64,000 nt of DNA, taken from NCBI RefSeq assembly GCF_002269345.1, contig NZ_CP022889.1, positions 1,736,001 through 1,800,000 on the forward strand, read 5' to 3'. Every line of letters begins with the position of its first letter. Position 1 is the first letter of the stretch. Of the stretch, positions 1 through 64,000 are shown in pieces. Both the position numbers and the translations under genes were made by a program. Under the pieces are notes generated by a model. The model had not been told where the DNA came from, did no database searches, and was given only the letters and a program-made list of their open reading frames with translations. This DNA is from Tsuneonella mangrovi. Lineage in GTDB: Bacteria; Pseudomonadota; Alphaproteobacteria; Sphingomonadales; Sphingomonadaceae.

Positions 1-1179
1 GACGTTTGCAAGCACGACATCGGCGCGTGCGCCGACATTCGCGATGCCCGGCGACCATTCGCCACTGGCTTCGACCGTCAGATGCGACGAAAGCCCCCGC
101 CTTATAAAGCCGGTGGCTGCAAATGGTCCGTAATCGTTGGAAACTTCGCCGTATCTTCGTCGGACGAAACCGGCATTCATCGCAAATCGCGTCGTTTTCG
201 GCGCGAGCAGGGTTTGCGACATGTAGAATTTGGTCGTCTGGACGATTTCGCGACCCAATGCGTCTTGCATGATTACTGAGACTTCGCCGCGACCGGGCTG
301 GGTCGGGATGTTCCGGACGGTAAATTCGCCCGGTTTGACTTTGCCGAGCTCGTATCGGCTGTCGGCCGTGAGCACATCTAGCGTGGTCGGCACCGCAACG
401 TCTCCGCTGAACGCAGGCAACGGCGTCGTGACGAGATCGGGCCGCAGCCCGAAATCGCTTCCGACCTGGATGCCGCCAAGGCGTACTGCACGCTGCGTCT
501 GGCTACCCGCGCTTACGAAATCACCCATTGTCGCGGCGATTCCCTTGTCCGCGATCGCAATCTGCGCACTGGTTGCCAGTCGAACGACCGCTGGTGAACC
601 ATTTTGCGGGTCGGTGGTCATCCTGACACTGGTGCCGAGCGCGAAATTTCCCCGCACGAGCGCGGCATCGAATAGCGCGCCGGCGCTCGATCCGTGGCTC
701 CCCGCCGAAGCGGTCATGTCGTAGTCGATCCGCAGCGCCGTCAGCGGGCGGCTGTCTCCACTGCGATCTGATGGCACAGCAAAGTCCTTCAGATTGCTGC
801 CGTCGGCTTTCTGGAACCGCTCGATCGTCAACCGCTGCCGCAGGCTGTCGAAGGAAAACTCGTAAATCTTCAGCGCCGACAATGGGATATACCCCGTTGC
901 TCCGTCGGGAACCGGCAGTCCGGCGACCCGCGCGTCATCGGCATTGATCTTCATCGACTGGCCATGGCCTTGCAGGTCGACCATCCGGTTCTTGCGTTGG
1001 CCGTCGACGACGATCTCCGACAGGCCGGGGCCGGGCGCTTGCTGCACGCTTTGCGCAGTCACCCCCTTAGGCAGCGCAAAAGGATCCTCCTGCGCCTGCA
1101 GGGGTGCCCCCGCAAGCGCCGCAACAGCGACCAGGAGCGCTAGGAGAGGCCTAACCGCACGATGAGCGAGGCTGCGCAT
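1..1179 (-). CDS. Fimbrial usher, CsuD/FimD-like (partial, C-terminus outside window)
   Basis: Outer-membrane usher that would thread and assemble pilin subunits delivered by the periplasmic chaperone encoded just upstream. The first 393 residues are visible and the frame is open to base 1. It starts at ATG 1179 with a clear signal peptide (MRSLAHRAVRPLLALL, then a hydrophobic stretch ending near AQAQ-like residues 28-30). It continues with beta-rich usher sequence, including an ITIGD-like segment (AATMGDFVSAG) and a region resembling the plug and early barrel. The start overlaps the end of the chaperone gene by 29 bases, which suggests translational coupling. It is assigned to the archaic (Csu/sigma-type) chaperone-usher class mainly because the neighbours are spore-coat-U proteins. 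An adhesin subunit normally follows the usher and would lie off the left edge. Confidence 0.82.
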   Translation of the reverse strand, partial: MRSLAHRAVRPLLALLVAVAALAGAPLQAQEDPFALPKGVTAQSVQQAPGPGLSEIVVDGQRKNRMVDLQGHGQSMKINADDARVAGLPVPDGATGYIPLSALKIYEFSFDSLRQRLTIERFQKADGSNLKDFAVPSDRSGDSRPLTALRIDYDMTASAGSHGSSAGALFDAALVRGNFALGTSVRMTTDPQNGSPAVVRLATSAQIAIADKGIAATMGDFVSAGSQTQRAVRLGGIQVGSDFGLRPDLVTTPLPAFSGDVAVPTTLDVLTADSRYELGKVKPGEFTVRNIPTQPGRGEVSVIMQDALGREIVQTTKFYMSQTLLAPKTTRFAMNAGFVRRRYGEVSNDYGPFAATGFIRRGLSSHLTVEASGEWSPGIANVGARADVVLANV

Positions 1180-1897
1180 CGACCGTCCGGCCGTCCACAT
1201 AGGCAGTGATCGTCACCGCACCGAGCGAACAGGCATTATCATCCGGCCAGGAAATCGTCGATTTACCCTGCACATAGCGCAGGATATTGTGTCCGAGCGC
1301 GACGGATTTCCCGTCCGCGGTCTTCACGTCGATCTTGATTATCCGTGCCGTCTGGCCACCGCTGTTGGTGACCGAGATCCCGTTCGGTCCGATCGTCCAG
1401 CCAAGCTCAGCAGGAGCGGCCGTATCGCGGTCGAGGAAAACGGGCAGGTTGAACCGGATCCGCGCCTCGGCGGTCCCGGCTTGGGCAAGCGTGGGGTCAG
1501 GCAATTGGTCCACGACCAGCCTGAAACGCTTCTCGCCCGGCGACGCGGGCGTTGTGCGCAATAGGCGCACAATCTGCGTTTCGCCGGCGGGAATGGATAC
1601 GATCGACGGAGAAATGGTCAGGTCGGTGCTCGGAGCGTAGACATCTTCGCCGTTGACCTGCGACCAGGCGAACAGGCGCGTCTGGACCGGCACGGCCCGG
1701 GTCGATACATTCGCTATGAGCAAAGTGGCGCCGCGTTGGGCGTCCTGGATCTCGATCCTGAGAGGCGAGACGTTGAGCGCCGCGCCGGTTGCGGATTGTG
1801 CCGCAGCGGGCGTTTCAGCGCCGACGAGACCGAAGGTGAATGACCCGCACGCTGCGATCGCCACGAACGCGCGGAAGACAGCAGCTGTGCGGATCAT
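1151..1897 (-). CDS. Periplasmic pilus chaperone, PapD/CsuC-like
   Basis: Periplasmic immunoglobulin-fold chaperone of 248 residues that would hold pilin subunits for donation to the usher. A signal peptide covers about residues 1-33 (ending AAAQ). The PapD N-terminal domain is recognisable from LNVSPLRIEI, the strand with RGATLLIANVS, the conserved Trp-containing strand, and the basic segment GETQIVRLLR that in this family anchors the subunit C-terminus. A shorter second domain follows (ELGWTIGPNGISVTNSGG). Start ATG 1897 has GGAGACCTGA directly upstream. It lies between the SCPU pilin and the usher on the same strand, the normal order for an archaic chaperone-usher operon. Confidence 0.88.
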   Translation of the reverse strand: MIRTAAVFRAFVAIAACGSFTFGLVGAETPAAAQSATGAALNVSPLRIEIQDAQRGATLLIANVSTRAVPVQTRLFAWSQVNGEDVYAPSTDLTISPSIVSIPAGETQIVRLLRTTPASPGEKRFRLVVDQLPDPTLAQAGTAEARIRFNLPVFLDRDTAAPAELGWTIGPNGISVTNSGGQTARIIKIDVKTADGKSVALGHNILRYVQGKSTISWPDDNACSLGAVTITAYVDGRTVDAQPRSSCG

Positions 1898-1916
1898 TCA
1901 GGTCTCCATGGTGAGA

Positions 1917-2390
1917 TCAGTAGTTGACGCTGACCACAACCGAATCGCTGTAGGTACCGGCAGGAACCGCCGCCTGGGCCGGAACGCGGCCGTAGAGCGT
2001 GATCGCCTGGTTGGTGCCATCGCCGACGCCGGTCGTACCCGCAGACGGGGTCCACGCGGTCGTGCGAGCCGAATCGCTGTAGATGTCGTAGCTAATCAGG
2101 TCGCCAGCAACCGACTTCAGCTCGCGCTGGGTCGTGGCACCTGCATTCGCGCCGTAGTCGACGAACACCGAGTAAGCGGCACCAGGGGTGCAGTTCACGG
2201 TCGTCGGCGAAGTCGAATCGATGGCGACGGCAAGCGAAGTCGTCGAACCGAAATCCAGCGGCTGCGCGGTCACGCTGCACGCCGTGGTAACGTTGAGCGA
2301 GACCTGAACGGTCCCGGTGGCTGTGCCCGCAAACGAAGGCGTGGCGGTAACGGCTGCGGCAGCAGCAACAAGAATAGCAATCTTACGCAT
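1917..2390 (-). CDS. Spore coat U domain pilin subunit, CsuA/B-like (1)
   Basis: Secreted structural subunit of 157 residues with a signal peptide (MRKIAILVAAAAAV...SFAG) and one SCPU domain. The domain shows the paired cysteines (ACSV and VNCTPG), the ISYDIYSDSART segment, and the closing repeat LYGRVPAQ...AGTYSDSVVVSVNY typical of Csu pilins. The start has AGGGGA about ten bases upstream. It is the first gene of the chaperone-usher operon as seen here, 19 bases before the chaperone gene. The organism probably uses this pilus for surface attachment; that is inference from Acinetobacter Csu and relatives. Confidence 0.9.
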   Translation of the reverse strand: MRKIAILVAAAAAVTATPSFAGTATGTVQVSLNVTTACSVTAQPLDFGSTTSLAVAIDSTSPTTVNCTPGAAYSVFVDYGANAGATTQRELKSVAGDLISYDIYSDSARTTAWTPSAGTTGVGDGTNQAITLYGRVPAQAAVPAGTYSDSVVVSVNY

Positions 2391-2617
2391 GGTAATTGAT
2401 CCCCTAAGTCCTGGCTAAGTAATGTGCCGGGTACTTCCATGGCGCAGAAAGCTTGCGAAACCCCTAATGGTTACGCAGGAATTCGTGCTTCGTTACGGGA
2501 ACTTGCCTACGGTAATATGGTTAACACCGGGTAAAAGGTGCGGACGATTTTAACCACGCCAGGAGCGTGCATCTGGCTTACATTCTGTCGGATGGGCGTT
2601 CGAGCGAGGCTAACGGC
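2391..2617. promoter_or_regulatory. Spacer between the two SCPU pilin genes, probable csu-type promoter region
   Basis: This 227-base non-coding stretch is AT-richer than its surroundings and should carry the promoter for the minus-strand pilin-chaperone-usher genes. On the minus strand it contains TTTA-N7-TTAACC (bases 2521-2535), one mismatch from the TTAA-N7-TTAA motif bound by CtrA in Caulobacter. I see no convincing ORF and no terminator hairpin with a U-tract. Confidence 0.4.
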
Positions 2618-3124
2618 TCAAAAGCTGAGGGTAATCGTGACGGTGTCGAGATAGACCGTCGGCAGCGCCTTGCCTGCCGGAACCCGGCCATAGAGCGTGT
2701 GGGTCACCGTACCGCTGGGAGGGATGGTGCCGGATTCCAGCGATCCGGGCGTTGCGCCCCATCGCTGGGTGCGCGCAGCATCTTGGTAAATGTCGTAGCT
2801 GACGTAGATGAATTTCAGATTCACCGCGGTTTGCGCGAGCATCCGGCGCTGGCCAGCTGCAGTCGCATTCTGCCCGTCGTCGATCGACACCGTGTAGGCG
2901 GTGCCCGGATTGCAAGTCACGTCGATCGTCGAGGATGCGTCAATCTGTTTGATGTTGGGCTTGGAGTTGCCGAACATCAGCGGATTGGTCTTGATCCCGC
3001 AACTCGTATTGACCTTGAGTGTAGCCGGAACCGAATTGGTCGTTTGTCCGGCATAGGCCGGGTTCGCTGCAGCCAGGCAGGCTGCAAACGCCGGAAATAC
3101 AGCGATTTTCATCACGGATTTCAC
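2618..3124 (-). CDS. Spore coat U domain pilin subunit (2)
   Basis: Second SCPU-domain secreted protein, 168 residues. It carries the same hallmarks as its neighbour: a cysteine in TSCGIKTNPL, another in VTCNPGTAY, ISYDIYQDAART-like text (VSYDIYQDAARTQRW), and the C-terminal LYGRVPAGKAL...TVTITLSF. The chosen start is GTG 3124, which lies nine bases after AGGGGA. ATG 3112 is an alternative that leaves the signal peptide intact (MKIAVFPAFAACLAAA). It is a paralogue of the 1917-2390 pilin on the same strand. Two different SCPU proteins in one cluster are usual for Csu-type pili, where minor subunits form the adapter or tip. Confidence 0.85.
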   Translation of the reverse strand: MKSVMKIAVFPAFAACLAAANPAYAGQTTNSVPATLKVNTSCGIKTNPLMFGNSKPNIKQIDASSTIDVTCNPGTAYTVSIDDGQNATAAGQRRMLAQTAVNLKFIYVSYDIYQDAARTQRWGATPGSLESGTIPPSGTVTHTLYGRVPAGKALPTVYLDTVTITLSF

Positions 3125-3208
3125 AGTGACCGGTCCCCTATCCGGCCGCTGTGTAACCAAAAATGCTTACCGGTATCCTAATCACCTTGGGATCGAACCG
3201 GCGATTGA

Positions 3209-4189
3209 TCAGATATCGCCGCCCGTAAGCCTCTGACAAACAAGGTCGAGTTGGTCGAGTGTACGATATCGGATAGTCACTGTTCCTGCCCGCGGATCGG
3301 CGTCGGTCTTGATCCGAACCGACAGGCCGAGAAACTCCTCCAAATGACGCTGGACTGCAGCGATGTCGGCATCGTTAGTGCCAGGACGAGCCGCGCGGGC
3401 CTTGCGGCGTTCTCCCTCGCCAGCCGCCCCCGCGGCCCCCTTGCGCACAAGACGCTCGACCTCGCGAACGGACAGCTTGCCGTTAACCGCCTGCCGCGCA
3501 AGCGGGACGGCGTTTTCGTTGCCGATCAGCGCACGCGCATGGCCCATCGAAAGCTGTTCATCTTCAACAAGATCAAGCACTTCATCGGGCAGGAGCAGCA
3601 ACCGTTGGAGATTCGCGACGTGGCTGCGCGATTTATCGACCAACTTGGCTATTTCGGCCTGGGTCATGCCTTCGAGATCGGCCAGCCGCTGGTAAGCCCT
3701 GCCCTCCTCTACCGGATTGAGATCCTCGCGCTGGACATTCTCGATCAGCGCCAGCGCCATTACTTCGCGCTCATCGAGATCGCGCACCAACGCGGGAATC
3801 TCGTGCAGTCTGGCTTTCTGCGCCGCACGCCAGCGGCGTTCACCCGCGACCAACTGGAAGCGCCCGCCGGCAAGCGGACGGACTATTACCGGCTGGATTA
3901 CCCCGCGCTGGGCGATCGACTGGGCGAGCTGCTCAAGTGCTTCCTCGTCGAAGCGTTTACGGGGCTGGTTGGGCAGCGGTTCGATCGCCGACACGGGCAG
4001 GCTGGAAAGCCCCGAACCCGCTGTTTTTACGAGCGTTCCACCCTCGTCGGGTGTGCCGCCGGCGGCCAGTGGCTCCTCCCTCCGGGTTTCGCCGAGCAGG
4101 GCGCCCAGCCCCTTGCCGAGTTTCTTCTTCGTGTCACCCTTGGGGCGTTCCGGGATCGAGAAACGAATGGGGTCGGTCGGATCGCTCAT
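3209..4189 (-). CDS. parB: Chromosome partitioning protein ParB (parS-binding CTPase)
   Basis: DNA-segregation clamp protein of 326 residues that loads at parS, uses CTP to slide and spread, and stimulates ParA. Visible features in order are the N-terminal ParA-stimulating motif GKGLGALLGE (about residues 25-34), the ParB/Spo0J nucleotide-binding core with GERRWRAA (about 117-123), the arginine-rich ENVQREDLNP box, an HTH (MTQAEIAKLVDKSRSHVAN, about 175-193), and a C-terminal dimerisation domain. The start is ATG 4189, which overlaps the parA stop as ATGA (4186-4189). Longer upstream translation is possible in frame but runs through parA. parS-like sites lie 0.8-3.3 kb upstream. Confidence 0.97.
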   Translation of the reverse strand: MSDPTDPIRFSIPERPKGDTKKKLGKGLGALLGETRREEPLAAGGTPDEGGTLVKTAGSGLSSLPVSAIEPLPNQPRKRFDEEALEQLAQSIAQRGVIQPVIVRPLAGGRFQLVAGERRWRAAQKARLHEIPALVRDLDEREVMALALIENVQREDLNPVEEGRAYQRLADLEGMTQAEIAKLVDKSRSHVANLQRLLLLPDEVLDLVEDEQLSMGHARALIGNENAVPLARQAVNGKLSVREVERLVRKGAAGAAGEGERRKARAARPGTNDADIAAVQRHLEEFLGLSVRIKTDADPRAGTVTIRYRTLDQLDLVCQRLTGGDI

Positions 4190-4962
4190 GCGGCTTTCCT
4201 TTCGGCAGGGATGCGCCCGATCAGTTCGCGCGCAAGGGCGATATAGGCGCGGCTCCCGGGGCAATTGTGATCGTAGACAAGCGCCGGAAGTCCGTGGCTC
4301 GGCGCTTCGGACAAGCGGACGTTGCGAGGGATTACCGATTCGAACACCAGCGGCCCGAGGCAATCGCGCACGTCATCGGCCACCTGGTCGGTCAAGCGGT
4401 TGCGCCGGTCGAACATCGTCAGGACGATGCCGATGATTCCGAGATCGGGATTGAACCGGTTCTGGACCCGCTCGACCGTCTGCAAGAGCTGGCTCAGACC
4501 CTCGAGAGCGAAGAATTCGCACTGGAGAGGCACCAACAGAGTATCGGCTGCACCGAGTGCATTGAGCGTCAAGAGCCCCAGCGATGGCGGGCAGTCGATA
4601 AAGGCAATATCGTGGCCGTTGTGGCCAGCGAGGGCGGTCGACAACCGGGCAGTGCGATCCTCCACGGCGACCAGTTCGACCTCGGCTCCGCTCAGGTCCT
4701 GCGTCGCCGGGACGATGTCGAGCCCCGGGATGTTGGTCGGCTGGATGCACTCGGCCAGCGGTTGCCCCTCGACGACGAGGTCGTAGCTCGAATTGTCTCG
4801 ATGCTCTCCGTCGACGCCCATCCCGGTGGAGGCATTTCCTTGCGGATCGAGGTCGATTAGCAAGGTTTTCCAGCCGGTTGCCGCCATCGCAGTAGCGATG
4901 TTGATCGCTGTCGTGGTCTTGCCCACCCCGCCCTTCTGGTTGGCTATGGCGATGGTGATCAT
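4186..4962 (-). CDS. parA: Chromosome partitioning ATPase ParA (Soj family)
   Basis: Deviant-Walker ATPase of 258 residues that drives ParB-parS complexes toward the new pole. It begins [18 protein letters not shown], giving the deviant Walker A lysines K10 and K15. LLIDLDPQGN forms the Walker A-prime region and AFIDCPPSLG the Walker B region. No N-terminal HTH extension is present, so this is the small chromosomal type. The start overlaps the rsmG stop as ATGA (4959-4962) and the stop overlaps the parB start by four bases, so rsmG-parA-parB is probably translated as one coupled unit, the conserved alphaproteobacterial order. Confidence 0.97.
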   Translation of the reverse strand: MITIAIANQKGGVGKTTTAINIATAMAATGWKTLLIDLDPQGNASTGMGVDGEHRDNSSYDLVVEGQPLAECIQPTNIPGLDIVPATQDLSGAEVELVAVEDRTARLSTALAGHNGHDIAFIDCPPSLGLLTLNALGAADTLLVPLQCEFFALEGLSQLLQTVERVQNRFNPDLGIIGIVLTMFDRRNRLTDQVADDVRDCLGPLVFESVIPRNVRLSEAPSHGLPALVYDHNCPGSRAYIALARELIGRIPAERKAA

Positions 4963-5594
4963 TGCGGCAACGCCTCCTTGTTTCGACCCACGATAATTCC
5001 CGATTCCGGGTCGGTAAGCGAGGGTTCCACGTGGAACATCCGCCTCATCCCCCGCGGCAGGCCGGCTACTTCCTGCTCCGCCGAGCGCCCCTTGGGCAAC
5101 AGCCACACGGTGTCGCTTGTGGAAAAGCGGCGGGATAAGCTGAGCAAACGCGGCATCGGAGCAAATGCGCGCGCCGATATGACACTCGCGGAGAATGTAT
5201 CGAGGAGTTCGAGGCGTTTTCCCTCGATTCTACATCGCTCAAGTCCGAGCTTCACTACCATGCGAGTGAGCCACTCGATTCGCCTCTTGCGCGATTCGAC
5301 CAACACCACGGGCCACTCCGGGCGCAAAATCGCGATCACGAGACCAGGAAACCCGGCTCCTGAACCCAGGTCGAGCCAAGGAGCATCCAGCGTTTCACGT
5401 GAAACATGATGGAGCAACTGTGCGCTATCGGCCAGATGCCGCTGCCACACCGAGTCGAGCGAGCGAGCGGCCACCAGGTTCTGGTGTGTATTTTCAACAC
5501 ACAGGCTGGCAACCAATTCCTCAAGCCGCTCGATCGCTCGGTTCGAGCCGAGTTCCTCTACAAATGTGCGAGCTTCGCCTTCCGAAGCGATCAC
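4959..5594 (-). CDS. rsmG: 16S rRNA (guanine-N7)-methyltransferase RsmG (GidB)
   Basis: SAM-dependent enzyme of 211 residues that methylates N7 of a guanine in the 530 loop of 16S rRNA. The SAM-binding motif [11 protein letters not shown] sits at about residues 74-84, followed by ILVE-like [13 protein letters not shown] and [14 protein letters not shown], which are conserved in RsmG. The start is GTG 5594, overlapping the mnmG stop as GTGA. A longer upstream ORF in this frame is only antisense-type low-complexity sequence within mnmG and was not used. Two parS-like palindromes (5023-5038 and 5391-5406) lie inside this gene, encoding the residues around FHVEP and HHVSRET. Confidence 0.95.
5023..5038. 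promoter_or_regulatory. parS-like site 1 (degenerate)
   Basis: The 16-mer GGTTCCACGTGGAACA is centred on CACGTG inside rsmG. It differs from the canonical bacterial parS TGTTTCACGTGAAACA at three positions, two of which form a symmetric C/G substitution that keeps the inner palindrome GTTCCACGTGGAAC perfect. It lies about 60 bases upstream of the parA start. Assignment as a ParB site is inference from sequence and from its position beside parAB. Confidence 0.7.
5391..5406. promoter_or_regulatory. parS site 2 (near-canonical)
   Basis: CGTTTCACGTGAAACA matches the canonical parS at 15 of 16 positions; only the first base differs. It lies within the rsmG coding sequence. This is the best match of the four parS-like palindromes in the window. 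Confidence 0.88.
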
Positions 5595-7441
5595 GCCGCC
5601 GCCTCCACACGCCGGGCGTGGACCAGCAGCGCAGCGAGTGCCGCGGGGGTAATTCCGGGAATCCGACCGGCCGCAGCGAGATTTGCAGGCTTCGCGGCCG
5701 CGAGCCGCTCGACCATCTCGTTCGACAGGCCGGGTACAGCTTCGAACCGAAAGTCGGGCGCCAGTCGGACCGCTTCGCTCGCTCGCAAGTCGCGCAATTC
5801 CGCTTCCTGCCGCGCGAGATAGGGCGCGTAGGCAGCGTCTTCGGCAAGCTCGATCCCGGCCTCGTCGTCGGCAAAACCTTCGGGCAACCACGCCTTTAGC
5901 GATTGGCCGTCAAGGTCAGGGTGCGCCAACCATTCGGCCAGCGGCTTGCGTCCGGCGTCGCGTTTCACCGGAAGTCCCGCCTCGGCCAGCTCCACCGATG
6001 TCACTGGCACAGCGATTGCCGTGTTCCACGTGGAACGTCGATGCTCGCGCGCATCGAACCACACCTTTCGCTCTTCGCCGACACAACCGGTAGCAATCGC
6101 CAGTGGGGTCAATCGGGTGGTGGCATTGCTCGCGCGCAAGCGCAGCCGATACTCTGCTCGGGCCGTGAGCATGCGGTATGGCTCGCTCGCGCCGTGCAGA
6201 GTCAGGTCGTCGATCATCACGGCAATGTACGAATTCGCTCGGTCGAGCAAAGGCGCTTCACGCCCAAGAACGCTCGCCGCGGCATTCATCCCGGCAACGA
6301 GGCCTTGTGCAGCCGCTTCCTCATACCCGGTCGTGCCATTAATCTGTCCCGCGCAATAGAGGCCCGGGATCGCCTTGACTTGCAACCCGCCATCGAGTGC
6401 GCGTGGATCGATATGATCGTATTCGACCGCATATCCGGGGACGACCATCTCAACCTGCTCCAATCCTGCCATGGTGCGCAGGAAGGCGAGCTGGACGTCG
6501 GTCGGTAACGATGTGCTGATCCCGTTGGGGTAGACCAGGTGTGTTGCCAATCCCTCGGGCTCGAGGAATACCTGGTGCCCGTCACGGTCGCCGAAGCGGT
6601 GGATCTTGTCTTCGATCGAGGGGCAATAGCGAGGCCCCGCCGCCCCGATCGCCCCACTGAACAGAGGCGAACGGTGGAGGTTGGCGCGGATCAGGTCGTG
6701 CCCCGCGCTTGTCGTACGCGTGATCGCACAAGCGACCTGCGGGTTCGCGCGAGACCGGGTGAGCGGAGACATTGTCCACGCCTCTGCATCGGAAGGCTGT
6801 TCGTCCAACCGTGCCCAATCGATCGTGCGCCCGTCGAGGCGCGGGGGCGTCCCGGTCTTGAGCCGCGCCATCGGCAAGTCTGCCTCGCGCAGCTGCATAG
6901 CCAGCGCTTGCGCCGAATTCTCGCCAATCCGGCCACCTTCGAAGCGTTCCTCGCCCCGGAACAAGGTGCCGCCAAGAAAAGTCCCGGTGCACAGAATGAC
7001 AGCTCGGGTTACCAGTTGTGTTCCGTCGCCAAGCCCGAGTCCTGCAATGCGTCCGCCATCCAAGAGCAAAGACGCCACTTCGCCAGCCACCACTGAAAGG
7101 TTGGCCTGCTTGCGAATGAATTGCTGGACCGCCCCCCTGAACAACATCCGATCGGCCTGGACGCGCGGACCCCAAACTGCACTCCCCTTCGAGCGATTGA
7201 GCATCCGGTAATGGATTGCGCCCGCATCGGCTGCTCGACCTATGATACCGTCGAACGCATCCACCTCGCGAACAAGGTGACCTTTCCCGAGACCGCCGAT
7301 TGCCGGATTGCAGCTCATCGCCCCGATCGCGTCGGGATCGAATGTGACAAGTCCGACGCGCGCACCCATCCGTGCGGCTACGGCTGCCGCCTCTACGCCG
7401 GCGTGACCGCCGCCGACAACGAGGATGTCGAACGCTTCCAT
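5591..7441 (-). CDS. mnmG: tRNA uridine-5-carboxymethylaminomethyl modification enzyme MnmG (GidA)
   Basis: FAD-dependent partner of MnmE that installs the cmnm5 group on U34 of certain tRNAs. The protein is 616 residues. It has the FAD dinucleotide motif VVGGGHAG at residues 8-15, then [21 protein letters not shown] with the conserved active-site Cys, [12 protein letters not shown], and [13 protein letters not shown] near the flavin-binding end. ATG 7441 is chosen because the family begins just before the Rossmann strand; an in-frame start 27 bases upstream (7468) is possible. It is followed by rsmG with a GTGA overlap. A parS-like palindrome lies in the coding sequence near residue 469. Confidence 0.96.
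6022..6037. promoter_or_regulatory. parS-like site 3
   Basis: TGTTCCACGTGGAACG lies inside mnmG. It differs from canonical parS at three positions, with the same symmetric C/G pair seen in site 1, and the inner 14-bp palindrome GTTCCACGTGGAAC is perfect. Recurrence of this variant close to parAB supports a local ParB-binding consensus rather than chance. Confidence 0.72.
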
Positions 7442-7522
7442 CGAAAGGCGCAGATAGGTGACCGACACAACCCGGTCAAAGCCTGATTAGTCGCAATGGT
7501 TGACCCGAGCGCCAATTCGCGA

Positions 7523-7538
7523 TGTTTCACGTGGAACA
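7523..7538. promoter_or_regulatory. parS site 4 (near-canonical, intergenic)
   Basis: TGTTTCACGTGGAACA differs from canonical parS at one position. It lies in the roughly 100-base gap between mnmE and mnmG, three bases past the mnmE stop. It is the only one of the four sites outside a coding sequence, so it is under the least protein-level constraint. Confidence 0.87.
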
Positions 7539-7541
7539 CGC

Positions 7542-8813
7542 CTATTTCCCGATACAGAAACGCCCAAAAAGCGCGTCGAGCATGTCTTCAGTGGTTGCGC
7601 GGCCGGTCAACCGATCGAACGCGACACGCGTCGCACGCAGACGCTCGGCCGTGATCAAGGGATCGCCCTCTATCGAAATACCCGACAACGCCGAATGGGC
7701 CTCCGTCATGATGTCATGCTGCCGCTTGCTCAGCGCGCCTTCTCCGGGTCTTGGCAAAGACTTTCTCGCAACATCAATCAGTTGATGCTTCAAGCTTTCA
7801 ACTCCTGAACCATCGATGGCCGACACCCGTACCCGCGCATCGCGCTTGGTTGCCTTGCCGAGATCGGCCATCGTTTCGACTTCCCAAGACCCCACCGGGC
7901 CCTCACCTTCGGCACCGAGCCACAGCACCAGATCGGCTCGATCGAGTGCTGATCTGGCGCGATCGATCCCTTCGCGCTCGATCGCATCGTCGGTCGCCTC
8001 GTGCAGCCCGGCTGTATCGACCAGCGTGAACGCAATGCCCTCGAATGCGACTGATCGCTCGATGACATCGCGGGTAGTACCTGCGGTCGGAGAGGTTATC
8101 GCAGCTTCATTCTCAAGCAATACATTGAATAAGCTGGATTTTCCAACATTCGGCGGCCCTGCGAGTACCACCCTGAAGCCCTCTTTGAGCGGTTCGGCGC
8201 GCGGCCTTGCCAACCAGATGGCCAATTCTTCTTCCAAATCAGCGATTTGAGCAGAGAACTCTGGCGAAAGTCCGCCAACATCGTCTTCGTCACCAAAATC
8301 GAGCACCGCCTCCACTTGCGCGGAAAGGCGCAGTAGGCGTTCCCGCCAACCATCGATCGTACGCGACAACGCACCCGAAGCCATCGCCATCGCCGACCGG
8401 CGCTGCAGTTCCGTTTCGGCTTCGAGGAGATCGGCGAGTCCTTCGGCCTCGGCAAGATCGATCCGTCCATTCACGAACGCGCGCCGGGTGAACTCGCCCG
8501 CCTCGGCCCTGCGTAGCCCGATTCCCGCAAGTGCGCCTTCGATGGCGGCAACCACGGCTCGCCCACCGTGCAGGTGCAGCTCGACCGTATCTTCTCCGGT
8601 AGCGGTGCCCGGCCCCGGCAACCACAGCACCAACGCGCGGTCGAGCGGCGCACCCTCTCCGTCACGCAACTCCGTCGCCACGGCACGGCGCGGCTCCGGC
8701 ACCCTGCCCGCCAACGCCTCAATTGATTCATGCGCACGAGCTCCGCTCACGCGGACGACCGCAATCGCTGCGGGCGGCGCTCCGCTCGACAAGGCAAAGA
8801 TGGTGTCGCTCAT
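7542..8813 (-). CDS. mnmE: tRNA modification GTPase MnmE (TrmE)
   Basis: GTPase of 423 residues acting with MnmG in wobble-uridine modification. It has an N-terminal tetrahydrofolate-binding domain (MSDTIFALSSGAPPAAIAV; EFTRRAFVNGRIDL), an inserted G domain with AGPPNVGKSSLFN at about residues 218-230, TSPTAGTTRD, and DTAGLHE. The C-terminal box ends FCIGK with the conserved cysteine at residue 421. ATG 8813 fits the family N-terminus; an in-frame start five codons upstream also exists. mnmE and mnmG lie side by side near oriC in many bacteria. Confidence 0.96.
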   Translation of the reverse strand: MSDTIFALSSGAPPAAIAVVRVSGARAHESIEALAGRVPEPRRAVATELRDGEGAPLDRALVLWLPGPGTATGEDTVELHLHGGRAVVAAIEGALAGIGLRRAEAGEFTRRAFVNGRIDLAEAEGLADLLEAETELQRRSAMAMASGALSRTIDGWRERLLRLSAQVEAVLDFGDEDDVGGLSPEFSAQIADLEEELAIWLARPRAEPLKEGFRVVLAGPPNVGKSSLFNVLLENEAAITSPTAGTTRDVIERSVAFEGIAFTLVDTAGLHEATDDAIEREGIDRARSALDRADLVLWLGAEGEGPVGSWEVETMADLGKATKRDARVRVSAIDGSGVESLKHQLIDVARKSLPRPGEGALSKRQHDIMTEAHSALSGISIEGDPLITAERLRATRVAFDRLTGRATTEDMLDALFGRFCIGK

Positions 8814-8843
8814 CGCAGCTTGCGGCACCGCGCGCGGCGCGCC

Positions 8844-9101
8844 CTAATCCTTGCCGGCCTTGCTCGATCCGCCCTGCGCCTTGGTCGCGCCTTCGATGAA
8901 GTTCTGGAACAGCTTCAGGCCGACCTGCCCCATCGGGGCCATCTGGTTGGCATATTCCTGCAGCTTCTCGGTGCTTCCGACCCCCTTCATCGCCTTGGTC
9001 ATCATGTCGACATAGACGTCGTTCGCCTTGCCGACATCGGGCAAGCCCATGAAGGACCGGGCCTCTTCGGGCGTACAATCGATTTCGATATGGACCTTCA
9101 T
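8844..9101 (-). CDS. DUF6489-type small protein
   Basis: Small soluble protein of 85 residues (MKVHIEIDCTPEEARSFMG...). It has no signal peptide and a Lys/Gly-rich tail (AQGGSSKAGKD). The sequence resembles a family of unknown function common in Sphingomonadales, tentatively DUF6489. The start is ATG 9101 with GGAGAAACGGCG immediately upstream; the longer in-frame ORF has no ribosome-binding site. It lies 30 bases upstream of mnmE on the same strand and could share its transcript. No function can be assigned; some genomes link this family with polyhydroxyalkanoate granule genes, but I see none here. Confidence 0.72.
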   Translation of the reverse strand: MKVHIEIDCTPEEARSFMGLPDVGKANDVYVDMMTKAMKGVGSTEKLQEYANQMAPMGQVGLKLFQNFIEGATKAQGGSSKAGKD

Positions 9102-9200
9102 CGCCGTTTCTCCGTTATGCAATGAAACCCATCTTGGCTTGTCGAACGGTATCCGCAAGCCCTACGCCGCATTCACGAGAGTTTGAACGGGAGAATCTGC

Positions 9201-9902
9201 ATGACTTCGATGGTTTCCATTCCCACCCTGTCCGGAACCGACAGCTTCAACGCCTACGTCGCCCGTCCCGCTGGCGAGCCCACCGCTGCAATCATCGTCA
9301 TCCAGGAGATATTCGGGGTCAATGCCGGGATCCAGCGCAAGTGCGACCTGCTGGCCGAGCAAGGCTACCTCGCGGTCGCGCCCGACCTGTTCTGGCGGCT
9401 CGAACCGGGCATCGAGCTCGATCCCGACATCGAACCCGAGTTCCACCGCGCGCTCGATCTTTTGGGCAAGTTCGACCAGGACCAGGGCATTCGCGATATC
9501 GAAGCGACGATCCACTGGGCGCGCGCTGAATCCGGCGGCAAGAAGGTCGGGGCAGTCGGATACTGTCTTGGCGGGCGGCTCGCCTATATGACCGCCGCGC
9601 GCACCGACATCAACGCCTCGGTCGGATACTACGCGGTCGGGATCCCGGACCTGCTGCGCGAGAGCCACGCAATCGCTCACCCGCTGATGCTGCATATCCC
9701 GACCGCCGACGGGTTCGTTCCGCCTGAAGCGCAAAAGGCGATGCACGAAGGGCTCGATCCGCTGCCGAAGGTCACCCTGTACGACTACGAAGGCCTCGAC
9801 CACGGGTTTGCGACCCAGTTCGGCAATCGCCGCAACGATGCCGGTGCGACGCTCGCCGACGGCCGCACCGAAACATTCTTCAAGGAGCACCTCGCAGCAT
9901 GA
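9201..9902 (+). CDS. Dienelactone hydrolase family protein
   Basis: Cytosolic alpha/beta hydrolase of 233 residues in the carboxymethylenebutenolidase family. The nucleophile is Cys122 in GYCLGG, the acid is probably Asp170 (TADGFV), and the base is His201 (LDHGF), which is the Cys-Asp-His triad typical of dienelactone hydrolases. The N-terminal oxyanion-hole segment is IQEIFGVN. ATG 9201 is preceded by GGGAGA. It heads a three-gene plus-strand operon and overlaps the next gene by four bases (ATGA). The natural substrate is unknown, and no aromatic-degradation genes lie nearby, so a housekeeping detoxification role is as likely as catabolism. Confidence 0.9.
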   Translation: MTSMVSIPTLSGTDSFNAYVARPAGEPTAAIIVIQEIFGVNAGIQRKCDLLAEQGYLAVAPDLFWRLEPGIELDPDIEPEFHRALDLLGKFDQDQGIRDIEATIHWARAESGGKKVGAVGYCLGGRLAYMTAARTDINASVGYYAVGIPDLLRESHAIAHPLMLHIPTADGFVPPEAQKAMHEGLDPLPKVTLYDYEGLDHGFATQFGNRRNDAGATLADGRTETFFKEHLAA

Positions 9903-11521
9903 TCTTCAGCGCTGCAACCCGCCATCACACCGAAAGCCTGTTCATGCGGATGCTCCCGCTCCTGCTGCTTGCCGCGTTAACGGCTGCTTTTGCTGCGGCC
10001 GGGGGCAAGTGGATGTGGGGTTTGATCCTGACGGTTCCCCTGCTGGCGGTCGCGCTGCTCGATTTCTTCCAGGACAAGCACTCGCTGCGCCGCAACTACC
10101 CGCTGCTCGCCCGGGTGCGCTGGGCGATGGAAGACCTGCGCCCGTTCGCGCGCGCCTACATCGTGGAAGGGGATCTCGAAGGCCGCCCGTTCAACCACGA
10201 CCAGCGCGCGCTGGTCTACGCCCGGGCAAAGGACCAGCTCGACGATCACCCGTTCGGTACCGAGCTCGACGTCTATTCGGACGAGTACGAATGGCTCGCC
10301 CACTCGATCGTCCCCAACGAAAGCGCGCCCAAGGAATGGCGCGTGACGATCGGCAATGAACAATGCTCACAACCTTACGCGGCGGCGCTGCTCAACATCT
10401 CGGCGATGAGCTTCGGCTCGCTTTCGGCCAATGCGATCATGGCATTGAACAAGGGCGCGGCGCTCGGCAGGTTCTACCACGATACCGGCGAAGGCGGCCT
10501 GTCGAAGTATCACCGCAAGCACGGTGGCGACCTGGTATGGGAAATCGGCAGCGGATACTTCGGCTGCCGCGGCGACAGCGGCGGGTTCGACGAAGGTCTG
10601 TTCACCGAAACCGCCCGTCTCGACCAGGTCAAGATGGTCGAGATCAAGCTTAGCCAGGGCGCAAAGCCTGGCCATGGCGGTGTGCTGCCCGGGGTCAAGG
10701 TCAGCGAGGAAATCGCCGAAGCACGCCACGTCCCCGCTGGTAAGGACTGCGTTTCGCCCGCCGCGCATTCGATCTTCTCGACCCCGATCGAATTGCTCGA
10801 ATGGGCCGCTCGTCTGCGAGATTTGTCAGGCGGCAAACCGGTCGGGGCGAAATTGTGTGTCGGCCAGCCACACGAAGTGTTCGCGATCATGAAAGCCATG
10901 CGCGAGACCGGCATCCGGCTCGATTTCATTGTCGTCGACGGGGCAGAAGGTGGCACCGGTGCGGCACCGGTCGAGCTATCGAACCGCGTAGGGATGCCAC
11001 TGCGCGAAGGGCTGATCCTGGTGCGCAATGCGCTGATCGGCACGGGGCTGAAAGGCGCGGTCAAGCTCGGTGCATCGGGCAAGGTCCACTCCGGCGCAGG
11101 CCTCGCAATGAACCTCGGCCTCGGCGCGGACTGGTGTAATGCCGCGCGCGCAATGATGTTCTCGCTGGGGTGCGTGCAATCGATGCGCTGCCACGAGGAT
11201 ACCTGCCCCACCGGCATCGCAACGCAGGACAAGACCCGCCAGCGTGGACTGGTGGTCGAAGACAAGGCGGAAAGGGTCGCGCGGTTCCAGAAGGCGACAC
11301 TCGAGGCGCTGCATACGATCGTCGTCGCGATGGGACTCGACAACCCGTGGCAGATCACCCCTGATCACATCAACGAGCGGCTCAACAGCGCCCGATCGCA
11401 TGCGATCGACCGAATCTATGAATTCCTGCCCGAGGGAATCTTGTTGTCCGATCCGGACTCGACGCACTATGCCCGCTACTGGCATGCCGCACAGGCACAC
11501 ACGTTCCAGAGGAAATCATGA
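9899..11521 (+). CDS. FMN-binding glutamate synthase family protein (GltB-like central/FMN domain)
   Basis: Protein of 540 residues resembling the FMN barrel of glutamate synthase large subunits but lacking the amidotransferase and GXGXG domains. Two hydrophobic segments near the N-terminus (about residues 17-35 and 40-58) suggest membrane attachment. The barrel contains AAHSIFSTPIELLEW, IVVDGAEGGTGAAP and VKLGASGKVHSG. The [3Fe-4S] motif C-x5-C-x4-C is intact at Cys425, Cys431 and Cys436 (CVQSMRCHEDTCPTG). Without a glutaminase domain or a GltD partner nearby it may be a stand-alone FMN/Fe-S oxidoreductase of unknown substrate. It overlaps both neighbours by four bases (ATGA). Confidence 0.88.
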   Translation: MIFSAATRHHTESLFMRMLPLLLLAALTAAFAAAGGKWMWGLILTVPLLAVALLDFFQDKHSLRRNYPLLARVRWAMEDLRPFARAYIVEGDLEGRPFNHDQRALVYARAKDQLDDHPFGTELDVYSDEYEWLAHSIVPNESAPKEWRVTIGNEQCSQPYAAALLNISAMSFGSLSANAIMALNKGAALGRFYHDTGEGGLSKYHRKHGGDLVWEIGSGYFGCRGDSGGFDEGLFTETARLDQVKMVEIKLSQGAKPGHGGVLPGVKVSEEIAEARHVPAGKDCVSPAAHSIFSTPIELLEWAARLRDLSGGKPVGAKLCVGQPHEVFAIMKAMRETGIRLDFIVVDGAEGGTGAAPVELSNRVGMPLREGLILVRNALIGTGLKGAVKLGASGKVHSGAGLAMNLGLGADWCNAARAMMFSLGCVQSMRCHEDTCPTGIATQDKTRQRGLVVEDKAERVARFQKATLEALHTIVVAMGLDNPWQITPDHINERLNSARSHAIDRIYEFLPEGILLSDPDSTHYARYWHAAQAHTFQRKS

Positions 11522-11916
11522 GCGCGAAAAAGGGACTCGAACGCTGGCACACGGTGCTGAAGGCAGGAAACAAACCCAAAGACCTGGCGGCGATCATCCG
11601 CGAAGACGCGGTGTTCCACTCACCGGTTGTCCATACCCCGCAAAAGGGTCGCGACATCGTCGTCGCATACCTTTCGGCTGCCGGCGTGGTGCTCAACGGG
11701 GATTCGTTCCGCTACGCCCGCGAACTGGTCGATGGCGATGAAGCGATGCTCGAATTCTACACCGAACTCGACGGCATCCAGATCAACGGCATCGACCTCA
11801 TCCGCTTCGACGAAGACGGCATGATCGAGGATTTCAAGGTCATGGTCCGCCCGCTCAAGGCGATCAACAAGGTCTGGGAATTGATGGGCGCGCAGCTGGC
11901 GAAGGCATCAGCCTAG
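11518..11916 (+). CDS. SnoaL/NTF2-like family protein
   Basis: Small protein of 132 residues with a cone-shaped NTF2-like fold suggested by an N-terminal helix (GLERWHTVLKAG), FHSPVVHTPQKGRDIVVAYL, and strands ending FKVMVRPLKAINKVWELMG. Proteins of this type serve as isomerases, hydrolases or simple binding domains, so a reaction cannot be named. It is translationally coupled to the glutamate-synthase-like gene (ATGA overlap). Its last nine bases overlap the convergent P-loop gene. Confidence 0.82.
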   Translation: MSAKKGLERWHTVLKAGNKPKDLAAIIREDAVFHSPVVHTPQKGRDIVVAYLSAAGVVLNGDSFRYARELVDGDEAMLEFYTELDGIQINGIDLIRFDEDGMIEDFKVMVRPLKAINKVWELMGAQLAKASA

Positions 11917-12447
11917 GCGCTCCTTAAGGAACGAAAGGCGCTGCTCCACGGGAACCAGAGGCAGGTCGACCGGATCGTAGCCATAGCGGCGCCATGCGGC
12001 GGTCACCGCCTTGTCGCTCGCAACCGCTTCTTCCCAGTTCTGGATACGCTGCGCGTCCTGCACATAGATCGCCGCCCATGCCGGCGCCCGCAGGATCGGC
12101 CCGGCATAGCGCAGTTGGCGACACGCATCGTCGACCGCCTTGGGTATCGACAGGCCCGACACATCGAGGAACCCGGCGACATCGGGAAACCCGCGGTCGA
12201 AAACGACTGGCCCACCCAGCTTGTGAGCGCGTTCGAATTCGTGTGCATGGGCGTCGAGCATCGCTTCGGCAAATCCGTGCGGATCCTCCTCGCGCAGCGC
12301 CATCCCGCCTGGCGCGGAGAGGATCTGCCGCGCCACTTCAGGCGAAGTGGCGAGACCAGCCGAACCGGCGGCTTCAAGCAGCGTGGACTTGCCCGCACCC
12401 GGGGCACCGGTAAGCACGGCATGTCGGATGCTTGGACGCGTCATCAC
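11908..12447 (-). CDS. AAA_28-type P-loop ATPase/kinase-like protein
   Basis: Single-domain P-loop protein of 179 residues. Walker A is GAPGAGKSTLL near residue 14, followed by FDRGFPDVAGFL, which resembles the DRG-type motif of nucleoside and small-molecule kinases, and a C-terminal basic segment (AAWRRYGYDPVDLPLVPVEQRL). It matches the AAA_28 group of predicted ATPases of unknown substrate. Two adjacent ATG codons (12447 and 12444) are possible starts. The gene is convergent with the NTF2-like gene, with a nine-base tail overlap. Confidence 0.82.
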   Translation of the reverse strand: MMTRPSIRHAVLTGAPGAGKSTLLEAAGSAGLATSPEVARQILSAPGGMALREEDPHGFAEAMLDAHAHEFERAHKLGGPVVFDRGFPDVAGFLDVSGLSIPKAVDDACRQLRYAGPILRAPAWAAIYVQDAQRIQNWEEAVASDKAVTAAWRRYGYDPVDLPLVPVEQRLSFLKERLG

Positions 12448-12452
12448 CGCAT

Positions 12453-12917
12453 TTAACCGATGAACGGCAAGGCAAGAACTTGCCGCCTCAAGTCGATAGC
12501 GGCTTCTTCGCCGATCTGCACGATCGGGACCACCAGGACCGACTGCCCGGAGATCGGAATCAGCATCCGTCCCAGCACCGTGCGGACTCGGCGAACGTCA
12601 ACCCGCAGGTACAGCGTTTCGATTGCACTTGTGCGCACCAGCAGCCCGCGATCGGTTACGGCCAGAGTAAAGGCGGGCCGAGACATACCCCGAAGCACAG
12701 GTAACACCACGAAAAGCAGGACCGGCAAACCCAGCCCCATCCAAAGCAATGTCGAATCGGACCGTGCTTGGGATACGACGAGGGCCCCTGCGCAAACCAG
12801 CAGGATGCCCCAGTTCTTGATCAACGAACTGCGTTTGCCGACAATCAATTGTAAGGCCGTGGTCGCGATTACCAGATCGAGGGGTTTCAGCCGCAGGGGT
12901 CCGAATTCCCGTGCCAT
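12453..12917 (-). CDS. Membrane protein with YcxB-like C-terminal region (function unknown)
   Basis: Protein of 154 residues with two predicted transmembrane helices (about residues 35-50 and 56-76), then a soluble C-terminal part (FTLAVTDRGLLVRTSAIETLYLRVDVRRV...). That part resembles the PH-like YcxB domain seen in many small membrane proteins; this resemblance is tentative. It lies between rho and the AAA_28 gene on the same strand, 12 bases after rho, so it may be co-transcribed with rho. Confidence 0.68.
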   Translation of the reverse strand: MAREFGPLRLKPLDLVIATTALQLIVGKRSSLIKNWGILLVCAGALVVSQARSDSTLLWMGLGLPVLLFVVLPVLRGMSRPAFTLAVTDRGLLVRTSAIETLYLRVDVRRVRTVLGRMLIPISGQSVLVVPIVQIGEEAAIDLRRQVLALPFIG

Positions 12918-12929
12918 TGCAAGCCCCGA

Positions 12930-14195
12930 TTACTGGTTCATCGTCGCGAAGAAGTCCTCGTTGGTCTTCGAATCCTTCATCTTGTCGAGCAGGAATTCCA
13001 TCGCGTCGACGGTACCCATCTGCATCAGGATCCGGCGCAGGACCCACATCTTCGAGAGCTTGTCCTTCTCGACCAGCAGTTCTTCCTTGCGGGTGCCGGA
13101 CTTGCCGACATCGAGCGCGGGGAAGATGCGCTTGTCGGCGACCTTGCGGTCGAGCACGATTTCGCTGTTGCCGGTCCCCTTGAACTCTTCGAAGATGACT
13201 TCGTCCATCCGGCTGCCGGTATCGATCAGCGCGGTCGCGATGATCGACAACGAACCACCTTCCTCGATGTTGCGCGCCGCGCCGAAGAACCGCTTCGGGC
13301 GCTGTAACGCGTTGGCATCGACACCGCCCGTCAGCACCTTGCCCGAACTCGGCACGACGGTGTTGTAGGCACGGCCAAGACGCGTAATCGAGTCGAGCAG
13401 GATAACTACGTCGCGCTTGTGCTCGACGAGCCGCTTGGCCTTCTCGATGACCATCTCGGCGACCTGGACGTGGCGCGTCGCGGGCTCGTCGAAGGTCGAG
13501 GAGATCACTTCGCCCTTCACGCTGCGCTGCATGTCGGTGACTTCCTCGGGCCGCTCGTCGACCAGCAGCACCAGCAGGAACACTTCGGGGTGGTTATCGG
13601 TGATTGCCTTGGCGATGTTCTGCAGCAGCACGGTCTTACCGGTACGCGGCGGCGCGACGATCAGCGCGCGCTGGCCCTTGCCCTGCGGGCTGATGATATC
13701 GATCACTCGCGCGCTCTTGTCCTTCACGGTCGGGTCAAGCGTGTCGAGCGACAGCTTCTCGTCCGGGTAGAGCGGCGTGAGGTTGTCGAAGTTGGTCCGG
13801 TGGCGGACCGCTTCGGGATCGTCGTAGTTGACCGAAGTCAGGCTGGTCAGTGCGAAGTAGCGCTCGCCCTCCTTTGGCGCGCGAATCTCGCCTTCAACGG
13901 TATCGCCGGTGCGCAGGCCCCATTTGCGGACTTGGTTGGGCGAGACGTAGATATCGTCCGGGCCGGCAAGGTAATTCGCTTCCGGGCTGCGGAGGAAACC
14001 GAAGCCGTCACTCAGCACTTCGATCGTGCCGATGCCCATGATCTTCTCGTCGTATTCCTCGTCTTCGGCGAGTTCGCGCAGGATCGAGAACAGCAGGTCC
14101 TGCCGCCGCATGGTGCTGGCGCCTTCGACGCCGAGTTCCTCGGCCATGCTGACAAGCTCGGCCGGTGCTTTCTTCTTGAGTTCTTTAAGGTGCAT
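12930..14195 (-). CDS. rho: Transcription termination factor Rho
   Basis: Hexameric RNA-dependent ATPase of 421 residues that terminates transcription. It begins [20 protein letters not shown] (Rho N domain). The cold-shock-like RNA-binding fold follows ([31 protein letters not shown]). Walker A is APPRTGKT (about residues 181-188), with [12 protein letters not shown], the Q/R-loop region ([15 protein letters not shown]) and the C-terminal [18 protein letters not shown]. Length and motifs are standard. rho beside hemE and near oriC is conserved in several alphaproteobacteria. Confidence 0.98.
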
Positions 14196-14366
14196 GGAAT
14201 GATTCCAGTTGGGGATTTACACGGCCGGCCGGTCGTCTGGGCTTGGAGAAAGCAAAACCGGGGCGGATCGCGGGACTGCGAAGGGCCCTCAAGCCGGTTG
14301 GTGGAGCGGGGAATAGTCTGCGCGGAAGGTGCCGTCAATTCGCGCGTTGCGCGGTTCGTCGCATGC

Positions 14367-14810
14367 TCAGAAGGGTTTGACGACCACCAGGATCACGATC
14401 AGCGCAGCGAGCATTCCCGGCACTTCGTTGAACAGCCGCAACTGCTTGTCGGTCAGTCTGCGCTCCCCACGTGCCAGCTTCTTCGAGTAGCTGGCCATCC
14501 ATCCATGATAGGCCGACAGCAGCAGCACCAGGAACAGCTTGGCGTGGAGCCATGGCGCGTTCCACAAGTGCTGGCTTGTCGCGAGCAGGATGCCAAGCAC
14601 CCAGACCACGATGATCGAGGGATTGAGGATGATCTTGAGCAGCTTGCGCTCGCGATCAATCCACTTGGCGTCCTCCGCCGAGCCGACTTCGGTTTCCTGA
14701 TGGTAGACGAAATAGCGCGGCAGCATGAAAAGCCCCGCCATCCAGAAGATCACGAAAATGATGTGACCGGCCTTCAGCCACAGGTACGTCATCGCCAGCG
14801 CGCCTTCCAT
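14367..14810 (-). CDS. hemJ: Protoporphyrinogen oxidase HemJ (UPF0093/CopD-like)
   Basis: Integral membrane enzyme of about 147 residues catalysing oxidation of protoporphyrinogen IX in organisms that lack HemG/HemY. The family signature is clear: WLKAGHIIFVIFWMAGLFMLPRYFVYH with its conserved histidine, then KIILNPSIIVVWVLGI, WLHAKLFLVLLLSAYHGWM and LRLFNEVP. Four hydrophobic segments fit the family. ATG 14810 is preferred; TTG 14819 and ATG 14792 are alternatives. It lies 31 bases downstream of hemE on the same strand, consistent with a haem-biosynthesis pair. Confidence 0.9.
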   Translation of the reverse strand: MEGALAMTYLWLKAGHIIFVIFWMAGLFMLPRYFVYHQETEVGSAEDAKWIDRERKLLKIILNPSIIVVWVLGILLATSQHLWNAPWLHAKLFLVLLLSAYHGWMASYSKKLARGERRLTDKQLRLFNEVPGMLAALIVILVVVKPF

Positions 14811-14841
14811 GCCGCCCAAATAGGTAGCCTTGCCGCCATAG

Positions 14842-15867
14842 TCACCCCCTCCAGCCGCGAATCGTGGCTTTCAAGCGCTCGACGTGTTCGATCGGGGTCC
14901 TGCGGTCGATCCCATGTCCCAGGTTGAAGACGTGCGGACGTTCTGCGAATGCACGCAGGATTGCTTCTGCCCGGGCAACCAACGCATCGCCGCCGGCCAA
15001 GAGCAGCAACGGATCGAGGTTGCCCTGAACCGGCATTCCTTGCGGCAGTTCACGCGCGGCCCATACCGGGTCGATTGTCTCGTCAACTCCCACAGCATCG
15101 ACACCGGTTTCGCTCGCATAGGCAGGCAGCTTCTCGCCCGCCCCTTTTGGAAAGCCGATCACCGGAACGCCAGGGCAACGCTCGTGGATCGCAACAGCAA
15201 TCGCGGTGTTGGGAGCGATGACCCAACGCTCGAACTCGTCGGGAGCAAGACTGCCCGACCACGAATCGAACAGTTGCACCGCTTCGGCACCCGCCTCGAT
15301 CTGTCCGACCAAGTATTCGACCGTCACTTGCGTAATGGTATCGATGATCGCCTGGAAACGCGCCGGATCGCGATATGCCAGCGCGCGCGTCTCGTGCTGG
15401 TCGCGGCTGCCTTCGCCGTTCACCATGTAGGTCGCAACGGTCCATGGGCTGCCAGCAAAGCCCAGCAACGTCGTTTCAGGCCCGAGAGCTGCCTTCACCT
15501 TGCCCACCGTCCTATAGATCGGCGCAAGACGCTCAGGCACCGCGACAAGCGACGACAGCGGATGTTCGGCCAGCCGCGGAGTCAGTTGCGGGCCCTCGCC
15601 GGCGAGAAATGCGAGCTGTTGCCCCATCGCGTAAGGAACGATCAGGATGTCAGAAAACAGGATCGCCCCGTCGAAACCGAACCGGCGGATCGGCTGGATC
15701 GTGACTTCCGCCGCTGCGTCGGTATCGTAGACCAATTCGAGGAACCCGCCCTTGTCGGCCCTCAATTCGCGATACTCGGGCAAGTAACGCCCCGCTTGGC
15801 GCATAAGCCACATGGGGACAGCGTCGGCACGCTGGCCGCGCAGGGTTTCAAGCAGGAGACCGGGCAT
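14842..15867 (-). CDS. hemE: Uroporphyrinogen decarboxylase HemE
   Basis: Enzyme of 341 residues converting uroporphyrinogen III to coproporphyrinogen III. Signatures seen are the N-terminal WLMRQAGRYLPEYRELR (substrate-binding arginines), ILFSDILIVPYAMGQ with the catalytic aspartate, GFAGSPWTVATYMV, and the C-terminal NLGHGIDRRTPIEHV. ATG 15867 is used because the upstream in-frame TTG (15888) has no ribosome-binding site and lies in the AT-rich inverted repeat region. In Caulobacter and Rickettsia the chromosomal origin lies next to hemE, and the adjacent gap here has origin-like signals. Confidence 0.97.
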   Translation of the reverse strand: MPGLLLETLRGQRADAVPMWLMRQAGRYLPEYRELRADKGGFLELVYDTDAAAEVTIQPIRRFGFDGAILFSDILIVPYAMGQQLAFLAGEGPQLTPRLAEHPLSSLVAVPERLAPIYRTVGKVKAALGPETTLLGFAGSPWTVATYMVNGEGSRDQHETRALAYRDPARFQAIIDTITQVTVEYLVGQIEAGAEAVQLFDSWSGSLAPDEFERWVIAPNTAIAVAIHERCPGVPVIGFPKGAGEKLPAYASETGVDAVGVDETIDPVWAARELPQGMPVQGNLDPLLLLAGGDALVARAEAILRAFAERPHVFNLGHGIDRRTPIEHVERLKATIRGWRG

Positions 15868-15893
15868 CGATTCTCGGGTCCTATCCAATACAA

Positions 15894-15906
15894 TTAAGAT
15901 TCTTAA
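15894..15906. repeat. AT-rich inverted repeat TTAAGA-T-TCTTAA in candidate oriC
   Basis: Thirteen bases in which two TTAA blocks flank GATTC, a potential CcrM methylation site. The spacing between TTAA blocks is five bases, not the seven of a CtrA site, so CtrA binding is not implied. It lies in the most AT-rich part of the hemE-ppsR gap and could belong to the unwinding element. Confidence 0.55.
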
Positions 15907-16161
15907 GTAAGATGATGGAGTCTGTTGGCCCTGTGGATTTCGGGGACAATCGCGCCCTGCCCGAATTCTCCCGCGATGAACAGGGTGAAGCGGTTCGCGA
16001 ATCGCTGGTTTACCGCGTCAATGAATCGTTTTCCCCACTGTCCCCAGCCTGTCGAAAAGCCAACCAGAGTGTCCATAAAGTGCTGGGTGGAGGACTCGGA
16101 CTGGGTATGGAATCGCGGGCCTTGCTTGTCCGCAGTCCTGTCCCGTGGTTTATGCTGGGGG

Positions 16162-16170
16162 TTGTCCACA
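16162..16170 (+). promoter_or_regulatory. DnaA box-like 9-mer (best match)
   Basis: TTGTCCACA differs from the consensus TTATCCACA at one position. It is the strongest DnaA-box candidate in the hemE-ppsR gap and sits 20 bases before the ppsR start codon. Confidence 0.65.
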
Positions 16171-16189
16171 CGCCGCCGAGCCGATCCCG

Positions 16190-17035
16190 ATGCCGCGACT
16201 CCACCTGCACTTGCTATCAGATTCCACCGGCGAAACGCTCGAAATGATCGCCAAGGCAGCCCTCGCGCAATTCGAGGACACCGATATCCAACGCCATTTC
16301 TGGCCTATGGTCCGCAGCCGCCAGCATCTCGACCGGATCGTGCCCGATCTCGCGGCCAACCCCGGGTTGGTGCTGTTCACGTTGGTCAATGTCGATACCC
16401 GCGCAAGGCTGGAGGAACATTGTCGGACGCTCGGGCTTCCCGCGGTCCCGGTGCTTGATGCAGTGACCGAAGCGCTTGAGGCGCAGCTCGGCCAGGAAGC
16501 GCATGGGCGGCCCGGGCGCCAGCACTCGATGGACGAGGCGTACTTCAAGCGTGTCGAAGCGATCCATTACACCATCGCGCACGACGACGGGATCGCGTGG
16601 GAGGATTGGGAACAGGCCGACATCATCCTTGCCGGGGTGTCGCGCAGTTCGAAAACCCCGACCAGCATCTATCTCGCCAACCGCGGCTACAAGGTCGCCA
16701 ATATCCCGCTGGTGGTCGAAAGCCCGCCGCCCGATGCGCTGTTCCGGTTGCGCCATCCGATGGTCGTGGGCCTGACGACCGCACCCGAGCGACTGGTGCA
16801 GGTGCGCCGCAACCGCTTGCTTACCATCGCGGAAGGGCGCGAGAGCGATTACGTCGATGCCGAGCGAGTAAATGAAGAAGTGAAGTTCGCGCGGCGGATG
16901 TTCGCCGACAATGCCTGGCCCGTAATCGACGTGACACGCCGCTCAATCGAGGAAACCGCCGCAGCGGTGATCAAGCTCTACAACGAACGCGGCGCAAGAG
17001 CGAGCGAACCCGAAGACGGGCCCAAGCCGATATGA
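16190..17035 (+). CDS. ppsR: Pyruvate phosphate dikinase regulatory protein (DUF299 kinase/pyrophosphorylase)
   Basis: Bifunctional serine/threonine kinase and phosphorylase of 281 residues that controls pyruvate phosphate dikinase or PEP synthetase by ADP-dependent phosphorylation. Family motifs are HLLSDSTGETLEMIAKAAL at the N-terminus, the P-loop GVSRSSKTPTS, and PMVVGLTTAPERL. ATG 16190 is chosen; the open frame extends 15 codons upstream into the origin region without family similarity. This is the RP001-type gene that flanks oriC in Caulobacter and Rickettsia. It overlaps maf by four bases (ATGA). Confidence 0.95.
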   Translation: MPRLHLHLLSDSTGETLEMIAKAALAQFEDTDIQRHFWPMVRSRQHLDRIVPDLAANPGLVLFTLVNVDTRARLEEHCRTLGLPAVPVLDAVTEALEAQLGQEAHGRPGRQHSMDEAYFKRVEAIHYTIAHDDGIAWEDWEQADIILAGVSRSSKTPTSIYLANRGYKVANIPLVVESPPPDALFRLRHPMVVGLTTAPERLVQVRRNRLLTIAEGRESDYVDAERVNEEVKFARRMFADNAWPVIDVTRRSIEETAAAVIKLYNERGARASEPEDGPKPI

Positions 17036-17619
17036 CCCTGGTGCTTGCATCGAAGAGCGCCAGCCGCTGCGCGATGCTCGACGCTGCGGGCGTGGAATTC
17101 GATTCGATTCCCGCCGATGTCGACGAGCGGGCAATCGAAGATTCGCTTGAAACCTTGGATCCGGCGGAGATTGCCATTGCTTTGGCGCAGGCCAAGGCGC
17201 TGGTGGTCAGCCGCGCATGGCCTGACCGGTTAGTCCTGGGGAGCGATTCGCTGGTGAGCATCGACGGCGAGCGGTTCGACAAGCCCGCCAGCAGAATGGA
17301 TGCTGCGCGGCACTTGCGGCGCTTTTCGGGCCAGACGATGGAACTCCACAGCGGTGCAGCGTTGTCGCGCGGCGGGAATGTCCTGTGGTCGGCTGGCGAC
17401 GTTGCGCGGCTCAAGGTGCGTGATCTGTCGAACGAATTTATCGAAGCATACCTCGAGGCAGAATGGCCGGCGATTGCCGGATGCGTCGGCTGCTTCCGGA
17501 TCGAGGCGCGTGGTGCGCAATTGTTCGAAACGATCGAAGGTGACCAGTTCACGGTGCTGGGCATGCCGTTGCTGGCAGTTCTCGGCGCGCTGCGCGTGCA
17601 AGGGGAGCTTCTGGCATGA
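17032..17619 (+). CDS. maf: Maf-family nucleoside triphosphate pyrophosphatase
   Basis: House-cleaning nucleotide pyrophosphatase of 195 residues expected to hydrolyse non-canonical or specific NTPs. It starts MTLVLASKSASRCAMLDAAG, the Maf signature with Ser and Arg residues, followed by VDERAIE, the catalytic-aspartate region VLGSDSLVSIDG, the KPAS-type motif (FDKPASRMDA), and GCFRIEARGAQLFETIEGD. It overlaps ppsR and aroE by four bases each. ppsR-maf-aroE-coaE-dnaQ is a conserved origin-proximal block in alphaproteobacteria. Confidence 0.93.
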   Translation: MTLVLASKSASRCAMLDAAGVEFDSIPADVDERAIEDSLETLDPAEIAIALAQAKALVVSRAWPDRLVLGSDSLVSIDGERFDKPASRMDAARHLRRFSGQTMELHSGAALSRGGNVLWSAGDVARLKVRDLSNEFIEAYLEAEWPAIAGCVGCFRIEARGAQLFETIEGDQFTVLGMPLLAVLGALRVQGELLA

Positions 17620-18470
17620 AGCGCCCCTATGCCGAAGTGATCGGCAGCCCTATCGCCCAGTCGAAGTCGCCCGTGATCCACGGATTCTGGCTCGGAAAGA
17701 CTGGAATCGCCGCCGATTACCGAGGGACATTGGTCGAAGCATCAGGATTGGCCGACTATCTTTCCTCTCGCCGGGTGGACCCGGATTGGCGTGGGTGCAA
17801 CGTGACCATGCCGCACAAACTGTCGGCGCTCCCGCTGCTCGACCGGCTCGATCCGCTGGCTGCGAAGATCGGGGCGGTGAACACGATCGTCCCTGACGGC
17901 GGCGCGCTGGTCGGCTACAATACCGACGCGCCCGGTTTCCTCGAGCCACTGGCGGGGATGCTTCGTGAGACCCACTTTTTCCGCATGGCGCGGATTCTCG
18001 GGACCGGCGGTGCGGCGCGCGCAATCGTGGCTGCGCTGGCGGGCGAAGGGTTCACGCTGGTGCTTGCGGGCCGCAACCCGGACAAGGCGCGTGCCATGCT
18101 CGACGAGCTCGATCCGGGCGGTAAGCATCACGCGGTCGATATCGCGCATTTCGCCGATCCGACAGATTTTGCGTTCGACGACCGCGAAGGGTGTTGCGAC
18201 CTTGTCGTCAACGCTTCGCCGCTTGGCATGCGCGGGCAGTCGCCGCTGGCGTTCGACTGGAGCCACGCTCCACCCGGATCAATCGCGTATGACATCGTGA
18301 CCGATCCGGTCGATACGCAATTCCTTCAAGGCGCTCGAAGCACAGGACTTGCGACGATCGACGGGCTGGAAATGCTGGTCGGGCAGGCGGCGGTGGCCTT
18401 CCAACATTTCTTTGGCGTCGAGCCTCCGCGTGCATTCGATGCCGAACTGCGCGAAAGGCTTTTGGCATGA
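17616..18470 (+). CDS. aroE: Shikimate dehydrogenase AroE
   Basis: NADPH-dependent enzyme of 284 residues in the shikimate pathway, reducing 3-dehydroshikimate. It shows the substrate-binding VIGSPIAQSKSPVIHGFWL, the catalytic lysine-aspartate pair region (GCNVTMPHKLSALP and NTDAPGFLE), the NADP-binding glycine motif LGTGGAARAIVAAL, and LVVNASPLGM. It is coupled by ATGA overlaps to maf upstream and coaE downstream. Confidence 0.95.
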   Translation: MKRPYAEVIGSPIAQSKSPVIHGFWLGKTGIAADYRGTLVEASGLADYLSSRRVDPDWRGCNVTMPHKLSALPLLDRLDPLAAKIGAVNTIVPDGGALVGYNTDAPGFLEPLAGMLRETHFFRMARILGTGGAARAIVAALAGEGFTLVLAGRNPDKARAMLDELDPGGKHHAVDIAHFADPTDFAFDDREGCCDLVVNASPLGMRGQSPLAFDWSHAPPGSIAYDIVTDPVDTQFLQGARSTGLATIDGLEMLVGQAAVAFQHFFGVEPPRAFDAELRERLLA

Positions 18471-19099
18471 GCGCCGATGATTCGCCCGCTCGCAAGGCTC
18501 ACGGGGGGCCGCTGGTCCTCGGCCTCACCGGTTCGATCGGGATGGGCAAATCGACTGTTGCAGCGATGTTCGAGGACTTGGGTGTGCCGGTGTTCGATGC
18601 CGACGCCTGCGTGCGCCGGATGCAAGGCCCCGACGGCGCCTTGCTGCCAGCTATCGAGGAGGCGTTCCCGGGATCGACCGGGCCCGAGGGGGTCCGGCGT
18701 GAGGCACTGGGGGCGCAAGTTTTCGGCGACAAGGATGCGCTCGCGCGGCTTGAAGCGATTGTCCACCCGGCAGTCGGGAAGGAACGCACTGCATTCCTCG
18801 CCAGCCATGCCGATGCGCCGCTGGTGGTGTTCGATATCCCGCTGCTGTTCGAAAAAGGCGGGGCGCAGGCAGTCGATGCCGTAGCAGTGGTTTCGGCACC
18901 CGCCGAAGCGCAGCGCGCCAGGGTTCTCGCTCGCCCAGGTATGACCGCGGAAAAGTTTGTTCGCATCCTCTCGCTGCAGGTTCCGGATGCTCAGAAGCGC
19001 GAGCGTGCGGACTATGTCATCGATACCGGCGCGAGCCTGGCCGAGACGCGCGCCCATGTCGCTCAGCTGGTTGCTGCACTGACAGGGAGCAATCGCTAG
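18467..19099 (+). CDS. coaE: Dephospho-CoA kinase CoaE
   Basis: Final enzyme of coenzyme A synthesis, 210 residues, phosphorylating the ribose 3'-OH of dephospho-CoA. The P-loop is GLTGSIGMGKST at about residues 18-29, followed by VFDADACVRRM, the HPAV helix region (IVHPAVGKERTAFL), and VFDIPLLFEKGG, all characteristic of CoaE. An N-terminal extension of about 15 residues precedes the usual start, retained because ATG 18467 overlaps the aroE stop by four bases. Confidence 0.94.
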   Translation: MSADDSPARKAHGGPLVLGLTGSIGMGKSTVAAMFEDLGVPVFDADACVRRMQGPDGALLPAIEEAFPGSTGPEGVRREALGAQVFGDKDALARLEAIVHPAVGKERTAFLASHADAPLVVFDIPLLFEKGGAQAVDAVAVVSAPAEAQRARVLARPGMTAEKFVRILSLQVPDAQKRERADYVIDTGASLAETRAHVAQLVAALTGSNR

Positions 19100-19156
19100 C
19101 CCATTCGCGAGTCGCAGGCTTGTCAGGCGGAGGTTTCGCGCCGATATAGATTGGTG

Positions 19157-19861
19157 ATGCGCGAGATCGTGTTCGATACCGAGACTACTGGACTGGATCC
19201 CAAGACGGGCGATCGACTGGTCGAGATCGGATGCATCGAAATGGTCAATCGGGTCACTACCGGCGTGACATTCCACGCCTATTTCAATCCCGATCGCGAC
19301 ATGCCGGAGGCCGCCGAAGCGGTGCACGGGCTGTCGGCAGCATTCCTTTCGGACAAGCCGCGGTTCCACGAGCGCGCTGGCGAATTGCTCGAATTTCTCG
19401 GCGATGCGTCGTTGGTTGCGCACAACGCCAGTTTCGATTTCGGGTTCCTCAATGCCGAACTCGCGATCGCGGAATTGGAACCGGTCGGTCTCGACCGGAT
19501 GGTCGACACGATCGCGATTGCCAAGCGGCGCCACCCCGGTGCCAAGCTGTCGCTCGATGCCCTGTGCACGCGCTACGGGATCGACCGGAGCCACCGCGTG
19601 AAGCACGGTGCGCTGCTCGATGCCGAACTGCTCGCGCAGCTCTACGTCGAGCTTACCGGCGGAAGACAGATCGGGCTCGAACTTGCTGCCGAAGCTGGCG
19701 ACGAGACGGTGTTCGTTGCGTCGCCATCCCAGGCCAAGCGCGAGCGACCCTTTCGCGAGCCGCGCCCCCACAGCGCACCGGACCAAGAGCTCGCCCGCCA
19801 CCGCGCGTTTATCGACCGGATTGAAGGAGCAATCTGGGCCGATCGCGCGTTAGGCAAATGA
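19157..19861 (+). CDS. dnaQ: DNA polymerase III epsilon subunit (3'-5' proofreading exonuclease)
   Basis: DEDDh exonuclease of 234 residues that proofreads for the replicative polymerase. Catalytic residues are visible: Asp7 and Glu9 (FDTETTG), Asp94 (ASFDFGFL), His150 and Asp155 (HGALLDAE). QIGLEL at residues 171-176 fits the beta-clamp-binding consensus. A C-terminal region (ERPFREPRPHSAPDQELARHRA) would bind the alpha subunit. ATG 19157 is chosen; TTG 19151 and GTG 19154 directly precede it in frame. Confidence 0.95.
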   Translation: MREIVFDTETTGLDPKTGDRLVEIGCIEMVNRVTTGVTFHAYFNPDRDMPEAAEAVHGLSAAFLSDKPRFHERAGELLEFLGDASLVAHNASFDFGFLNAELAIAELEPVGLDRMVDTIAIAKRRHPGAKLSLDALCTRYGIDRSHRVKHGALLDAELLAQLYVELTGGRQIGLELAAEAGDETVFVASPSQAKRERPFREPRPHSAPDQELARHRAFIDRIEGAIWADRALGK

Positions 19862-19885
19862 GTCGCACAACAAGCAGGAGATGAC

Positions 19886-20461
19886 GTGACGATGGACATT
19901 CGGATCTCGGGCCACCAGGTCGAAACCGGCGCAGCACTGCAGGAGCATGTGGAAGATCGCTTGACCGGGATCGTCGACAAATATTTCAACCGCGCGATTT
20001 CCTCCAACGTTACATTCGGCAAGGCTCCGGCGGGTGCGTTCAGTTGCGACATCGTCACGCACGTGATGCAGGGCCTGATCCTCAAGGCGCACGGTGCCGC
20101 TCAGGACGCCCACCTCGCGGCCGATGCCGCCGCTGAAAAGATCGACAAGCAGCTGCGCCGGTACAAGCGGCGCCTGCAGGACCGTCACGAGCAATCACAA
20201 TATGCCGCCGAGGAAGAAGAGGCCGCATACACGATTTTCGCGGCGCCCGCCGAGGACGCCGAAGACGATTCGAGTGGCGAGACCCCTATGATCATTGCCG
20301 AAACCACCGCCGATATCCCCGAAGCGAGCGTCGCCGACGCGGTGATGATGCTCGATTTGCGCGATACCAATGCGATGTTCTTCAAAAATGCTGGCACTGG
20401 ACGGCACAATATGGTTTATCGCCGCCGCGATGGGTCGATCGGCTGGGTCGAACCGCGCTAG
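19886..20461 (+). CDS. hpf: Ribosome hibernation promoting factor, long form
   Basis: Protein of 191 residues that inactivates and dimerises ribosomes in stationary phase. It has the S30AE N-terminal domain (MDIRISGHQVETGAALQEHV...RRYKRRLQDRHEQ), an acidic linker (EEEEAAYTIFAAPAEDAEDD), and the C-terminal dimerisation domain (LRDTNAMFFKNAGTGRHNMVYRRRDGSIGWVEP), so it is the long type that forms 100S particles alone. GTG 19886 lies five bases after AGGAG; ATG 19892 is an alternative. ptsN follows on the same strand, as in many proteobacteria, but no rpoN is next to it here. Confidence 0.95.
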   Translation: MTMDIRISGHQVETGAALQEHVEDRLTGIVDKYFNRAISSNVTFGKAPAGAFSCDIVTHVMQGLILKAHGAAQDAHLAADAAAEKIDKQLRRYKRRLQDRHEQSQYAAEEEEAAYTIFAAPAEDAEDDSSGETPMIIAETTADIPEASVADAVMMLDLRDTNAMFFKNAGTGRHNMVYRRRDGSIGWVEPR

Positions 20462-20584
20462 GCGCCACTTTTCCAAACAGGGGATGTGCGAGCCGCTTCG
20501 CCCCAATCTGGCGATCCTGGACGCGCTCCTGCGAGGCAGCGCGACGCGTGGGATTGAAAGCATTAGAACGAAGACGAAATTGCG

Positions 20585-21046
20585 ATGGATGTGATTTACA
20601 AGCTGTTGCCTGAAGCCGTCTGGGTCGACGACCTGGCCGACAAGCGCGCGATTCTCGAAGCGATGGCGACACGGTTCGCCAAGGTATACGCGCTCGATCG
20701 CGTGACCGTGCTTGAGGGTCTCGAGGAGCGCGAGGCACTCGGCAGTACGGGATTTGGTCGCGCCGTTGCCCTGCCGCATGCGCGCATCGATGGACTCAGC
20801 CGACCCGTTGCTGCGCTGCTGAAACTGGAAAGTCCGGTCGATTTCGCATCTGCCGACAAACTGCCGGTCGACCTGGTTATCGGACTGCTTTCGCCGACCA
20901 ATTCGGGGGCCACGCACTTGCACGCGCTTGCCGCCCTGTCGCGAATGGTGCGCGACGAGGACACCCATCGCGCGCTGTCCGAGGCGCAGGACACCGAAGC
21001 GCTCTATGCGCTGCTGACCAACGCCTCTGATCGTGACGCCGCCTGA
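20585..21046 (+). CDS. ptsN: PTS IIA-like nitrogen regulatory protein PtsN (EIIA-Ntr)
   Basis: Phosphoacceptor protein of 153 residues from the nitrogen PTS that regulates targets such as potassium transport and stringent response rather than moving sugars. The phosphorylated histidine is His65 in AVALPHARIDG, with the family context GRAVALPHARIDGLSRPVA. C-terminal helices (THLHALAALSRMVRDEDTHRAL) match EIIA-Ntr. The start lies 123 bases after hpf; a separate promoter in that gap is possible but not evident. Confidence 0.93.
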   Translation: MDVIYKLLPEAVWVDDLADKRAILEAMATRFAKVYALDRVTVLEGLEEREALGSTGFGRAVALPHARIDGLSRPVAALLKLESPVDFASADKLPVDLVIGLLSPTNSGATHLHALAALSRMVRDEDTHRALSEAQDTEALYALLTNASDRDAA

Positions 21047-21515
21047 TAGTGCGGGTGGCGGCTCGGCAAGTGGTGCCGGCCTGCACCACCGCGCGCTCGA
21101 GCGGCTCTACGATGCGGCGCCGGTCAACCGGTTGTTCGACTCGCGGCTTGAGATCGTCGGCGATGGCGCTTCACGAATCGTGTTTTCAGTCGATGAGCGG
21201 GTATTCCATGCAGCCGGTGCGGCGCACGGGACGATCTATTTCAAGATGCTCGACGATGCGGCGTTCTATGCTGCGAACACCCGGGTGACCGACCGGTTCC
21301 TGCTGACGACCTCGTTCAACCTCCATTTCACCAAGCCTGTACGCGAGGGAGAGGTGATTGCAGAAGGACGCTGGATCAGCGGCCGCAAGCGCGTGCTGGT
21401 CGCCGAATCGCGGCTGGTCGATGCCGAAGGCGACGAAATCGGGCGCGGTACGGGCACATTCATGCGGTCGCGAATCCCGCTTTCAAGTCTGCCTGGTTAC
21501 GCCGATCCGGCCTGA
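21033..21515 (+). CDS. PaaI-type hotdog-fold thioesterase family protein
   Basis: Protein of 160 residues with a single hotdog domain: AAGAAHGTIYFKMLDDAAFYAANT forms the catalytic helix region, followed by LLTTSFNLHFTKPVREGEVIAEGRW and LVAESRLVDAEGDEIGRGTGTFM. It is presumably an acyl-CoA thioesterase; the substrate is unknown. The start is GTG 21033, which lies inside the last codons of ptsN (14-base overlap), and a DUF1491 gene follows after six bases. The three genes probably form one transcript. Confidence 0.87.
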   Translation: MTPPDSAGGGSASGAGLHHRALERLYDAAPVNRLFDSRLEIVGDGASRIVFSVDERVFHAAGAAHGTIYFKMLDDAAFYAANTRVTDRFLLTTSFNLHFTKPVREGEVIAEGRWISGRKRVLVAESRLVDAEGDEIGRGTGTFMRSRIPLSSLPGYADPA

Positions 21516-21521
21516 TCTGTC

Positions 21522-21857
21522 GTGGACGAACGCCTGCCTGCACACCTCGAGGTTGCCGCCATTCGCCGACTTGCCGAAGGCTGCGGCGGCTTCGCAACCG
21601 TCCTCGCCAAAGGGGAACGCGATGCCGGAACGATCGTAATCGTTGTTATCGGAAGTGGTAAACCGGCAACACTCTTCGAACGGATGCCGCAACTCGACGG
21701 CACCAGGGCTTTCGTTGCAACGAAAGCGGAAGAAGCTGAAAAACAGAGAGAATTTTCCGAATACATTACCCGCAGGTCTTCTCGCGATCCCGATTTATGG
21801 ATAATCGAGGCAGATGTCGCGGATCGGGACGAATTCATGAAATCATTGCCGCAATAG
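21522..21857 (+). CDS. DUF1491 family protein
   Basis: Small soluble protein of 111 residues matching the alphaproteobacterial DUF1491 pattern: LPAHLEVAAIRRLAEGCGGFATVLAKGERDAGTIVIVV, then EYITRRSSRDPDLWIIEADVADRDEF. The function is unknown. It starts at GTG 21522, six bases after the thioesterase stop. Confidence 0.85.
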   Translation: MDERLPAHLEVAAIRRLAEGCGGFATVLAKGERDAGTIVIVVIGSGKPATLFERMPQLDGTRAFVATKAEEAEKQREFSEYITRRSSRDPDLWIIEADVADRDEFMKSLPQ

Positions 21858-22058
21858 GTTGACTTCGCAGTTGCAGCAATTATGTGCGCCGCGACTTCTA
21901 CGGGACGTAGGCGGCTTTGGTTGGCATAAGGTCGACAAGCTAGCGCGTAGACGGGGAGCAGCCGGCAGGCTTCGAACAGGACCCACTGTTCAACGCAAGT
22001 AACGCGAACGGGTCCCGGTCTGCGCCAGACTGCCTCACCGCTTAGACCGATGTGATCA

Positions 22059-22709
22059 ATGCAGTTCAGACGAGCCACGCTCGCGGCGGTTGCCGCGGCG
22101 ACAGCTGTTACTCTTTTTGCCGCCGGTGGGTCCGGCGCGTTCGCCCAGCCAGGCGAAGACCAACCCGAAGTTTCGCTTCCGCTGACCGCGGAAACCGTTC
22201 CCGCCCAATCCGAAGGTCCGATTTTCGTCTCGAATCCGGTTGTCCAGCCGGTCGACGAGCACGCGAGTGTCGATGCCGCGCCGAGCGACGCCACGTCGTT
22301 GCGCGAACTGGTGGACGACATGCCGACTCGCGAAGCGCTTACACCCGAGATGAAGTGTCTCGCCGGTGCGGTCTATTTCGAATCGCGCGGTGAACCGCTG
22401 GCCGGCCAGCTGGCTGTGGCCAAGGTCGTGATCAACCGTGCCGAATCAGACGCGTTCCCGTCGGACTATTGCGGCGTGGTGTTCCAGCGCGCGCAGTTCT
22501 CGTTCGTGCGTGGTGGCCAGATGCCGCACATCCGCAAGTCCTCGCCCGCATGGAAGCGTGCCAAGGCGATTGCCCGGATTGCCCACGAGGACCTGTGGCA
22601 GAGCAAGGCCGAAAACGCGCTCTACTTTCACACCCGTTCGGTCCATCCGCGCTGGAGCCGGACGCGCATCGCCGAAGCGACGATCAACTCGCACATTTTC
22701 TACCGCTGA
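22059..22709 (+). CDS. Cell wall hydrolase, SleB/Hydrolase_2 family
   Basis: Exported protein of 216 residues: signal peptide (residues 1-29, ending AFAQ), a low-complexity linker of about 70 residues, then a SleB-like catalytic domain. That domain has the family motif CLAGAVYFESRGEPLAGQLAVAKVVINR (glutamate in YFESRGE is the expected catalytic residue) and AQFSFVRGG. It ends in the domain itself and no peptidoglycan-binding repeat is present. The most likely role is peptidoglycan remodelling in the periplasm. It is convergent with xth, 17 bases away. The 201-base gap upstream (21858-22058) shows no ORF. Confidence 0.9.
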   Translation: MQFRRATLAAVAAATAVTLFAAGGSGAFAQPGEDQPEVSLPLTAETVPAQSEGPIFVSNPVVQPVDEHASVDAAPSDATSLRELVDDMPTREALTPEMKCLAGAVYFESRGEPLAGQLAVAKVVINRAESDAFPSDYCGVVFQRAQFSFVRGGQMPHIRKSSPAWKRAKAIARIAHEDLWQSKAENALYFHTRSVHPRWSRTRIAEATINSHIFYR

Positions 22710-22726
22710 GGCGGTAGCGAAGCAGA

Positions 22727-23500
22727 TCAGCCAGCGACTTCGACCCACACGGGTGCGTGGTCGCTGGCTTTTTCGCGTCCGCGGTATTCCTTGTCGACGC
22801 CGGCGGCAGTCATCCGGTCGGCGAGTTCGGGGCTCAGCAGCATGTGGTCGATGCGAAAACCATGGTCGCGCGGCCACGCGCCGGCCTGGTAGTCCCAGTA
22901 TGTCCACACCCCGCCACGTGGGTTGAGAGTATCGAGCGCATCGGTCCACCCGTCGCCGAGAAGGCGCGCATAGGCGTCGCGCGACTCGGACTGCATCAGC
23001 GCATCGCTCGCCATCGCCTTGGGCGACCATACGTCCTTGTCCTCGGGGATCACGTTGAAATCCCCGACTACCGCGCACGGAATTTCCAGCGCCCAAAGTG
23101 CCTGCATCCGCGCGCGCAGGCGCTCCATCCACGCGAGCTTGTAGTCGAACTTCGGCCCCGGCACCGGGTTGCCGTTGGGCAGGTAAAGGCACACCACCCG
23201 CACGCCGTTCACGTCCGCTTCGAGGTAGCGCGAGTGATCGTCATCGGGCTCGCCGGGCAAGGTGCGTTGTGCTTCGACCGGCGTGACCCCATCAGCGAGG
23301 ATCGCAACGCCGTTGAATCCCTTCTGGCCGTGCCAGATCGCATGGTAGCCGATCTTTTCGAATTCGTGTGCCGGGAAGCCTTCGTCCTGGCTCTTGATTT
23401 CCTGCAGGCAGGCAACCGTCGGGCGGGTTTCCTCGAGCCACTCGAGCAGCCGAGGTAAACGCGCCTTGACGCCGTTGATGTTGAAGGATGCGATGCGCAT
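22727..23500 (-). CDS. xth: Exodeoxyribonuclease III
   Basis: AP endonuclease and 3'-5' exonuclease of 257 residues for base-excision repair. Signatures are MRIASFNINGVKARLPRLLEWL, LQEIKSQDEGFP with the metal-binding glutamate, CLYLPNGNPVPGPKF, VVGDFNVIPEDKDVW, and the C-terminal RIDHMLLSPEL with KASDHAPVWVEV. It follows erpA by ten bases on the same strand, an arrangement repeated in relatives. Confidence 0.96.
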   Translation of the reverse strand: MRIASFNINGVKARLPRLLEWLEETRPTVACLQEIKSQDEGFPAHEFEKIGYHAIWHGQKGFNGVAILADGVTPVEAQRTLPGEPDDDHSRYLEADVNGVRVVCLYLPNGNPVPGPKFDYKLAWMERLRARMQALWALEIPCAVVGDFNVIPEDKDVWSPKAMASDALMQSESRDAYARLLGDGWTDALDTLNPRGGVWTYWDYQAGAWPRDHGFRIDHMLLSPELADRMTAAGVDKEYRGREKASDHAPVWVEVAG

Positions 23501-23510
23501 CCGCGAGACT

Positions 23511-23840
23511 TTAGATGCCGAAGCTGGAACCGCAACCGCAACCGGAGGCGGCTTGCGGGTTTTCGACCTTGAAGGCCGCCCCGCCGAGCGATTCGACGAA
23601 GTCGACCGTGCTACCGGAAACGAGGTCGAGGCTCACCGGGTCGACCACCAGCTTGACGCCATCGGTCTCGCTCACCGAATCGTCGGTCTCCGCGCCTTCC
23701 GCGAGATCGAACTTGTACTGGAAGCCTGAGCAGCCACCACCTTCGACGGATAGCCGCAGGATCGCCGGCTTTGCCTGGCGCTGGGCGATCCACGCCACGC
23801 GCTTCGCGGCGGACGGGGTGAGGATGAGCTGCTCGGCCAT
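23511..23840 (-). CDS. erpA: Iron-sulfur cluster insertion protein ErpA (A-type carrier)
   Basis: A-type Fe-S carrier of 109 residues that delivers clusters to apoproteins. The three ligand cysteines are in place: Cys37 (GGGCSGFQYKF) and Cys101 with Cys103 (SGCGCGSSF). This is distinct from the second A-type carrier in the suf operon at 55657-56019. Its 5' leader contains a nested inverted repeat with competing pairing partners (23864-23951). No clear Shine-Dalgarno is seen before ATG 23840. Confidence 0.93.
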   Translation of the reverse strand: MAEQLILTPSAAKRVAWIAQRQAKPAILRLSVEGGGCSGFQYKFDLAEGAETDDSVSETDGVKLVVDPVSLDLVSGSTVDFVESLGGAAFKVENPQAASGCGCGSSFGI

Positions 23841-23863
23841 GGCAACGATGTAGGATGCGCTCG

Positions 23864-23951
23864 GGCCTAGCTCAAGGCTCTAGGCCGCGTGGACAGATTC
23901 CCCACGGTCTCGCACCGTGGCTCGTGCGGAACTTATCCACGCGGCCTAGAG
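23864..23951 (-). repeat. Nested inverted-repeat element in the erpA leader
   Basis: Bases 23878-23893 (CTCTAGGCCGCGTGGA) and 23936-23951 are perfect 16-base inverted complements. Inside is a second hairpin, CCACGGT (23902-23908) with ACCGTGG (23914-23920), and a TTCC/GGAA pair between the two. A third copy of the arm core, GGCCTAG at 23864-23870, can pair with CTAGGCC at 23880-23886, so short and long helices are mutually exclusive. The outer arm abuts the CBS gene stop. The strand also carries TTATCCACG, one mismatch from a DnaA box. No run of U follows, so it is not a classic terminator. Confidence 0.75.
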
Positions 23952-24383
23952 TCAGGCGGTCTGGATATAGGTGCGCATCGCTTCGGCTTCGGTGGCGATC
24001 GCATCGACTTGCGCCTTCACCAGGTCGCCGATCGAGATGAACCCGCACATCATCCCGTCCTGCACGACCGGCAAGTGACGGATGCGGCGGCGAGTCATCA
24101 GGCCGAGCGCTTCGTCAATCGACGTCGCAGGGTCAACCGTGATCGCAGGCGCGGTCATCACTTCTCCCACAGGCTTGCCGAGGCAGACCTCTCCGTCGCT
24201 CTCGAGCCGGTAGATCACGTCGCGTTCGGAAAAGATCCCGGCCACCGTGCCGCCGCGCATTACCGGCAGCGCGCCGATCCTGCGCCGGGCGAGGATCGAC
24301 AGCGCCTCGCGCATCGGCATGTCCACATCGCATGTCAAAACGTCCGAACTCGCGCGGCCGGCGATCAGCTGGGCAATATCCAT
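23952..24383 (-). CDS. CBS domain-pair protein
   Basis: Protein of 143 residues consisting of two CBS motifs (about 10-62 and 72-128): VDMPMREALSILARRRIGALPV...GIFSERDVIYRLE, and DPATSIDEALGLMTRRRIRHLPVVQDGMMCGFISIGDLV. Such stand-alone pairs bind adenine nucleotides or NAD and act as sensors or regulators of partner enzymes; the partner is not identifiable. The stop codon adjoins the erpA-leader inverted repeat. Confidence 0.9.
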   Translation of the reverse strand: MDIAQLIAGRASSDVLTCDVDMPMREALSILARRRIGALPVMRGGTVAGIFSERDVIYRLESDGEVCLGKPVGEVMTAPAITVDPATSIDEALGLMTRRRIRHLPVVQDGMMCGFISIGDLVKAQVDAIATEAEAMRTYIQTA

Positions 24384-24496
24384 GCGCTCTCTCCCCTTTC
24401 CTGCATGTCACTCTCCTTCGACAGAATGCCACGATCCGGCGTGAAATGCCAGCAAGAGGCATTGCGCAACATGCCGACCAAGGCCATCTGGCGCGG

Positions 24497-24814
24497 GTGA
24501 ACATTCCGGAATCCCCGCTCGACGATCCGGTCAACGCGGCGCACGCTTTCGCCCACTATCGTCGGATGATGAAGTGGATGGCGGCATTCACCGCGTTGGT
24601 CGTGGCGCTCGTGTTGGCCGGTTTCTGGCTGGTCGATGGCGCAACCTCGATCCACTTCTACATTGCGACCGGCCTCGGGATCGGCTTCACGATGATGCTG
24701 ACCGGCGCTCTGATGGGGTTGCTGTTTCTCTCCAACGGGACCGGTCATGACGAATCGGTGGTCGACCCGCTTGCCGGTGAGGAGTGGCCGGGCAAACTCG
24801 GCGATCGCGACTAG
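24497..24814 (+). CDS. Small two-helix membrane protein, function unknown
   Basis: Protein of 105 residues with two predicted transmembrane helices ([20 protein letters not shown] and [20 protein letters not shown]), and acidic ends. The start is taken at GTG 24497 ([23 protein letters not shown]); there is no strong ribosome-binding site, and the longer upstream frame looks non-coding. It is convergent with the ferredoxin gene, with a four-base tail overlap. I recognise no family with confidence. Confidence 0.7.
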
Positions 24815-25182
24815 CGCGGCTCAGCCCGCAATCGCAGCTCCTCGACCGGCTCGCCGCCGATCAGGTGCTGCTGGATGATCCGTTCGAGCGCGGACTCATC
24901 GCATGAGTGGTACCAGACGCCCTCGGGCCACACGACAGCGATCGGCCCTGCTTCGCAGATCTGCAGGCAGTCGGCCTTGGTGCGCTGAACGGTCTTGCCT
25001 GCGAGGCCGAGTTCCTTGAGGCGGCGTTTGAGGTACTTCCATGCCCGCTCGCCATCCTCGCGGCGGCAGCATTTCTGCTTATCGGACATTGCGCACAGGA
25101 AAATCTGTCGCTCGACCCGCTCGCCGCCGCTCTTGGAGAGCGCGGCGCGCGCCTTGGCAAGGTCAGCCGCGTTTGCCGGCAA
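24811..25182 (-). CDS. Thioredoxin-fold [2Fe-2S] ferredoxin
   Basis: Protein of 123 residues related to the thioredoxin-like [2Fe-2S] ferredoxins: ligands are probably Cys30 (FLCAMS), Cys38 or Cys39 (KQKCCRRE), Cys72 and Cys76 ([10 protein letters not shown], the C-x3-C pair), followed by [12 protein letters not shown]. The exact redox partner is unknown. The start is uncertain: TTG 25182 preserves the first ligand cysteine and overlaps the DUF2497 gene by 20 bases, whereas the first ATG (25089) would remove it. Confidence 0.82.
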
Positions 25183-25663
25183 TCCGCGCGATCTCCGCCT
25201 TGACCAGCCGCTCGACCATCGCCGGCAGGTTCTTGTCGAGCCATTCGGCGAGCATCGGACGCAGCAGGTCGCGGGTCAGCTCTTCGAGCGAGGTTTCGCC
25301 TGAGCGCACGATCTGCGGCGGCCTGCCCGGTTCGGCGAGCATCGCCAGCGCGGCCAGGTTGTCGCGCATCGATCCGCGCACAGCTTCGGTGGTCAGGGGC
25401 GCGTCTTCCGGTTCGTCCGACTCGTCGTGTGCGGAATCCGTCGAGGCCTGCTCGACGAAATCGGCTGCTCCGAGATCGAGGACTTCGTCTTCCCGATCGT
25501 TATCTTCGAGATCGACACCGACTTGCGCAGCATCTGGTACGCCTGCGCTTTCCCGCCGCCGCCGCGCCTCGAGCGCGGCGTTGCGGTTGTCGCGCGCGAT
25601 CACTTTCTTGATCGATTCGAGGATCTCCTCGACCGAAGCTTCACCGTCTTGTCGCATTGGCAT
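25163..25663 (-). CDS. DUF2497 / PopZ-like polar organising protein
   Basis: Protein of 166 residues with the architecture of PopZ-family proteins. An N-terminal amphipathic segment ([18 protein letters not shown]) is followed by an acidic, low-complexity disordered middle ([17 protein letters not shown]...SDEPEDAPL) and a conserved C-terminal helical region ([36 protein letters not shown]). In Caulobacter PopZ forms a polar matrix that anchors ParB-parS; the same role here is inference, but parAB lie 20 kb away. ATG 25663 is chosen (GGGGGCACC upstream). The open frame extends far upstream through tolC and is not coding there. Confidence 0.8.
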
Positions 25664-25706
25664 GGTGCCCCCGGATACCTGCCTGAACCCTATTAACCCG
25701 TTCGAA

Positions 25707-27185
25707 TCACTTGCCCGACGTGTCGGCTTGCGATTCGAGCGCAGGCGGAATCTCCGCTCCGGCGGCCGGGATGTCAACGGTCCGCGTCGATTGCGCGACC
25801 GGATCGGGATCGTGGGCCCAATCGGAGATCTTGTTCTTGACCCGATCGTAGTAGACCGCCGGATCGTAAAGCGGACCGTCGTCGCCCAGCCCAAGGTCGC
25901 GCGCTTCGGCATGGCCCATCGCCGCGAGCAACGAGAACCCGGCGACGTAGGCATTGCGTCGCGCGGTCACCAGCTGCGCACGCGCCTGGACCAGTTCCTG
26001 TTCGGCGTTGAGGATATCGAGGATCGTGCGGTTGCCGACCGAGTTCTCTGCCTTGACCCCTTCGAGGCTGAGCGATGCTGCCTTGATCGACTCTTCGCTG
26101 CTGGCGATGATCGCCTGTGCCGCCTGCCAGCTGGCATAGGCCGAGCGGACTTGCGAGATCACGCTGCGTTCGGCGCCGACTTCCTGCTCGAGCGCTTGCG
26201 ATGCACGGGCCTGTGCCTGGCGTTGTTGTGCAGCTGGCCGCCCGCCCTGGTACAGCGGCAGGCTCAGCTGGACACCGGCCTGCACCGCGGTCGAGACTTG
26301 CGGGAAACTGACGCCCGGCTGGTCGCTCTTCAGCGAGCCGAGATAGTCGTTGTAAGTTCCGCTGGTGAACAGCGAGACCGTCGGCAGTCGACCGGCCCCG
26401 GCCGCCTTGATGTCGTAGCCGGCAGCGCGCGCCTGTTCGCGCGCTGCGACGAGGTCGGGGTTGTCCGAAAGCGCGGTCTTGACCGCTTCATCGACACTGT
26501 CGGGCATGCCCGGTAGCGGCGGTGGCGCTTCAAGGTTGTCGGGAGCCTTGCCGACGACTGCGATATAGTTCTCCCGCGCGGCGATCAGGTTGGACTGGGC
26601 GCTCTCGAGGTCGCTTTGCGCGGAGGAAAGGCGCGACTGCGATTGCGCAACGTCGGTTCGTGTAAGGTCGCCGATTTCGAACCGGTCGGAGGTCGACTTG
26701 AGGTTGACTGTCAAGACCTTGACCTGGTTCTTCGCCAGCGCGACGAGCGCTTCGGTGCGGATAACGTCCATGTATGCCGCAACGACTTGGCTGAACACCG
26801 AGGATTCGGTCCCGCGCAACCCTGCTTCTCCGGCCTGTACGCGGGTTTCGGCCGCCTTGATGCCGTTCTTGACCGCACCACCCGAATAGATCGGCACCGA
26901 GAGATTGAGGCTTCCGTTGAGGCTCCGCTTTGGGGCGATGAAGCTGGTCGAACTCGACTTGACGTATTCGATATACTGTCCGGTGGTTTCCAGCTTGGGG
27001 CGGGCAGACGACTTCTGGATCGGCACGCTTTCGTCGGTCGCGCGCTGTCCGGCGCGGGCACCTTCGAGTGTCGGGTTGGTGCGATAGGCTGCTTCGAGCG
27101 CATCGCGCAGCGTCTCGGCATGGGCCGGTCCGGCAATTACCACCGCTCCGGCGAGCAGCGCCGCTGTCTTGAGGGTATGCTTCAT
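25707..27185 (-). CDS. tolC: TolC family outer-membrane efflux/secretion channel
   Basis: Outer-membrane channel subunit of 492 residues. It has a signal peptide (MKHTLKTAALLAGAVVIAGPAHA), and two OEP repeats with long helices and barrel strands (ETLRDALEAAYRTNPTLEGARAGQ; YDIKAAGAGRLPTVSLFTSG...; QLSLPLYQGGRPAAQQRQAQ). The repeat ends in the classical NRTILDILNAEQELVQARAQLV. It would work with inner-membrane efflux pumps or type I secretion systems located elsewhere. It is two bases downstream of the pcm-like gene on the same strand. Confidence 0.94.
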   Translation of the reverse strand: MKHTLKTAALLAGAVVIAGPAHAETLRDALEAAYRTNPTLEGARAGQRATDESVPIQKSSARPKLETTGQYIEYVKSSSTSFIAPKRSLNGSLNLSVPIYSGGAVKNGIKAAETRVQAGEAGLRGTESSVFSQVVAAYMDVIRTEALVALAKNQVKVLTVNLKSTSDRFEIGDLTRTDVAQSQSRLSSAQSDLESAQSNLIAARENYIAVVGKAPDNLEAPPPLPGMPDSVDEAVKTALSDNPDLVAAREQARAAGYDIKAAGAGRLPTVSLFTSGTYNDYLGSLKSDQPGVSFPQVSTAVQAGVQLSLPLYQGGRPAAQQRQAQARASQALEQEVGAERSVISQVRSAYASWQAAQAIIASSEESIKAASLSLEGVKAENSVGNRTILDILNAEQELVQARAQLVTARRNAYVAGFSLLAAMGHAEARDLGLGDDGPLYDPAVYYDRVKNKISDWAHDPDPVAQSTRTVDIPAAGAEIPPALESQADTSGK

Positions 27186-27187
27186 TG

Positions 27188-27790
27188 TCAGAAGCTCCAG
27201 CCCGCTACCTTGTCGAACTCGGCCAACCGGGGGATGCCGATCTCGGCCAGCGGCAGCAGCGCCACTGTGCCAGCAGCCTTGCGCCCCACCGCGAGCCGGG
27301 AGACGCCGCGGGACATCAGGCCGGTTACGACACGTCCATCGTCCGCCAGCCGCTTGGCCAGCACGTCCGGGAATTCCTCGATCGCCCCGTCGACCAGCAG
27401 CAGAGTGAAGTTGCCGCGCTTGCGCGACGCCGCCACCGCTTCGGCTGGAGAGACAACCTCGACCGAGGCCACCAGCGTCTCGAGCAGTGCGGGCAAGTAC
27501 CCGCTGCCGCCATCGACCACCAGCGCCTTGTCCGAGGCAGCGGGCTTCGCTTCGGCCAGCATCCGCCCGTAGACCAGCGGTGCCGCCAGCATCCGCTCGT
27601 CGCCAAGCGCGATGGCGCGATCGATATATGCCGCCGCCTTGCTGTCGTCGGGGACAAAATCCTCGCGCGGGACAGCAGCCATGCGGGCGATGACCCACGG
27701 TTCGTTGACGCCGCTGGTGCGCAGCTGGCTATCGACCATCGCTTTGCGGGCAATGGCAAAATCGGGGGCAGGGCGGGTTGCAACGGTCAT
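27188..27790 (-). CDS. Protein-L-isoaspartate O-methyltransferase-like protein (degenerate)
   Basis: Protein of 200 residues similar to PCMT across its length: ARKAMVDSQLRTSGVNEPWVIARMAAVPREDFVP matches the N-terminal helix and YIDRAIALGDERML the core. The SAM-binding loop reads VVDGGSGYLPAL in place of the usual EIGTGSGYQ, and the family's downstream motifs are shortened or missing. It may therefore be a diverged or inactive PCMT relative. Such a gene next to tolC is common in alphaproteobacteria. Confidence 0.82.
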   Translation of the reverse strand: MTVATRPAPDFAIARKAMVDSQLRTSGVNEPWVIARMAAVPREDFVPDDSKAAAYIDRAIALGDERMLAAPLVYGRMLAEAKPAASDKALVVDGGSGYLPALLETLVASVEVVSPAEAVAASRKRGNFTLLLVDGAIEEFPDVLAKRLADDGRVVTGLMSRGVSRLAVGRKAAGTVALLPLAEIGIPRLAEFDKVAGWSF

Positions 27791-27940
27791 GCGAAGATTA
27801 CCTGTGTAGCAAGTCTGGTGCGGCCGGGCCGGTTGGATCGCTCTTAGGCATAAAGCCCCTTGCAGGCCAAGCGCTTTGACGGCGTAGCGCGCACGCGCCT
27901 ATCTGCCTGTTGCGATTCGATCAGCAGGAGTTTGGTTTCG

Positions 27941-29467
27941 ATGAGTGACTTGGTGACGATCCGCGAAGACGATCTGATCGAGAGCGTCGCGGATGCGCTG
28001 CAGTATATCTCCTACTACCACCCGATGGACTATATCCGTGCGTTGGGCGAGGCCTACGAAGCGGAGCAAGGCGCGGCGGCGAAGGATGCGATCGCGCAGA
28101 TACTCACCAACAGCCGGATGTGCGCCGAGGGCCATCGCCCGATCTGCCAGGACACCGGGATCGTCAATGTATTCGTGAAGTGGGGTCAGGAATGCCGCCT
28201 CGAATCCGATCGCAGCCTGCAGGAGGTGGTCGATGAAGGCGTGCGCCGCGCCTATGCCGATCCAGATAACACGCTGCGCGCCTCGGTGCTGGCTGATCCG
28301 GCGTTTACCCGCCGCAACACCCGCGACAACACCCCGTCGGTACTGTCGGTTGAAATGGTGCCGGGCAAGACGGTGTCGATCGATGTCGCCGCCAAGGGCG
28401 GCGGCAGCGAAGCCAAGTCCAAGTTCAAGATGATGAACCCGAGCGACAACATCGTCGACTGGGTGCTCGAGATGTTGCCGCAGATGGGAGCGGGCTGGTG
28501 TCCGCCGGGAATGCTGGGCATCGGTATCGGCGGCACGGCGGAACACTGCGTCAAGCTCGCCAAACAATCGCTGATGGACCCGATCGACATGGGCCAGCTG
28601 AAGGCGCGCGGGCCGCAGAATGACATCGAGGCACTGCGGATCGAGATCTTCGACAAGGTCAATGCCCAAGGTGTCGGCGCGCAAGGGCTGGGCGGGCTGG
28701 CAACCGTGCTCGACGTCAAGATCCTCGACTGGCCATGCCATGCCGCGAACAAGCCGGTGGCGATGATCCCCAACTGTGCCGCTACGCGCCACGCGCACTT
28801 CACGCTCGACGGCTCGGGGCCGAGCTTCCTCGAAAAGCCCGATCTGGCCGACTGGCCGCAAGTGGAATGGAAGCCGAGCGCGGAGGCAAAAAGGGTCGAT
28901 CTCGATTCGCTGACTGCCGAGCAAGTGAAGAGCTGGCAGCAGGGCGACCGGCTCTTGCTCAACGGCAAGATGCTCACTGGTCGCGATGCCGCGCACAAAC
29001 GGATCCAGGACATGCTCAGCCGCGGCGAAGAGCTCCCGGTGAGCTTCGAGGGACGCGTTATCTATTACGTCGGTCCGGTCGATCCGGTGCGTGACGAGAT
29101 TGTCGGCCCGGCGGGGCCGACGACAGCCACGCGGATGGACAAGTTCATGCCGATGATGCTCGAGCACGGGCTTCTTGCCTGTGTTGGCAAGGCCGAACGC
29201 GGCCCTGCGGCGACCGAAGTGATCGCCGAGCACGAGAGCGCGTACCTGATGGCGGTTGGCGGTGCGGCCTACCTCGTCTCGCGCGCGATCAAGGAATCGC
29301 GAGTAGTTGCGTTCGAGGACCTTGGCATGGAAGCGATCTACGAATTTACCGTGCAGGATATGCCGGTGACGGTCGCGGTCGACGCTGCGGGGCACAACGT
29401 GCACCAGCTTGCACCGGCGCGATGGAAGGAAAGGATAGCGCGCGAGAACTTGCTGCCGACGGGCTGA
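27941..29467 (+). CDS. Fumarate hydratase, class I (Fe-S dependent)
   Basis: Oxygen-sensitive [4Fe-4S] fumarase of 508 residues of the TCA cycle, reversibly hydrating fumarate to malate. It has the alpha-like domain (GHRPICQDTGIVNVFVKWG, AAKGGGSEAKSKFKMMNP, IGIGGTAEHCVKLAKQ) and the beta-like C-terminal domain (IYYVGPVDPVRDEIVGPAGPTTATRMDKF). ATG 27941 has CAGGAG upstream; a short earlier start in frame lacks a site. Cysteines in ICQDTG, MIPNCAATR and the HC of EHCVK are candidate cluster ligands. A monocistronic arrangement is likely. Confidence 0.95.
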   Translation: MSDLVTIREDDLIESVADALQYISYYHPMDYIRALGEAYEAEQGAAAKDAIAQILTNSRMCAEGHRPICQDTGIVNVFVKWGQECRLESDRSLQEVVDEGVRRAYADPDNTLRASVLADPAFTRRNTRDNTPSVLSVEMVPGKTVSIDVAAKGGGSEAKSKFKMMNPSDNIVDWVLEMLPQMGAGWCPPGMLGIGIGGTAEHCVKLAKQSLMDPIDMGQLKARGPQNDIEALRIEIFDKVNAQGVGAQGLGGLATVLDVKILDWPCHAANKPVAMIPNCAATRHAHFTLDGSGPSFLEKPDLADWPQVEWKPSAEAKRVDLDSLTAEQVKSWQQGDRLLLNGKMLTGRDAAHKRIQDMLSRGEELPVSFEGRVIYYVGPVDPVRDEIVGPAGPTTATRMDKFMPMMLEHGLLACVGKAERGPAATEVIAEHESAYLMAVGGAAYLVSRAIKESRVVAFEDLGMEAIYEFTVQDMPVTVAVDAAGHNVHQLAPARWKERIARENLLPTG

Positions 29468-29556
29468 ATCGGGCCGAAGGCTCTCGACGAAACACCGATT
29501 CGGCTCGACACGGGTGCTGGCCCCGGGAGGCATGCTGGGGCACTAGGGGGGCGATA

Positions 29557-30792
29557 ATGGCCGACGATACGACTCATTTGACGACGGATCCGCCGGTGCG
29601 GGTGCGGTTCCGGACGGTGCTGGCATCGATCGCCGGGCTGTGGGCGTGCTATTTTGTGCTCGCTTCGATCCGCGCCGCGATCGGGCTCGAACTGCAGGAA
29701 GAGCTGCTGTGGCGTCGCGGCCTGGTCACGTTGGCGGGAATCGGCATCACTTTGGTGCTGTGGCTCGCGCTGCGCATGTTCGACCGGCGCAGGCTAGCAG
29801 TCCAGGTGACCGCCGCGCTTATCCTCGCCATGCCGGCATCGGTGCTGATCGCCGAAGTTAACCAACTGGTGTTCGCCGGAGTACAGGAAAAGGTCGAGGA
29901 AGCGATGGCGGCCAAGCGCGGCTTCACCTTGCGCCGCGACAAGGATGGCAACGTGATTATCGAGGCACCCGCGCATATCGGGCAGGATGTCGATGGCCCG
30001 CTGGGTCCGGACTCGGTCGCATCGGGCCGCGTTGTGCTCCCTTCGAAGATGACCGACGACAGCCAGTGGATGCAGGTGCTCGAACTGGCTCTGGGGCGCT
30101 ATTTCCTGCTGTTTGCCTGGGGGGCGCTCTATTTTGCACTGCTCGCGGTAGAGCGCGCGCGGATCGCTGAACGGCGCGAAGCCCGCTTCCGGAGTGCAGC
30201 GAAGGCGGCCGAGCTGCGTTCGCTGCGCTATCAGGTCAATCCGCATTTCCTGTTCAACGCGCTCAACTCGCTGTCGTCACTGGTGATGACCGGCAAGTCC
30301 GAACGTGCCGAAGAGATGATCCAGGAGCTGTCCAACTTCTATCGTCACAGCCTTGCCGATGAAGCGACCGTCGATGTCGAACTGGGCGAGGAGTTCGATC
30401 TCCAGCGACACTACCTGGCGGTCGAGCAGGTGCGATTCCCCAGCCGCCTCAAGGTAGCGGTAGACCTGCCGGGCGCGCTTGAACAAGTGCGCGTGCCGGG
30501 CATGATCCTCCAGCCACTGGTCGAAAATTCGGTCAAGTACGCCGTGGCTCCGGTCAACCGGCCGGTGACCATTTCGCTTGCCGCGAGGGTTGAATACGGC
30601 CGTCTGGTCTTGACCGTCAGCGATGATGGTCCCGGGGTACCGGCGGGCGGCAAGCCAGGGTTCGGGATCGGCCTTGCCAATGTGCGCGACCGGATCGAAG
30701 CCCGCTATGGGTCGGGCGCGGTAATCGAATCGGGCCCTGTCCCCGGGGGATACCGCACCGAGCTGCGGCTCCCGCTGGGGGAGGATGGATAG
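29557..30792 (+). CDS. LytS-type sensor histidine kinase (1)
   Basis: Inner-membrane histidine kinase of 411 residues: four hydrophobic segments in the first 230 residues separated by a periplasmic region, then the His_kinase/HATPase pair. The phosphoacceptor region is LRYQVNPHFLFNALNSLSSLV (His in NPHFLFN), followed by LVENSVKYAV and the G-box GFGIGLANVRDRIEARYG. This is the LytS/AlgZ branch that partners LytTR regulators. The RR follows four bases after the stop. The signal sensed is unknown. Confidence 0.93.
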   Translation: MADDTTHLTTDPPVRVRFRTVLASIAGLWACYFVLASIRAAIGLELQEELLWRRGLVTLAGIGITLVLWLALRMFDRRRLAVQVTAALILAMPASVLIAEVNQLVFAGVQEKVEEAMAAKRGFTLRRDKDGNVIIEAPAHIGQDVDGPLGPDSVASGRVVLPSKMTDDSQWMQVLELALGRYFLLFAWGALYFALLAVERARIAERREARFRSAAKAAELRSLRYQVNPHFLFNALNSLSSLVMTGKSERAEEMIQELSNFYRHSLADEATVDVELGEEFDLQRHYLAVEQVRFPSRLKVAVDLPGALEQVRVPGMILQPLVENSVKYAVAPVNRPVTISLAARVEYGRLVLTVSDDGPGVPAGGKPGFGIGLANVRDRIEARYGSGAVIESGPVPGGYRTELRLPLGEDG

Positions 30793-30796
30793 GCGC

Positions 30797-31540
30797 ATGA
30801 CGGACCGTCCCGAATTGCGCACCCTGATCGTCGATGACGAGCCGCTCGCAGTCGAGCGTATGCAGGTGATCTGCGCCAAGCTCGACGGGCTGAATGTGGT
30901 CGGGACCGCGAGCGACGGGGCGGCCGCGTTGCGGCTGGTCGATGCGCTATCGCCCGATCTTGTGCTGCTCGACATGACGATGCCGGAGGTTGACGGACTT
31001 TCGGTGGCGCGCAAGCTGGCCAAGGGCGCAGCGCGGCCGGCGATAATTTTCGTGACGGCGCACGAGCACTTCGCGGTAGAGGCGTTCGATCTCGATGCGG
31101 TCGATTACGTGCTCAAGCCGGTCACCCCCGCACGGCTCGGTCGGGCGATCGAGCGCGCATTTGCCCGGCATGAATCCACCCGCGAGAGCGCTAGCGAATG
31201 GCTTGACGAATTGTGGGTTCCGCATCGTTCGGAACTGCTGCGTATCGAAGTGGCGCAAGTTGGCCGGATCGATGCCGAACGCGACTATGTGCGCCTACAC
31301 GTGGGCGGTGCCGAAGGCGGTCGCAGCTACCTGCTTCTGCAGACGATCGCCGGGCTCGAAGCGCGCCTCGATCCAGCGCAGTTCATCCGCATCCATCGTT
31401 CCACGATCCTTCGACGCGACCGCATCCGCGGTCTGCGGCACGATGGGCTGGGGGTGTGGTCGGTCGAGCTCGAGGACGGCGAGGCACTGCGCATTGGCCG
31501 GACCTACTTGCCGCAGGTCAAGGCGATGGCCGGGCGCTGA
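30797..31540 (+). CDS. LytTR-family response regulator (1)
   Basis: Response regulator of 247 residues: receiver domain with the acidic pair (IVDDEP), phosphorylatable aspartate in LVLLDMTMP, conserved Thr in FVTAHE and Lys in VLKPV, then a C-terminal LytTR DNA-binding domain (DYVRLHV...FIRIHRSTILRRDRIRGL). It is cognate to the preceding LytS-like kinase (four-base gap). ATG 30797 is preferred; ATG 30785 would overlap the kinase gene. Confidence 0.93.
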   Translation: MTDRPELRTLIVDDEPLAVERMQVICAKLDGLNVVGTASDGAAALRLVDALSPDLVLLDMTMPEVDGLSVARKLAKGAARPAIIFVTAHEHFAVEAFDLDAVDYVLKPVTPARLGRAIERAFARHESTRESASEWLDELWVPHRSELLRIEVAQVGRIDAERDYVRLHVGGAEGGRSYLLLQTIAGLEARLDPAQFIRIHRSTILRRDRIRGLRHDGLGVWSVELEDGEALRIGRTYLPQVKAMAGR

Positions 31541-31587
31541 AGGGCGCGTCTCAATTCTCCAAATTGGCCGCTGCCAGGCATACAAAG

Positions 31588-31622
31588 GGCCCGAACCGGG
31601 GGGACTGGGTCCGGTTCGGGCC
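31588..31622 (-). terminator. Hairpin terminator between the lytTR gene and urcA
   Basis: Perfect 12-base inverted repeat, GGCCCGAACCGG with CCGGTTCGGGCC, and an 11-base loop, in a convergent gap. Read on the minus strand, the hairpin is followed by CTTTGTATG, a short T-tract, so it most likely ends the urcA transcript and may also stop the lytTR transcript. Confidence 0.65.
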
Positions 31623-31639
31623 ATCGGTTGTGCATGGCG

Positions 31640-31667
31640 AACCCGCATGCCCGCGGGCATGCGGGTT
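31640..31667. repeat. 28-bp perfect palindrome at the urcA stop codon
   Basis: Each strand reads identically across 28 bases (two 14-base arms, AACCCGCATGCCCG and its complement). As RNA it would fold as a strong 12-base-pair stem with a four-base loop. The last base is also the first base of the urcA stop codon. It could be a second termination element or a protein-binding site; no T-tract is adjacent on either strand. Confidence 0.7.
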
Positions 31668-31960
31668 CAGCTGTTTGCGGCGTGCGCGCGTTGGGCAGAA
31701 GCGATCTGCAGTTTCGCCGAAGCGACCGCGTTGTCGTAGCACTCGACCTTTGGCGAATGCTGGATCCGCAGAGCGGGCAGTTGCTCCGTAACGTCGCAGA
31801 CTTCGAGCGCGGCCCGGTGGATGCGATGTGCGAGAACATGCTGGCCCTCGGGCGAGGAAATATTGAGATCGGCATACGACACCGCGACCGTCTCGGCGAA
31901 GGCGGGGGAACCGGCCACAAGGCTGCCGGCAACGGCAAGTGCGATAAGGGGGGCTTTCAT
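31667..31960 (-). CDS. UrcA family protein
   Basis: Exported small protein of 97 residues with a signal peptide (ALAVAGSLVAGSPAFA). The UrcA core begins VAVSYADLNISSPEGQHVLAHRIHRAALEVC and ends ECYDNAVASAKLQIASA. Two cysteines (VCDV and VECYD) likely form a disulfide. UrcA proteins are common in sphingomonads and have no firmly known role. It is convergent with the LytTR regulator and has its own terminator structures. Confidence 0.85.
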   Translation of the reverse strand: MKAPLIALAVAGSLVAGSPAFAETVAVSYADLNISSPEGQHVLAHRIHRAALEVCDVTEQLPALRIQHSPKVECYDNAVASAKLQIASAQRAHAANS

Positions 31961-32181
31961 AGGGACTTCCTCTCTTCAATCTTGCGGACTGCTGCGCCGG
32001 ATAGGGGGGTGACGAAGCCTTGCCGCAAGTCTTGGTGTAGGCCGTCGGCCGAATGCCTTCATCAAGGCCTCGACAATGCGCCACGATCTTCCGACCGCCG
32101 CTGCGGCGCAGCGACGGGCAGCAGAATTTCCCGGATGAATGGCGATTGCGGGCCGACGAACGGTGCGGCACAATCGCGTGC
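31961..32181. other. 221-base gap between urcA and a small membrane protein
   Basis: No ORF with coding character is seen here. It should hold the divergent promoters for urcA (minus) and the 32182 gene (plus). AGGGACTTCCTCTC precedes urcA. I see no structured element. Confidence 0.5.
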
Positions 32182-32448
32182 ATGGCGCTGATAGCGATAT
32201 TCCTTCTCGGAATCGGCAATTTCGCGATGCACAAGGCGGTACTCGAAAGCCATCACCCGTTGCTGGGCCGGATGCCGTGGTTCGTGCACATGCTTGGTGG
32301 GCGGGTGACGCTGGCGACCGAATTCCTCGTTTTGCTCGCGGCGATGACGCTGGCGGCGAACGGCTTGCCGTGGTTGGTGTGGGTCTATCTCGCCTATTCG
32401 GCGCTCAATGCATTCGCCGCCTGGCTGATCCTCTCTCGTCGCATCTGA
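32182..32448 (+). CDS. Small integral membrane protein, function unknown
   Basis: Protein of 88 residues with three hydrophobic segments (IAIFLLGIGNFAM, TEFLVLLAAMTLAANGL, WLVWVYLAYSALNAFAAWLIL). The start is ATG 32182 (MALIAIFLL); the longer upstream frame is not convincing. A conserved-looking motif is NFAMHKAVLESHHPLLGRMPWFVHMLGGRV-like, which gives His-rich loop sequence. I cannot name a family. Confidence 0.7.
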   Translation: MALIAIFLLGIGNFAMHKAVLESHHPLLGRMPWFVHMLGGRVTLATEFLVLLAAMTLAANGLPWLVWVYLAYSALNAFAAWLILSRRI

Positions 32449-32504
32449 AGGGCCCGCGCCTTTTCGCTCGACAGTGGCCCACTCGATCTGCTTGGTCCGC
32501 AAGC

Positions 32505-33362
32505 ATGACCGACCGACCGCTGCTGTTCCACATTTCGGATATCCATTTCGGGCTGACGAATGGTTCGGCGCTGGCGTGGGTCACGCAGGAAGTTGCCGCT
32601 CGCAAGCCCGCCGCGGTGATCATCACCGGCGACCTGACGATGCGCGCGCGCCATAGCGAATATGCCGCAGCGCGCGACTGGATCGGGGCGCTCGATGCGC
32701 CGGTTGCGATCGATGTCGGCAATCATGACATGCCCTATTTCAACCCGGTCGAGCGCTTCTTCGATCCTTACCGACGGTTTCATGCGCTCCAGCACGCGGT
32801 GCAGCGGGAGCTGGAGCTGCCCGGGATCGCAGTGGTTCCGCTCAAGACCACCGCTCGGGCGCAGTTTCGGTTCAATTGGTCGAAGGGCTGGGTCACTCGC
32901 GCGGCGCTGGCCGAATGCCTTGCCCGGATCGATGCGCTGCCTGCGGGCACGCAAGTGCTGGTTTCGGCCCATCATCCGCTGGTCGAAGTCGGCACCCACG
33001 GCTCTGCGCTGACCCGCGGCGGCAACCGGGCATTGGCCGAGCTGGCAAAGCGCAAGGTGGCCGCCGTCCTCTCGGGCCATGTCCACGATCCGTTCGACCT
33101 GGTCCAGCAAACTGCCAATGGCCCGGTGCGGATGATCGGTGCGGGCACCTTGTCGCACCGACTGCGTTCGACACCGCAGAGCTTCAACGAGCTTTCCTTC
33201 GACGCTTCGGGGGGCCTGGAGGTCAAGGTGCGCAGCCTGCAGCATGTTCCAGGCGATGCAATGAAGGTTCGCGCTGTGCCTGACGATGCTTCTCCGCCGC
33301 ACGACCCGGATGACCCGGTTGCGCCGATCGGCGCAGTGCCGGGTGAGAGGCGTAAGCTGTGA
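32505..33362 (+). CDS. Metallophosphoesterase (calcineurin-like)
   Basis: Protein of 285 residues with the five calcineurin-like blocks: HISDIHFG (D, H), IITGDLT (GD), GNHD, SAHHPL (H) and GHVH (H), consistent with a two-metal cytoplasmic phosphoesterase. It lacks a signal peptide. The substrate is unknown; the architecture resembles cyclic-nucleotide or phospholipid phosphodiesterase relatives. It starts at ATG 32505, 56 bases after the small membrane protein gene. Confidence 0.92.
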   Translation: MTDRPLLFHISDIHFGLTNGSALAWVTQEVAARKPAAVIITGDLTMRARHSEYAAARDWIGALDAPVAIDVGNHDMPYFNPVERFFDPYRRFHALQHAVQRELELPGIAVVPLKTTARAQFRFNWSKGWVTRAALAECLARIDALPAGTQVLVSAHHPLVEVGTHGSALTRGGNRALAELAKRKVAAVLSGHVHDPFDLVQQTANGPVRMIGAGTLSHRLRSTPQSFNELSFDASGGLEVKVRSLQHVPGDAMKVRAVPDDASPPHDPDDPVAPIGAVPGERRKL

Positions 33363-33390
33363 CGGCAGGCTTCGAGGATAGTCGCTGGAC

Positions 33391-33467
<77 letters not shown>

Positions 33468-33581
33468 AGGCCGGAAGGCGCGCCGCTTAGCATCGCCTCG
33501 GGCGGTGTGCCAGCCCCAATCGCGTATCGTTTTGCGGACATTAGCGATTTGGCAATTCCGATGCCGTAAGCAAATCGTGAC

Positions 33582-33983
33582 ATGAACGCGATGACCGACA
33601 TCCAGGGAAGGCAACGTTTCGATCCGAGCACGATGCGCGGCTCGAATGTGATGAGCGTGCAATGGGCTGCGCTGCAGGATGCCGGCGCTGCTGTCGCTGC
33701 GTTGGCCGGCCTGACCGCCGAGCGGCCGACCGCGCAAGTTCGCAATTTCCCGGCACTCGTGCGCGACCTCGGCGGTTGGCGGCTCGAACTGGCGACACAA
33801 GGTGTTGCCGATCTTGCGGCAGTCATGCAGCCGGGCCTCAAGGCGTTGCTCGCGACGAGCGCGCGCGGCCAGGATCCGACGCCTGCTGCGCTTTGCCTCT
33901 GGCGCGAGTTCCGCGAAGCGCGCGCCGCATTGCTTGCGCTTGCGCCGGATACCGGTGCGATGGGGCCGCTGCGCAAGGCCTGA
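33582..33983 (+). CDS. Conserved hypothetical protein, 133 aa
   Basis: Soluble, alanine-rich helical protein of 133 residues (MNAMTDIQGRQRFDPSTMRG...), with segments such as AQVRNFPALVRDLGGWRLELATQGVADLAAV and LCLWREFREARAALLALAP. No signal peptide or recognisable domain is visible. It lies between tRNA-Arg and mmcB on the plus strand. I do not recognise it, and no function is proposed. Confidence 0.6.
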   Translation: MNAMTDIQGRQRFDPSTMRGSNVMSVQWAALQDAGAAVAALAGLTAERPTAQVRNFPALVRDLGGWRLELATQGVADLAAVMQPGLKALLATSARGQDPTPAALCLWREFREARAALLALAPDTGAMGPLRKA

Positions 33984-34055
33984 TCACCGACGCTGCCGAC
34001 GCGCGGGAAGTCCGTCGCGCTTGACGAAGTTCGCGTTCTGTTCCAATTTCGCCGA

Positions 34056-34574
34056 ATGGTCGATTCACCATCAGTCGCGCTGACCGATGCATCCGCTCCG
34101 GACGCACTCGATGCGCTGGCCGTTGCACGCGGGATATGCCGCTTGTTTGCCCGCAACGATATCTGGTGCCTGGCGGAAATGCCGCTGCGCAATTCGCGCC
34201 GGGCAGACCTGATGGGGATCGACCCCAAGGGGCAAATCGTGATCGTCGAGATCAAGGTCAGCCGCGCGGACTTGCTGGGCGATGCCAAGTGGCCCGACTA
34301 CCTCGATTTTTGCGACCGGTTCTACTGGGGATTGCCGCCCTCGATTGACCGCGCTGTCCTCGATAGCGCGGATTTCCGGCCTGATGCGTGCGGCGTTATC
34401 GTGGCCGATGATTACGATGCGGAAATCATTCGTCCGGCACCGACCTGCGCTCTGGCAGCTGCGCGCCGCAAGAAGGAAATCGAACGGCTGGCTCGAACTG
34501 CGCTGCGCCGTCACTTCGTTGCCGCCGACCCGCAGGGCGAAGTTTGGGGACAGCGGCCCGGCACGGGGCTTTAG
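34056..34574 (+). CDS. mmcB: MmcB family DNA repair protein
   Basis: Protein of 172 residues of the MmcB family, an SOS-linked repair factor found in alphaproteobacteria. It has a PD-(D/E)xK nuclease-like core (NSRRADLMGIDPKGQIVIVEIKVSRADLLGDAKWPDY, with the E-x-K pair in VEIKVS) and DFCDRFYWGLPPSIDRAVLD. No LexA box was looked for in detail upstream. It is the first of three closely spaced plus-strand genes. Confidence 0.85.
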   Translation: MVDSPSVALTDASAPDALDALAVARGICRLFARNDIWCLAEMPLRNSRRADLMGIDPKGQIVIVEIKVSRADLLGDAKWPDYLDFCDRFYWGLPPSIDRAVLDSADFRPDACGVIVADDYDAEIIRPAPTCALAAARRKKEIERLARTALRRHFVAADPQGEVWGQRPGTGL

Positions 34575-34609
34575 TCGCCGCGCGACCTCGGGCATAAGCC
34601 GGGTCTACC

Positions 34610-35323
34610 ATGGCGGTCGCGATCATCCTGTCCACACTGGCCATGACGGCAATCGTCGCCGTGCGATACCTCGCATTCAGCGGGCTGTTCGCGCTGGCCA
34701 CCGCGCGGGTGCGACCGGGCCTTTATGCGGGGCAGGGTCGCCAGGTGCGCAGCGAGATCGGATGGTCGCTCGCTTCGGCGGCGATCTACGGAGTCCCGGC
34801 AGGCGTGCTGGCATGGGGCTGGCAGGCACACGGCTGGACCCGCGTCTATACGCACTGGGACGCGTATCCGCTGTGGTACCTCCCCATCGCGCCGCTGATC
34901 TACCTGCTTGCGCACGACACCTGGTTTTACTGGACCCATCGCCTGATGCATCGGCCCGCTTGGTTTCGCGCAATGCACGCTGTGCACCATGCCAGTCGTC
35001 CGCCCACTGCATGGGCGGCGATGAGTTTCCACCCCTACGAAGCGATCACCGGCGCGGTCGTGATCCCGGCGCTGGTGCTGCTGGTGCCGATCCACGTCGC
35101 GATGCTCGGCTTGGTGCTGCTGGTGATGACAGTGATGGGGGTCACCAACCACATGGGTTGGGAGATGTTTCCCCGCGGATTCGTTCATTCGCGGTTGGGG
35201 GATTGGCTGATAACTGCCAGCCATCACAATCGCCATCACGAGCAATATGCATGCAACTACGGGCTCTATTTTCGCTTCTGGGACCGGCTGTGCGGCACCG
35301 ATCGGGGGCTTTCGCAGCCGTGA
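34610..35323 (+). CDS. Sterol desaturase / fatty acid hydroxylase family protein
   Basis: Integral membrane di-iron enzyme of 237 residues. The histidine-box pattern is complete: HDTWFYWTHRLMH, AMHAVHH, and HNRHHEQY, with several hydrophobic helices between. Such enzymes hydroxylate or desaturate lipids, sterols or carotenoids (for example CrtZ-type), and the exact substrate cannot be read here. It starts 36 bases after mmcB; its stop overlaps the DUF2141 start by four bases (GTGA). Confidence 0.88.
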   Translation: MAVAIILSTLAMTAIVAVRYLAFSGLFALATARVRPGLYAGQGRQVRSEIGWSLASAAIYGVPAGVLAWGWQAHGWTRVYTHWDAYPLWYLPIAPLIYLLAHDTWFYWTHRLMHRPAWFRAMHAVHHASRPPTAWAAMSFHPYEAITGAVVIPALVLLVPIHVAMLGLVLLVMTVMGVTNHMGWEMFPRGFVHSRLGDWLITASHHNRHHEQYACNYGLYFRFWDRLCGTDRGLSQP

Positions 35324-35754
35324 TCGCCAGCCTTGCCTTTCTTGCCCCGTTGGCGGTTGCCGCGACGACCTCCGTACTTCCGGGGCCTTCGGTCAACATC
35401 GACATTACCGGGCTGCGCAATGCCAAGGGGCTGGTCCGGGTCTGCATGACGCGCGACGCCAAGGCATTCCCCGATTGCCGCAAGGATCCCGATTCTCGCC
35501 GGATGTCGCTCCCGGCAGCGGAGCCGCTTCGCTTTACGTTCACCGACGTCACCCGCGGCGAGTGGGCGATATCAGTGCTGCATGACGAGAATTCCAACGG
35601 CAAGGCGGACAGGACACTGATGATACCGCGCGAGGGGTTCGGATTTTCGCGCGATGCGCCGGTCAAATTCGGCCCACCGAAGTTTTCGGCTGCCGAATTT
35701 CCCGTCGGCGACAAGGATGTCACTCAGGCGATCCGTATCCGCTACATGCTCTGA
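35320..35754 (+). CDS. DUF2141 family exported protein
   Basis: Protein of 144 residues with a signal peptide (VIASLAFLAPLAVAATT) followed by the DUF2141 beta domain: VNIDITGLRNAKGLVRVCMTRDAKAFPDCRKDP, GEWAISVLHDENSNGKADRTLMIPREGFGFSRD, typical of this family. GTG 35320 overlaps the upstream stop by four bases. A longer open frame extends upstream in the hydroxylase gene but is not coding there. It is likely periplasmic; the function is unknown. The pair with a fatty-acid-hydroxylase gene is common in sphingomonads. Confidence 0.85.
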   Translation: MIASLAFLAPLAVAATTSVLPGPSVNIDITGLRNAKGLVRVCMTRDAKAFPDCRKDPDSRRMSLPAAEPLRFTFTDVTRGEWAISVLHDENSNGKADRTLMIPREGFGFSRDAPVKFGPPKFSAAEFPVGDKDVTQAIRIRYML

Positions 35755-35845
35755 CGCGCCGCCGCGCTGATTACCTTAACGCGATCTTTACCACATATCG
35801 CCAGAACTGCCTCGACTGCATCATTTGAGGGGGCACGCCTGGGTT

Positions 35846-37834
35846 ATGGACAACCTGCGCGGACAATTCGGATCCTTCGGGCACGATCACGACGACGAGC
35901 CTGACGATTATCCGGTCGACAGCGACGACACCGGCCGCGAACTGCCGCCCAGCCCGATCGGGCAGGACGAGCGGCGGATGCAGGTGCGCGCCTACAACCA
36001 TTGGGCCAGCCTGCTCGCCGATCGCAACTATCCCGCGATTGAATCGCTGGCTCCGGAAACGCTCGACGACTTCGGACCCTATTCAGTCCTGCTCGATTTC
36101 GGCAATGGCATCGAGAATCCCGGAATCCGCTTCCTGGGCGAAAAGCTCGCCGAGGAGTGCGGGACGAGCCAGGACCTGGCGACACTCAACGACGTTCCCA
36201 GCCGGTCGCTGCTCAGCCGGATTACCGACCATTACATGCAGATCCTCGCCAACCAGGCCCCGATCGGATTCGAGGCCGAATTCGTCAACCAGCGCGGTGC
36301 GACGATTCTCTATCGCGGCATCCTGCTGCCCTATTCGAGCGACGACGAAACGATCGACTACATCTACGGCGTGATCAACTGGAAGGAGCTGGCCGACCAG
36401 CTCACCAGCGACGAGCTGCTGCTCGAGATCGACCAGGCCCTGATGGGCGAAGATGCATCGACCGACGCAACCGACGTGGTCGAGAGCGAAGCGAACGATC
36501 CGCTCGCTACGCCGATCCTGTCGCAGCACGTCCCGGCCATGCCTTCCGCGAGCAACGATGCCGACTTGCCGTCGCCATCGTTCGGATTGCTCGATGAAGA
36601 TTCGGAAGATGCGGCCGAGACCTCGGAATACGACGAAGAAGACGAAGAGGACGACGAGCGCGACCTCTACGATGCGATCGAAGCCGGCGAAGACGAGGAT
36701 GAAGACGACGGCCGTTTTGCCTCGCTTCTCTCGCTGGGCGGCGTGAACGTCGGCGAAGAGGACGAGTTTGCCGACGAAGAAGACGAGAACGAAGGCGATG
36801 CCGGTTTCTCGATCGGCGTGGACCCGTATGCTCCGCGCGACGAACAGCCCGCAAGGGAACCCGCCCCGACGCACAAGGCCAAGGTTCCGCTCGACCTGTC
36901 GGCGGCGATGGAAGTCGCCGATGATCCCGCGCCCGAGCTTGGCGGCCAGTTCGAAGAATCGGTTGACGAAGAGCCGTTCGAGCTTTCGGCGGAAGCAGAA
37001 GCTGAAATGCCGAGCGAAATCGAAGTCCGTTCGGATGAAGCCGCCCAGGAACAGTCAGAAGAGCGACCGGTCGAACCGCCGGTCCTCGCCGAGATTCAGG
37101 ACGAAGAGGACGCTGCCACCGACGAGGTCGCCGAACAGGGAGCGTTCGAACTGACCGATGCGGTGTCCGACGAGGGGTCCGAGGAAGCCGAGCCGGTTGC
37201 CGCCGTCGAGAGCGATCCGAATGCCGGACTGTATGATTGCCTTGCCGAAGCGCGCGAACTCGCACAGGTCGCGAGCAGCAGCGAGGATCGCAGCCGCAAG
37301 GCCCTCTATGCCGCAGTCGGCCGGGCCTACGACGTCAGCCTGATCGCAGCCGCGCAGCCCGATGATTTTGCGGAACTTGTGGCCGACAGTGGCCTGACGA
37401 TACAGGATCGCGCGCCGATGACCCCGGTGGTCAAGCTCGTGTTCGGCGCCGATTACGACAAGACCCGGCTGACCGAATACGCCGCTGTGCTCGCCCATGC
37501 GCATCGCAACGGTGTCGCGCGCGGCGAACTCGCAGGTTTCCTCGGTGCTGCCGAAGGCGGCCTCAAGGGCGTCGTCGAGGCCGAACGCCAGCTGCGCCGC
37601 GAGGAATCGGGCGTTCCGGCCAAGCGTGAAACCCCGCGCGAGGCGCTTGCCCGCAAGCTGCGCAAGATTGCCCCGCTCGGGTTCGAGGACATTGCCGAAG
37701 ATGGCCCCGAATTCGCGCTGGTGATGATTCGCCGCGACGGCGCAGGCAATGTCGTTGTGCTCGGCGAAATCGCCGACGATGTGCCGATGGTCGAAAAGGC
37801 CGGGCGCAAGATCGTCGCTGCATCCAAGCGCTGA
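35846..37834 (+). CDS. Large acidic protein with PAS-like N-terminus and disordered middle
   Basis: Protein of 662 residues in three parts. Residues 40-200 form a globular domain (MQVRAYNHWASLLADRNYPAIESLAP...GATILYRGILLPYSSDDETIDYIYGVINWKEL) that resembles a PAS-like ligand domain. The middle (about 210-460) is extremely acidic, with runs of E and D. The C-terminal third (about 465-662) is helical and ends ALVMIRRDGAGNVVVLGEIADDVPMVEKAGRKIVAASKR. ATG 35846 is chosen; TTG 35825 is in frame. The upstream gap holds TTAA-N7-TTTA, one mismatch from a CtrA site. No family name is certain. Confidence 0.72.
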   Translation: MDNLRGQFGSFGHDHDDEPDDYPVDSDDTGRELPPSPIGQDERRMQVRAYNHWASLLADRNYPAIESLAPETLDDFGPYSVLLDFGNGIENPGIRFLGEKLAEECGTSQDLATLNDVPSRSLLSRITDHYMQILANQAPIGFEAEFVNQRGATILYRGILLPYSSDDETIDYIYGVINWKELADQLTSDELLLEIDQALMGEDASTDATDVVESEANDPLATPILSQHVPAMPSASNDADLPSPSFGLLDEDSEDAAETSEYDEEDEEDDERDLYDAIEAGEDEDEDDGRFASLLSLGGVNVGEEDEFADEEDENEGDAGFSIGVDPYAPRDEQPAREPAPTHKAKVPLDLSAAMEVADDPAPELGGQFEESVDEEPFELSAEAEAEMPSEIEVRSDEAAQEQSEERPVEPPVLAEIQDEEDAATDEVAEQGAFELTDAVSDEGSEEAEPVAAVESDPNAGLYDCLAEARELAQVASSSEDRSRKALYAAVGRAYDVSLIAAAQPDDFAELVADSGLTIQDRAPMTPVVKLVFGADYDKTRLTEYAAVLAHAHRNGVARGELAGFLGAAEGGLKGVVEAERQLRREESGVPAKRETPREALARKLRKIAPLGFEDIAEDGPEFALVMIRRDGAGNVVVLGEIADDVPMVEKAGRKIVAASKR

Positions 37835-37963
37835 ATTTCAAGGCAATTGGCCCGAACGGGCTGGCGATACGCGGCGCGCTGGTATAGCGCTGCGCGCCAT
37901 GTCCCGATCGTCTGACCGCTACACCCATCGTGCACCTTTTCGTCCTTCGCAGGTCGCAATGCG

Positions 37964-38929
37964 ATGAGCGGGAAGACCGGCTGCATGGGCATGATCTTCG
38001 GCGTATTCCTCGGGCTGGTCCTTGGTGGGTTCGGCCTGTGGCACTGGGCGGTCGCCAACAGCTCGGCCGGGTTGCTCGATCGGATCGATGCGGCATTTCC
38101 GCGCAGTCACGCCGTCGCGTTCCCGGTCCAGGCGCGTTACGCTCCCGATCCTGCGCAACGTGTTGAGCTGTGGGTGCCCGAAGGCACTCCTCCTTCCGGC
38201 GGCTGGCCGCTGGTTGCTTTCATCCACGGCGGGGGGTGGCATTCGGGCGCTCCGCAAGACTATCGCTTCGTCGCCCGGACGCTCGGTGAACACGGTTATG
38301 CGACCGCGCTGGTCGGATATCGTCTTGTCCCTCAAGGAAAATACCCGGCGATGCTGCAAGACAGTGCAGCCGGAATCGCGTGGATCCGCAGCGATGCCGG
38401 CAAGTACGGCGTGGATGCCAAGCGCTTTGCCTTGATGGGACATTCGGCCGGAGCCTACAACGTCTTGATGCTGGCGCTCGATCCTGAATGGCTCGCGAAG
38501 GCCGGCGTTCCGCAATCGGCGATCGAAGGTGTCGTCAGCCTCGCCGGGCCGACCGATTTCTACCCCTTCACGTCGGATTCGGCGCGAAACGCGTTCGGCG
38601 AGGCGCCAGATCCCAAGCGGACCCAGCCGATCACCTTCGCACGGGCAGACGCACCTCCTATCCTGCTTTTGCAGGGAGCAGCGGATGAAACCGTCCGCCC
38701 GAAAAACGCTCGCAATCTTGCGGCCGCGCTACGCGCAAAGGGCGGAGTGGTTGAGGAGCGTGAATTTGCCGGGATGAGCCATGCCGGCATTATCATGGCC
38801 CTGTCCAAGCCGTTTGCGCAGGGGGACAAGGTGCTCGATCCAATCCTTGCTTTCCTAGGGCGAGTTCGCGCCGACCATCCGGAGGGTTCGGCGCAAGCTT
38901 CAGTTCCGGTTCAGGCCGAAAACCGCTAG
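37964..38929 (+). CDS. Alpha/beta hydrolase (lipase/esterase-like), membrane-anchored
   Basis: Protein of 321 residues with an N-terminal hydrophobic anchor (GMIFGVFLGLVLGGFGLWHWAV), then a hormone-sensitive-lipase-like fold: AFIHGGGWHSG (oxyanion hole HGGG), nucleophile serine in GHSAGAYN, acid in LLQGAADETVRP, and histidine in MSHAGIIM. It starts the plus-strand envelope operon (next gene 12 bases away). Its substrate is unknown. It lies outside the cytoplasm or is membrane-tethered by inference from the anchor. Confidence 0.88.
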   Translation: MSGKTGCMGMIFGVFLGLVLGGFGLWHWAVANSSAGLLDRIDAAFPRSHAVAFPVQARYAPDPAQRVELWVPEGTPPSGGWPLVAFIHGGGWHSGAPQDYRFVARTLGEHGYATALVGYRLVPQGKYPAMLQDSAAGIAWIRSDAGKYGVDAKRFALMGHSAGAYNVLMLALDPEWLAKAGVPQSAIEGVVSLAGPTDFYPFTSDSARNAFGEAPDPKRTQPITFARADAPPILLLQGAADETVRPKNARNLAAALRAKGGVVEEREFAGMSHAGIIMALSKPFAQGDKVLDPILAFLGRVRADHPEGSAQASVPVQAENR

Positions 38930-38941
38930 AATCCGCGTGCG

Positions 38942-40333
38942 ATGCGCCGCTTCTACTTCCTGCATATGCGCCACATTGGTCGGCTGCTCGCTGCAGCGCT
39001 TGCGGTTTTGGCCGCGTTTTCGCTGGCGATCCAGCCCGCCGCTGCACAATCGATCCTGCGAGATGCCGAAACCGAGGCGCTGCTGCATGACCTGGCGACC
39101 CCGCTGATCAAGGCCGCCGGGCTCGACCCGGCCAACGTCAGCGTAGTGCTGGTCGGCGATCCGTCGATCAACGCGTTCGTCGCCGGTGGGCAGACGGTCT
39201 ACATCAATTCCGGGTTGATCGGCGCGGCCGACAACGCGAACGAAGTGCAAGGGGTGATTGCGCACGAGCTGGGCCATATCACCGGCGGACACGTGATAGC
39301 GGCGAGCCAGGGATCGAAAGAAGCAACCGGAGTGACTATCCTGTCGCTGGTGTTGGCAGGCCTTGCGGCGGCGGCTGGGGCGGGCGACGCAGCGATGGGC
39401 GTGGCGATGGCCGGGCAACGTGCGGCGCTGGGCAAGTATCTTGCCTTCACCCGTGGGCAGGAAAGCGCGGCTGACGCAGCGGGCGCAACATTTCTCTCCA
39501 AGGCGGGAATCTCGGGCAAAGGCTCGATCGCGTTCTTCAAGAAGCTGCAGAACATGCAGTTTCGCTATGGCTATTCGCCCAAGCCCGATGACGAGTTCAT
39601 CTCCACTCACCCGCTTACCGGCGACCGGATCGCCAACCTCGAGCAGGTCTACAAAGTCGATCCGGCTTGGAACACGCCCGAAGATCCCAAGCTCGAGGCG
39701 CGTTTCCAGCGAGTGAAGGCAAAACTCGAAGGCTACATCGACACTCCGCAGGAGACGCTGCGCGATTACCCGCCGAGCGATCAGTCGATCCCGGCGCATT
39801 ACGCCCGCGCCTATGCCTATCACAAGGAAGCTCTGACCGATCAGGCGATCGCCGAGACCGATGCGCTGATCAAGGCCGAGCCCGACGATCCGTATTTCCT
39901 TGAGCTCGAAGGCCAGATCCTGCTCGAATCGGGCAAGCCCGCAGAGGCGATCCCGCCGCTGCGCAAGGCAACCCAGCTTTCGAACAACTCGCCTCTGATC
40001 GCCACGCTGTTCGGCCATGCGCTCATAGCGACCGAAGATCCCAGCCACTACGACGAGGCCGAACAGGTCCTGCGCTATGCCGTGGCGCGCGACCGCGATA
40101 ACCCGTTCGCATGGTACCAGCTCGGAGTGGTCTACGCCGCCAAGGGCGATATGCCACGCGCCCGGCTGGCAAGTGCAGAGCAGCAATCGATGAACGGCCA
40201 GTACATGCAGGCCTTGCGCAGCGCGCAGGCGGCGCAGGCCGGACTGCCGGAAAATTCGCCCGACTGGATCCGGGCACAGGATATCGAGTTCGAAGCGCGC
40301 CAGGCGCTCGAGCAGAACAAGGGCCGCTCATAG
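38942..40333 (+). CDS. M48 family metalloprotease with TPR repeats (BepA-like)
   Basis: Periplasmic zinc protease of 463 residues. A signal peptide is followed by the M48 domain with the zinc site HELGH at residues 108-112 and ESAADAAGATFL for the third ligand. The C-terminal half is TPR-like (AEPDDPYFLELEGQILLESGKPAEAIPPLRKATQL). Architecture and length match BepA/YfgC, which degrades or rescues misassembled outer-membrane proteins such as LptD and BamA. It is followed by a DsbA-like gene at 15 bases. Confidence 0.93.
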   Translation: MRRFYFLHMRHIGRLLAAALAVLAAFSLAIQPAAAQSILRDAETEALLHDLATPLIKAAGLDPANVSVVLVGDPSINAFVAGGQTVYINSGLIGAADNANEVQGVIAHELGHITGGHVIAASQGSKEATGVTILSLVLAGLAAAAGAGDAAMGVAMAGQRAALGKYLAFTRGQESAADAAGATFLSKAGISGKGSIAFFKKLQNMQFRYGYSPKPDDEFISTHPLTGDRIANLEQVYKVDPAWNTPEDPKLEARFQRVKAKLEGYIDTPQETLRDYPPSDQSIPAHYARAYAYHKEALTDQAIAETDALIKAEPDDPYFLELEGQILLESGKPAEAIPPLRKATQLSNNSPLIATLFGHALIATEDPSHYDEAEQVLRYAVARDRDNPFAWYQLGVVYAAKGDMPRARLASAEQQSMNGQYMQALRSAQAAQAGLPENSPDWIRAQDIEFEARQALEQNKGRS

Positions 40334-40348
40334 CGGTTTTCGGGGGCC

Positions 40349-41077
40349 ATGATGAACCGCTTGCTTTCCCTTATTCCCGCAGCGCTTGTCGCGCTGGTGT
40401 TCGGCTTTGTCGGTGCGTGGGGATATTCGCTCACCCCGCTGCAAGGCTCGGCTACCCGCGCCTGGCTGATGGATCATCCCGATGTCCTGAAGGACATGGC
40501 GCAGCGGTTGCAGGACCAGGAAAATGCCAAGCGGTTGGCGGGCATCCGTACCGACCTGACGACCCCGTTTCCCGGCGCGGTGCTCGGAAACCCGAAGGGA
40601 AGCGTTACGCTGGTCGAATTCAGCGATTACGGTTGCACGTTCTGCCGCCATTCGGTGCCCGACGTGCAGAACCTGATAGCCGCCAATCCCGACTTGCGGG
40701 TGGTTGTACGCGAATGGCCGATCTTCGAAGGCAGCGAAGCGGCGGCGCGGATGGCCTTGGCAGCGGCGAAGCAAGGCAAATATGCCGCGTTCCACGACGC
40801 CATGTTCTCCGGCGGCCCGCCCAGTCGCGACACGATCCTGGCGGCAGCGAAGAAGGCCGGGATCGACCTCAAGCAGGCCCAGATCGACGGGGGTTCTCCC
40901 GCCGCGACGCTCGAGCTGCAGAAGAATTACGCGCTAGCCCGCCAGATGGGCTTTGATGGCACACCGGCGTTCATCGCCGGGGATCGGGTCATTGCCGGCG
41001 CGCTGGGCGAGGCACAACTGGCCGATGCGATCGCTTCTGCACGCAATATGCGCCCGGCGGATTCGACCGAAGGGTGA
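40349..41077 (+). CDS. DsbA-family thiol:disulfide oxidoreductase
   Basis: Thioredoxin-fold protein of 242 residues with an N-terminal membrane anchor or signal (SLIPAALVALVFGFVGAWG). The CxxC is Cys96-Thr-Phe-Cys99 (DYGCTFCRHS), followed by cis-Pro context MGFDGTPAFIAGDRV. It belongs to the DsbA-like Com1/ScsC-like group used for disulfide formation or isomerisation in the periplasm. Context between two M48 proteases suggests a role in envelope protein folding, which is inference. Confidence 0.92.
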   Translation: MMNRLLSLIPAALVALVFGFVGAWGYSLTPLQGSATRAWLMDHPDVLKDMAQRLQDQENAKRLAGIRTDLTTPFPGAVLGNPKGSVTLVEFSDYGCTFCRHSVPDVQNLIAANPDLRVVVREWPIFEGSEAAARMALAAAKQGKYAAFHDAMFSGGPPSRDTILAAAKKAGIDLKQAQIDGGSPAATLELQKNYALARQMGFDGTPAFIAGDRVIAGALGEAQLADAIASARNMRPADSTEG

Positions 41078-42072
41078 GGGTCTTCCGCCGACCAGTCGCA
41101 GCGATTGCCGGCGCCCTGCTTGCCTTGCAGGTTGCTGCTCCCGCGCACGCCAGCCTGGCGCGCGACCGGGCGGATCTAGCCCAGCTCCAGGCCGAGGACC
41201 TGCGGCTGCAGGAGGTCGGCTGGAAACTTGTCACCGGCAATGCGCGGTTCTGCTCCGCACCCCATCCGGCGATCGGGCTGCTGCTCCAGGACATGGAGAA
41301 CTACGCCGACCCCGCGCGGATGCGTGCTGCGACGGGTATTGCGGGTGATATCGCAGTCGAAGCGGCGATCCCGGGCTCGCCCGCGGCGCAGGCGGGGCTG
41401 GCCCCGAACGATGAAATCGTTGCGATCGACGATGCAAAGATGGCAGATCTTCCGCCAGCGGGGCCCAATGACTGGAAGCGGCTCAAGGGTCTGCACGACA
41501 TGATCGATACCGACCTTGCGCGTGACGGGTCTGTGGCGATCGCCTGGCGCAGCACCAGCGATGGCAGCGCGCATTTGGCGCGTATCGTTGGTGTGCCTGC
41601 GTGTCGCAGCCGGTTCGAGCTGCTGCCGTCGAAGAGCAAGGCTGAGGCCGACGGCGAGCGGGTGCTGATCGGCAGCGGATTTTCCGCCACCGGTTATGTC
41701 GAGGATGAATTCGCCGCTGCGCTGGCGCACGAACTGGCGCACAACATCCTCCAGCACCGCGCATGGCTCGACACAGTCGGGCGCAAGATGAAGAACGTCC
41801 GCCTGACCGAGCGCGAAGCCGACCGGATGATGCCGTGGTTGCTCGCCAACGCGGGATACGATCCCAACGCCGCAGTACGCTTCTTCCAGCACTGGGGCCC
41901 GAAGCACGACGGATGGATCTTCCGCTCGCGCACGCACGACGGGTGGGATGAGCGGGCAAAGTTCGTTGCCGCCGAAATCCCCCGGATCGAGCAATTGATG
42001 ACCGAAGACGGACAGGCCGACTGGCGGACACACTTTGTGCGCACCGTGCCCGCGCCGTGGCCAACAGATTAA
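41074..42072 (+). CDS. M48 metalloprotease with PDZ-like domain
   Basis: Exported protein of 332 residues: signal peptide (VFRRPVAAIAGALLALQVAAPAHA), PDZ-like region (AAIPGSPAAQAGLAPNDEIVAIDDAKMADL), then an M48-type domain with HELAH at about residues 219-223 (LAHELAHNILQH) and TEREADRMMPWLLANAGYDPNAAVRFF for the third ligand. It probably degrades or assists envelope proteins. The start is GTG 41074, overlapping the DsbA-like stop as GTGA. A cell may use the two M48 enzymes for distinct outer-membrane substrates. Confidence 0.87.
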   Translation: MRVFRRPVAAIAGALLALQVAAPAHASLARDRADLAQLQAEDLRLQEVGWKLVTGNARFCSAPHPAIGLLLQDMENYADPARMRAATGIAGDIAVEAAIPGSPAAQAGLAPNDEIVAIDDAKMADLPPAGPNDWKRLKGLHDMIDTDLARDGSVAIAWRSTSDGSAHLARIVGVPACRSRFELLPSKSKAEADGERVLIGSGFSATGYVEDEFAAALAHELAHNILQHRAWLDTVGRKMKNVRLTEREADRMMPWLLANAGYDPNAAVRFFQHWGPKHDGWIFRSRTHDGWDERAKFVAAEIPRIEQLMTEDGQADWRTHFVRTVPAPWPTD

Positions 42073-42141
42073 CGGTCCGGGCGCCACCTCCACTGCCAAA
42101 TCTTGTCTGACGGGGCGGAGGGATTAGGTTATGACGCAACC

Positions 42142-43371
42142 ATGGCGATGATGCTGCCACTCCGTCCGGCGCCGTTCTTCAAGAACAAGAACAGCGCATT
42201 CTGGTACCTGCAGTTTGCGGGCTGGGGCGGCGTGATGCTGCTGCGCGTGACATCCGCGCTGGCCAACGAGCAGTCGCTCGACCTGCTGCTGGTCATCATG
42301 GTCGAAATGCTCACCGGGTTCTCGATCAGCTTGATCCTGTCGGTGGTCTATCGCCAACTGATCCGCCGCCCGGCGGTGGTATCGTGGGGAGCGACGGCGC
42401 TTGTGCTGCTGCTCTCGGTGGCGACCTATGCGGCGATCGATTCGTGGCTGCAGGGAATCTACTACTCGGGCATTCGCGACTCGAGCTTTGTCCAGCGAAT
42501 GGTTGCGCTCGCTTACCTCGACGGCACGCTGCTCGGCGCGTGGTCGGCGCTCTATTACGCGATCAACTTCTTCCTCCAGGTGGAAGAACAGGCCGATCGG
42601 CTCGAGCGGCTCGAGGCGCAGGCGACCAGCGCGCAGCTGGCGATGCTGCGCTACCAGCTCAACCCGCATTTCCTGTTCAACACGCTCAATTCGATTTCCA
42701 CGCTGGTGTTGCTCAAGCAAACCGAGCCGGCCAACGCCATGCTCACCCGCCTTTCGGGCTTCCTGCGGCACACGCTGATATCCCAGCCGAGCGGCAAGGT
42801 GACGGTGGCGCAGGAAGTCGAGACGCTGCAACTCTACCTCGAGATAGAACGGATGCGGTTCGAGGAGCGGCTGCGGACTGCGTTCGAGGTCGAGCCCGAG
42901 GCAGCCAAGGCCTGCCTGCCGGCGATGCTGCTCCAGCCGCTGGTCGAAAACGCGATCAAATATGCCGTGAGCCCGCAAGAGGAGGGCGCGCAGATCAGCC
43001 TCACTGCGCAACTCGTCGGACAACGGCTGCGCGTGGCCGTGTCGGACACCGGCCCGGGCTTGCGCAACGCACGCCAGCGCGCCAGCTTGCCGATGGCGCT
43101 TGCGGGTGCCGGCAGGACCGTGTCGACCGGCGTGGGACTTGCCAACATCCGCGACCGGCTGGCCCAGGCTTATGGAGACGATCACCGCTTCGAGATCCGC
43201 AATCCACCCGAGGGCGGGTTTACCGTGATCATCGAGATACCCTATCAAACGGCTGCTGACGTAGCGGCCGAAACCCCGGCGGCGAAACCGGCAGCGATCC
43301 CGAGCGTTGCCGCTACGCCCACTTCCCCCTCGCGCGGACCTGCGCGCCCGATTGGAACCACACCGGCATGA
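42142..43371 (+). CDS. LytS-type sensor histidine kinase (2)
   Basis: Membrane histidine kinase of 409 residues with four N-terminal hydrophobic segments, a HAMP-less linker with coiled-coil (EEQADRLERLEAQATSAQLAMLRYQL), phosphoacceptor NPHFLFNTLNSISTL, N-box LVENAIKYAV and G-box GVGLANIRDRLAQAYGDDH. The Pro/Ala-rich C-terminal tail is unlike the first LytS. ATG 42142 is used; TTG 42103 is in frame, with GGAGGGA nearby, and remains possible. It is coupled to the following regulator by ATGA overlap. Confidence 0.92.
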   Translation: MAMMLPLRPAPFFKNKNSAFWYLQFAGWGGVMLLRVTSALANEQSLDLLLVIMVEMLTGFSISLILSVVYRQLIRRPAVVSWGATALVLLLSVATYAAIDSWLQGIYYSGIRDSSFVQRMVALAYLDGTLLGAWSALYYAINFFLQVEEQADRLERLEAQATSAQLAMLRYQLNPHFLFNTLNSISTLVLLKQTEPANAMLTRLSGFLRHTLISQPSGKVTVAQEVETLQLYLEIERMRFEERLRTAFEVEPEAAKACLPAMLLQPLVENAIKYAVSPQEEGAQISLTAQLVGQRLRVAVSDTGPGLRNARQRASLPMALAGAGRTVSTGVGLANIRDRLAQAYGDDHRFEIRNPPEGGFTVIIEIPYQTAADVAAETPAAKPAAIPSVAATPTSPSRGPARPIGTTPA

Positions 43372-44168
43372 CCATCCGCACCCTTGTCGTCGACGATGAA
43401 AAACTCGCTATCCAGGGGCTGCAACTGCGGCTCGAAAAATTCGATGACGTCGAGATCATCGGCACGTGCGCTAACGGGCGCGAAGCGATCCGCGCGATCA
43501 AGACCGAGAAGCCCGACCTCGTGTTCCTCGACATCCAGATGCCGGGGTTCGACGGGTTTTCGGTGGTCAAGGGCGTGATGGAAATCGAGCCGCCGCTATT
43601 CGTGTTCGTCACCGCCTACGAAGAACACGCGATCCGCGCATTCGAAGCGAACGCGGTCAACTACCTGATGAAGCCGGTCGACGAGGACAAGCTCGCCGAT
43701 ACGATCGAGCGGGTACGCGTGCGGCTGGCGGAAAAGCGCAGCGCGGAGGATGCGGAGAAACTTCTGAGCGTGCTCAGCGAAGTCGCGCCCGAGGCGGCGG
43801 AGGAATTCGTCGATGATGATGGCAGCGAGAGCAGCGACCGGTTCGAGAAGCTGATCAACATCAAGGATCGCGGGCAGATCTTCCGCGTCGAGGTCGATTC
43901 GATCGAGCATATCGAGGCCGCGGGCGATTACATGTGCATCTACACCGGCGACAATTCGCTGATCCTGCGCGAAACGATGAAGGATCTCGAGCGGCGGCTC
44001 GACCCACGCACATTCCAGCGCGTCCATCGCTCGACGATCGTCAACCTGAACCAGGTCCGCCAGGTCCGCCCGCACACCAACGGTGAATGCTTCCTGGTGC
44101 TTGAGAGCGGCGCCGAAGTGAAGGTCAGCCGCAGCTACAGGGATGTAGTGGCCAGATTCGTACACTGA
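43368..44168 (+). CDS. LytTR-family response regulator (2)
   Basis: Response regulator of 266 residues: receiver with VVDDEK, LVFLDIQMPGFDG (phosphoacceptor Asp), FVTAYEEHAIRAFEANAVNYLMKPV; a linker; and a LytTR DNA-binding domain (INIKDRGQIFRVEVDSIEHIEAAGDYMCIYTG...FQRVHRSTIVNLNQVRQVRP). It is paired with the kinase just upstream. It differs clearly from the regulator at 30797-31540, so this is a second independent two-component system. Confidence 0.93.
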   Translation: MTIRTLVVDDEKLAIQGLQLRLEKFDDVEIIGTCANGREAIRAIKTEKPDLVFLDIQMPGFDGFSVVKGVMEIEPPLFVFVTAYEEHAIRAFEANAVNYLMKPVDEDKLADTIERVRVRLAEKRSAEDAEKLLSVLSEVAPEAAEEFVDDDGSESSDRFEKLINIKDRGQIFRVEVDSIEHIEAAGDYMCIYTGDNSLILRETMKDLERRLDPRTFQRVHRSTIVNLNQVRQVRPHTNGECFLVLESGAEVKVSRSYRDVVARFVH

Positions 44169-44241
44169 TTTGCTTTTCGCGCGCCCATCCGGGCGGTCGT
44201 GCGGCCTTGCGGACCCGGCGGGTCCGTTTAGGAACGATCCG

Positions 44242-45105
44242 ATGACACCATTCGCGCTCCCGGGTTTCGATATCGACGCCTTCGTGGCGGCCACCTTGGC
44301 TGAGGACCTCGGCGAGGGTCTTCCCGGTGGCGGGCATGACGTCACTTCGGAAAGTGTAATCCCAGCGGATGCGCGGTTTTCCGGAGTGATGGACAGCCGC
44401 GACGCGATCATCGTCGCGGGGTTGCCGGTGGCGGAGGCGTTTTTCCGCGCACTCGATCCCGAGATGGAAATCGAGATGCTGGTGGCGGAAGGAGAGGCGG
44501 TTGGTTCCGGCACCGACCTGATGCGGCTCGCTGGCAATGCCCGCGCGATGCTGACCGCCGAACGCAGCGCGCTCAACACTGTCCAGCACCTCTCGGGCAT
44601 CGCCACGCTGGTCCGCGAATATGTCACTGCGATGGACAATCCCGACTGCACCCTTCTCGACACCCGCAAGACCATTCCCGGCTTGCGCCACCTCGAGAAA
44701 TACGCAGTGCGGATGGGTGGCGGCAGCAACCACCGCATGGGTCTGTGGGACGCAGCGATGATCAAGGACAACCACGTACTCGTCGCCGGATCGGTCGGCG
44801 AAGCGGTGCGCCGCGCGGTCGATGCCGGAGTCACCGAGATCATCTGCGAGGTCGATCGGATCGACCAGATCGAACCGGCACTCGCGGCGGGCGCGACCCG
44901 CCTGCTGCTCGACAATATGGACCCCGCGACCTTGCGCGAAGCGGTCGCGCTGGTGGCAGGCCGTGTGCCGACCGAGGCGAGCGGCGGGATCAGCCTCGAT
45001 ACGATCAAGGCCAAGGCTGCGAGCGGGGTGGACTATGTATCGGTCGGCCGCCTGACCCAAAGCGCGCCCGCGGCGGATATCGGACTGGACTTCACTGCCC
45101 TGTGA
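44242..45105 (+). CDS. nadC: Nicotinate-nucleotide pyrophosphorylase (carboxylating) NadC
   Basis: Quinolinate phosphoribosyltransferase of 287 residues in NAD synthesis. Recognisable blocks are EDLGEGLPGGGHDVTSE, LLDTRKTIPGLRHLEKYAVRMGGGSNHRMGLWDAAMIKDNHV, and the C-terminal SGGISLDTIKAKAASGVDYVSVGRLTQSAPAADIGLDF. The start is ATG 44242 with TTTAGGAACGATCC upstream. nadA or nadB are not adjacent. RNase T2 follows, with a GTGA overlap. Confidence 0.94.
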   Translation: MTPFALPGFDIDAFVAATLAEDLGEGLPGGGHDVTSESVIPADARFSGVMDSRDAIIVAGLPVAEAFFRALDPEMEIEMLVAEGEAVGSGTDLMRLAGNARAMLTAERSALNTVQHLSGIATLVREYVTAMDNPDCTLLDTRKTIPGLRHLEKYAVRMGGGSNHRMGLWDAAMIKDNHVLVAGSVGEAVRRAVDAGVTEIICEVDRIDQIEPALAAGATRLLLDNMDPATLREAVALVAGRVPTEASGGISLDTIKAKAASGVDYVSVGRLTQSAPAADIGLDFTAL

Positions 45106-45797
45106 GGGTGCTGATTGCCCTCGCCTTGCTGGCCTTGCCGGTGCCTGCCTTAGCCCAGGCCTACCAGTGCCGGGTGCCGCAATCGGTTTCGGTGCCGCAG
45201 GTTCATCCTGACGGGCCGACACGGCGGGTGCCGGTCGCAGGCTACACGCTGGCGCTCAGCTGGAGCCCCGAGTTTTGCAAGCCGCGCAAGTCGAGCGCGC
45301 GCGACGCGATGCAGTGTTCGGGCCGCAACGGGCTGTTCGGCCTGGTGGTGCATGGGCTGTGGCCGGAGGGGCGCGGGACGTGGCCTCAATGGTGCCCGAC
45401 TCCGCGCAAACTCGCTCCATCCGAAGTACGGCGCAATCTGTGCATGATGCCCTCCGCGCGGGTGCAGGCGAACGAGTGGGCCAAGCACGGCGCATGCATG
45501 ATCCGCACGCCGGAAGGATACTTCGAGGTCACTCGCATCCTGTGGGAGGGCTTGCGCAAGCCCGATCTCGACCGTCTCTCGCGTGACCCGGACCTAACCG
45601 CAGGCAAACTGCGCGATGCGTTTACCCTCGCCAATCCCGACTGGCCGCGCAGCGCAGTGGGGATCGTGCTCAACAGGCGCGGCTGGCTCCAGGAATTGCG
45701 GTTATGCTACGCGAAGGACTTCATGCCCACCACCTGCGACCGGCGGCGCTTCGGCCCGAACGACGCCGTGAAGGTGAAAATCTGGCGAGGGCTTTAG
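45102..45797 (+). CDS. Ribonuclease T2 family protein
   Basis: Exported RNase of 231 residues with a signal peptide (LIALALLALPVPALAQA) and the two catalytic CAS blocks: LVVHGLWPEG and EWAKHGACM, each carrying a catalytic histidine, with cysteines for disulfides. It probably degrades RNA in the periplasm or outside the cell. GTG 45102 overlaps the nadC stop by four bases; the fused upstream open frame was rejected. It is convergent with tadA, and the two stop codons are adjacent. Confidence 0.9.
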   Translation: MRVLIALALLALPVPALAQAYQCRVPQSVSVPQVHPDGPTRRVPVAGYTLALSWSPEFCKPRKSSARDAMQCSGRNGLFGLVVHGLWPEGRGTWPQWCPTPRKLAPSEVRRNLCMMPSARVQANEWAKHGACMIRTPEGYFEVTRILWEGLRKPDLDRLSRDPDLTAGKLRDAFTLANPDWPRSAVGIVLNRRGWLQELRLCYAKDFMPTTCDRRRFGPNDAVKVKIWRGL

Positions 45798-46253
45798 TCA
45801 ACGCCGCTCGCGGAAGAATTCCCTCAGCAGTTCTCCAGCTTCGCCCTCGCCGATGCCGCTTACCACTTCGGGGCGGTGCAGGCAGCCCGGCTGGTCGAAC
45901 ACCCGCGCGCCGTGGGCGACCGCGCCGCCCTTGGGGTCTGGTGCACCGTATGTGACGCGGGCGATTCGCGCGTGGACGATCGCCCCGGCGCACATCGCGC
46001 ACGGTTCCAGCGTTACGAACAGTTCGCACCCGGCCAGCCGCTCGTCGCCGAGCGCCCTGGCTGCGGCGCGAATCGCTGCGATCTCGGCATGGGCAGTGGG
46101 ATCGTGGGTGGCGCGCGGTGCATTGCGACCTTCGCCGATCACCTTCCCGTCCTTGACCACCACCGCGCCGACCGGCACTTCGCCTGCCTCCGCAGCCTCG
46201 GCAGCGAGCGCGAGTGCGCGTTTCATCGGTTCGGGCAAAGGCCAGCGGGTCAT
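45798..46253 (-). CDS. tadA: tRNA-specific adenosine deaminase TadA
   Basis: Zinc enzyme of 151 residues that makes inosine at position 34 of tRNA-Arg(ACG). Zinc and catalytic residues are in place: His55 and Glu57 (TAHAEIAA), Cys85 and Cys88 (EPCAMCAG). The C-terminal YGAPDPKGGAVAHG fits TadA rather than a guanine deaminase, though nucleoside deaminases are close relatives. ATG 46253 is the family start. Confidence 0.9.
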   Translation of the reverse strand: MTRWPLPEPMKRALALAAEAAEAGEVPVGAVVVKDGKVIGEGRNAPRATHDPTAHAEIAAIRAAARALGDERLAGCELFVTLEPCAMCAGAIVHARIARVTYGAPDPKGGAVAHGARVFDQPGCLHRPEVVSGIGEGEAGELLREFFRERR

Positions 46254-46352
46254 GCGGCGAAGCGGTAGCGCGATGCTTGACGATTCGCGAGCCTCTCGCT
46301 ATGCGCGCGCCTTTCCCGGACTACCGGCAACCATTTACGAACGAGATTGATC

Positions 46353-46637
46353 ATGTCGCGCATCTGCGAACTGACCGGCAAGGGCCGCCAGGTCGGCCAC
46401 AACGTGAGCCACGCCAACAACAAGACCAAGAAGGTCTTCCTGCCCAACCTGCAGAACGTCACGCTGATGAGCGAGAGGCTCGATCGCAGCTTCAAGTTCC
46501 GCGTGTCGACCCAGGGCCTGCGCTCGGTCGAGCACAACGGCGGGCTGGACAACTGGCTGCTCAAGACCAGCGACAGCAAGCTCAGCGCCCGCGCGCTGAA
46601 GGTGAAGCGCGAGCTGAAGAAAGCCGCAGCTGCCTGA
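46353..46637 (+). CDS. rpmB: 50S ribosomal protein L28
   Basis: Ribosomal protein of 94 residues: [38 protein letters not shown] is the L28 signature with the conserved zinc-free form, followed by basic C-terminal [18 protein letters not shown]. The start is ATG 46353; an in-frame TTG two codons earlier was ignored. It is followed by two hairpins (46645-46662 and 46673-46709) that end the transcript. Confidence 0.96.
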
Positions 46638-46644
46638 TTGCTGC

Positions 46645-46662
46645 CTCCCTCGATTGAGGGAG
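46645..46662 (+). terminator. Probable terminator after rpmB
   Basis: CTCCCTC-GATT-GAGGGAG, a seven-base-pair stem with a tetraloop eight bases after the rpmB stop, followed by CGGATTTTG, which gives a short U-tract on the plus strand. Confidence 0.65.
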
Positions 46663-46672
46663 CGGATTTTGA

Positions 46673-46709
46673 AAAGGCGCGCGATGGGGCAGGCCCGTCG
46701 CGCGCCTTT
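46673..46709. terminator. Bidirectional hairpin terminator
   Basis: Perfect 12-base inverted repeat AAAGGCGCGCGA / TCGCGCGCCTTT with a 13-base loop. Runs of A and T at its flanks give U-tracts in both directions, so it can end rpmB (plus) and the phytase-like gene (minus). Confidence 0.75.
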
Positions 46710-46715
46710 CGCGTG

Positions 46716-47741
46716 TCAGGAGGCCGCCTGATCCGGCTGCCAGTGCAACTTGAGCAGCAGGGTGCGCTGGAGCACCAGCATCCGGTTGTCGTCGGAAATC
46801 AGCCACAACGTCACGCCCGGCCCCTGACCATCGGGCAGGATCGCCAGCCCTTCGTAATTGTCGGTAGGGAGCGGCGGTTGCAGTTTCGCCAGCACCCGGC
46901 CCTGCCACGGGGCATCGCGCGACAGCGTGCGCGGATCGTAGATCGCCAGCCGCCCGGTAAAATGCAGCAGCGGCAGGAAGTGCGTCTTGCGCATCAGCAC
47001 CATCACCCGGCCATCGGGCAATTGCGCCATGTCGACCGGGCGATAGCCCTGCGGGGTGAGCATTGTCAGCTTCGTCGGGCGCACCCCGCTCACCGGATCG
47101 CCGGGAAACACCAGCAGCGTGTGGAGGTCGCCGTCGGCGGTGCGGCTGGAAATCGCTTCGGACGAAACGAGGAACCGCCCGTCGCCAAGTCGCACCATCC
47201 CTTCCGCGCCGGTGTTGTCGGGCCAGTTGCGCATCGCCGCGGGGCGGATGGCCTTCGCTTCCTTGCCGTCAAGGTCGAGCCGAGCGATCGCATTGATCCA
47301 TTCGAACCCGCCCCAAATCTGCCCGGTGGTGGGATCGCGGGTAAGCGATTCGAGGTCGGACAGTCGCTTGTCGGCATAGTTGCGCGTCACCGGGTGGAAC
47401 ACGCCGCGCTCGCGCACCGGCTCTGCGCCGCCGGGCATCGCGAAGCGCAGCGTCCATCCGCGATCGGCGCCGGCGAACAGCGTCGTGCGGTCGAGCGCGA
47501 GTAGCGCCGAATACCCGCCGAACCAGAAATTGCCGCTGTCGACCCGCCATGCCCCTTCGACAGCGAATGGGCCGAGTGTTCTCTGTTCGAGCGGCAGCGG
47601 GGTCAGCGTGATGGTTGGCGAATGGTCGCGTTCGGGCTCGGGCGCGCGCAACCAGGTTCCCGAGGCAAGGGCGAGCACGACGACCACAATCGCCGCGAGG
47701 CGCCAGCGCCGCACGCGGAGTCGCACCCGGGCCAGCTTCAC
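46716..47741 (-). CDS. Esterase-like/phytase-like beta-propeller protein
   Basis: Protein of 341 residues with an N-terminal hydrophobic segment (LAAIVVVVLALASGTWL) and a repetitive propeller region (ALDRTTLFAGADRGWTL; DLESLTRDPTTGQIWGGFEWINAIARLDL; TDNYEGLAILPDGQGPGVTLWLISDDN). It matches the esterase-like activity of phytase family. GTG 47741 overlaps the M23 stop by four bases, which supports it over the ATG at 47786. It is the last gene of a DUF2093-M23-phytase-like operon. Confidence 0.83.
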   Translation of the reverse strand: MKLARVRLRVRRWRLAAIVVVVLALASGTWLRAPEPERDHSPTITLTPLPLEQRTLGPFAVEGAWRVDSGNFWFGGYSALLALDRTTLFAGADRGWTLRFAMPGGAEPVRERGVFHPVTRNYADKRLSDLESLTRDPTTGQIWGGFEWINAIARLDLDGKEAKAIRPAAMRNWPDNTGAEGMVRLGDGRFLVSSEAISSRTADGDLHTLLVFPGDPVSGVRPTKLTMLTPQGYRPVDMAQLPDGRVMVLMRKTHFLPLLHFTGRLAIYDPRTLSRDAPWQGRVLAKLQPPLPTDNYEGLAILPDGQGPGVTLWLISDDNRMLVLQRTLLLKLHWQPDQAAS

Positions 47742-48622
47742 ATTGGCGGCAGGAACAGCAGCGGATCGAGCCGCGCGTCGCGCCATTTGATCGACCAGTG
47801 CAAATGCGGGCCGGTCGCGCGCCCGGTCATCCCGATATAGCCGAGCAGTTGACCCTGCTTGACGTGATCGCCGACCTTTACAACCAGCTTAGAGGCGTGG
47901 AGGAACGCGCTGTTGAGTCCGTGCCCGTGGTCGATCATCAGCAGGTGGCCCTCAAGGCTGAACGGCTCGTCTTCTGCCGCGAGCACAACCACTCCGTCCG
48001 CTGGCGCGACGAACGGTGTGCCGCTCTCACCCGTCGCGATGTCGAGCCCGGTGTGATAGCTGCCCGGCACACCCTGGTAGATCCTCTGCGAGCCGAACCT
48101 GCCGGAAATGCGCCCCTTTACGGGCCAGATGAAATGTTGCTCCCATCCGTCGCTGGCGTGCTCTTCGGCGCGCGCAGCCTTGATCTGCGCCAGTTCGGGG
48201 AGGCGAATCGCCATGAATGCCGCGCTCGGCTCGCCCTTGTGCATCGGCACGTTGACCCGCTCGATCTGCCATTCGCGCGGTTTGACGGCCAGCGAATCGG
48301 AGACCGTCTGCCCGTCGGCGAGCGTCGCCGTCAGCGTCGCACTGGTGCCTGCATTGCGGTCGAACCCGGCGAAAAACCTGCCCTGCGAATCGAGCTTGAG
48401 CGGTTTTCCATCGAACGTCGCCGACACCGCTCCAGCCGGGGCCAGCCCGCGGATCCAGCCGCCCTGTTCGACATTGCCCTGGAAGCGGAACACTTCCGCA
48501 CGGGCGGAGTTCGCGTCGGCTGGTGTCGAGGCATTGCTTTCTGCCGCCACTCCATTGCTTCCTGCGCACGCCGCCAGCAAGACGCCCGTCGCTGCAAGGC
48601 AGACCAGGATGGCCGGCTTCAT
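47738..48622 (-). CDS. M23 family peptidase, lipoprotein
   Basis: Envelope metallopeptidase of 294 residues with a lipobox (ATGVLLAAC at about residues 11-19). The M23 domain shows HTGLDIATGESGTPFVAPADGVVVLAAED (first ligands H and D) and IDHGHGLNSAFLHASKLVVKVGDHVKQGQLLGYIGMTGRATGPHLHWSI with the HLHW motif. It is likely a peptidoglycan endopeptidase. ATG 48622 overlaps the DUF2093 stop by four bases. Confidence 0.9.
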   Translation of the reverse strand: MKPAILVCLAATGVLLAACAGSNGVAAESNASTPADANSARAEVFRFQGNVEQGGWIRGLAPAGAVSATFDGKPLKLDSQGRFFAGFDRNAGTSATLTATLADGQTVSDSLAVKPREWQIERVNVPMHKGEPSAAFMAIRLPELAQIKAARAEEHASDGWEQHFIWPVKGRISGRFGSQRIYQGVPGSYHTGLDIATGESGTPFVAPADGVVVLAAEDEPFSLEGHLLMIDHGHGLNSAFLHASKLVVKVGDHVKQGQLLGYIGMTGRATGPHLHWSIKWRDARLDPLLFLPPM

Positions 48623-48819
48623 TCGTCGAGCATGCGCCGGGTGGCTACCTCGGCGGTGGCGTAGGCCTCCTGCCGGGTGACGCTCCAGTAGCGCAATTCC
48701 TCGAGCGGGACGGGCACGCCGCTTACAGCGCACAGCACATACTTGCCCGGGCGCATGACGCGAAAGCCGTTGGGGCCATAGATCAACTGGGCGGCGGGAT
48801 CGCCGGATTTCATCAACAT
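48619..48819 (-). CDS. DUF2093 family protein
   Basis: Small protein of 66 residues (MLMKSGDPAAQLIYGPNGFRVMRPGKYVLCAVSGVPVPLEELRYWSV) matching the short alphaproteobacterial DUF2093 family of unknown function. It is linked by an ATGA overlap to the M23 peptidase downstream and sits 18 bases after the xseA stop. Confidence 0.87.
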   Translation of the reverse strand: MLMKSGDPAAQLIYGPNGFRVMRPGKYVLCAVSGVPVPLEELRYWSVTRQEAYATAEVATRRMLDE

Positions 48820-48837
48820 GGCGTGCGTCTTAGCAAG

Positions 48838-50253
48838 TCAGCCCTCGCCGAACAAATCATCCTGCACCGGGCGTTGCCTGGGCGGGACGGGGCGAGGCTT
48901 CTGGCGCTTTGCCGTGGGTGGCGGTCCGTCGTTCGGGACAACGCCGAGCTCGCCATCCCGGAAGCGCAAGGTAAGCGCGTCCTCCTTCCGCGCCAGCGCC
49001 GCATCGGTCAGCGTCCGTCCGTCGGTGGTTGTGACCCTCGCATAGCCGCGTTGGAGCACCGCGTCGGGATCGAGCGAGGCCATCAGCCGGGCGGTGGCCT
49101 CGAGCCGGTCGCGCGCGCGATCGAGGCGTGACTTGAGCAGCGGGGCGGAGAGGCGTGCGCGGTCGGACTGGAGCCTGTCGCGTGCGTTCGCTGCCCGATC
49201 CGCCAGACCGCGCCGCAACCGCTCGGTGAGCTCGTCGAGCTTCTGCGCTTGCGGCTGGAGCAGCGCTTCGATCTTTGGCAGGCGGTCGGCGCGCGCGGCG
49301 AGCCGTTCGCGTCCGAGCGCGACGGGCCGCAGGATCGCGCGCTGTTGCCGCCCGGCAAAGTCGAGCAGCACCGCGGCAAGTTCGGCGCGGACGGGCACAG
49401 CGATTTCCGCCGCCGCGGTAGGGGTCGGCGCGCGGCGGTCGGCGGCGTAGTCGGCCAGCGTGGTATCGGTTTCGTGGCCCACCGCAGAAATAACCGGAAT
49501 GGTACATTCTGATATTGCGCGAACCACAACTTCCTCATTGAAGCCCCACAGATCCTCGATCGAGCCGCCGCCGCGCGCAACGATCACGAGGTCGGGGCGC
49601 GGGACCTGCCCGCCCTCGGGCATGGCGGAGAATCCGCGCACCGCCGCAGCGACCTGCTCGGCCGAGCCTTTCCCCTGCACCAGCACGGGCCACACGATCA
49701 CGTGGCTGGGGAAGCGATCCGCCAGCCGGTGCAGGATGTCGCGAATCACTGCACCTGTGGGGCTGGTGACCACCCCGATCGTGCGCGGCAGGAACAGGAG
49801 TGGCCGCTTGCGTTCGGGGGCGAACAGCCCTTCCGCGCCGAGCCGCTGGCGCAGCTTCTCGAGCAATGCGAGCAGCGCGCCTTCACCGGCCAGTTCGAGC
49901 CGGTCGATCACAATCTGGTATTTCGAGCGGCCGGGGTATGTCGTCAGCTTGCCGCTGGCGATTACTTCCAGCCCATCCTCGGGGGCGAACGCCAGCCGCT
50001 CGGCATTGCCGCGCCACATCACCCCGTCGATCACCGCCTTGTCGTCTTTCAGCGCGCAATAGAGATGCCCGCTGGCCGCGCGCTTCACGCCGGAAAGTTC
50101 GCCGCGTAGCCGCACGAATCCGAAACTTTCCTCTACCGTCCGCTTCAGCGCAGCGGAAAGTTCGCTGACCGAAAGCGGCTCGGCGTTGTCCCCGGCGCGC
50201 CCCTTCGCTACCAGCCCGCCAGCACCTTCATCTGAATCTTCGGGAGCGGCCAT
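48838..50253 (-). CDS. xseA: Exodeoxyribonuclease VII large subunit
   Basis: Nuclease subunit of 471 residues. After a conserved alphaproteobacterial N-terminal extension come the OB-fold ([29 protein letters not shown]...GHLYCALKD), the catalytic core ([71 protein letters not shown]), and a coiled-coil C-terminus. Its start at 50253 shares the CATG with purD, so the two genes begin on the same four bases in opposite directions. xseB is not in this window. Confidence 0.95.
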
Positions 50254-51559
50254 GAATATCCTTCTGCTGGGCGGTGGCGGACGCGAACATGCACTGGCGT
50301 GGAAGTTGGCCAAATCGCGGCTGCTCGCCGGGCGTGACGATACCCTCTACGCCGCGCCGGGCAACCCGGGGATTGCCGACCATGCCCAGTTGGTTGCACT
50401 CGATGCGAGCGATCATGGCGCAGTGATTGCGTTTTGCGACGGGCACGGTGTGGGCTTGGTGGTGGTCGGCCCGGAGGCTCCGCTGGTCGATGGCCTCGGC
50501 GATAGCTTGCGCGAAGCGGGCATTGCGGTGTTCGGCCCGAGCAAGGCGGCAGCCCAGCTCGAGGGCAGCAAGGGCTTCACCAAGGACCTGTGCCAGCGCG
50601 CCGGGATCCCGACCGCCGGATACGTGCGCGCCACTTCGCTCAACAACGCGCTTGCCGCGCTTGAAAACTTCAACCCTCCCTATGTGCTGAAAGCCGACGG
50701 CCTAGCGGCGGGCAAGGGTGTGGTGATCGCTGAAACCCGCACCGATGCCGAAGCGGCGCTGGCCGAGATGTTCGGCGGGCAGTTCGGCGAAGCCGGGGCC
50801 GAAGTCGTGATCGAGGAATTCATGACCGGCGAGGAAGCGAGCTTTTTTGCGCTAACCGACGGCGCAAGTGTGATGACGTTCGGCTCTGCCCAGGATCACA
50901 AGCGGGTTGGCGAAGGCGATACCGGGCCGAACACCGGCGGGATGGGCGCCTATTCGCCAGCCCGCATACTCGACCCGATCACCCGCGGGCAAGTGCTCGA
51001 ACGGATCATCGCCCCTACCGTGCGCACCCTTGCCGATGAGGGAACTCCCTATTCGGGGGTACTTTTTGCTGGCCTGATGCTGACCGAACACGGCCCGAAG
51101 TTGATCGAATACAACTGCCGCTTCGGCGATCCCGAATGCCAGGTGCTGATGATGCGGCTCGAAGACGACCTCGGCGAACTGCTGCTGGCCTGCGCCGAGA
51201 ACCGCCTCGGCACTATCCAGCGGGTTCACATGCGATCGGAAACTGCGCTCACGGTCGTGATGGCGGCCGAGGGCTATCCCGGCACGCCGCAAAAGGGCGG
51301 CGCGATTGACCTGGGCGAAGCAGAGGAAGACGGCGCGAAGGTGTTCCATGCCGGCACCGCGCTGAAGGATGGCCAGTTGGTCGCCAGCGGCGGGCGCGTG
51401 CTCAACGTAACCGCGCTGGGAGAAACCGTCACCGAGGCGGCCGCCGCGGCATACGGAGCGGTCGATGAGATTGAAGCCCCCAGCCTGTTCTGCCGTCGCG
51501 ACATTGGTTGGCGGGAAATCGCCCGCGAAGCCGCTGCCAGATCGGGCAAGGCAAGCTAG
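50252..51559 (+). CDS. purD: Phosphoribosylamine--glycine ligase PurD (GARS)
   Basis: ATP-grasp enzyme of 435 residues in purine synthesis. It begins [20 protein letters not shown], then [54 protein letters not shown], and the C-terminal [37 protein letters not shown] 50252 overlaps the divergent xseA start by two bases; any promoter for purD must therefore lie within the xseA coding sequence. Confidence 0.97.
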
Positions 51560-51600
51560 CCGCTTGACCGCCGCCCGCCGCGGCCCCATCGCAAGCAGGC

Positions 51601-52866
51601 ATGGCCGACGGACCTGATACAGCCCCAGCGCGCAGCGGCATGATGGCCACGGGCGGCACGCTCGCTCCGTTCGGATACCCGGCGTTCCGCGCAATCTGGA
51701 TCGCCAACCTTGTTTCCAACCTCGGCTCTATGATCCAGGCGGTTGCGGCTGCGTGGTTGATGACCGACCTAACGAAATCGCACGTCCTGATCGCGCTGGT
51801 GCAGGCTTCGGCAACCTTGCCGATCATGGCGTTCGGGGTATTCGCCGGCGCAATCGCCGACAATTTCGACCGCCGCCGGGTGATGCTCGCGGCGCAGATC
51901 GGGATGCTGGTGGTGTCGGCGATCCTCACGTTCGTCAGCTGGGCCGGGGCGATCACACCATGGAGCTTGCTTGGTTTCACCCTGATGGTCGGGATCGGCA
52001 CCGCGCTCAACGCACCTGCGTGGCAGGCATCGGTGCGTGCGCAAGTCGGACGGCGGGACCTGCCACAAGCGATCAGCCTCAACACGATCGCGTTCAACCT
52101 GGCGCGCAGCGTTGGGCCAGCGCTCGGCGGCTTGTTGATCTCGATCTGGAGCGTGACGCTGGCGTTCGGCCTCAATGCGCTCAGCTACACCTTGCTGATC
52201 GTGGTGCTCTTGCGGTGGAAACCGCAACTAAGCGCTCCCGCGCGTGAGCCGATGCTCGCTTCGATCGCGGCGGGGATTCGCTTCAGCGCCGGGTCGAGTC
52301 CCTTGCGCCGGGTGCTGCTGCGTGGCTTCTGCCTCGGCTTTGGATTCGCCGCCTATTCGGCGCTGCTGCCGGTAATCGTCCGCAATCGGCTCCACGGCAA
52401 CGAGATCGATTATGGCCTGATGCTCGGCGCGTTCGGGATTGCTTCGATCGTGTCGGCACTGTTCGTCTCGAATCTGCGGCGCCGGATCGGATCGGAGGCG
52501 GTGGTCGGAGCCGGTACGCTGGCGTTCACCATCGGATACCTCATCCTGCTCAACGCCGCGACAATACCAATGGCCCTACCCGCCGCATTCGTCGCCGGGT
52601 CGGGTTGGGTGATGGCGCTGACCTCGATCAACGTCGCGGTCCAGATGCGCGCGCCGGAGAACATCCTCGGGCGCTGCATGTCGCTCTACCAGGCGATAAC
52701 GTTCGGCGGGATGGCACTAGGCGCATGGAGTTGGGGCACGGTGTCGGAACACACTACCATACCGGTCACGTTGGCGCTTGCAGGAGGCTGGCTGATGACT
52801 TCACTGGTGATCCTGCGGCTGTTCGCCCCGATGCCGGTGCGCGGCGAAGGCGTGGCGGCGGAGTAG
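51601..52866 (+). CDS. MFS transporter (MFS_3/EntS-like)
   Basis: Major facilitator of 421 residues with about twelve predicted transmembrane helices. The N-terminal half resembles the MFS_3 group (NLGSMIQAVAAAWLMTDLTKSHVLIALVQASATLPIMAFGVFAGAIADNFDRRRVM, with the DRRRV loop). Its closest named relatives export siderophores or drugs, but the substrate here is unknown. It starts at ATG 51601, 41 bases after purD. Confidence 0.88.
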   Translation: MADGPDTAPARSGMMATGGTLAPFGYPAFRAIWIANLVSNLGSMIQAVAAAWLMTDLTKSHVLIALVQASATLPIMAFGVFAGAIADNFDRRRVMLAAQIGMLVVSAILTFVSWAGAITPWSLLGFTLMVGIGTALNAPAWQASVRAQVGRRDLPQAISLNTIAFNLARSVGPALGGLLISIWSVTLAFGLNALSYTLLIVVLLRWKPQLSAPAREPMLASIAAGIRFSAGSSPLRRVLLRGFCLGFGFAAYSALLPVIVRNRLHGNEIDYGLMLGAFGIASIVSALFVSNLRRRIGSEAVVGAGTLAFTIGYLILLNAATIPMALPAAFVAGSGWVMALTSINVAVQMRAPENILGRCMSLYQAITFGGMALGAWSWGTVSEHTTIPVTLALAGGWLMTSLVILRLFAPMPVRGEGVAAE

Positions 52867-52974
52867 GGCCGGATTGCTTTGGCCCGCCCCATCTTGTGCG
52901 CGGGCTTCGGAGAGCTTTGATGCCTGCGCGGTGTCGTGCGTTAGAGGTCGCGAACTTACCATGGGGGCGATGCC
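52867..52974. other. 108-base gap before the VOC gene
   Basis: It contains a possible GCCCGC...GCGGGC hairpin (about 52883-52906) but no U-tract. No ORF of coding character is seen. Confidence 0.35.
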
Positions 52975-53340
52975 ATGATAATCCCGGTGCTTGTCGAGCG
53001 AGACATTCCAGAGGCTATTGCGTTTCATACCCGTGTGCTCGATTTCGAACTGGCCTTTGCCGCCCCGCCAGAGGCTCCCTTCTACGCCGTACTTCATAGA
53101 GGGAGCGACGAACTTCACCTGAATCTCTCGCCGGATGGGAGACGAGCTGGCGGTGCGTCGTTCATCGTTGTCTGCGAGAATGTTGACGCCTTGTTTGCCT
53201 CGTTTGTCGCTCGGGGCCTGTCGGTCCCGAAAAGAGCGAATTCACCGGCCCATGAAGGCCCGATTGATCAGAGCTGGGGCACGCGTGAATTCTATGTCGA
53301 TGACCCCAGCGGCAACACTGTAGTATTCCAGCAGCGGTGA
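52975..53340 (+). CDS. VOC (glyoxalase/bleomycin resistance) superfamily protein
   Basis: Single-domain protein of 121 residues: MIIPVLVERDIPEAIAFHTRVLDFELAFAAPPEAPFYAVLHRGSDELHLNLSP and the C-terminal WGTREFYVDDPSGNTVVFQQR, the metal-binding glutamate and closing strand of VOC proteins. It could be a glyoxalase, dioxygenase or bleomycin-binding protein. Codons look AT-richer than the neighbours, which hints at transfer. It is convergent with the PfkB gene. Confidence 0.8.
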   Translation: MIIPVLVERDIPEAIAFHTRVLDFELAFAAPPEAPFYAVLHRGSDELHLNLSPDGRRAGGASFIVVCENVDALFASFVARGLSVPKRANSPAHEGPIDQSWGTREFYVDDPSGNTVVFQQR

Positions 53341-53355
53341 CCGTCGGAAACTTGC

Positions 53356-54351
53356 TCAGCCCAGCTTTTCCGCCATCAACTGATTGAGGTCCGCCTCCGG
53401 GCGGGCACCGTAGTGGCTGATGATTTCGGCGGCTGCGATTGCACCGCGCCTGAGGCAGCGCTCGAGCGGCTCACCACGCACGTGGCCATAAAGGAACCCG
53501 GCCGCGAACAGATCGCCCGCCCCGGTCGTGTCGACCACTTCGTCGATCGGCTCGGCAGCGACTTCCGCGCGCACGCCATCAGCCACAGCCACCGCGCCAT
53601 CGGCGCTTCGCGTCACGACCAGTGTCGGCACCTTGCCGTGGAGGGCGGCGATTCCGGCCTCGAAATCGTTGGCCCCGGTCAGCGCTTCGAGTTCGTGATG
53701 GTTGGCGAACAGGATGTCGATCAGTCCGTCCTCGATGAGCGCGCGGAAGTCGTCGCCGTGGCGGTCGATCACGAACACTTCTGACAAGGTGAAGGCCACC
53801 TTGCGGCCTGCCGCTCTCGCGGCCTCGATCGCGCGGCGCATCGCCGCGCGCGGCTCTTCCGGATCCCACAGGTAACCCTCGAGGTAGAGCACGCTCGCAG
53901 CCGCTACGGCTTCGTCGTCGAGTGAAGCAGGCGGGAGGAACTGGCTCGCGCCGAGGAACGTGTTCATCGTCCGCTGTGCGTCGGGCGTGACGAAGATCAG
54001 GCAACGCGCGGTTGGCGGGTCCTCGGCCCGCGGCGGGGTATCGAAATCGATCCCTACGGCGCGGATATCGTGCGCGAACACCGCGCCGAGCTGGTCGTCG
54101 GCCACCTGGCCGATAAAGGCGCATTGCGCGCCAAGCGCTGAGAGGCCAGCGAGCGTATTCGCCGCCGATCCGCCGGATATCTCGCGTGCCGGGCCCATCG
54201 CCTGGTACAGTCGCTCGGCTCCTTCGGCGTCCACCAGCGTCATCCCGCCCTTGTTGAGTTCGAGCTCTTCGATAAGCTCTTCGCTGCACGGGGCCATCAC
54301 GTCGACGATAGCATTGCCGATCGCGATTACGTCGTAGCGGGGCTTGGTCAT
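53356..54351 (-). CDS. PfkB-family kinase, probable adenosine kinase
   Basis: Sugar or nucleoside kinase of 331 residues: N-terminal IAIGNAIVDVMAPCSEELIEEL, substrate pocket GGSAANTLAGLSALG, and the PfkB signature 2 with the catalytic base DTTGAGDLFAAGFLYGH. Sequence in the lid (NKGGMTLVD) fits the adenosine kinase subgroup common in sphingomonads. Length and start (ATG 54351) are standard. Confidence 0.88.
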   Translation of the reverse strand: MTKPRYDVIAIGNAIVDVMAPCSEELIEELELNKGGMTLVDAEGAERLYQAMGPAREISGGSAANTLAGLSALGAQCAFIGQVADDQLGAVFAHDIRAVGIDFDTPPRAEDPPTARCLIFVTPDAQRTMNTFLGASQFLPPASLDDEAVAAASVLYLEGYLWDPEEPRAAMRRAIEAARAAGRKVAFTLSEVFVIDRHGDDFRALIEDGLIDILFANHHELEALTGANDFEAGIAALHGKVPTLVVTRSADGAVAVADGVRAEVAAEPIDEVVDTTGAGDLFAAGFLYGHVRGEPLERCLRRGAIAAAEIISHYGARPEADLNQLMAEKLG

Positions 54352-54473
54352 GGAATTCCTGCGATTGGGGAGAGAAGGGAGTAAGCGCTGCGCCTAGCCG
54401 CTGCGGGCGCTCACGCCAAGGCCGCAATGCGGCGGATTGACTTGCGGCAAAGGCTCGCCGAGACAACCCGGGA

Positions 54474-55157
54474 ATGACGGGCGTTTTCCATGCATTTGCC
54501 ATGGCCTTCGGGCAATTGGGCGACCGGTCGATCCTGTCGGTCCTCGCGCGATCGGTGGCGATCACCCTGGCTGCCTTCGTGCTGCTCGGGGTGGGCGCCT
54601 GGTATGGTTTTGCCGCTCTTCTGGCGCACTACGGCGTGGCGTGGAACGATACGCTGGGTGCACTGGGCGCCATCTTGCTGACGGCGCTCGGCGGATGGCT
54701 ATTGTTCCGGCTGGTCGCACTCGCGGTCCTGCAATTCTTTGCCGACGACATCGTGAAGGCGGTCGAGGCACGGCACTATCCCGATGCCCTCGCGACCCGG
54801 CGCGACCTGCCATTTGCCGACGATCTTGCCAATTCGATGGGGGGTTTGCTTCGCGCCCTTGTCGCTAACCTCGTTGCGCTGCCATTCGCGCTCTTGCTGC
54901 TGGTGACAGGGGTGGGCACTGCGATCCTGTTCTGGGCGGTGAATGCGTGGCTGCTCGGCCGCGAGTTGACCGACATGGTCCGGCTCCGCCACCGGGCGTC
55001 GGCAGAGAGCGGTTTGCCGCTGCCCGGCTTGACGCGGTTCGCGCTGGGCGGAATTGTCGCAGCGCTCATGCTGGTGCCGTTCGCCAACCTGCTCGCTCCT
55101 GTGATCGGCGCGGCGACTGCCACCCATCTCGTCCATTCCCGCAAGACTGCCAGGTAA
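54474..55157 (+). CDS. EI24 domain-containing membrane protein
   Basis: Protein of 227 residues with about four long hydrophobic segments (FVLLGVGAWYGFAALLAHYGV; LLTALGGWLLFRLVALAVLQFFADDI; LVALPFALLLLVTGVGTAILFWAV; LGGIVAALMLVPFANLLAPVIG) and the EI24 motif FADDIVKAVEARHYP. CysZ-like sulfate transport has been proposed for relatives; no substrate is evident here. A short lipoprotein gene follows after ten bases. Confidence 0.85.
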   Translation: MTGVFHAFAMAFGQLGDRSILSVLARSVAITLAAFVLLGVGAWYGFAALLAHYGVAWNDTLGALGAILLTALGGWLLFRLVALAVLQFFADDIVKAVEARHYPDALATRRDLPFADDLANSMGGLLRALVANLVALPFALLLLVTGVGTAILFWAVNAWLLGRELTDMVRLRHRASAESGLPLPGLTRFALGGIVAALMLVPFANLLAPVIGAATATHLVHSRKTAR

Positions 55158-55167
55158 AAGCACACCG

Positions 55168-55614
55168 ATGATCCGGGCGATCGCCCCTCTTGCCGCCACG
55201 TTCCTGCTCGCCGCATGCGGCGCAGCGGTGCCGACGCACATCAATTCGGCCTCCCCACCGCAGCGAAACAATCCGGCCCGCACGCCGAAGGTCACTTACA
55301 CCCCGGCCACCCGTCCGCCGCCGCCTGCCGGGGACGGATTCGTGCCGCCGCAAGTGATGAGGTCCGCCGGGCTCGAAGGCGTGATCGGCGCGAACAAGGC
55401 CGCGCTCGAACGCGAATTCGGCACACCGCGGCTCGACGTGTGGGAAGGCGATGCGCGCAAGCTGCAGTTCTCCGGCGAGGCTTGCGTGCTCGACGTCTAT
55501 CTCTACCCGCTAAAGCCGGGAGCGGAACCGACCGCTACCTATGTCGACGCGCGGCGCGCGAGTGATGGGCTCGACGTCGACCGGGCAGCATGCGTCAGAG
55601 CTCTCAAGCGATAG
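55168..55614 (+). CDS. Lipoprotein of unknown function
   Basis: Protein of 148 residues with a lipobox (PLAATFLLAACG; Cys at residue 17) and a Pro-rich linker (ARTPKVTYTPATRPPPPAGDG). The soluble C-terminal part has two cysteines (FSGEACVLDVYLYPL and DRAACVRALK). No domain is recognised. It is convergent with the suf operon end. Confidence 0.68.
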   Translation: MIRAIAPLAATFLLAACGAAVPTHINSASPPQRNNPARTPKVTYTPATRPPPPAGDGFVPPQVMRSAGLEGVIGANKAALEREFGTPRLDVWEGDARKLQFSGEACVLDVYLYPLKPGAEPTATYVDARRASDGLDVDRAACVRALKR

Positions 55615-55656
55615 CGACCAGCGAGAGATAGCGGGACACTGCGCTTCCCGGGGGCG

Positions 55657-56019
55657 TCAGACCATAAAGCTTTCGCCGCACCCGCATGCGCCTTTCGCGT
55701 TGGGGTTGTCGAACACGAAACCGGCGGTGAAATCGTCTTCCGCCCAGTCCATCGTGCTGCCAACGAGGTAAAGTACGCTCGCCCCGTCGATGTAGAACGT
55801 GCCGCCGGGGGTTTCGATCTTTTCGTCGAACCCGGCTTCCTCGGTTACGTAGTCGACCGAGTAGGCCAGCCCCGAACAGCCCCTGCGCGGGGTCGACAGC
55901 TTGACGCCAATGGCATCGGCGGGCGCCTTGCTCATAAGCTCTGCCACCCGCGCTTCGGCAGCGGAGGTCAGCGTGACGGCGGCGGGCCGCTGGCGGAGAG
56001 TGCTCTTGGCTTCGGTCAT
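55657..56019 (-). CDS. sufA: SUF A-type Fe-S carrier SufA
   Basis: A-type carrier of 120 residues. Cluster ligands are Cys48 (RRGCSGLAY), Cys112 and Cys114 (ACGCGESF). It differs from ErpA at 23511-23840 and is the last gene of the suf operon. Its start overlaps the GNAT gene stop as ATGA. Confidence 0.92.
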   Translation of the reverse strand: MTEAKSTLRQRPAAVTLTSAAEARVAELMSKAPADAIGVKLSTPRRGCSGLAYSVDYVTEEAGFDEKIETPGGTFYIDGASVLYLVGSTMDWAEDDFTAGFVFDNPNAKGACGCGESFMV

Positions 56020-56516
56020 GTGAGTTTCCTCTCCCAGAACTGGGCAGTCCCCATTGCGGGATCAAGGCCGTATTGCGCAAATCCCGCCTTGCGGTACGCG
56101 GCGATAGCCGGTTCGTTGCCCGACAGCACTTCGAGCGTGAGCTTGCACGCCCCGCGCGCCCGCGCCTCGGCTTCGACAGCGTCGAGCAGAGCGCGGCCGA
56201 CGCCTTGCCCACGAAATTCGGCCAGCACCGCGATGTCGTGGATGTTGACGAGCGGACGGGCGGCAAACGTCGAAAACCCCATGAAGCAGTTGGCGAGCCC
56301 TGCCGGTTTGCCGCGCACCCGGGCGATCAGGCTGAATGCGCCGGACTGTTCGGCGAGCGCAGGCACAAGCTGCTCTCGCACTTCCTCGGCAAGCGGTTCG
56401 CCGCCACCCATCGGATCGCGCGCGTATGCGTCGAGCAGCGCGACGAGCGCTTCCGCATCCGAGCGGTCGTTGTAGTCGGCCTTTGCAACCGTCAGGTCAG
56501 GGGCGAGCGCGGTCAC
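56016..56516 (-). CDS. GNAT family N-acetyltransferase in the suf operon
   Basis: Acetyltransferase of 166 residues with the acetyl-CoA loop in VLAEFRGQGVGRALLDAVEAEARARGACKLTLEV and a C-terminal GNAT fold (YRKAGFAQYGLDPAMGTAQFWERKL). Its substrate is unknown. GTG 56516 overlaps the sufT stop by four bases, so it is a genuine member of the suf operon. A longer frame upstream was not used. Confidence 0.85.
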   Translation of the reverse strand: MTALAPDLTVAKADYNDRSDAEALVALLDAYARDPMGGGEPLAEEVREQLVPALAEQSGAFSLIARVRGKPAGLANCFMGFSTFAARPLVNIHDIAVLAEFRGQGVGRALLDAVEAEARARGACKLTLEVLSGNEPAIAAYRKAGFAQYGLDPAMGTAQFWERKLT

Positions 56517-56992
56517 AGCATTCCCAGTTCGAGCCGGGCTTCGTCGGTCATCTTGTCGGGGCCCCACGGCGGATCCCACACCAGAACGACTTCGGCATCG
56601 CGCACGCCGGGCACGGTGGCGACGCGCAACTCGACTTCGCCGGGCATCGATTCGGCCACCGGGCAGTGCGGGGTGGTCAGCGTCATGGTGACGGTGGCAT
56701 CGCCATCGTCGGTCACGTCGACCCCGTAGATCAGCCCGAGATCGTAGATATTGACCGGGATTTCCGGATCGAAAATTTCCTTCAGCGCGTCGACGATCGC
56801 TTCGTAGGTCTGCCCGCCTGGAGCGGCGGAGCTTGCGACCTGTGGCTTCTGTGCGAGGAACCCTTCGAGATAGTCGCGCTTGCGCTCAAGCTTCTCGGCG
56901 GGTGTCTCGCTCGCCGCATCCTCGACCCGGGCGCGCGGCGGGGTCTCGACCGCATCGACTTCCTCGACCGAGATCTTGCGTTCCTCGTTCAT
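56513..56992 (-). CDS. sufT: SUF system assembly protein SufT (DUF59/MIP18-like)
   Basis: Protein of 159 residues with an N-terminal disordered part (about 1-60) and a MIP18 domain: YEAIVDALKEIFDPEIPVNIYDLGLIYGVDV, TLTTPHCPVAESMPGEVE (conserved Cys), DAEVVLVWDPPWGPDKM. It takes part in Fe-S maturation under demand. It overlaps sufS by four bases (ATGA). Confidence 0.92.
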   Translation of the reverse strand: MNEERKISVEEVDAVETPPRARVEDAASETPAEKLERKRDYLEGFLAQKPQVASSAAPGGQTYEAIVDALKEIFDPEIPVNIYDLGLIYGVDVTDDGDATVTMTLTTPHCPVAESMPGEVELRVATVPGVRDAEVVLVWDPPWGPDKMTDEARLELGML

Positions 56993-58173
56993 CCGAAAAT
57001 CCTCCGTGTGCGCTCGATCCCTTTCAGGAGCGCATCGATATCGCTTTGATCGCTGTAGAGTCCGAAGCTCGCGCGCGCGGTGCCGGGCACGTCGTAGTAA
57101 TGCATCAGCGGCTGGGCGCAGTGGTGCCCGGCGCGGATCGCGACGTTTTCCTCATCGAGGATCGTGCCAAGATCGTGCGGGTGCACGCCCTGCAGCTCGA
57201 AACTGACGATCCCCGCGCTGTCTTCAGGGCCAAACAGCCGCACGTCGTTCATCGGCTGCAGGGCATCGCGCAAAGTGCGCACCAGCGCCGCCTCATGGGC
57301 GTGGATTGCCTCGCGCCCGACCGCATCGACATAATCGCAAGCCGCAGCCATCCCGAGTGCTTCGACGATTGCGGGAGTGCCGGCCTCGAACCGTTCGGGC
57401 GGCGGGCCGAAAGTGGTCTTTTCAAAGGTCACCCGGTCGATCATGGCGCCGCCGCCCTGCCACGGAGGCATGGCATCCAGCAGTTCCGCCCGCCCCCACA
57501 GCGCGCCGATCCCGGTCGGGCCGTAGAGCTTGTGGCCCGAGAAAGCGTAAAAATCGCAGCCGATCTCGGCGACGTTCACTGGAAGGCGCGGCACCGCCTG
57601 GCACCCGTCGAGCAGCAGCTTCGCGCCCACGCTGTGCGCCAGCTCCGCCGCACGCTTCGCATCGAGCGTCGAGCCGAGCACGTTGGAAACGTGGGCAAAC
57701 GCGACCATTGTGTGCTCGCCGGTCAGCATCGCTTCGGCAGCGTCGAGATCGATCTTCCCATCCTCGGTCAGCGGGCAGACGTCGACCTGCCACCCGGCGA
57801 GCTGCCAGGGCACGATGTTCGAATGGTGCTCGAGCTGGCTAAGCAGCACCCGGCCCTTTTCGGGATAGGAGTAGGCGACGAGGTTGATCGCTTCGGTCGC
57901 GCCGCGGGTAAACACGATCTCCGCCTCGCCCCCACCAACGAACGCCGCGACCCGGCGGCGCGCGGCCTCGTAAGCCTGGGTCATTTCCGCGCTGCGCGAA
58001 TAGACCCCGCGATGAACCGTGGCGTAATCGACCCCGATCGCTTTGGTGACGGCATCGATCACGCATTGCGGCTTCTGCGCGGTGGCCGCCGTGTCGAGGT
58101 AGTGCCACGGCGCGCCGCTTGCAGTCACCAGCCCCGGGAAGTCCGCCTTGCGGGAGAGGATGGCGGCATCCAT
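56989..58173 (-). CDS. sufS: Cysteine desulfurase SufS
   Basis: PLP enzyme of 394 residues that supplies sulfur for cluster assembly. Landmarks: YLDTAATAQKPQCVIDAV, HRGVYSRSAEMTQAYEAAR, ITHVSNVLGS-type segment (AFAHVSNVLGSTLDAKR), the PLP lysine Lys215 (FSGHKLYGPTG), and Cys352 in RAGHHCAQPLM as catalytic persulfide residue. The start overlaps the sufD stop by one base (TGATG). SufE is not present in this operon; SufT or another partner may serve. Confidence 0.94.
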   Translation of the reverse strand: MDAAILSRKADFPGLVTASGAPWHYLDTAATAQKPQCVIDAVTKAIGVDYATVHRGVYSRSAEMTQAYEAARRRVAAFVGGGEAEIVFTRGATEAINLVAYSYPEKGRVLLSQLEHHSNIVPWQLAGWQVDVCPLTEDGKIDLDAAEAMLTGEHTMVAFAHVSNVLGSTLDAKRAAELAHSVGAKLLLDGCQAVPRLPVNVAEIGCDFYAFSGHKLYGPTGIGALWGRAELLDAMPPWQGGGAMIDRVTFEKTTFGPPPERFEAGTPAIVEALGMAAACDYVDAVGREAIHAHEAALVRTLRDALQPMNDVRLFGPEDSAGIVSFELQGVHPHDLGTILDEENVAIRAGHHCAQPLMHYYDVPGTARASFGLYSDQSDIDALLKGIERTRRIFG

Positions 58174-58946
58174 CACAGCGCCGCCTGTTCCAGGTGCGAG
58201 ACCGTGCCTTCGAGCAGGCCTTCGCGCAGCTCGTCGTCTTCGACCGCAGCAAAGGCATCGGCGATGAACGCGCGCACCAGCAGCTTGCGCGCTGCCTGCG
58301 GCGGAAGCCCGCGTGCGGCCATGTAGAACGCCGCGGTTTCGTCGAGCGCGCCGATCGCTGCGCCGTGGGCGCACTTCACGTCGTCGGCGTAGATTTCGAG
58401 TTCGGGCTTGGCGTTGGCCGACGCGCCCTTCTCCAGCAGGATCGCCTTGAAGTTCTGCCCCGCGTCGGTCTTCTGCGCGTCGCGGACGACTTCGATCCGA
58501 CCGAGGAAGTTGCCGGTCGCGTGGCCCCATTGCACTGCACGGACGACCTGGTTGCTGGTCGCACCCGGCTCGGCATGAATTACCCGGGTGACGAATTCCT
58601 GCACCTTGCTGTCGCCGCCCAGCGTCACGCCGCCGAATTCGAAATGCGCACCTTCGTCCAGCGTCACTTCGAGTTCGATCCGCAGGTACGGCCCGCCGAC
58701 GATCGTCGCGAAATATTCGAACCGTCCGCCCTTGCCGACATGGACGCGGGTGCGGATCGCTGCACCGAGAGCGCTCGCTCCGTCGTCGAGACGGATATTG
58801 TCGCGCACCGTTTCGCCGGGCGGCACAGTGATCTCGCCCCATTCGGCCAAATAGGTCAGCGGCGCTTCGGCCAGGAACTTCGGATCGGCATAGCGCCAGT
58901 CCTCGTCCCGGTTGGTCGGACGCGTAAGGGTTGCGGCCTCAGGCAT
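58173..58946 (-). CDS. sufD: Fe-S cluster assembly protein SufD
   Basis: Scaffold subunit of 257 residues; shorter than E. coli SufD (about 420), with the N-terminal region reduced. The conserved C-terminal beta-helix core is intact (HFEFGGVTLGGDSKVQEFV; HATGNFLGRIEVVRDAQKTDAGQNFKAILLEKGASANAKPELEIYADDVKCAHGAAIGALDE). The Cys and His in DDVKCAHGA are the expected cluster-relevant residues. The start is ATG 58946, overlapping sufC by eight bases. Confidence 0.92.
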   Translation of the reverse strand: MPEAATLTRPTNRDEDWRYADPKFLAEAPLTYLAEWGEITVPPGETVRDNIRLDDGASALGAAIRTRVHVGKGGRFEYFATIVGGPYLRIELEVTLDEGAHFEFGGVTLGGDSKVQEFVTRVIHAEPGATSNQVVRAVQWGHATGNFLGRIEVVRDAQKTDAGQNFKAILLEKGASANAKPELEIYADDVKCAHGAAIGALDETAAFYMAARGLPPQAARKLLVRAFIADAFAAVEDDELREGLLEGTVSHLEQAAL

Positions 58947-59688
58947 CGGCCATGACCTCGTCGTAGCCTTCGCGTTCCAGCTCGAGCGCCAGCTCGGGGC
59001 CACCACTCTTCACGATGCGGCCCTTGGCGAGGATGTGGACCCGGTCCGGCTTCACGTAGTCGAGCAGCCGCTGGTAGTGGGTGATCAGCAGCACGCCCTT
59101 TTCGGGTGCGCGCATGATCGCGTTGATCCCTTCGCCGACCACCCGCAGAGCGTCGATATCGAGCCCGCTGTCGGTTTCGTCGAGGATTGCCAGTTTCGGG
59201 TCGAGGATGCCCATCTGGACCATTTCGGCGCGCTTCTTCTCGCCGCCCGAAAAGCCGACGTTCACCTGCCGCTTGAGCATGTCCATGTCGAGCTTGAGGA
59301 GCCCGGCCTTCTCCTTCGCCAGCTTGAGAAACTCGCCGCCCGTCATCGGCTCCTGCCCGCGTGCGGCGCGCTGGGCATTGAGCGCCTCGCGCAGGAACTG
59401 GACGTTGGATACACCGGGAATTTCGACCGGGTACTGGAAGCCGAGGAACATGCCGGCAGCAGCGCGCTCGTGCGGCTCCATCGCCAGCAGGTCTTCGCCC
59501 ATGAAGGTCACCGAACCGGCGGTCACTTCGTAGCCCGGGCGGCCGCCCAGGACATAGGCCAGCGTCGACTTGCCCGCGCCGTTGGGGCCCATGATCGCGT
59601 GCACTTCGCCCGCGTTCACGGTGAGGGTCAGGCCGTTCAGGATGGCCTTGCCGTCGATTTCAGCGTGGAGATCGGTGATTTGCAACAT
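58939..59688 (-). CDS. sufC: SufC ATPase (ABC-type)
   Basis: ABC ATPase of 249 residues that powers the SufBCD scaffold. Walker A GPNGAGKSTLAY (residues about 34-45), signature NVGFSGGEKKRAEM, Walker B LAILDETDSGLDIDALR and H-loop LLITHYQRLL are all intact. It starts at ATG 59688, six bases after the small 97-residue gene. Confidence 0.95.
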   Translation of the reverse strand: MLQITDLHAEIDGKAILNGLTLTVNAGEVHAIMGPNGAGKSTLAYVLGGRPGYEVTAGSVTFMGEDLLAMEPHERAAAGMFLGFQYPVEIPGVSNVQFLREALNAQRAARGQEPMTGGEFLKLAKEKAGLLKLDMDMLKRQVNVGFSGGEKKRAEMVQMGILDPKLAILDETDSGLDIDALRVVGEGINAIMRAPEKGVLLITHYQRLLDYVKPDRVHILAKGRIVKSGGPELALELEREGYDEVMADA

Positions 59689-59694
59689 GGGTGG

Positions 59695-59988
59695 TCAGTT
59701 TCCGTAATTCTTGGCGGCGGGGCTGAGGTCGTCGATGATCTGCGCGGCTTGCTGGCGGGCCTGTTCGGGCGAAACGTCGGGCTTGCGTTCCTTCACCGCC
59801 GTAGCGATTGCGGCCTGGCGCTGCTGCTGGCAGCGGGCCGCCGCAGCGTTGTAGATCTGCAGCCGCGCCTGGTAGTCGCGGGTGTTCATGTCGGCGGGCA
59901 GGCCTTGCTCGAGGCACGCGAGATAGACCTTGATCTCGTCGTAGAAGTGGTTCGGCGCCATCGCCATCACGGCCAATGCTGCGATCAT
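59695..59988 (-). CDS. Small protein of unknown function inside the suf operon (97 aa)
   Basis: Protein of 97 residues with a short hydrophobic N-terminus (MIAALAVMAMAP), a helical Ala/Gln-rich body (NAAAARCQQQRQAAIATAVKERKPDVSPEQARQQAAQI) and two cysteines. ATGA overlap with the upstream DUF559 gene marks it as a real operon member. I do not recognise a family. It may be an exported or membrane-associated helical protein. Confidence 0.65.
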   Translation of the reverse strand: MIAALAVMAMAPNHFYDEIKVYLACLEQGLPADMNTRDYQARLQIYNAAAARCQQQRQAAIATAVKERKPDVSPEQARQQAAQIIDDLSPAAKNYGN

Positions 59989-60506
59989 CGGGTGAGGCTC
60001 CTTTTCGCTGGGGACCTGCGCGGGGCGGAATTGGCGCGGTGCGCGCGGCGCGCGTCCTGCTTGTCGGCGATGCGCATCCGCATCCCGGCGGTGATCCGGG
60101 CCAGCACGGCGTCGATGTTGTCGAGGATATCTGCCGCCTTGATCCGCATCACCCGGATGCCGACCGATTCAAGGCTCTTGTCGCGGCGCTTGGCGAGCGC
60201 TTCGTCTTCGCCATCCTCGTCGATGTCGATCGCCATGCCGAGGTTGTGGCAGTTGAAATCGACGATCGCGCTGCCGACGACCGCGTGCCGGGTGAACTTG
60301 TAGCGGCCCATGTCGGCCTTGGCGAAGCGCTCGGCGAGCACCTTGTGCGCCTCGGATGAATGCCGCCGCAACTCGCGCGCGCGTTCGTGAAGCGCATCGA
60401 GCCGCTTCTCCGAGATCTCCCACCCGCGGCCCTTCTTCTTGAGCGCGGGGGCTGCATCGGCGGTCTCGTCGGGAGAGCGGATCTGGAGGGTCTTGCGGGT
60501 GGTCAT
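59985..60506 (-). CDS. DUF559-type Vsr-like protein inside the suf operon
   Basis: Protein of 173 residues with a basic N-terminus ([11 protein letters not shown]...KKKGRGWEI), an RRHSSEAHKVLAERF segment, and a core that resembles the Vsr/DUF559 nuclease-like fold (SAIVDFNCHNLGMAIDIDEDGEDEALAKRRDKSLESVGIRVMRI). The usual VDF-then-acidic arrangement is visible (VDFNC, IDIDEDG). The C-terminal tail is strongly basic. Function in Fe-S assembly is unknown; sequence alone does not prove nuclease activity. It overlaps both neighbours by four bases. Confidence 0.75.
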   Translation of the reverse strand: MTTRKTLQIRSPDETADAAPALKKKGRGWEISEKRLDALHERARELRRHSSEAHKVLAERFAKADMGRYKFTRHAVVGSAIVDFNCHNLGMAIDIDEDGEDEALAKRRDKSLESVGIRVMRIKAADILDNIDAVLARITAGMRMRIADKQDARRAHRANSAPRRSPAKRSLTR

Positions 60507-60853
60507 CCGATCACGCCCCAATCTTCCGTCCCATCAACCCGGACGATAAAAAGATTGTCATATATCTTCTCGGGCCAGACTGCAGTGAATGTGGGTCCCT
60601 CTGCAAAGGATACACGCGCGCTGGATGGGACCTTGTCCAAATCAATTGAGGCAATGTGCTTGCCCACCAACGAAGTCAGTCCTGCGGGCGCATCAGCGTC
60701 TCGAAAGTCACCACTTTCATTGTCCAAGAGGATGTCGGCGGAAGAGGTCAGCGTGAAGCTGTCGTCCTCCTTCGTCAGCCCAAGCTGAAAATGAGCGACA
60801 CCGAAACATACGCGGTCGACAAGAGCACCAACAATTTTATCTGCGAAACTCAC
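60503..60853 (-). CDS. Hypothetical protein inside the suf operon (116 aa, AT-richer codons)
   Basis: Protein of 116 residues beginning [32 protein letters not shown], with GTG 60853 overlapping the sufB stop by four bases (GTGA) and the stop overlapping the DUF559 start by four. The acidic, beta-like body ends [15 protein letters not shown]. Codon usage is visibly AT-richer (for example runs such as GATAAAATTGTTGGTGCTC) than sufB and sufC on either side, suggesting recent acquisition. I recognise no family and propose no function. Confidence 0.7.
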
Positions 60854-62331
60854 CCCACGCTCCCTTCGAGCGAAATCGCCAGCAGCTTTTGCGCCTCCAC
60901 CGCAAACTCCATCGGCAGTTCTTTCAGCACCTCTTTCGCGAAGCCGTTGACGATCAGCGCCACCGCAGCTTCCTGGTCGAGCCCGCGCTGCATCGCGTAG
61001 AACAGCCGGTCGTCGCTGATCTTGCTGGTGGTTGCCTCGTGCTCGATCTGCGCAGTGGGGTTCTTGACCTCGATGTAGGGCACGGTGTGCGCCCCGCAGG
61101 TATCGCCCAGCAGCAGGCTGTCGCACTGGGTGAAGTTGCGCACCCCGTCGGCATTGGCGGCGACGCGCACCAGCCCGCGATAGGTGTTGTTGGACACCCC
61201 GGCGCTGATCCCCTTGGAGATGATCGTGCTGCGGCTACCTTTGCCGTTGTGAACCATCTTGGTTCCCGTGTCGGCCTGTTGGTGGTTATTTGTAACCGCC
61301 ACCGAGTAGAACTCGCCGACCGAATCCTGCCCGTTGAGCACGCACGAGGGGTATTTCCAGGTCACCGCACTGCCGGTTTCGACCTGCGTCCAGCTGACCT
61401 TGCTGCGCGCGCCCTGGCACAGCGCCCGCTTGGTCACGAAATTGTAGATCCCTCCCTTGCCCTCGGCATCGCCGGGGTACCAGTTCTGCACCGTCGAATA
61501 CTTGATCTCGGCATCCTCGAGCGCGACCAGCTCGACTACGGCCGCGTGGAGCTGGTTCTCGTCGCGCATCGGCGCGGTGCACCCTTCGAGGTAGGACACG
61601 TAGCTGCCCTTCTCTGCCACGATCAGCGTGCGTTCGAACTGCCCGGTGTTTTCCGCGTTGATCCGGAAATATGTGGAAAGCTCCATCGGGCAGCGCACGC
61701 CTTCGGGGATGTAGACGAAGGTGCCGTCGGAAAAGACCGCGCTGTTCAATGTCGCGAAGAAGTTGTCGTGCTGCGGCACGACCTTGCCGAGCCACTTCTT
61801 CACAAGGTCCGGGTATTCGCGGATCGCTTCGCTGATCGAGCGGAAGATGACGCCCGCGCTTTCGAGTTCCTTGCGGAACGTCGTCGCCACCGAAACGCTG
61901 TCGAACACCGCATCGACCGCGACCTTGCGCGCACCTTTTACGCCGGCGAGCACTTCCTGTTCGGCGAGCGGAATGCCGAGCTTGTCGTAAGTCGCCTTGA
62001 TGTCGGGATCGAGCTCATCGAGCGAGGCAAGCTCGGCCTTCTTCTTCGGCGCGGCGTAATAATACGCATCCTGGTAGTCGATCGCCGGGTAGCCGAGCTT
62101 GGCCCAGTTCGGCTCTTCCATCTCCTGCCACATGCGGAAGGCCTTGAGGCGCCATTCGAGCATCCATTCGGGCTCGCCCTTCTTGGCGGAGATGAACCGG
62201 ACGGTGCTTTCGTCGAGGCCTTTGGGCGCGAACTCGGTGTCGATCTCGCTCGACCAGCCGAACTCGTAGTCGGCAGCTTTTGCTGCGGCCTCGCGCGCGT
62301 CCTTGTCCTGGATATTCACGTCGTCGGTCAT
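60850..62331 (-). CDS. sufB: Fe-S cluster assembly protein SufB
   Basis: Core scaffold of 493 residues. It has the typical SufB N-terminus ([38 protein letters not shown]), GEPEWM box, [18 protein letters not shown] with the conserved Cys, [23 protein letters not shown], and [40 protein letters not shown], which contains the cluster-relevant residues. ATG 62331 overlaps the sufR stop by four bases. The upstream open frame through sufR is not used. Confidence 0.97.
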
Positions 62332-62738
62332 GCGGGTTCCTGCATGGTGGCAAGCTGCGTCAGGGGGATGCCGGCCAGTGCGCCGCGCAGCGCCGCGCCG
62401 ACCACCGGCCAGTGCGGGCGCACGCTGCAATCGTGATCGATCGCGCAATCATCGCCTTCGACGCACGCGGCGAGCGCGATCGGGCCTTCGACTGCCTCGA
62501 CGATGTCTGCCAGAGTGATGGCCGCTGCGGGGCGTGCAAGTTGCAGCCCGCCGTGCGCCCCGCGAACCGAGCGCAGCAGCCCGGCAGCAGTCAAGCGACT
62601 GACCAGTTTGGCAACGGTCGGCGCGGGCAAGCCGGTCTCGGATGCGAGTTTGCCTGCCGATACGCGCCCGCCACCGCAATGGCGGGCGGCGGCGGTCATT
62701 GTGACAACGGCATAATCTGCAAGGTTGGACAGGCGCAT
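62328..62738 (-). CDS. SUF regulator, Rrf2 family (SufR/IscR-like)
   Basis: Fe-S-sensing repressor of 136 residues: winged-helix N-terminus ([51 protein letters not shown]) and three cysteines Cys92, Cys98 and Cys104 for cluster binding. It is the first gene of the suf operon and likely autoregulates it through the palindrome just upstream. Confidence 0.9.
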
Positions 62739-62743
62739 AGCTT

Positions 62744-62766
62744 ATTCGGACCGATTCGTTCCGAAT
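62744..62766. promoter_or_regulatory. Candidate Rrf2/SufR operator upstream of the suf operon
   Basis: Inverted repeat ATTCGGA (62744-62750) and TCCGAAT (62760-62766) with a nine-base spacer. It lies five bases before the sufR start codon and so overlaps the probable promoter and ribosome-binding region. Position and symmetry suggest binding by the adjacent Rrf2-type regulator; binding is inference. Confidence 0.72.
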
Positions 62767-62771
62767 TGCAT

Positions 62772-63755
62772 CTAGTCGCCGTTGTCTCCCTTTTCAACCT
62801 TGTCCCAATCCTTGGGCAGCGGAGCGACCTTCGGCTCGATCTCGCGGAAATTGCGCACGTCGATCAGGCTTTCCAGGATCGGCGCGTCACCGCTGTTGAG
62901 CCGCGCCGGCGTGCGGCCGACGAATTCGCGGATCTCGCGGATCATGTGCGATTGGTCGTAAAAGTTCTCGAGCAGCCCGGCGACCTGAGAATCGGTGATG
63001 CCCGGCTGGTTGAGCAGGGCAACGACCCGCAGCGCGCGATACTGCCGCGCAAGCTGGCGCGGGGTCGAGCCGAAGTACCGGCTGACGAGGCGCTGTACCT
63101 GGCGCCGCGAATAGGTGCAGCGTTCGTAAAGCGCTTCGACCGGCGGGTTGAGCGATTCGCCAAGCCAGAGCGCGACATTCCTCAGCAGGCGCATATGCCC
63201 GGGGTCGAGCGGCTGGACCCGTTCGAGCAGGAATGGCGCGGCGAGCGCGACGAGGTCGCTCCCGTCGGTCTCGGGATTTGCGCGGTAAGCTGCCCGCACA
63301 GCCTCGCCAAGCGTAGCGATGCCGTCCCCCAACACCTCCACGGCATCGAGCAGGCGGTTGCCCCATTTGCCGGCGTCGAGCCCGGATATCGCTCCCCAAC
63401 CGAGCGGAGAAAGAACCACTCCGAACACATGCAGCGGACCGGTGACCTCGACCGTCGCGGCCCTGCTCTGCGGGGTCAGCAAGTTCTGCCGCGTCGATGG
63501 ATCGGAATTCCCGTCGTGGAAAGTCATCGTCCCCTGACCGTGGAGGAAAAGCATCAGCTGGCCGACCGCAGCGGGCTGGACGTCGCGAATATCGCGCTCT
63601 TCGCAACGGAAAAGGTAAAAGGTCGTGATGAACGGCGCGAGTGCTTCGGGCACTGTCAGGTACTCGAGTCGAATCAGGTCTTGCGAGGTAAGCTCTCGCT
63701 CGGCCGCGGCGCCGCGTTCCGATTCGTTTCTGGCGCTACCTGCCGGCCCGTGCAT
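62772..63755 (-). CDS. AraC-family transcriptional regulator
   Basis: Regulator of 327 residues with an N-terminal DUF6597-like sensor domain (LEYLTVPEALAPFITTFYLFRCEERDI...QLMLFLHGQGTM) and a C-terminal AraC DNA-binding domain (CTYSRRQVQRLVSRYFGSTPRQLARQYRALRVVALLNQPGITDSQVAGLLENFYDQSHMIREIREFVGRTPARL). It ends near the suf operator and reads toward it on the same strand. Its targets and inducer are unknown. ATG 63755 is the first good start. Confidence 0.87.
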   Translation of the reverse strand: MHGPAGSARNESERGAAAERELTSQDLIRLEYLTVPEALAPFITTFYLFRCEERDIRDVQPAAVGQLMLFLHGQGTMTFHDGNSDPSTRQNLLTPQSRAATVEVTGPLHVFGVVLSPLGWGAISGLDAGKWGNRLLDAVEVLGDGIATLGEAVRAAYRANPETDGSDLVALAAPFLLERVQPLDPGHMRLLRNVALWLGESLNPPVEALYERCTYSRRQVQRLVSRYFGSTPRQLARQYRALRVVALLNQPGITDSQVAGLLENFYDQSHMIREIREFVGRTPARLNSGDAPILESLIDVRNFREIEPKVAPLPKDWDKVEKGDNGD

Positions 63756-63888
63756 CGCCCGCGTCCCCGTTGATTGCGCCCGAATGCCCCCGGGCGTCGA
63801 ATGCGACTGTGCTGCAAGTTCCTTTCAATACGGGAGGAATCGGCGGAATTGCAAGATATGCATACGAAATCGAACTTGTCCGCAGCAT

Positions 63889-63926
63889 AAAAAAAGAGGC
63901 GGCCCCTGCCGAAGCCGGGACCGCCT
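63889..63926 (-). terminator. Strong intrinsic terminator, minus strand
   Basis: On the minus strand AGGCGGTCCC, a ten-base loop and GGGGCCGCCT form a stem, followed by seven T residues (63889-63895 as A on the plus strand). It ends a transcript that begins right of the window. That gene is not visible here, and the short open frame across this site is not convincing. Confidence 0.85.
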
Positions 63927-64000
63927 GTTAAGTGGAGGAACTCCTTGCTTCGCAGCACAGAGCCCTTCGGGTCGCAAAATCTTGCTACACGATTCGGGCC

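What the first reader, a model, noticed from the sequence alone, without database searches (positions are those of the whole stretch)
15868..16189. Probable chromosomal replication origin in the hemE-ppsR gap
Seen: a 322-base non-coding gap between divergent genes with one near-consensus DnaA-box-like 9-mer, three weaker ones, an AT-rich inverted repeat and seven GANTC sites. Established: in Caulobacter and Rickettsia the origin lies beside hemE and next to the RP001-type gene (ppsR here). Inferred: this is oriC, supported by gene orientation that largely diverges from it. If right, window coordinates can be set relative to the replication start.
Basis: partly seen in the sequence, partly recalled or inferred. 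Interest (0 to 1): 0.82.

Follow-up and report, generated by a model that had tools for sequence, protein, structure and literature searches.

The report
Chromosome replication start in a sphingomonad
The gap between two genes in this bacterial chromosome is very probably where copying of the chromosome begins, at the same place already predicted for related bacteria, so it is a sound but ordinary finding.

Summary
The 322-b gap 15868-16189 lies between hemE (-) and ppsR (+). It holds six 9-mers within two mismatches of TTATCCACA; of 29,044 sampled windows only two, both lying on the gap, reach six. It also holds seven GANTC sites and an AT-rich stretch. In a 44% genome sample the cumulative GC-skew minimum falls at window 16363 (bootstrap C1:1742.5-1770 kb). 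The genome's only two parS-like sites and parB lie 8-13 kb away. The own genome and 52 of 52 relatives checked first keep the arrangement. Two natural experiments separate the box array from the genes: it stays beside hemE where ppsR is missing, and beside ppsR where hemE has moved. Sphingomonad origins at hemE are already in print (PMC4741004, PMC4059872), so this is a new member of a known kind. CtrA and IHF consensus sites are absent, unlike Caulobacter. The less expected part is a strong GANTC (CcrM-site) enrichment, with at least one site in 80 of 80 gaps. Its role is untested, and Caulobacter data argue against a role in initiation.

The parts
15868..16189 (.). Predicted chromosomal origin (oriC): intergenic gap between hemE and ppsR
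   Evidence: arrangement kept in 53 of 53 first loci, own genome included
15882..15917 (.). AT-rich stretch, proposed unwinding element; contains the 13-b palindrome TTAAGATTCTTAA at 15894-15906
   Evidence: 24 of 31 bases A/T; the centre of the most AT-rich 31-mer lies within 80 b of the hemE edge in 77 of 80 gaps; palindrome position. Role inferred
15932..15940 (-). DnaA-like box (AAATCCACA on the minus strand, 2 mismatches), inside the conserved block GTTGGCCCTGTGGA...CGGGGA
   Evidence: a number of relatives carry 0-1 mismatch boxes at about the same offset
15999..16003 (.). GANTC site (CcrM target), the best conserved of the seven
   Evidence: 51 of 51 rows in the first alignment; 54 of 78 strict and 57 of 78 within 6 columns in the larger one, so exact placement depends on the alignment
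16029..16037 (+). DnaA-like box TTTTCCCCA (2 mismatches), first of a central cluster
   Evidence: TTATCCACA occurs near this offset in several relatives
16050..16058 (-). DnaA-like box TTTTCGACA (2 mismatches)
16070..16078 (-). DnaA-like box TTATGGACA (2 mismatches); several relatives read TGTCCACAA on the plus strand here
16126..16134 (+). DnaA-like box TTGTCCGCA (2 mismatches)
16141..16155 (+). Conserved non-DnaA block TCCCGTGGTTTATGC; with CTTGTCC at 16125-16131 it may be the ppsR promoter
   Evidence: Columns 16141 and 16151-16153 invariant in 51 rows; positions; CTTG-N15..20-TTTAT in 45 of 79 gaps. The promoter scan found nothing at its threshold, so the promoter reading is inference
16162..16170 (+). 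Best DnaA-like box TTGTCCACA (1 mismatch), about 30 b before ppsR
14842..15867 (-). hemE (uroporphyrinogen decarboxylase), left flank
   Evidence: PF01208, E 4.4e-109
16190..17035 (+). ppsR (COG1806/DUF299 kinase-pyrophosphorylase), right flank
   Evidence: PF03618, E 2.6e-94
3209..4363 (-). parB, with parA at 4186-5106 (-)
   Evidence: ParB_N, HTH_ParB and ParB_C; AAA_31 for parA. Only ParB_N match over the cut-off in the genome; a second, weaker match is below it
5391..5406 (.). parS-like site, 1 mismatch
   Evidence: One of only two places in the genome at up to 2 mismatches; control pattern 0
7523..7538 (.). parS-like site, 1 mismatch

Best explanation
The gap is the chromosomal origin, oriC. 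DnaA, whose gene lies 1.1 Mb away at C1:637 kb, would bind the array of mostly weak boxes and build an oligomer outward from the better boxes (16162-16170 and the conserved one at 15932-15940). It would then melt the AT-rich stretch next to hemE (about 15882-15917), so that two forks leave in opposite directions. The duplicated origin would be segregated by ParB at the two parS-like sites 8-11 kb to the left. Shown here: location of the strand-asymmetry switch, box clustering, conservation, linkage to parB/parS, and independence from either neighbour gene. Inferred: DnaA binding, order of assembly, and the unwinding site.
For: Cumulative GC-skew minimum at window 16363 in 140 kb of contiguous DNA and in the 44% sample; two-breakpoint fit at 1752.5 kb, bootstrap 1742.5-1770 kb. 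Six DnaA-like 9-mers, a count reached among 29,044 windows only by the two on the gap. Only two parS-like sites in the genome, and the only ParB_N match over cut-off, all within 13 kb. One dif-like site at 209,352, where sampled GGGNAGGG flips strand: 19 plus and 0 minus before it, 0 plus and 33 minus from there to 500 kb. hemE-gap-ppsR kept in 53 of 53 first loci and 26 of 27 further family genomes; hemE found beside ppsR in 49 of 60 class-level stretches. The gap is better conserved than two nearby intergenic regions of the same genomes: 0.537 v 0.384 and 0.525 v 0.241 mean pairwise identity. Where PpsR is missing (G020), a box array with six exact boxes stays beside hemE. Where hemE has moved (G024), an array stays beside ppsR, and the 4-kb locus of the moved hemE has no box within 1 mismatch.
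Against: No exact DnaA box and none by TTATNCACA; the boxes are weak. Skew is only about 1-4% and 56% of the genome was not read; several 20-kb samples have the wrong sign or none. TA skew has its minimum 49 kb away and a crude third-position GC skew 3 kb away. GGGNAGGG shows no sharp flip at the gap (7 plus, 10 minus just before; 9 plus, 7 minus just after). The arms to dif are unequal, 1.16 and 1.54 Mb, and the skew maximum (about 312 kb) is 0.1 Mb from dif. Conservation could partly reflect two promoters. No physical data.
Confidence: 0.95

Rival explanations
1. The gap is only a divergent promoter and leader region for hemE and ppsR, DnaA regulates one of these genes there, and the true origin lies elsewhere near parB or in another gap of the 1.74-1.77 Mb zone.
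For: Two divergent genes need promoters here. A conserved CTTGTCC-N17-TTTATG arrangement precedes ppsR. The skew fit alone does not resolve better than about 28 kb.
Against: An array is found where either gene is gone. Conserved blocks fill the whole gap, up to 300 b from hemE. Outside the gap the best 322-b window in the 64 kb holds 4 boxes (start 2516). No Rfam match, and no promoter over threshold.
Confidence: 0.04
2. The gap encodes a small protein or RNA, and its conservation reflects that.
For: ORFs of 88, 111 and 177 aa cross the gap, and long stop-free stretches recur in relatives.
Against: Gap lengths vary by amounts that are not multiples of three. Three ORFs gave one Pfam hit, below its cut-off (DUF6233, E 0.027), and there is no Rfam match at E up to 1. 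Open frames are expected at this G+C. A codon-substitution test was not run.
Confidence: 0.01

Closest known systems
Predicted oriC of Sphingopyxis, Novosphingobium and other Sphingomonadaceae at hemE (PMC4741004, PMC4059872)
   Same: Position beside hemE and several DnaA boxes in both papers; a proposed unwinding element in PMC4741004 (passages read)
   Different: Different genus. Added here: skew switch, parS and dif map, two gene-loss cases, GANTC enrichment. Whether the boxes match theirs could not be checked, because their alignment is in a supplement that I could not open
Caulobacter crescentus Cori
   Same: Between hemE and COG1806; AT-rich region; moderate and very weak DnaA sites (passages read); GANTC motifs in the origin (section 15 of PMC3973325 read)
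   Different: Cori has five CtrA sites and one IHF site; neither consensus occurs in this gap, and strict CtrA occurs in 1 of 80 gaps of this family set
Rickettsia prowazekii and Wolbachia origins
   Same: hemE as a boundary gene and, as predicted in silico, DnaA boxes and high A+T in Wolbachia (PMC1914354, passages read)
   Different: In Wolbachia the other boundary gene is a CBS-domain protein, and CtrA and IHF sites are reported

Membership tests
Alphaproteobacterial hemE-linked, DnaA-type chromosomal origin | Lies between hemE and the COG1806 gene (ppsR) | tested here: met
   PF01208 and PF03618 on the two sides
Alphaproteobacterial hemE-linked, DnaA-type chromosomal origin | Cluster of DnaA boxes beyond chance | tested here: met
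   Six at up to 2 mismatches, the top count of 29,044 windows. Under the strict TTATNCACA rule there are none
Alphaproteobacterial hemE-linked, DnaA-type chromosomal origin | Higher A+T than the genome, with an AT-rich element | tested here: met
   G+C 0.562, in the lowest 5.2% of sampled windows; AT-rich 31-mer in the top 0.03%
Alphaproteobacterial hemE-linked, DnaA-type chromosomal origin | Minimum of cumulative GC skew | tested here: met
   Window 16363, 174 b past the gap; 44% of the genome sampled
Alphaproteobacterial hemE-linked, DnaA-type chromosomal origin | Replication starts there / autonomous replication | not testable with these tools
   Needs reads or cells
Caulobacter-type Cori under direct CtrA control | CtrA sites TTAA-N7-TTAA | tested here: not met
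   None in the gap, strict or loose; strict in 1 of 80 and loose in 17 of 80 gaps
Caulobacter-type Cori under direct CtrA control | IHF site WATCAN5WTR | tested here: not met
   None in the gap; present in 10 of 80 gaps
GATC/SeqA-like methylation-controlled origin (by analogy only) | Methylase sites enriched in the origin and a cognate methylase in the genome | tested here: met
   GANTC 14.8 per kb over 80 gaps v 1.74 in the own-genome sample; CcrM-like protein with N6_N4_Mtase and RAMA domains. That it methylates GANTC is by family knowledge, not tested
GATC/SeqA-like methylation-controlled origin (by analogy only) | Methylation changes initiation | not testable with these tools

The most novel reading that the evidence does not exclude
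This would be a GANTC counterpart of the Dam/SeqA system.
Probability: 0.12. Interest if true: 0.75.

Novelty: new member of a known kind. Interest (0 to 1): 0.3.

Why it matters
It fixes the replication start of this chromosome, so that gene order, dosage and strand can be read relative to it. The two gene-loss relatives show that the box array behaves as a unit independent of both neighbour genes. The GANTC enrichment, about fourfold over nearby intergenic DNA, turns the question of whether CcrM methylation touches initiation outside Caulobacter into a simple site-removal test.

Tried and rejected
CtrA-site reading of the AT-rich palindrome: its spacing is five bases, not seven, and neither the strict nor the loose pattern matches. 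RNA element: no Rfam match at E up to 1. Small ORFs: one Pfam hit in three, below its cut-off. Sigma-70-like promoters or terminators: none at threshold. CcrM-presence test at class level: of 133 class genomes with a PpsR match (of 192 searched), I fetched 60, namely 22 chosen for a weak, missing or unlisted CcrM match and 38 others taken roughly by PpsR rank. GANTC per kb was 7.9 in the 34 gaps with hemE and a strong CcrM match, and 5.9 in the 15 with hemE and no strong match, against 1.5 and 2.1 in the hemE-side sequence. The difference between groups is small and the second group holds many draft genomes, so the test is inconclusive. Two of the 34 CcrM-group gaps have no GANTC, so the rule of at least one site does not extend to the whole class. 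Invariance of the 15999 GANTC: 51 of 51 in one alignment, which left out 2 of 53 gaps longer than 400 b, but only 54 of 78 in a larger one that left out 2 of 80 gaps longer than 430 b; I therefore claim enrichment, not a fixed site. Gene orientation adds little. Two of 59 family genomes lack a PpsR match: G020 was informative, while G021 (380 contigs) gave no hemE match either and was set aside.

Full report
What is there. The window is C1:1736001-1800000 of a 2,702,851-base single-contig genome. The closest named relatives found by PpsR are Tsuneonella flava and T. suprasediminis, 92% identity; that search may leave out very near records. The gap 15868-16189 separates hemE on the minus strand from ppsR on the plus strand. 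To the left lie hemJ-like (UPF0093), rho, mnmE, mnmG, rsmG, parA and parB genes. To the right lie maf, aroE, coaE, a dnaQ-like exonuclease gene, hpf and ptsN. The short names are mine, from the Pfam matches.

Is it more than chance? Six 9-mers within two mismatches of TTATCCACA fall in the gap. Of 29,044 windows of the same size over a 44% sample of the genome, two reach six, and both lie on the gap. None of 2000 shuffles reaches it. Seven GANTC sites are reached by 1 of 2000 shuffles. By a score that favours better matches the gap shares the top with windows upstream of the CcrM-like gene and at about 19 kb of the contig, each of which holds one exact box. By the strict consensus TTATNCACA the gap has no box at all, so the array is one of weak sites.

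Chromosome-scale evidence. GC skew in 20-kb samples is mostly negative from 0.35 to 1.75 Mb and mostly positive elsewhere, with a few samples near zero or of the other sign on each side. In 140 contiguous kb the cumulative GC minimum is at window 16363 and the keto minimum at 17038, but the TA minimum is at -33.5 kb and the third-position GC minimum by a crude ORF caller is at 13086. Filling unsampled stretches from their flanks, the global minimum is again 1752363; a two-breakpoint fit gives 312.5 and 1752.5 kb, with bootstrap ranges 267.5-386 and 1742.5-1770 kb. The bootstrap treats 5-kb bins as independent. The only two parS-like places in the genome lie at window 5391 and 7523, and the only ParB_N match over cut-off is at 3.7-4.0 kb. 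One dif-like site lies at 209,352. Sampled GGGNAGGG flips strand there, from 19 plus and 0 minus to 0 plus and 33 minus up to 500 kb; the whole-genome list, cut at its first 100 places, shows three plus sites between 209 and 500 kb. At the gap itself that motif shows no sharp flip: 7 plus and 10 minus before it, 9 plus and 7 minus after it. The arms from the gap to dif are 1.16 and 1.54 Mb. dnaA is far off at 637 kb.

Relatives. In 53 of 53 first loci (own genome, 23 named loci, 29), hemE and ppsR diverge around a gap of 293-574 b, mostly near 320. Boxes within one mismatch recur about 30, 141 and 262 b before ppsR; five of the 53 have none within one mismatch. Of 27 further family genomes, 26 keep both genes. 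Of 60 class-level stretches fetched out of 133 hits, 49 have hemE beside ppsR; of the other 11, at least three (L149, L151, L159) are cut short by a contig edge. The gap is more conserved than two nearby intergenic regions: 231 of 253 genome pairs against rho-hemJ and 226 of 231 against hpf-ptsN. A third, short region, coaE-dnaQ, has mean identity 0.359 in 19 loci and was not compared pair by pair. The centre of the most AT-rich 31-mer sits within 80 b of the hemE edge in 77 of 80 gaps.

Two natural experiments. G020 has no PpsR match, but upstream of its hemE lie six exact TTATCCACA boxes and 16 within two mismatches in 500 b. It may be a Zymomonas; that is a guess from size and composition. 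G024 has hemE on another contig; that 4-kb locus has no box within one mismatch and five scattered 2-mismatch ones. In G024 one exact and one 1-mismatch box remain before ppsR, now next to a frame that looks like hemJ by eye. So the array belongs to neither gene, as expected of an origin and not of a promoter. Skew was not computed in these two genomes.

How it would work. By established knowledge of bacterial initiation, DnaA would load on the array, melt the AT-rich stretch, and admit the helicase. Very weak boxes that need cooperation are described for Caulobacter Cori (PMC4468827, passages). Binding and melting are inferred here, not shown.

GANTC sites. All 80 gaps examined (53, 26 more and the G024 stretch) hold at least one. 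The density is 14.8 per kb, against 1.74 in the own-genome sample and 1.0-6.1 for six control patterns of the same composition in the same gaps; one control, AGNCT, is itself raised (6.1 v 1.7 per kb, in 74 of 80 gaps). In matched loci it is 11.85 per kb in 24 gaps against 3.09 in 45 control intergenic regions, with 3.8 and 3.6 expected from composition. The genome has a CcrM-like methylase with a RAMA domain. [quoted passage not shown] The same section recalls that CcrM overexpression gives extra chromosome copies. A role in initiation is therefore open here, and I rate it unlikely.

What is known. PMC4741004 states that oriC has been predicted near hemE for most Sphingomonadaceae in DoriC, and that boxes can be aligned among Sphingopyxis strains (passages). 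PMC4059872 predicts the same in Novosphingobium PP1Y (passages). The hemE/COG1806 rule and the CtrA and IHF features of Cori come from PMC1914354 (passages). My four searches for sphingomonad or hemE origins listed 3, 4, 2 and the first 10 of 541 papers. I saw no experimental mapping for this group in those listings or in the passages I read, but the library holds open-licence papers only, so this does not show that none exists.

Verdict. It is the origin with about 95% confidence, a new member of a known kind, with a side observation on CcrM sites that is worth one experiment.

Noticed in passing
L113:2280-2500 (C1 about 765,950-766,170), upstream of the CcrM-like gene: An exact DnaA box and up to six GANTC sites in 322 b just upstream of ccrM, the highest box score in the sampled genome; it may be a DnaA- and methylation-controlled promoter.
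   Followed up: partly
L128, gap before ppsR (343 b): 19 GANTC sites in one gap, the extreme among 80 gaps.
   Followed up: no
L116 upstream of hemE (G020): A relative without a PpsR match carries a far denser, canonical DnaA-box array, with six exact boxes.
   Followed up: partly
C1:209,352 and about 312 kb: The dif-like site and the GGGNAGGG switch lie about 0.1 Mb from the GC-skew maximum, and the arms are unequal, 1.16 and 1.54 Mb. A rearrangement near the terminus is one possible cause.
   Followed up: no
window 16125-16155: Conserved CTTGTCC...TCCCGTGGTTTATGC block before ppsR that is not a DnaA box; it may be the ppsR promoter or an unknown binding site.
   Followed up: partly
G021 (family genome, 380 contigs): No hemE and no ppsR match at all despite 96% stated completeness.
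   Followed up: no
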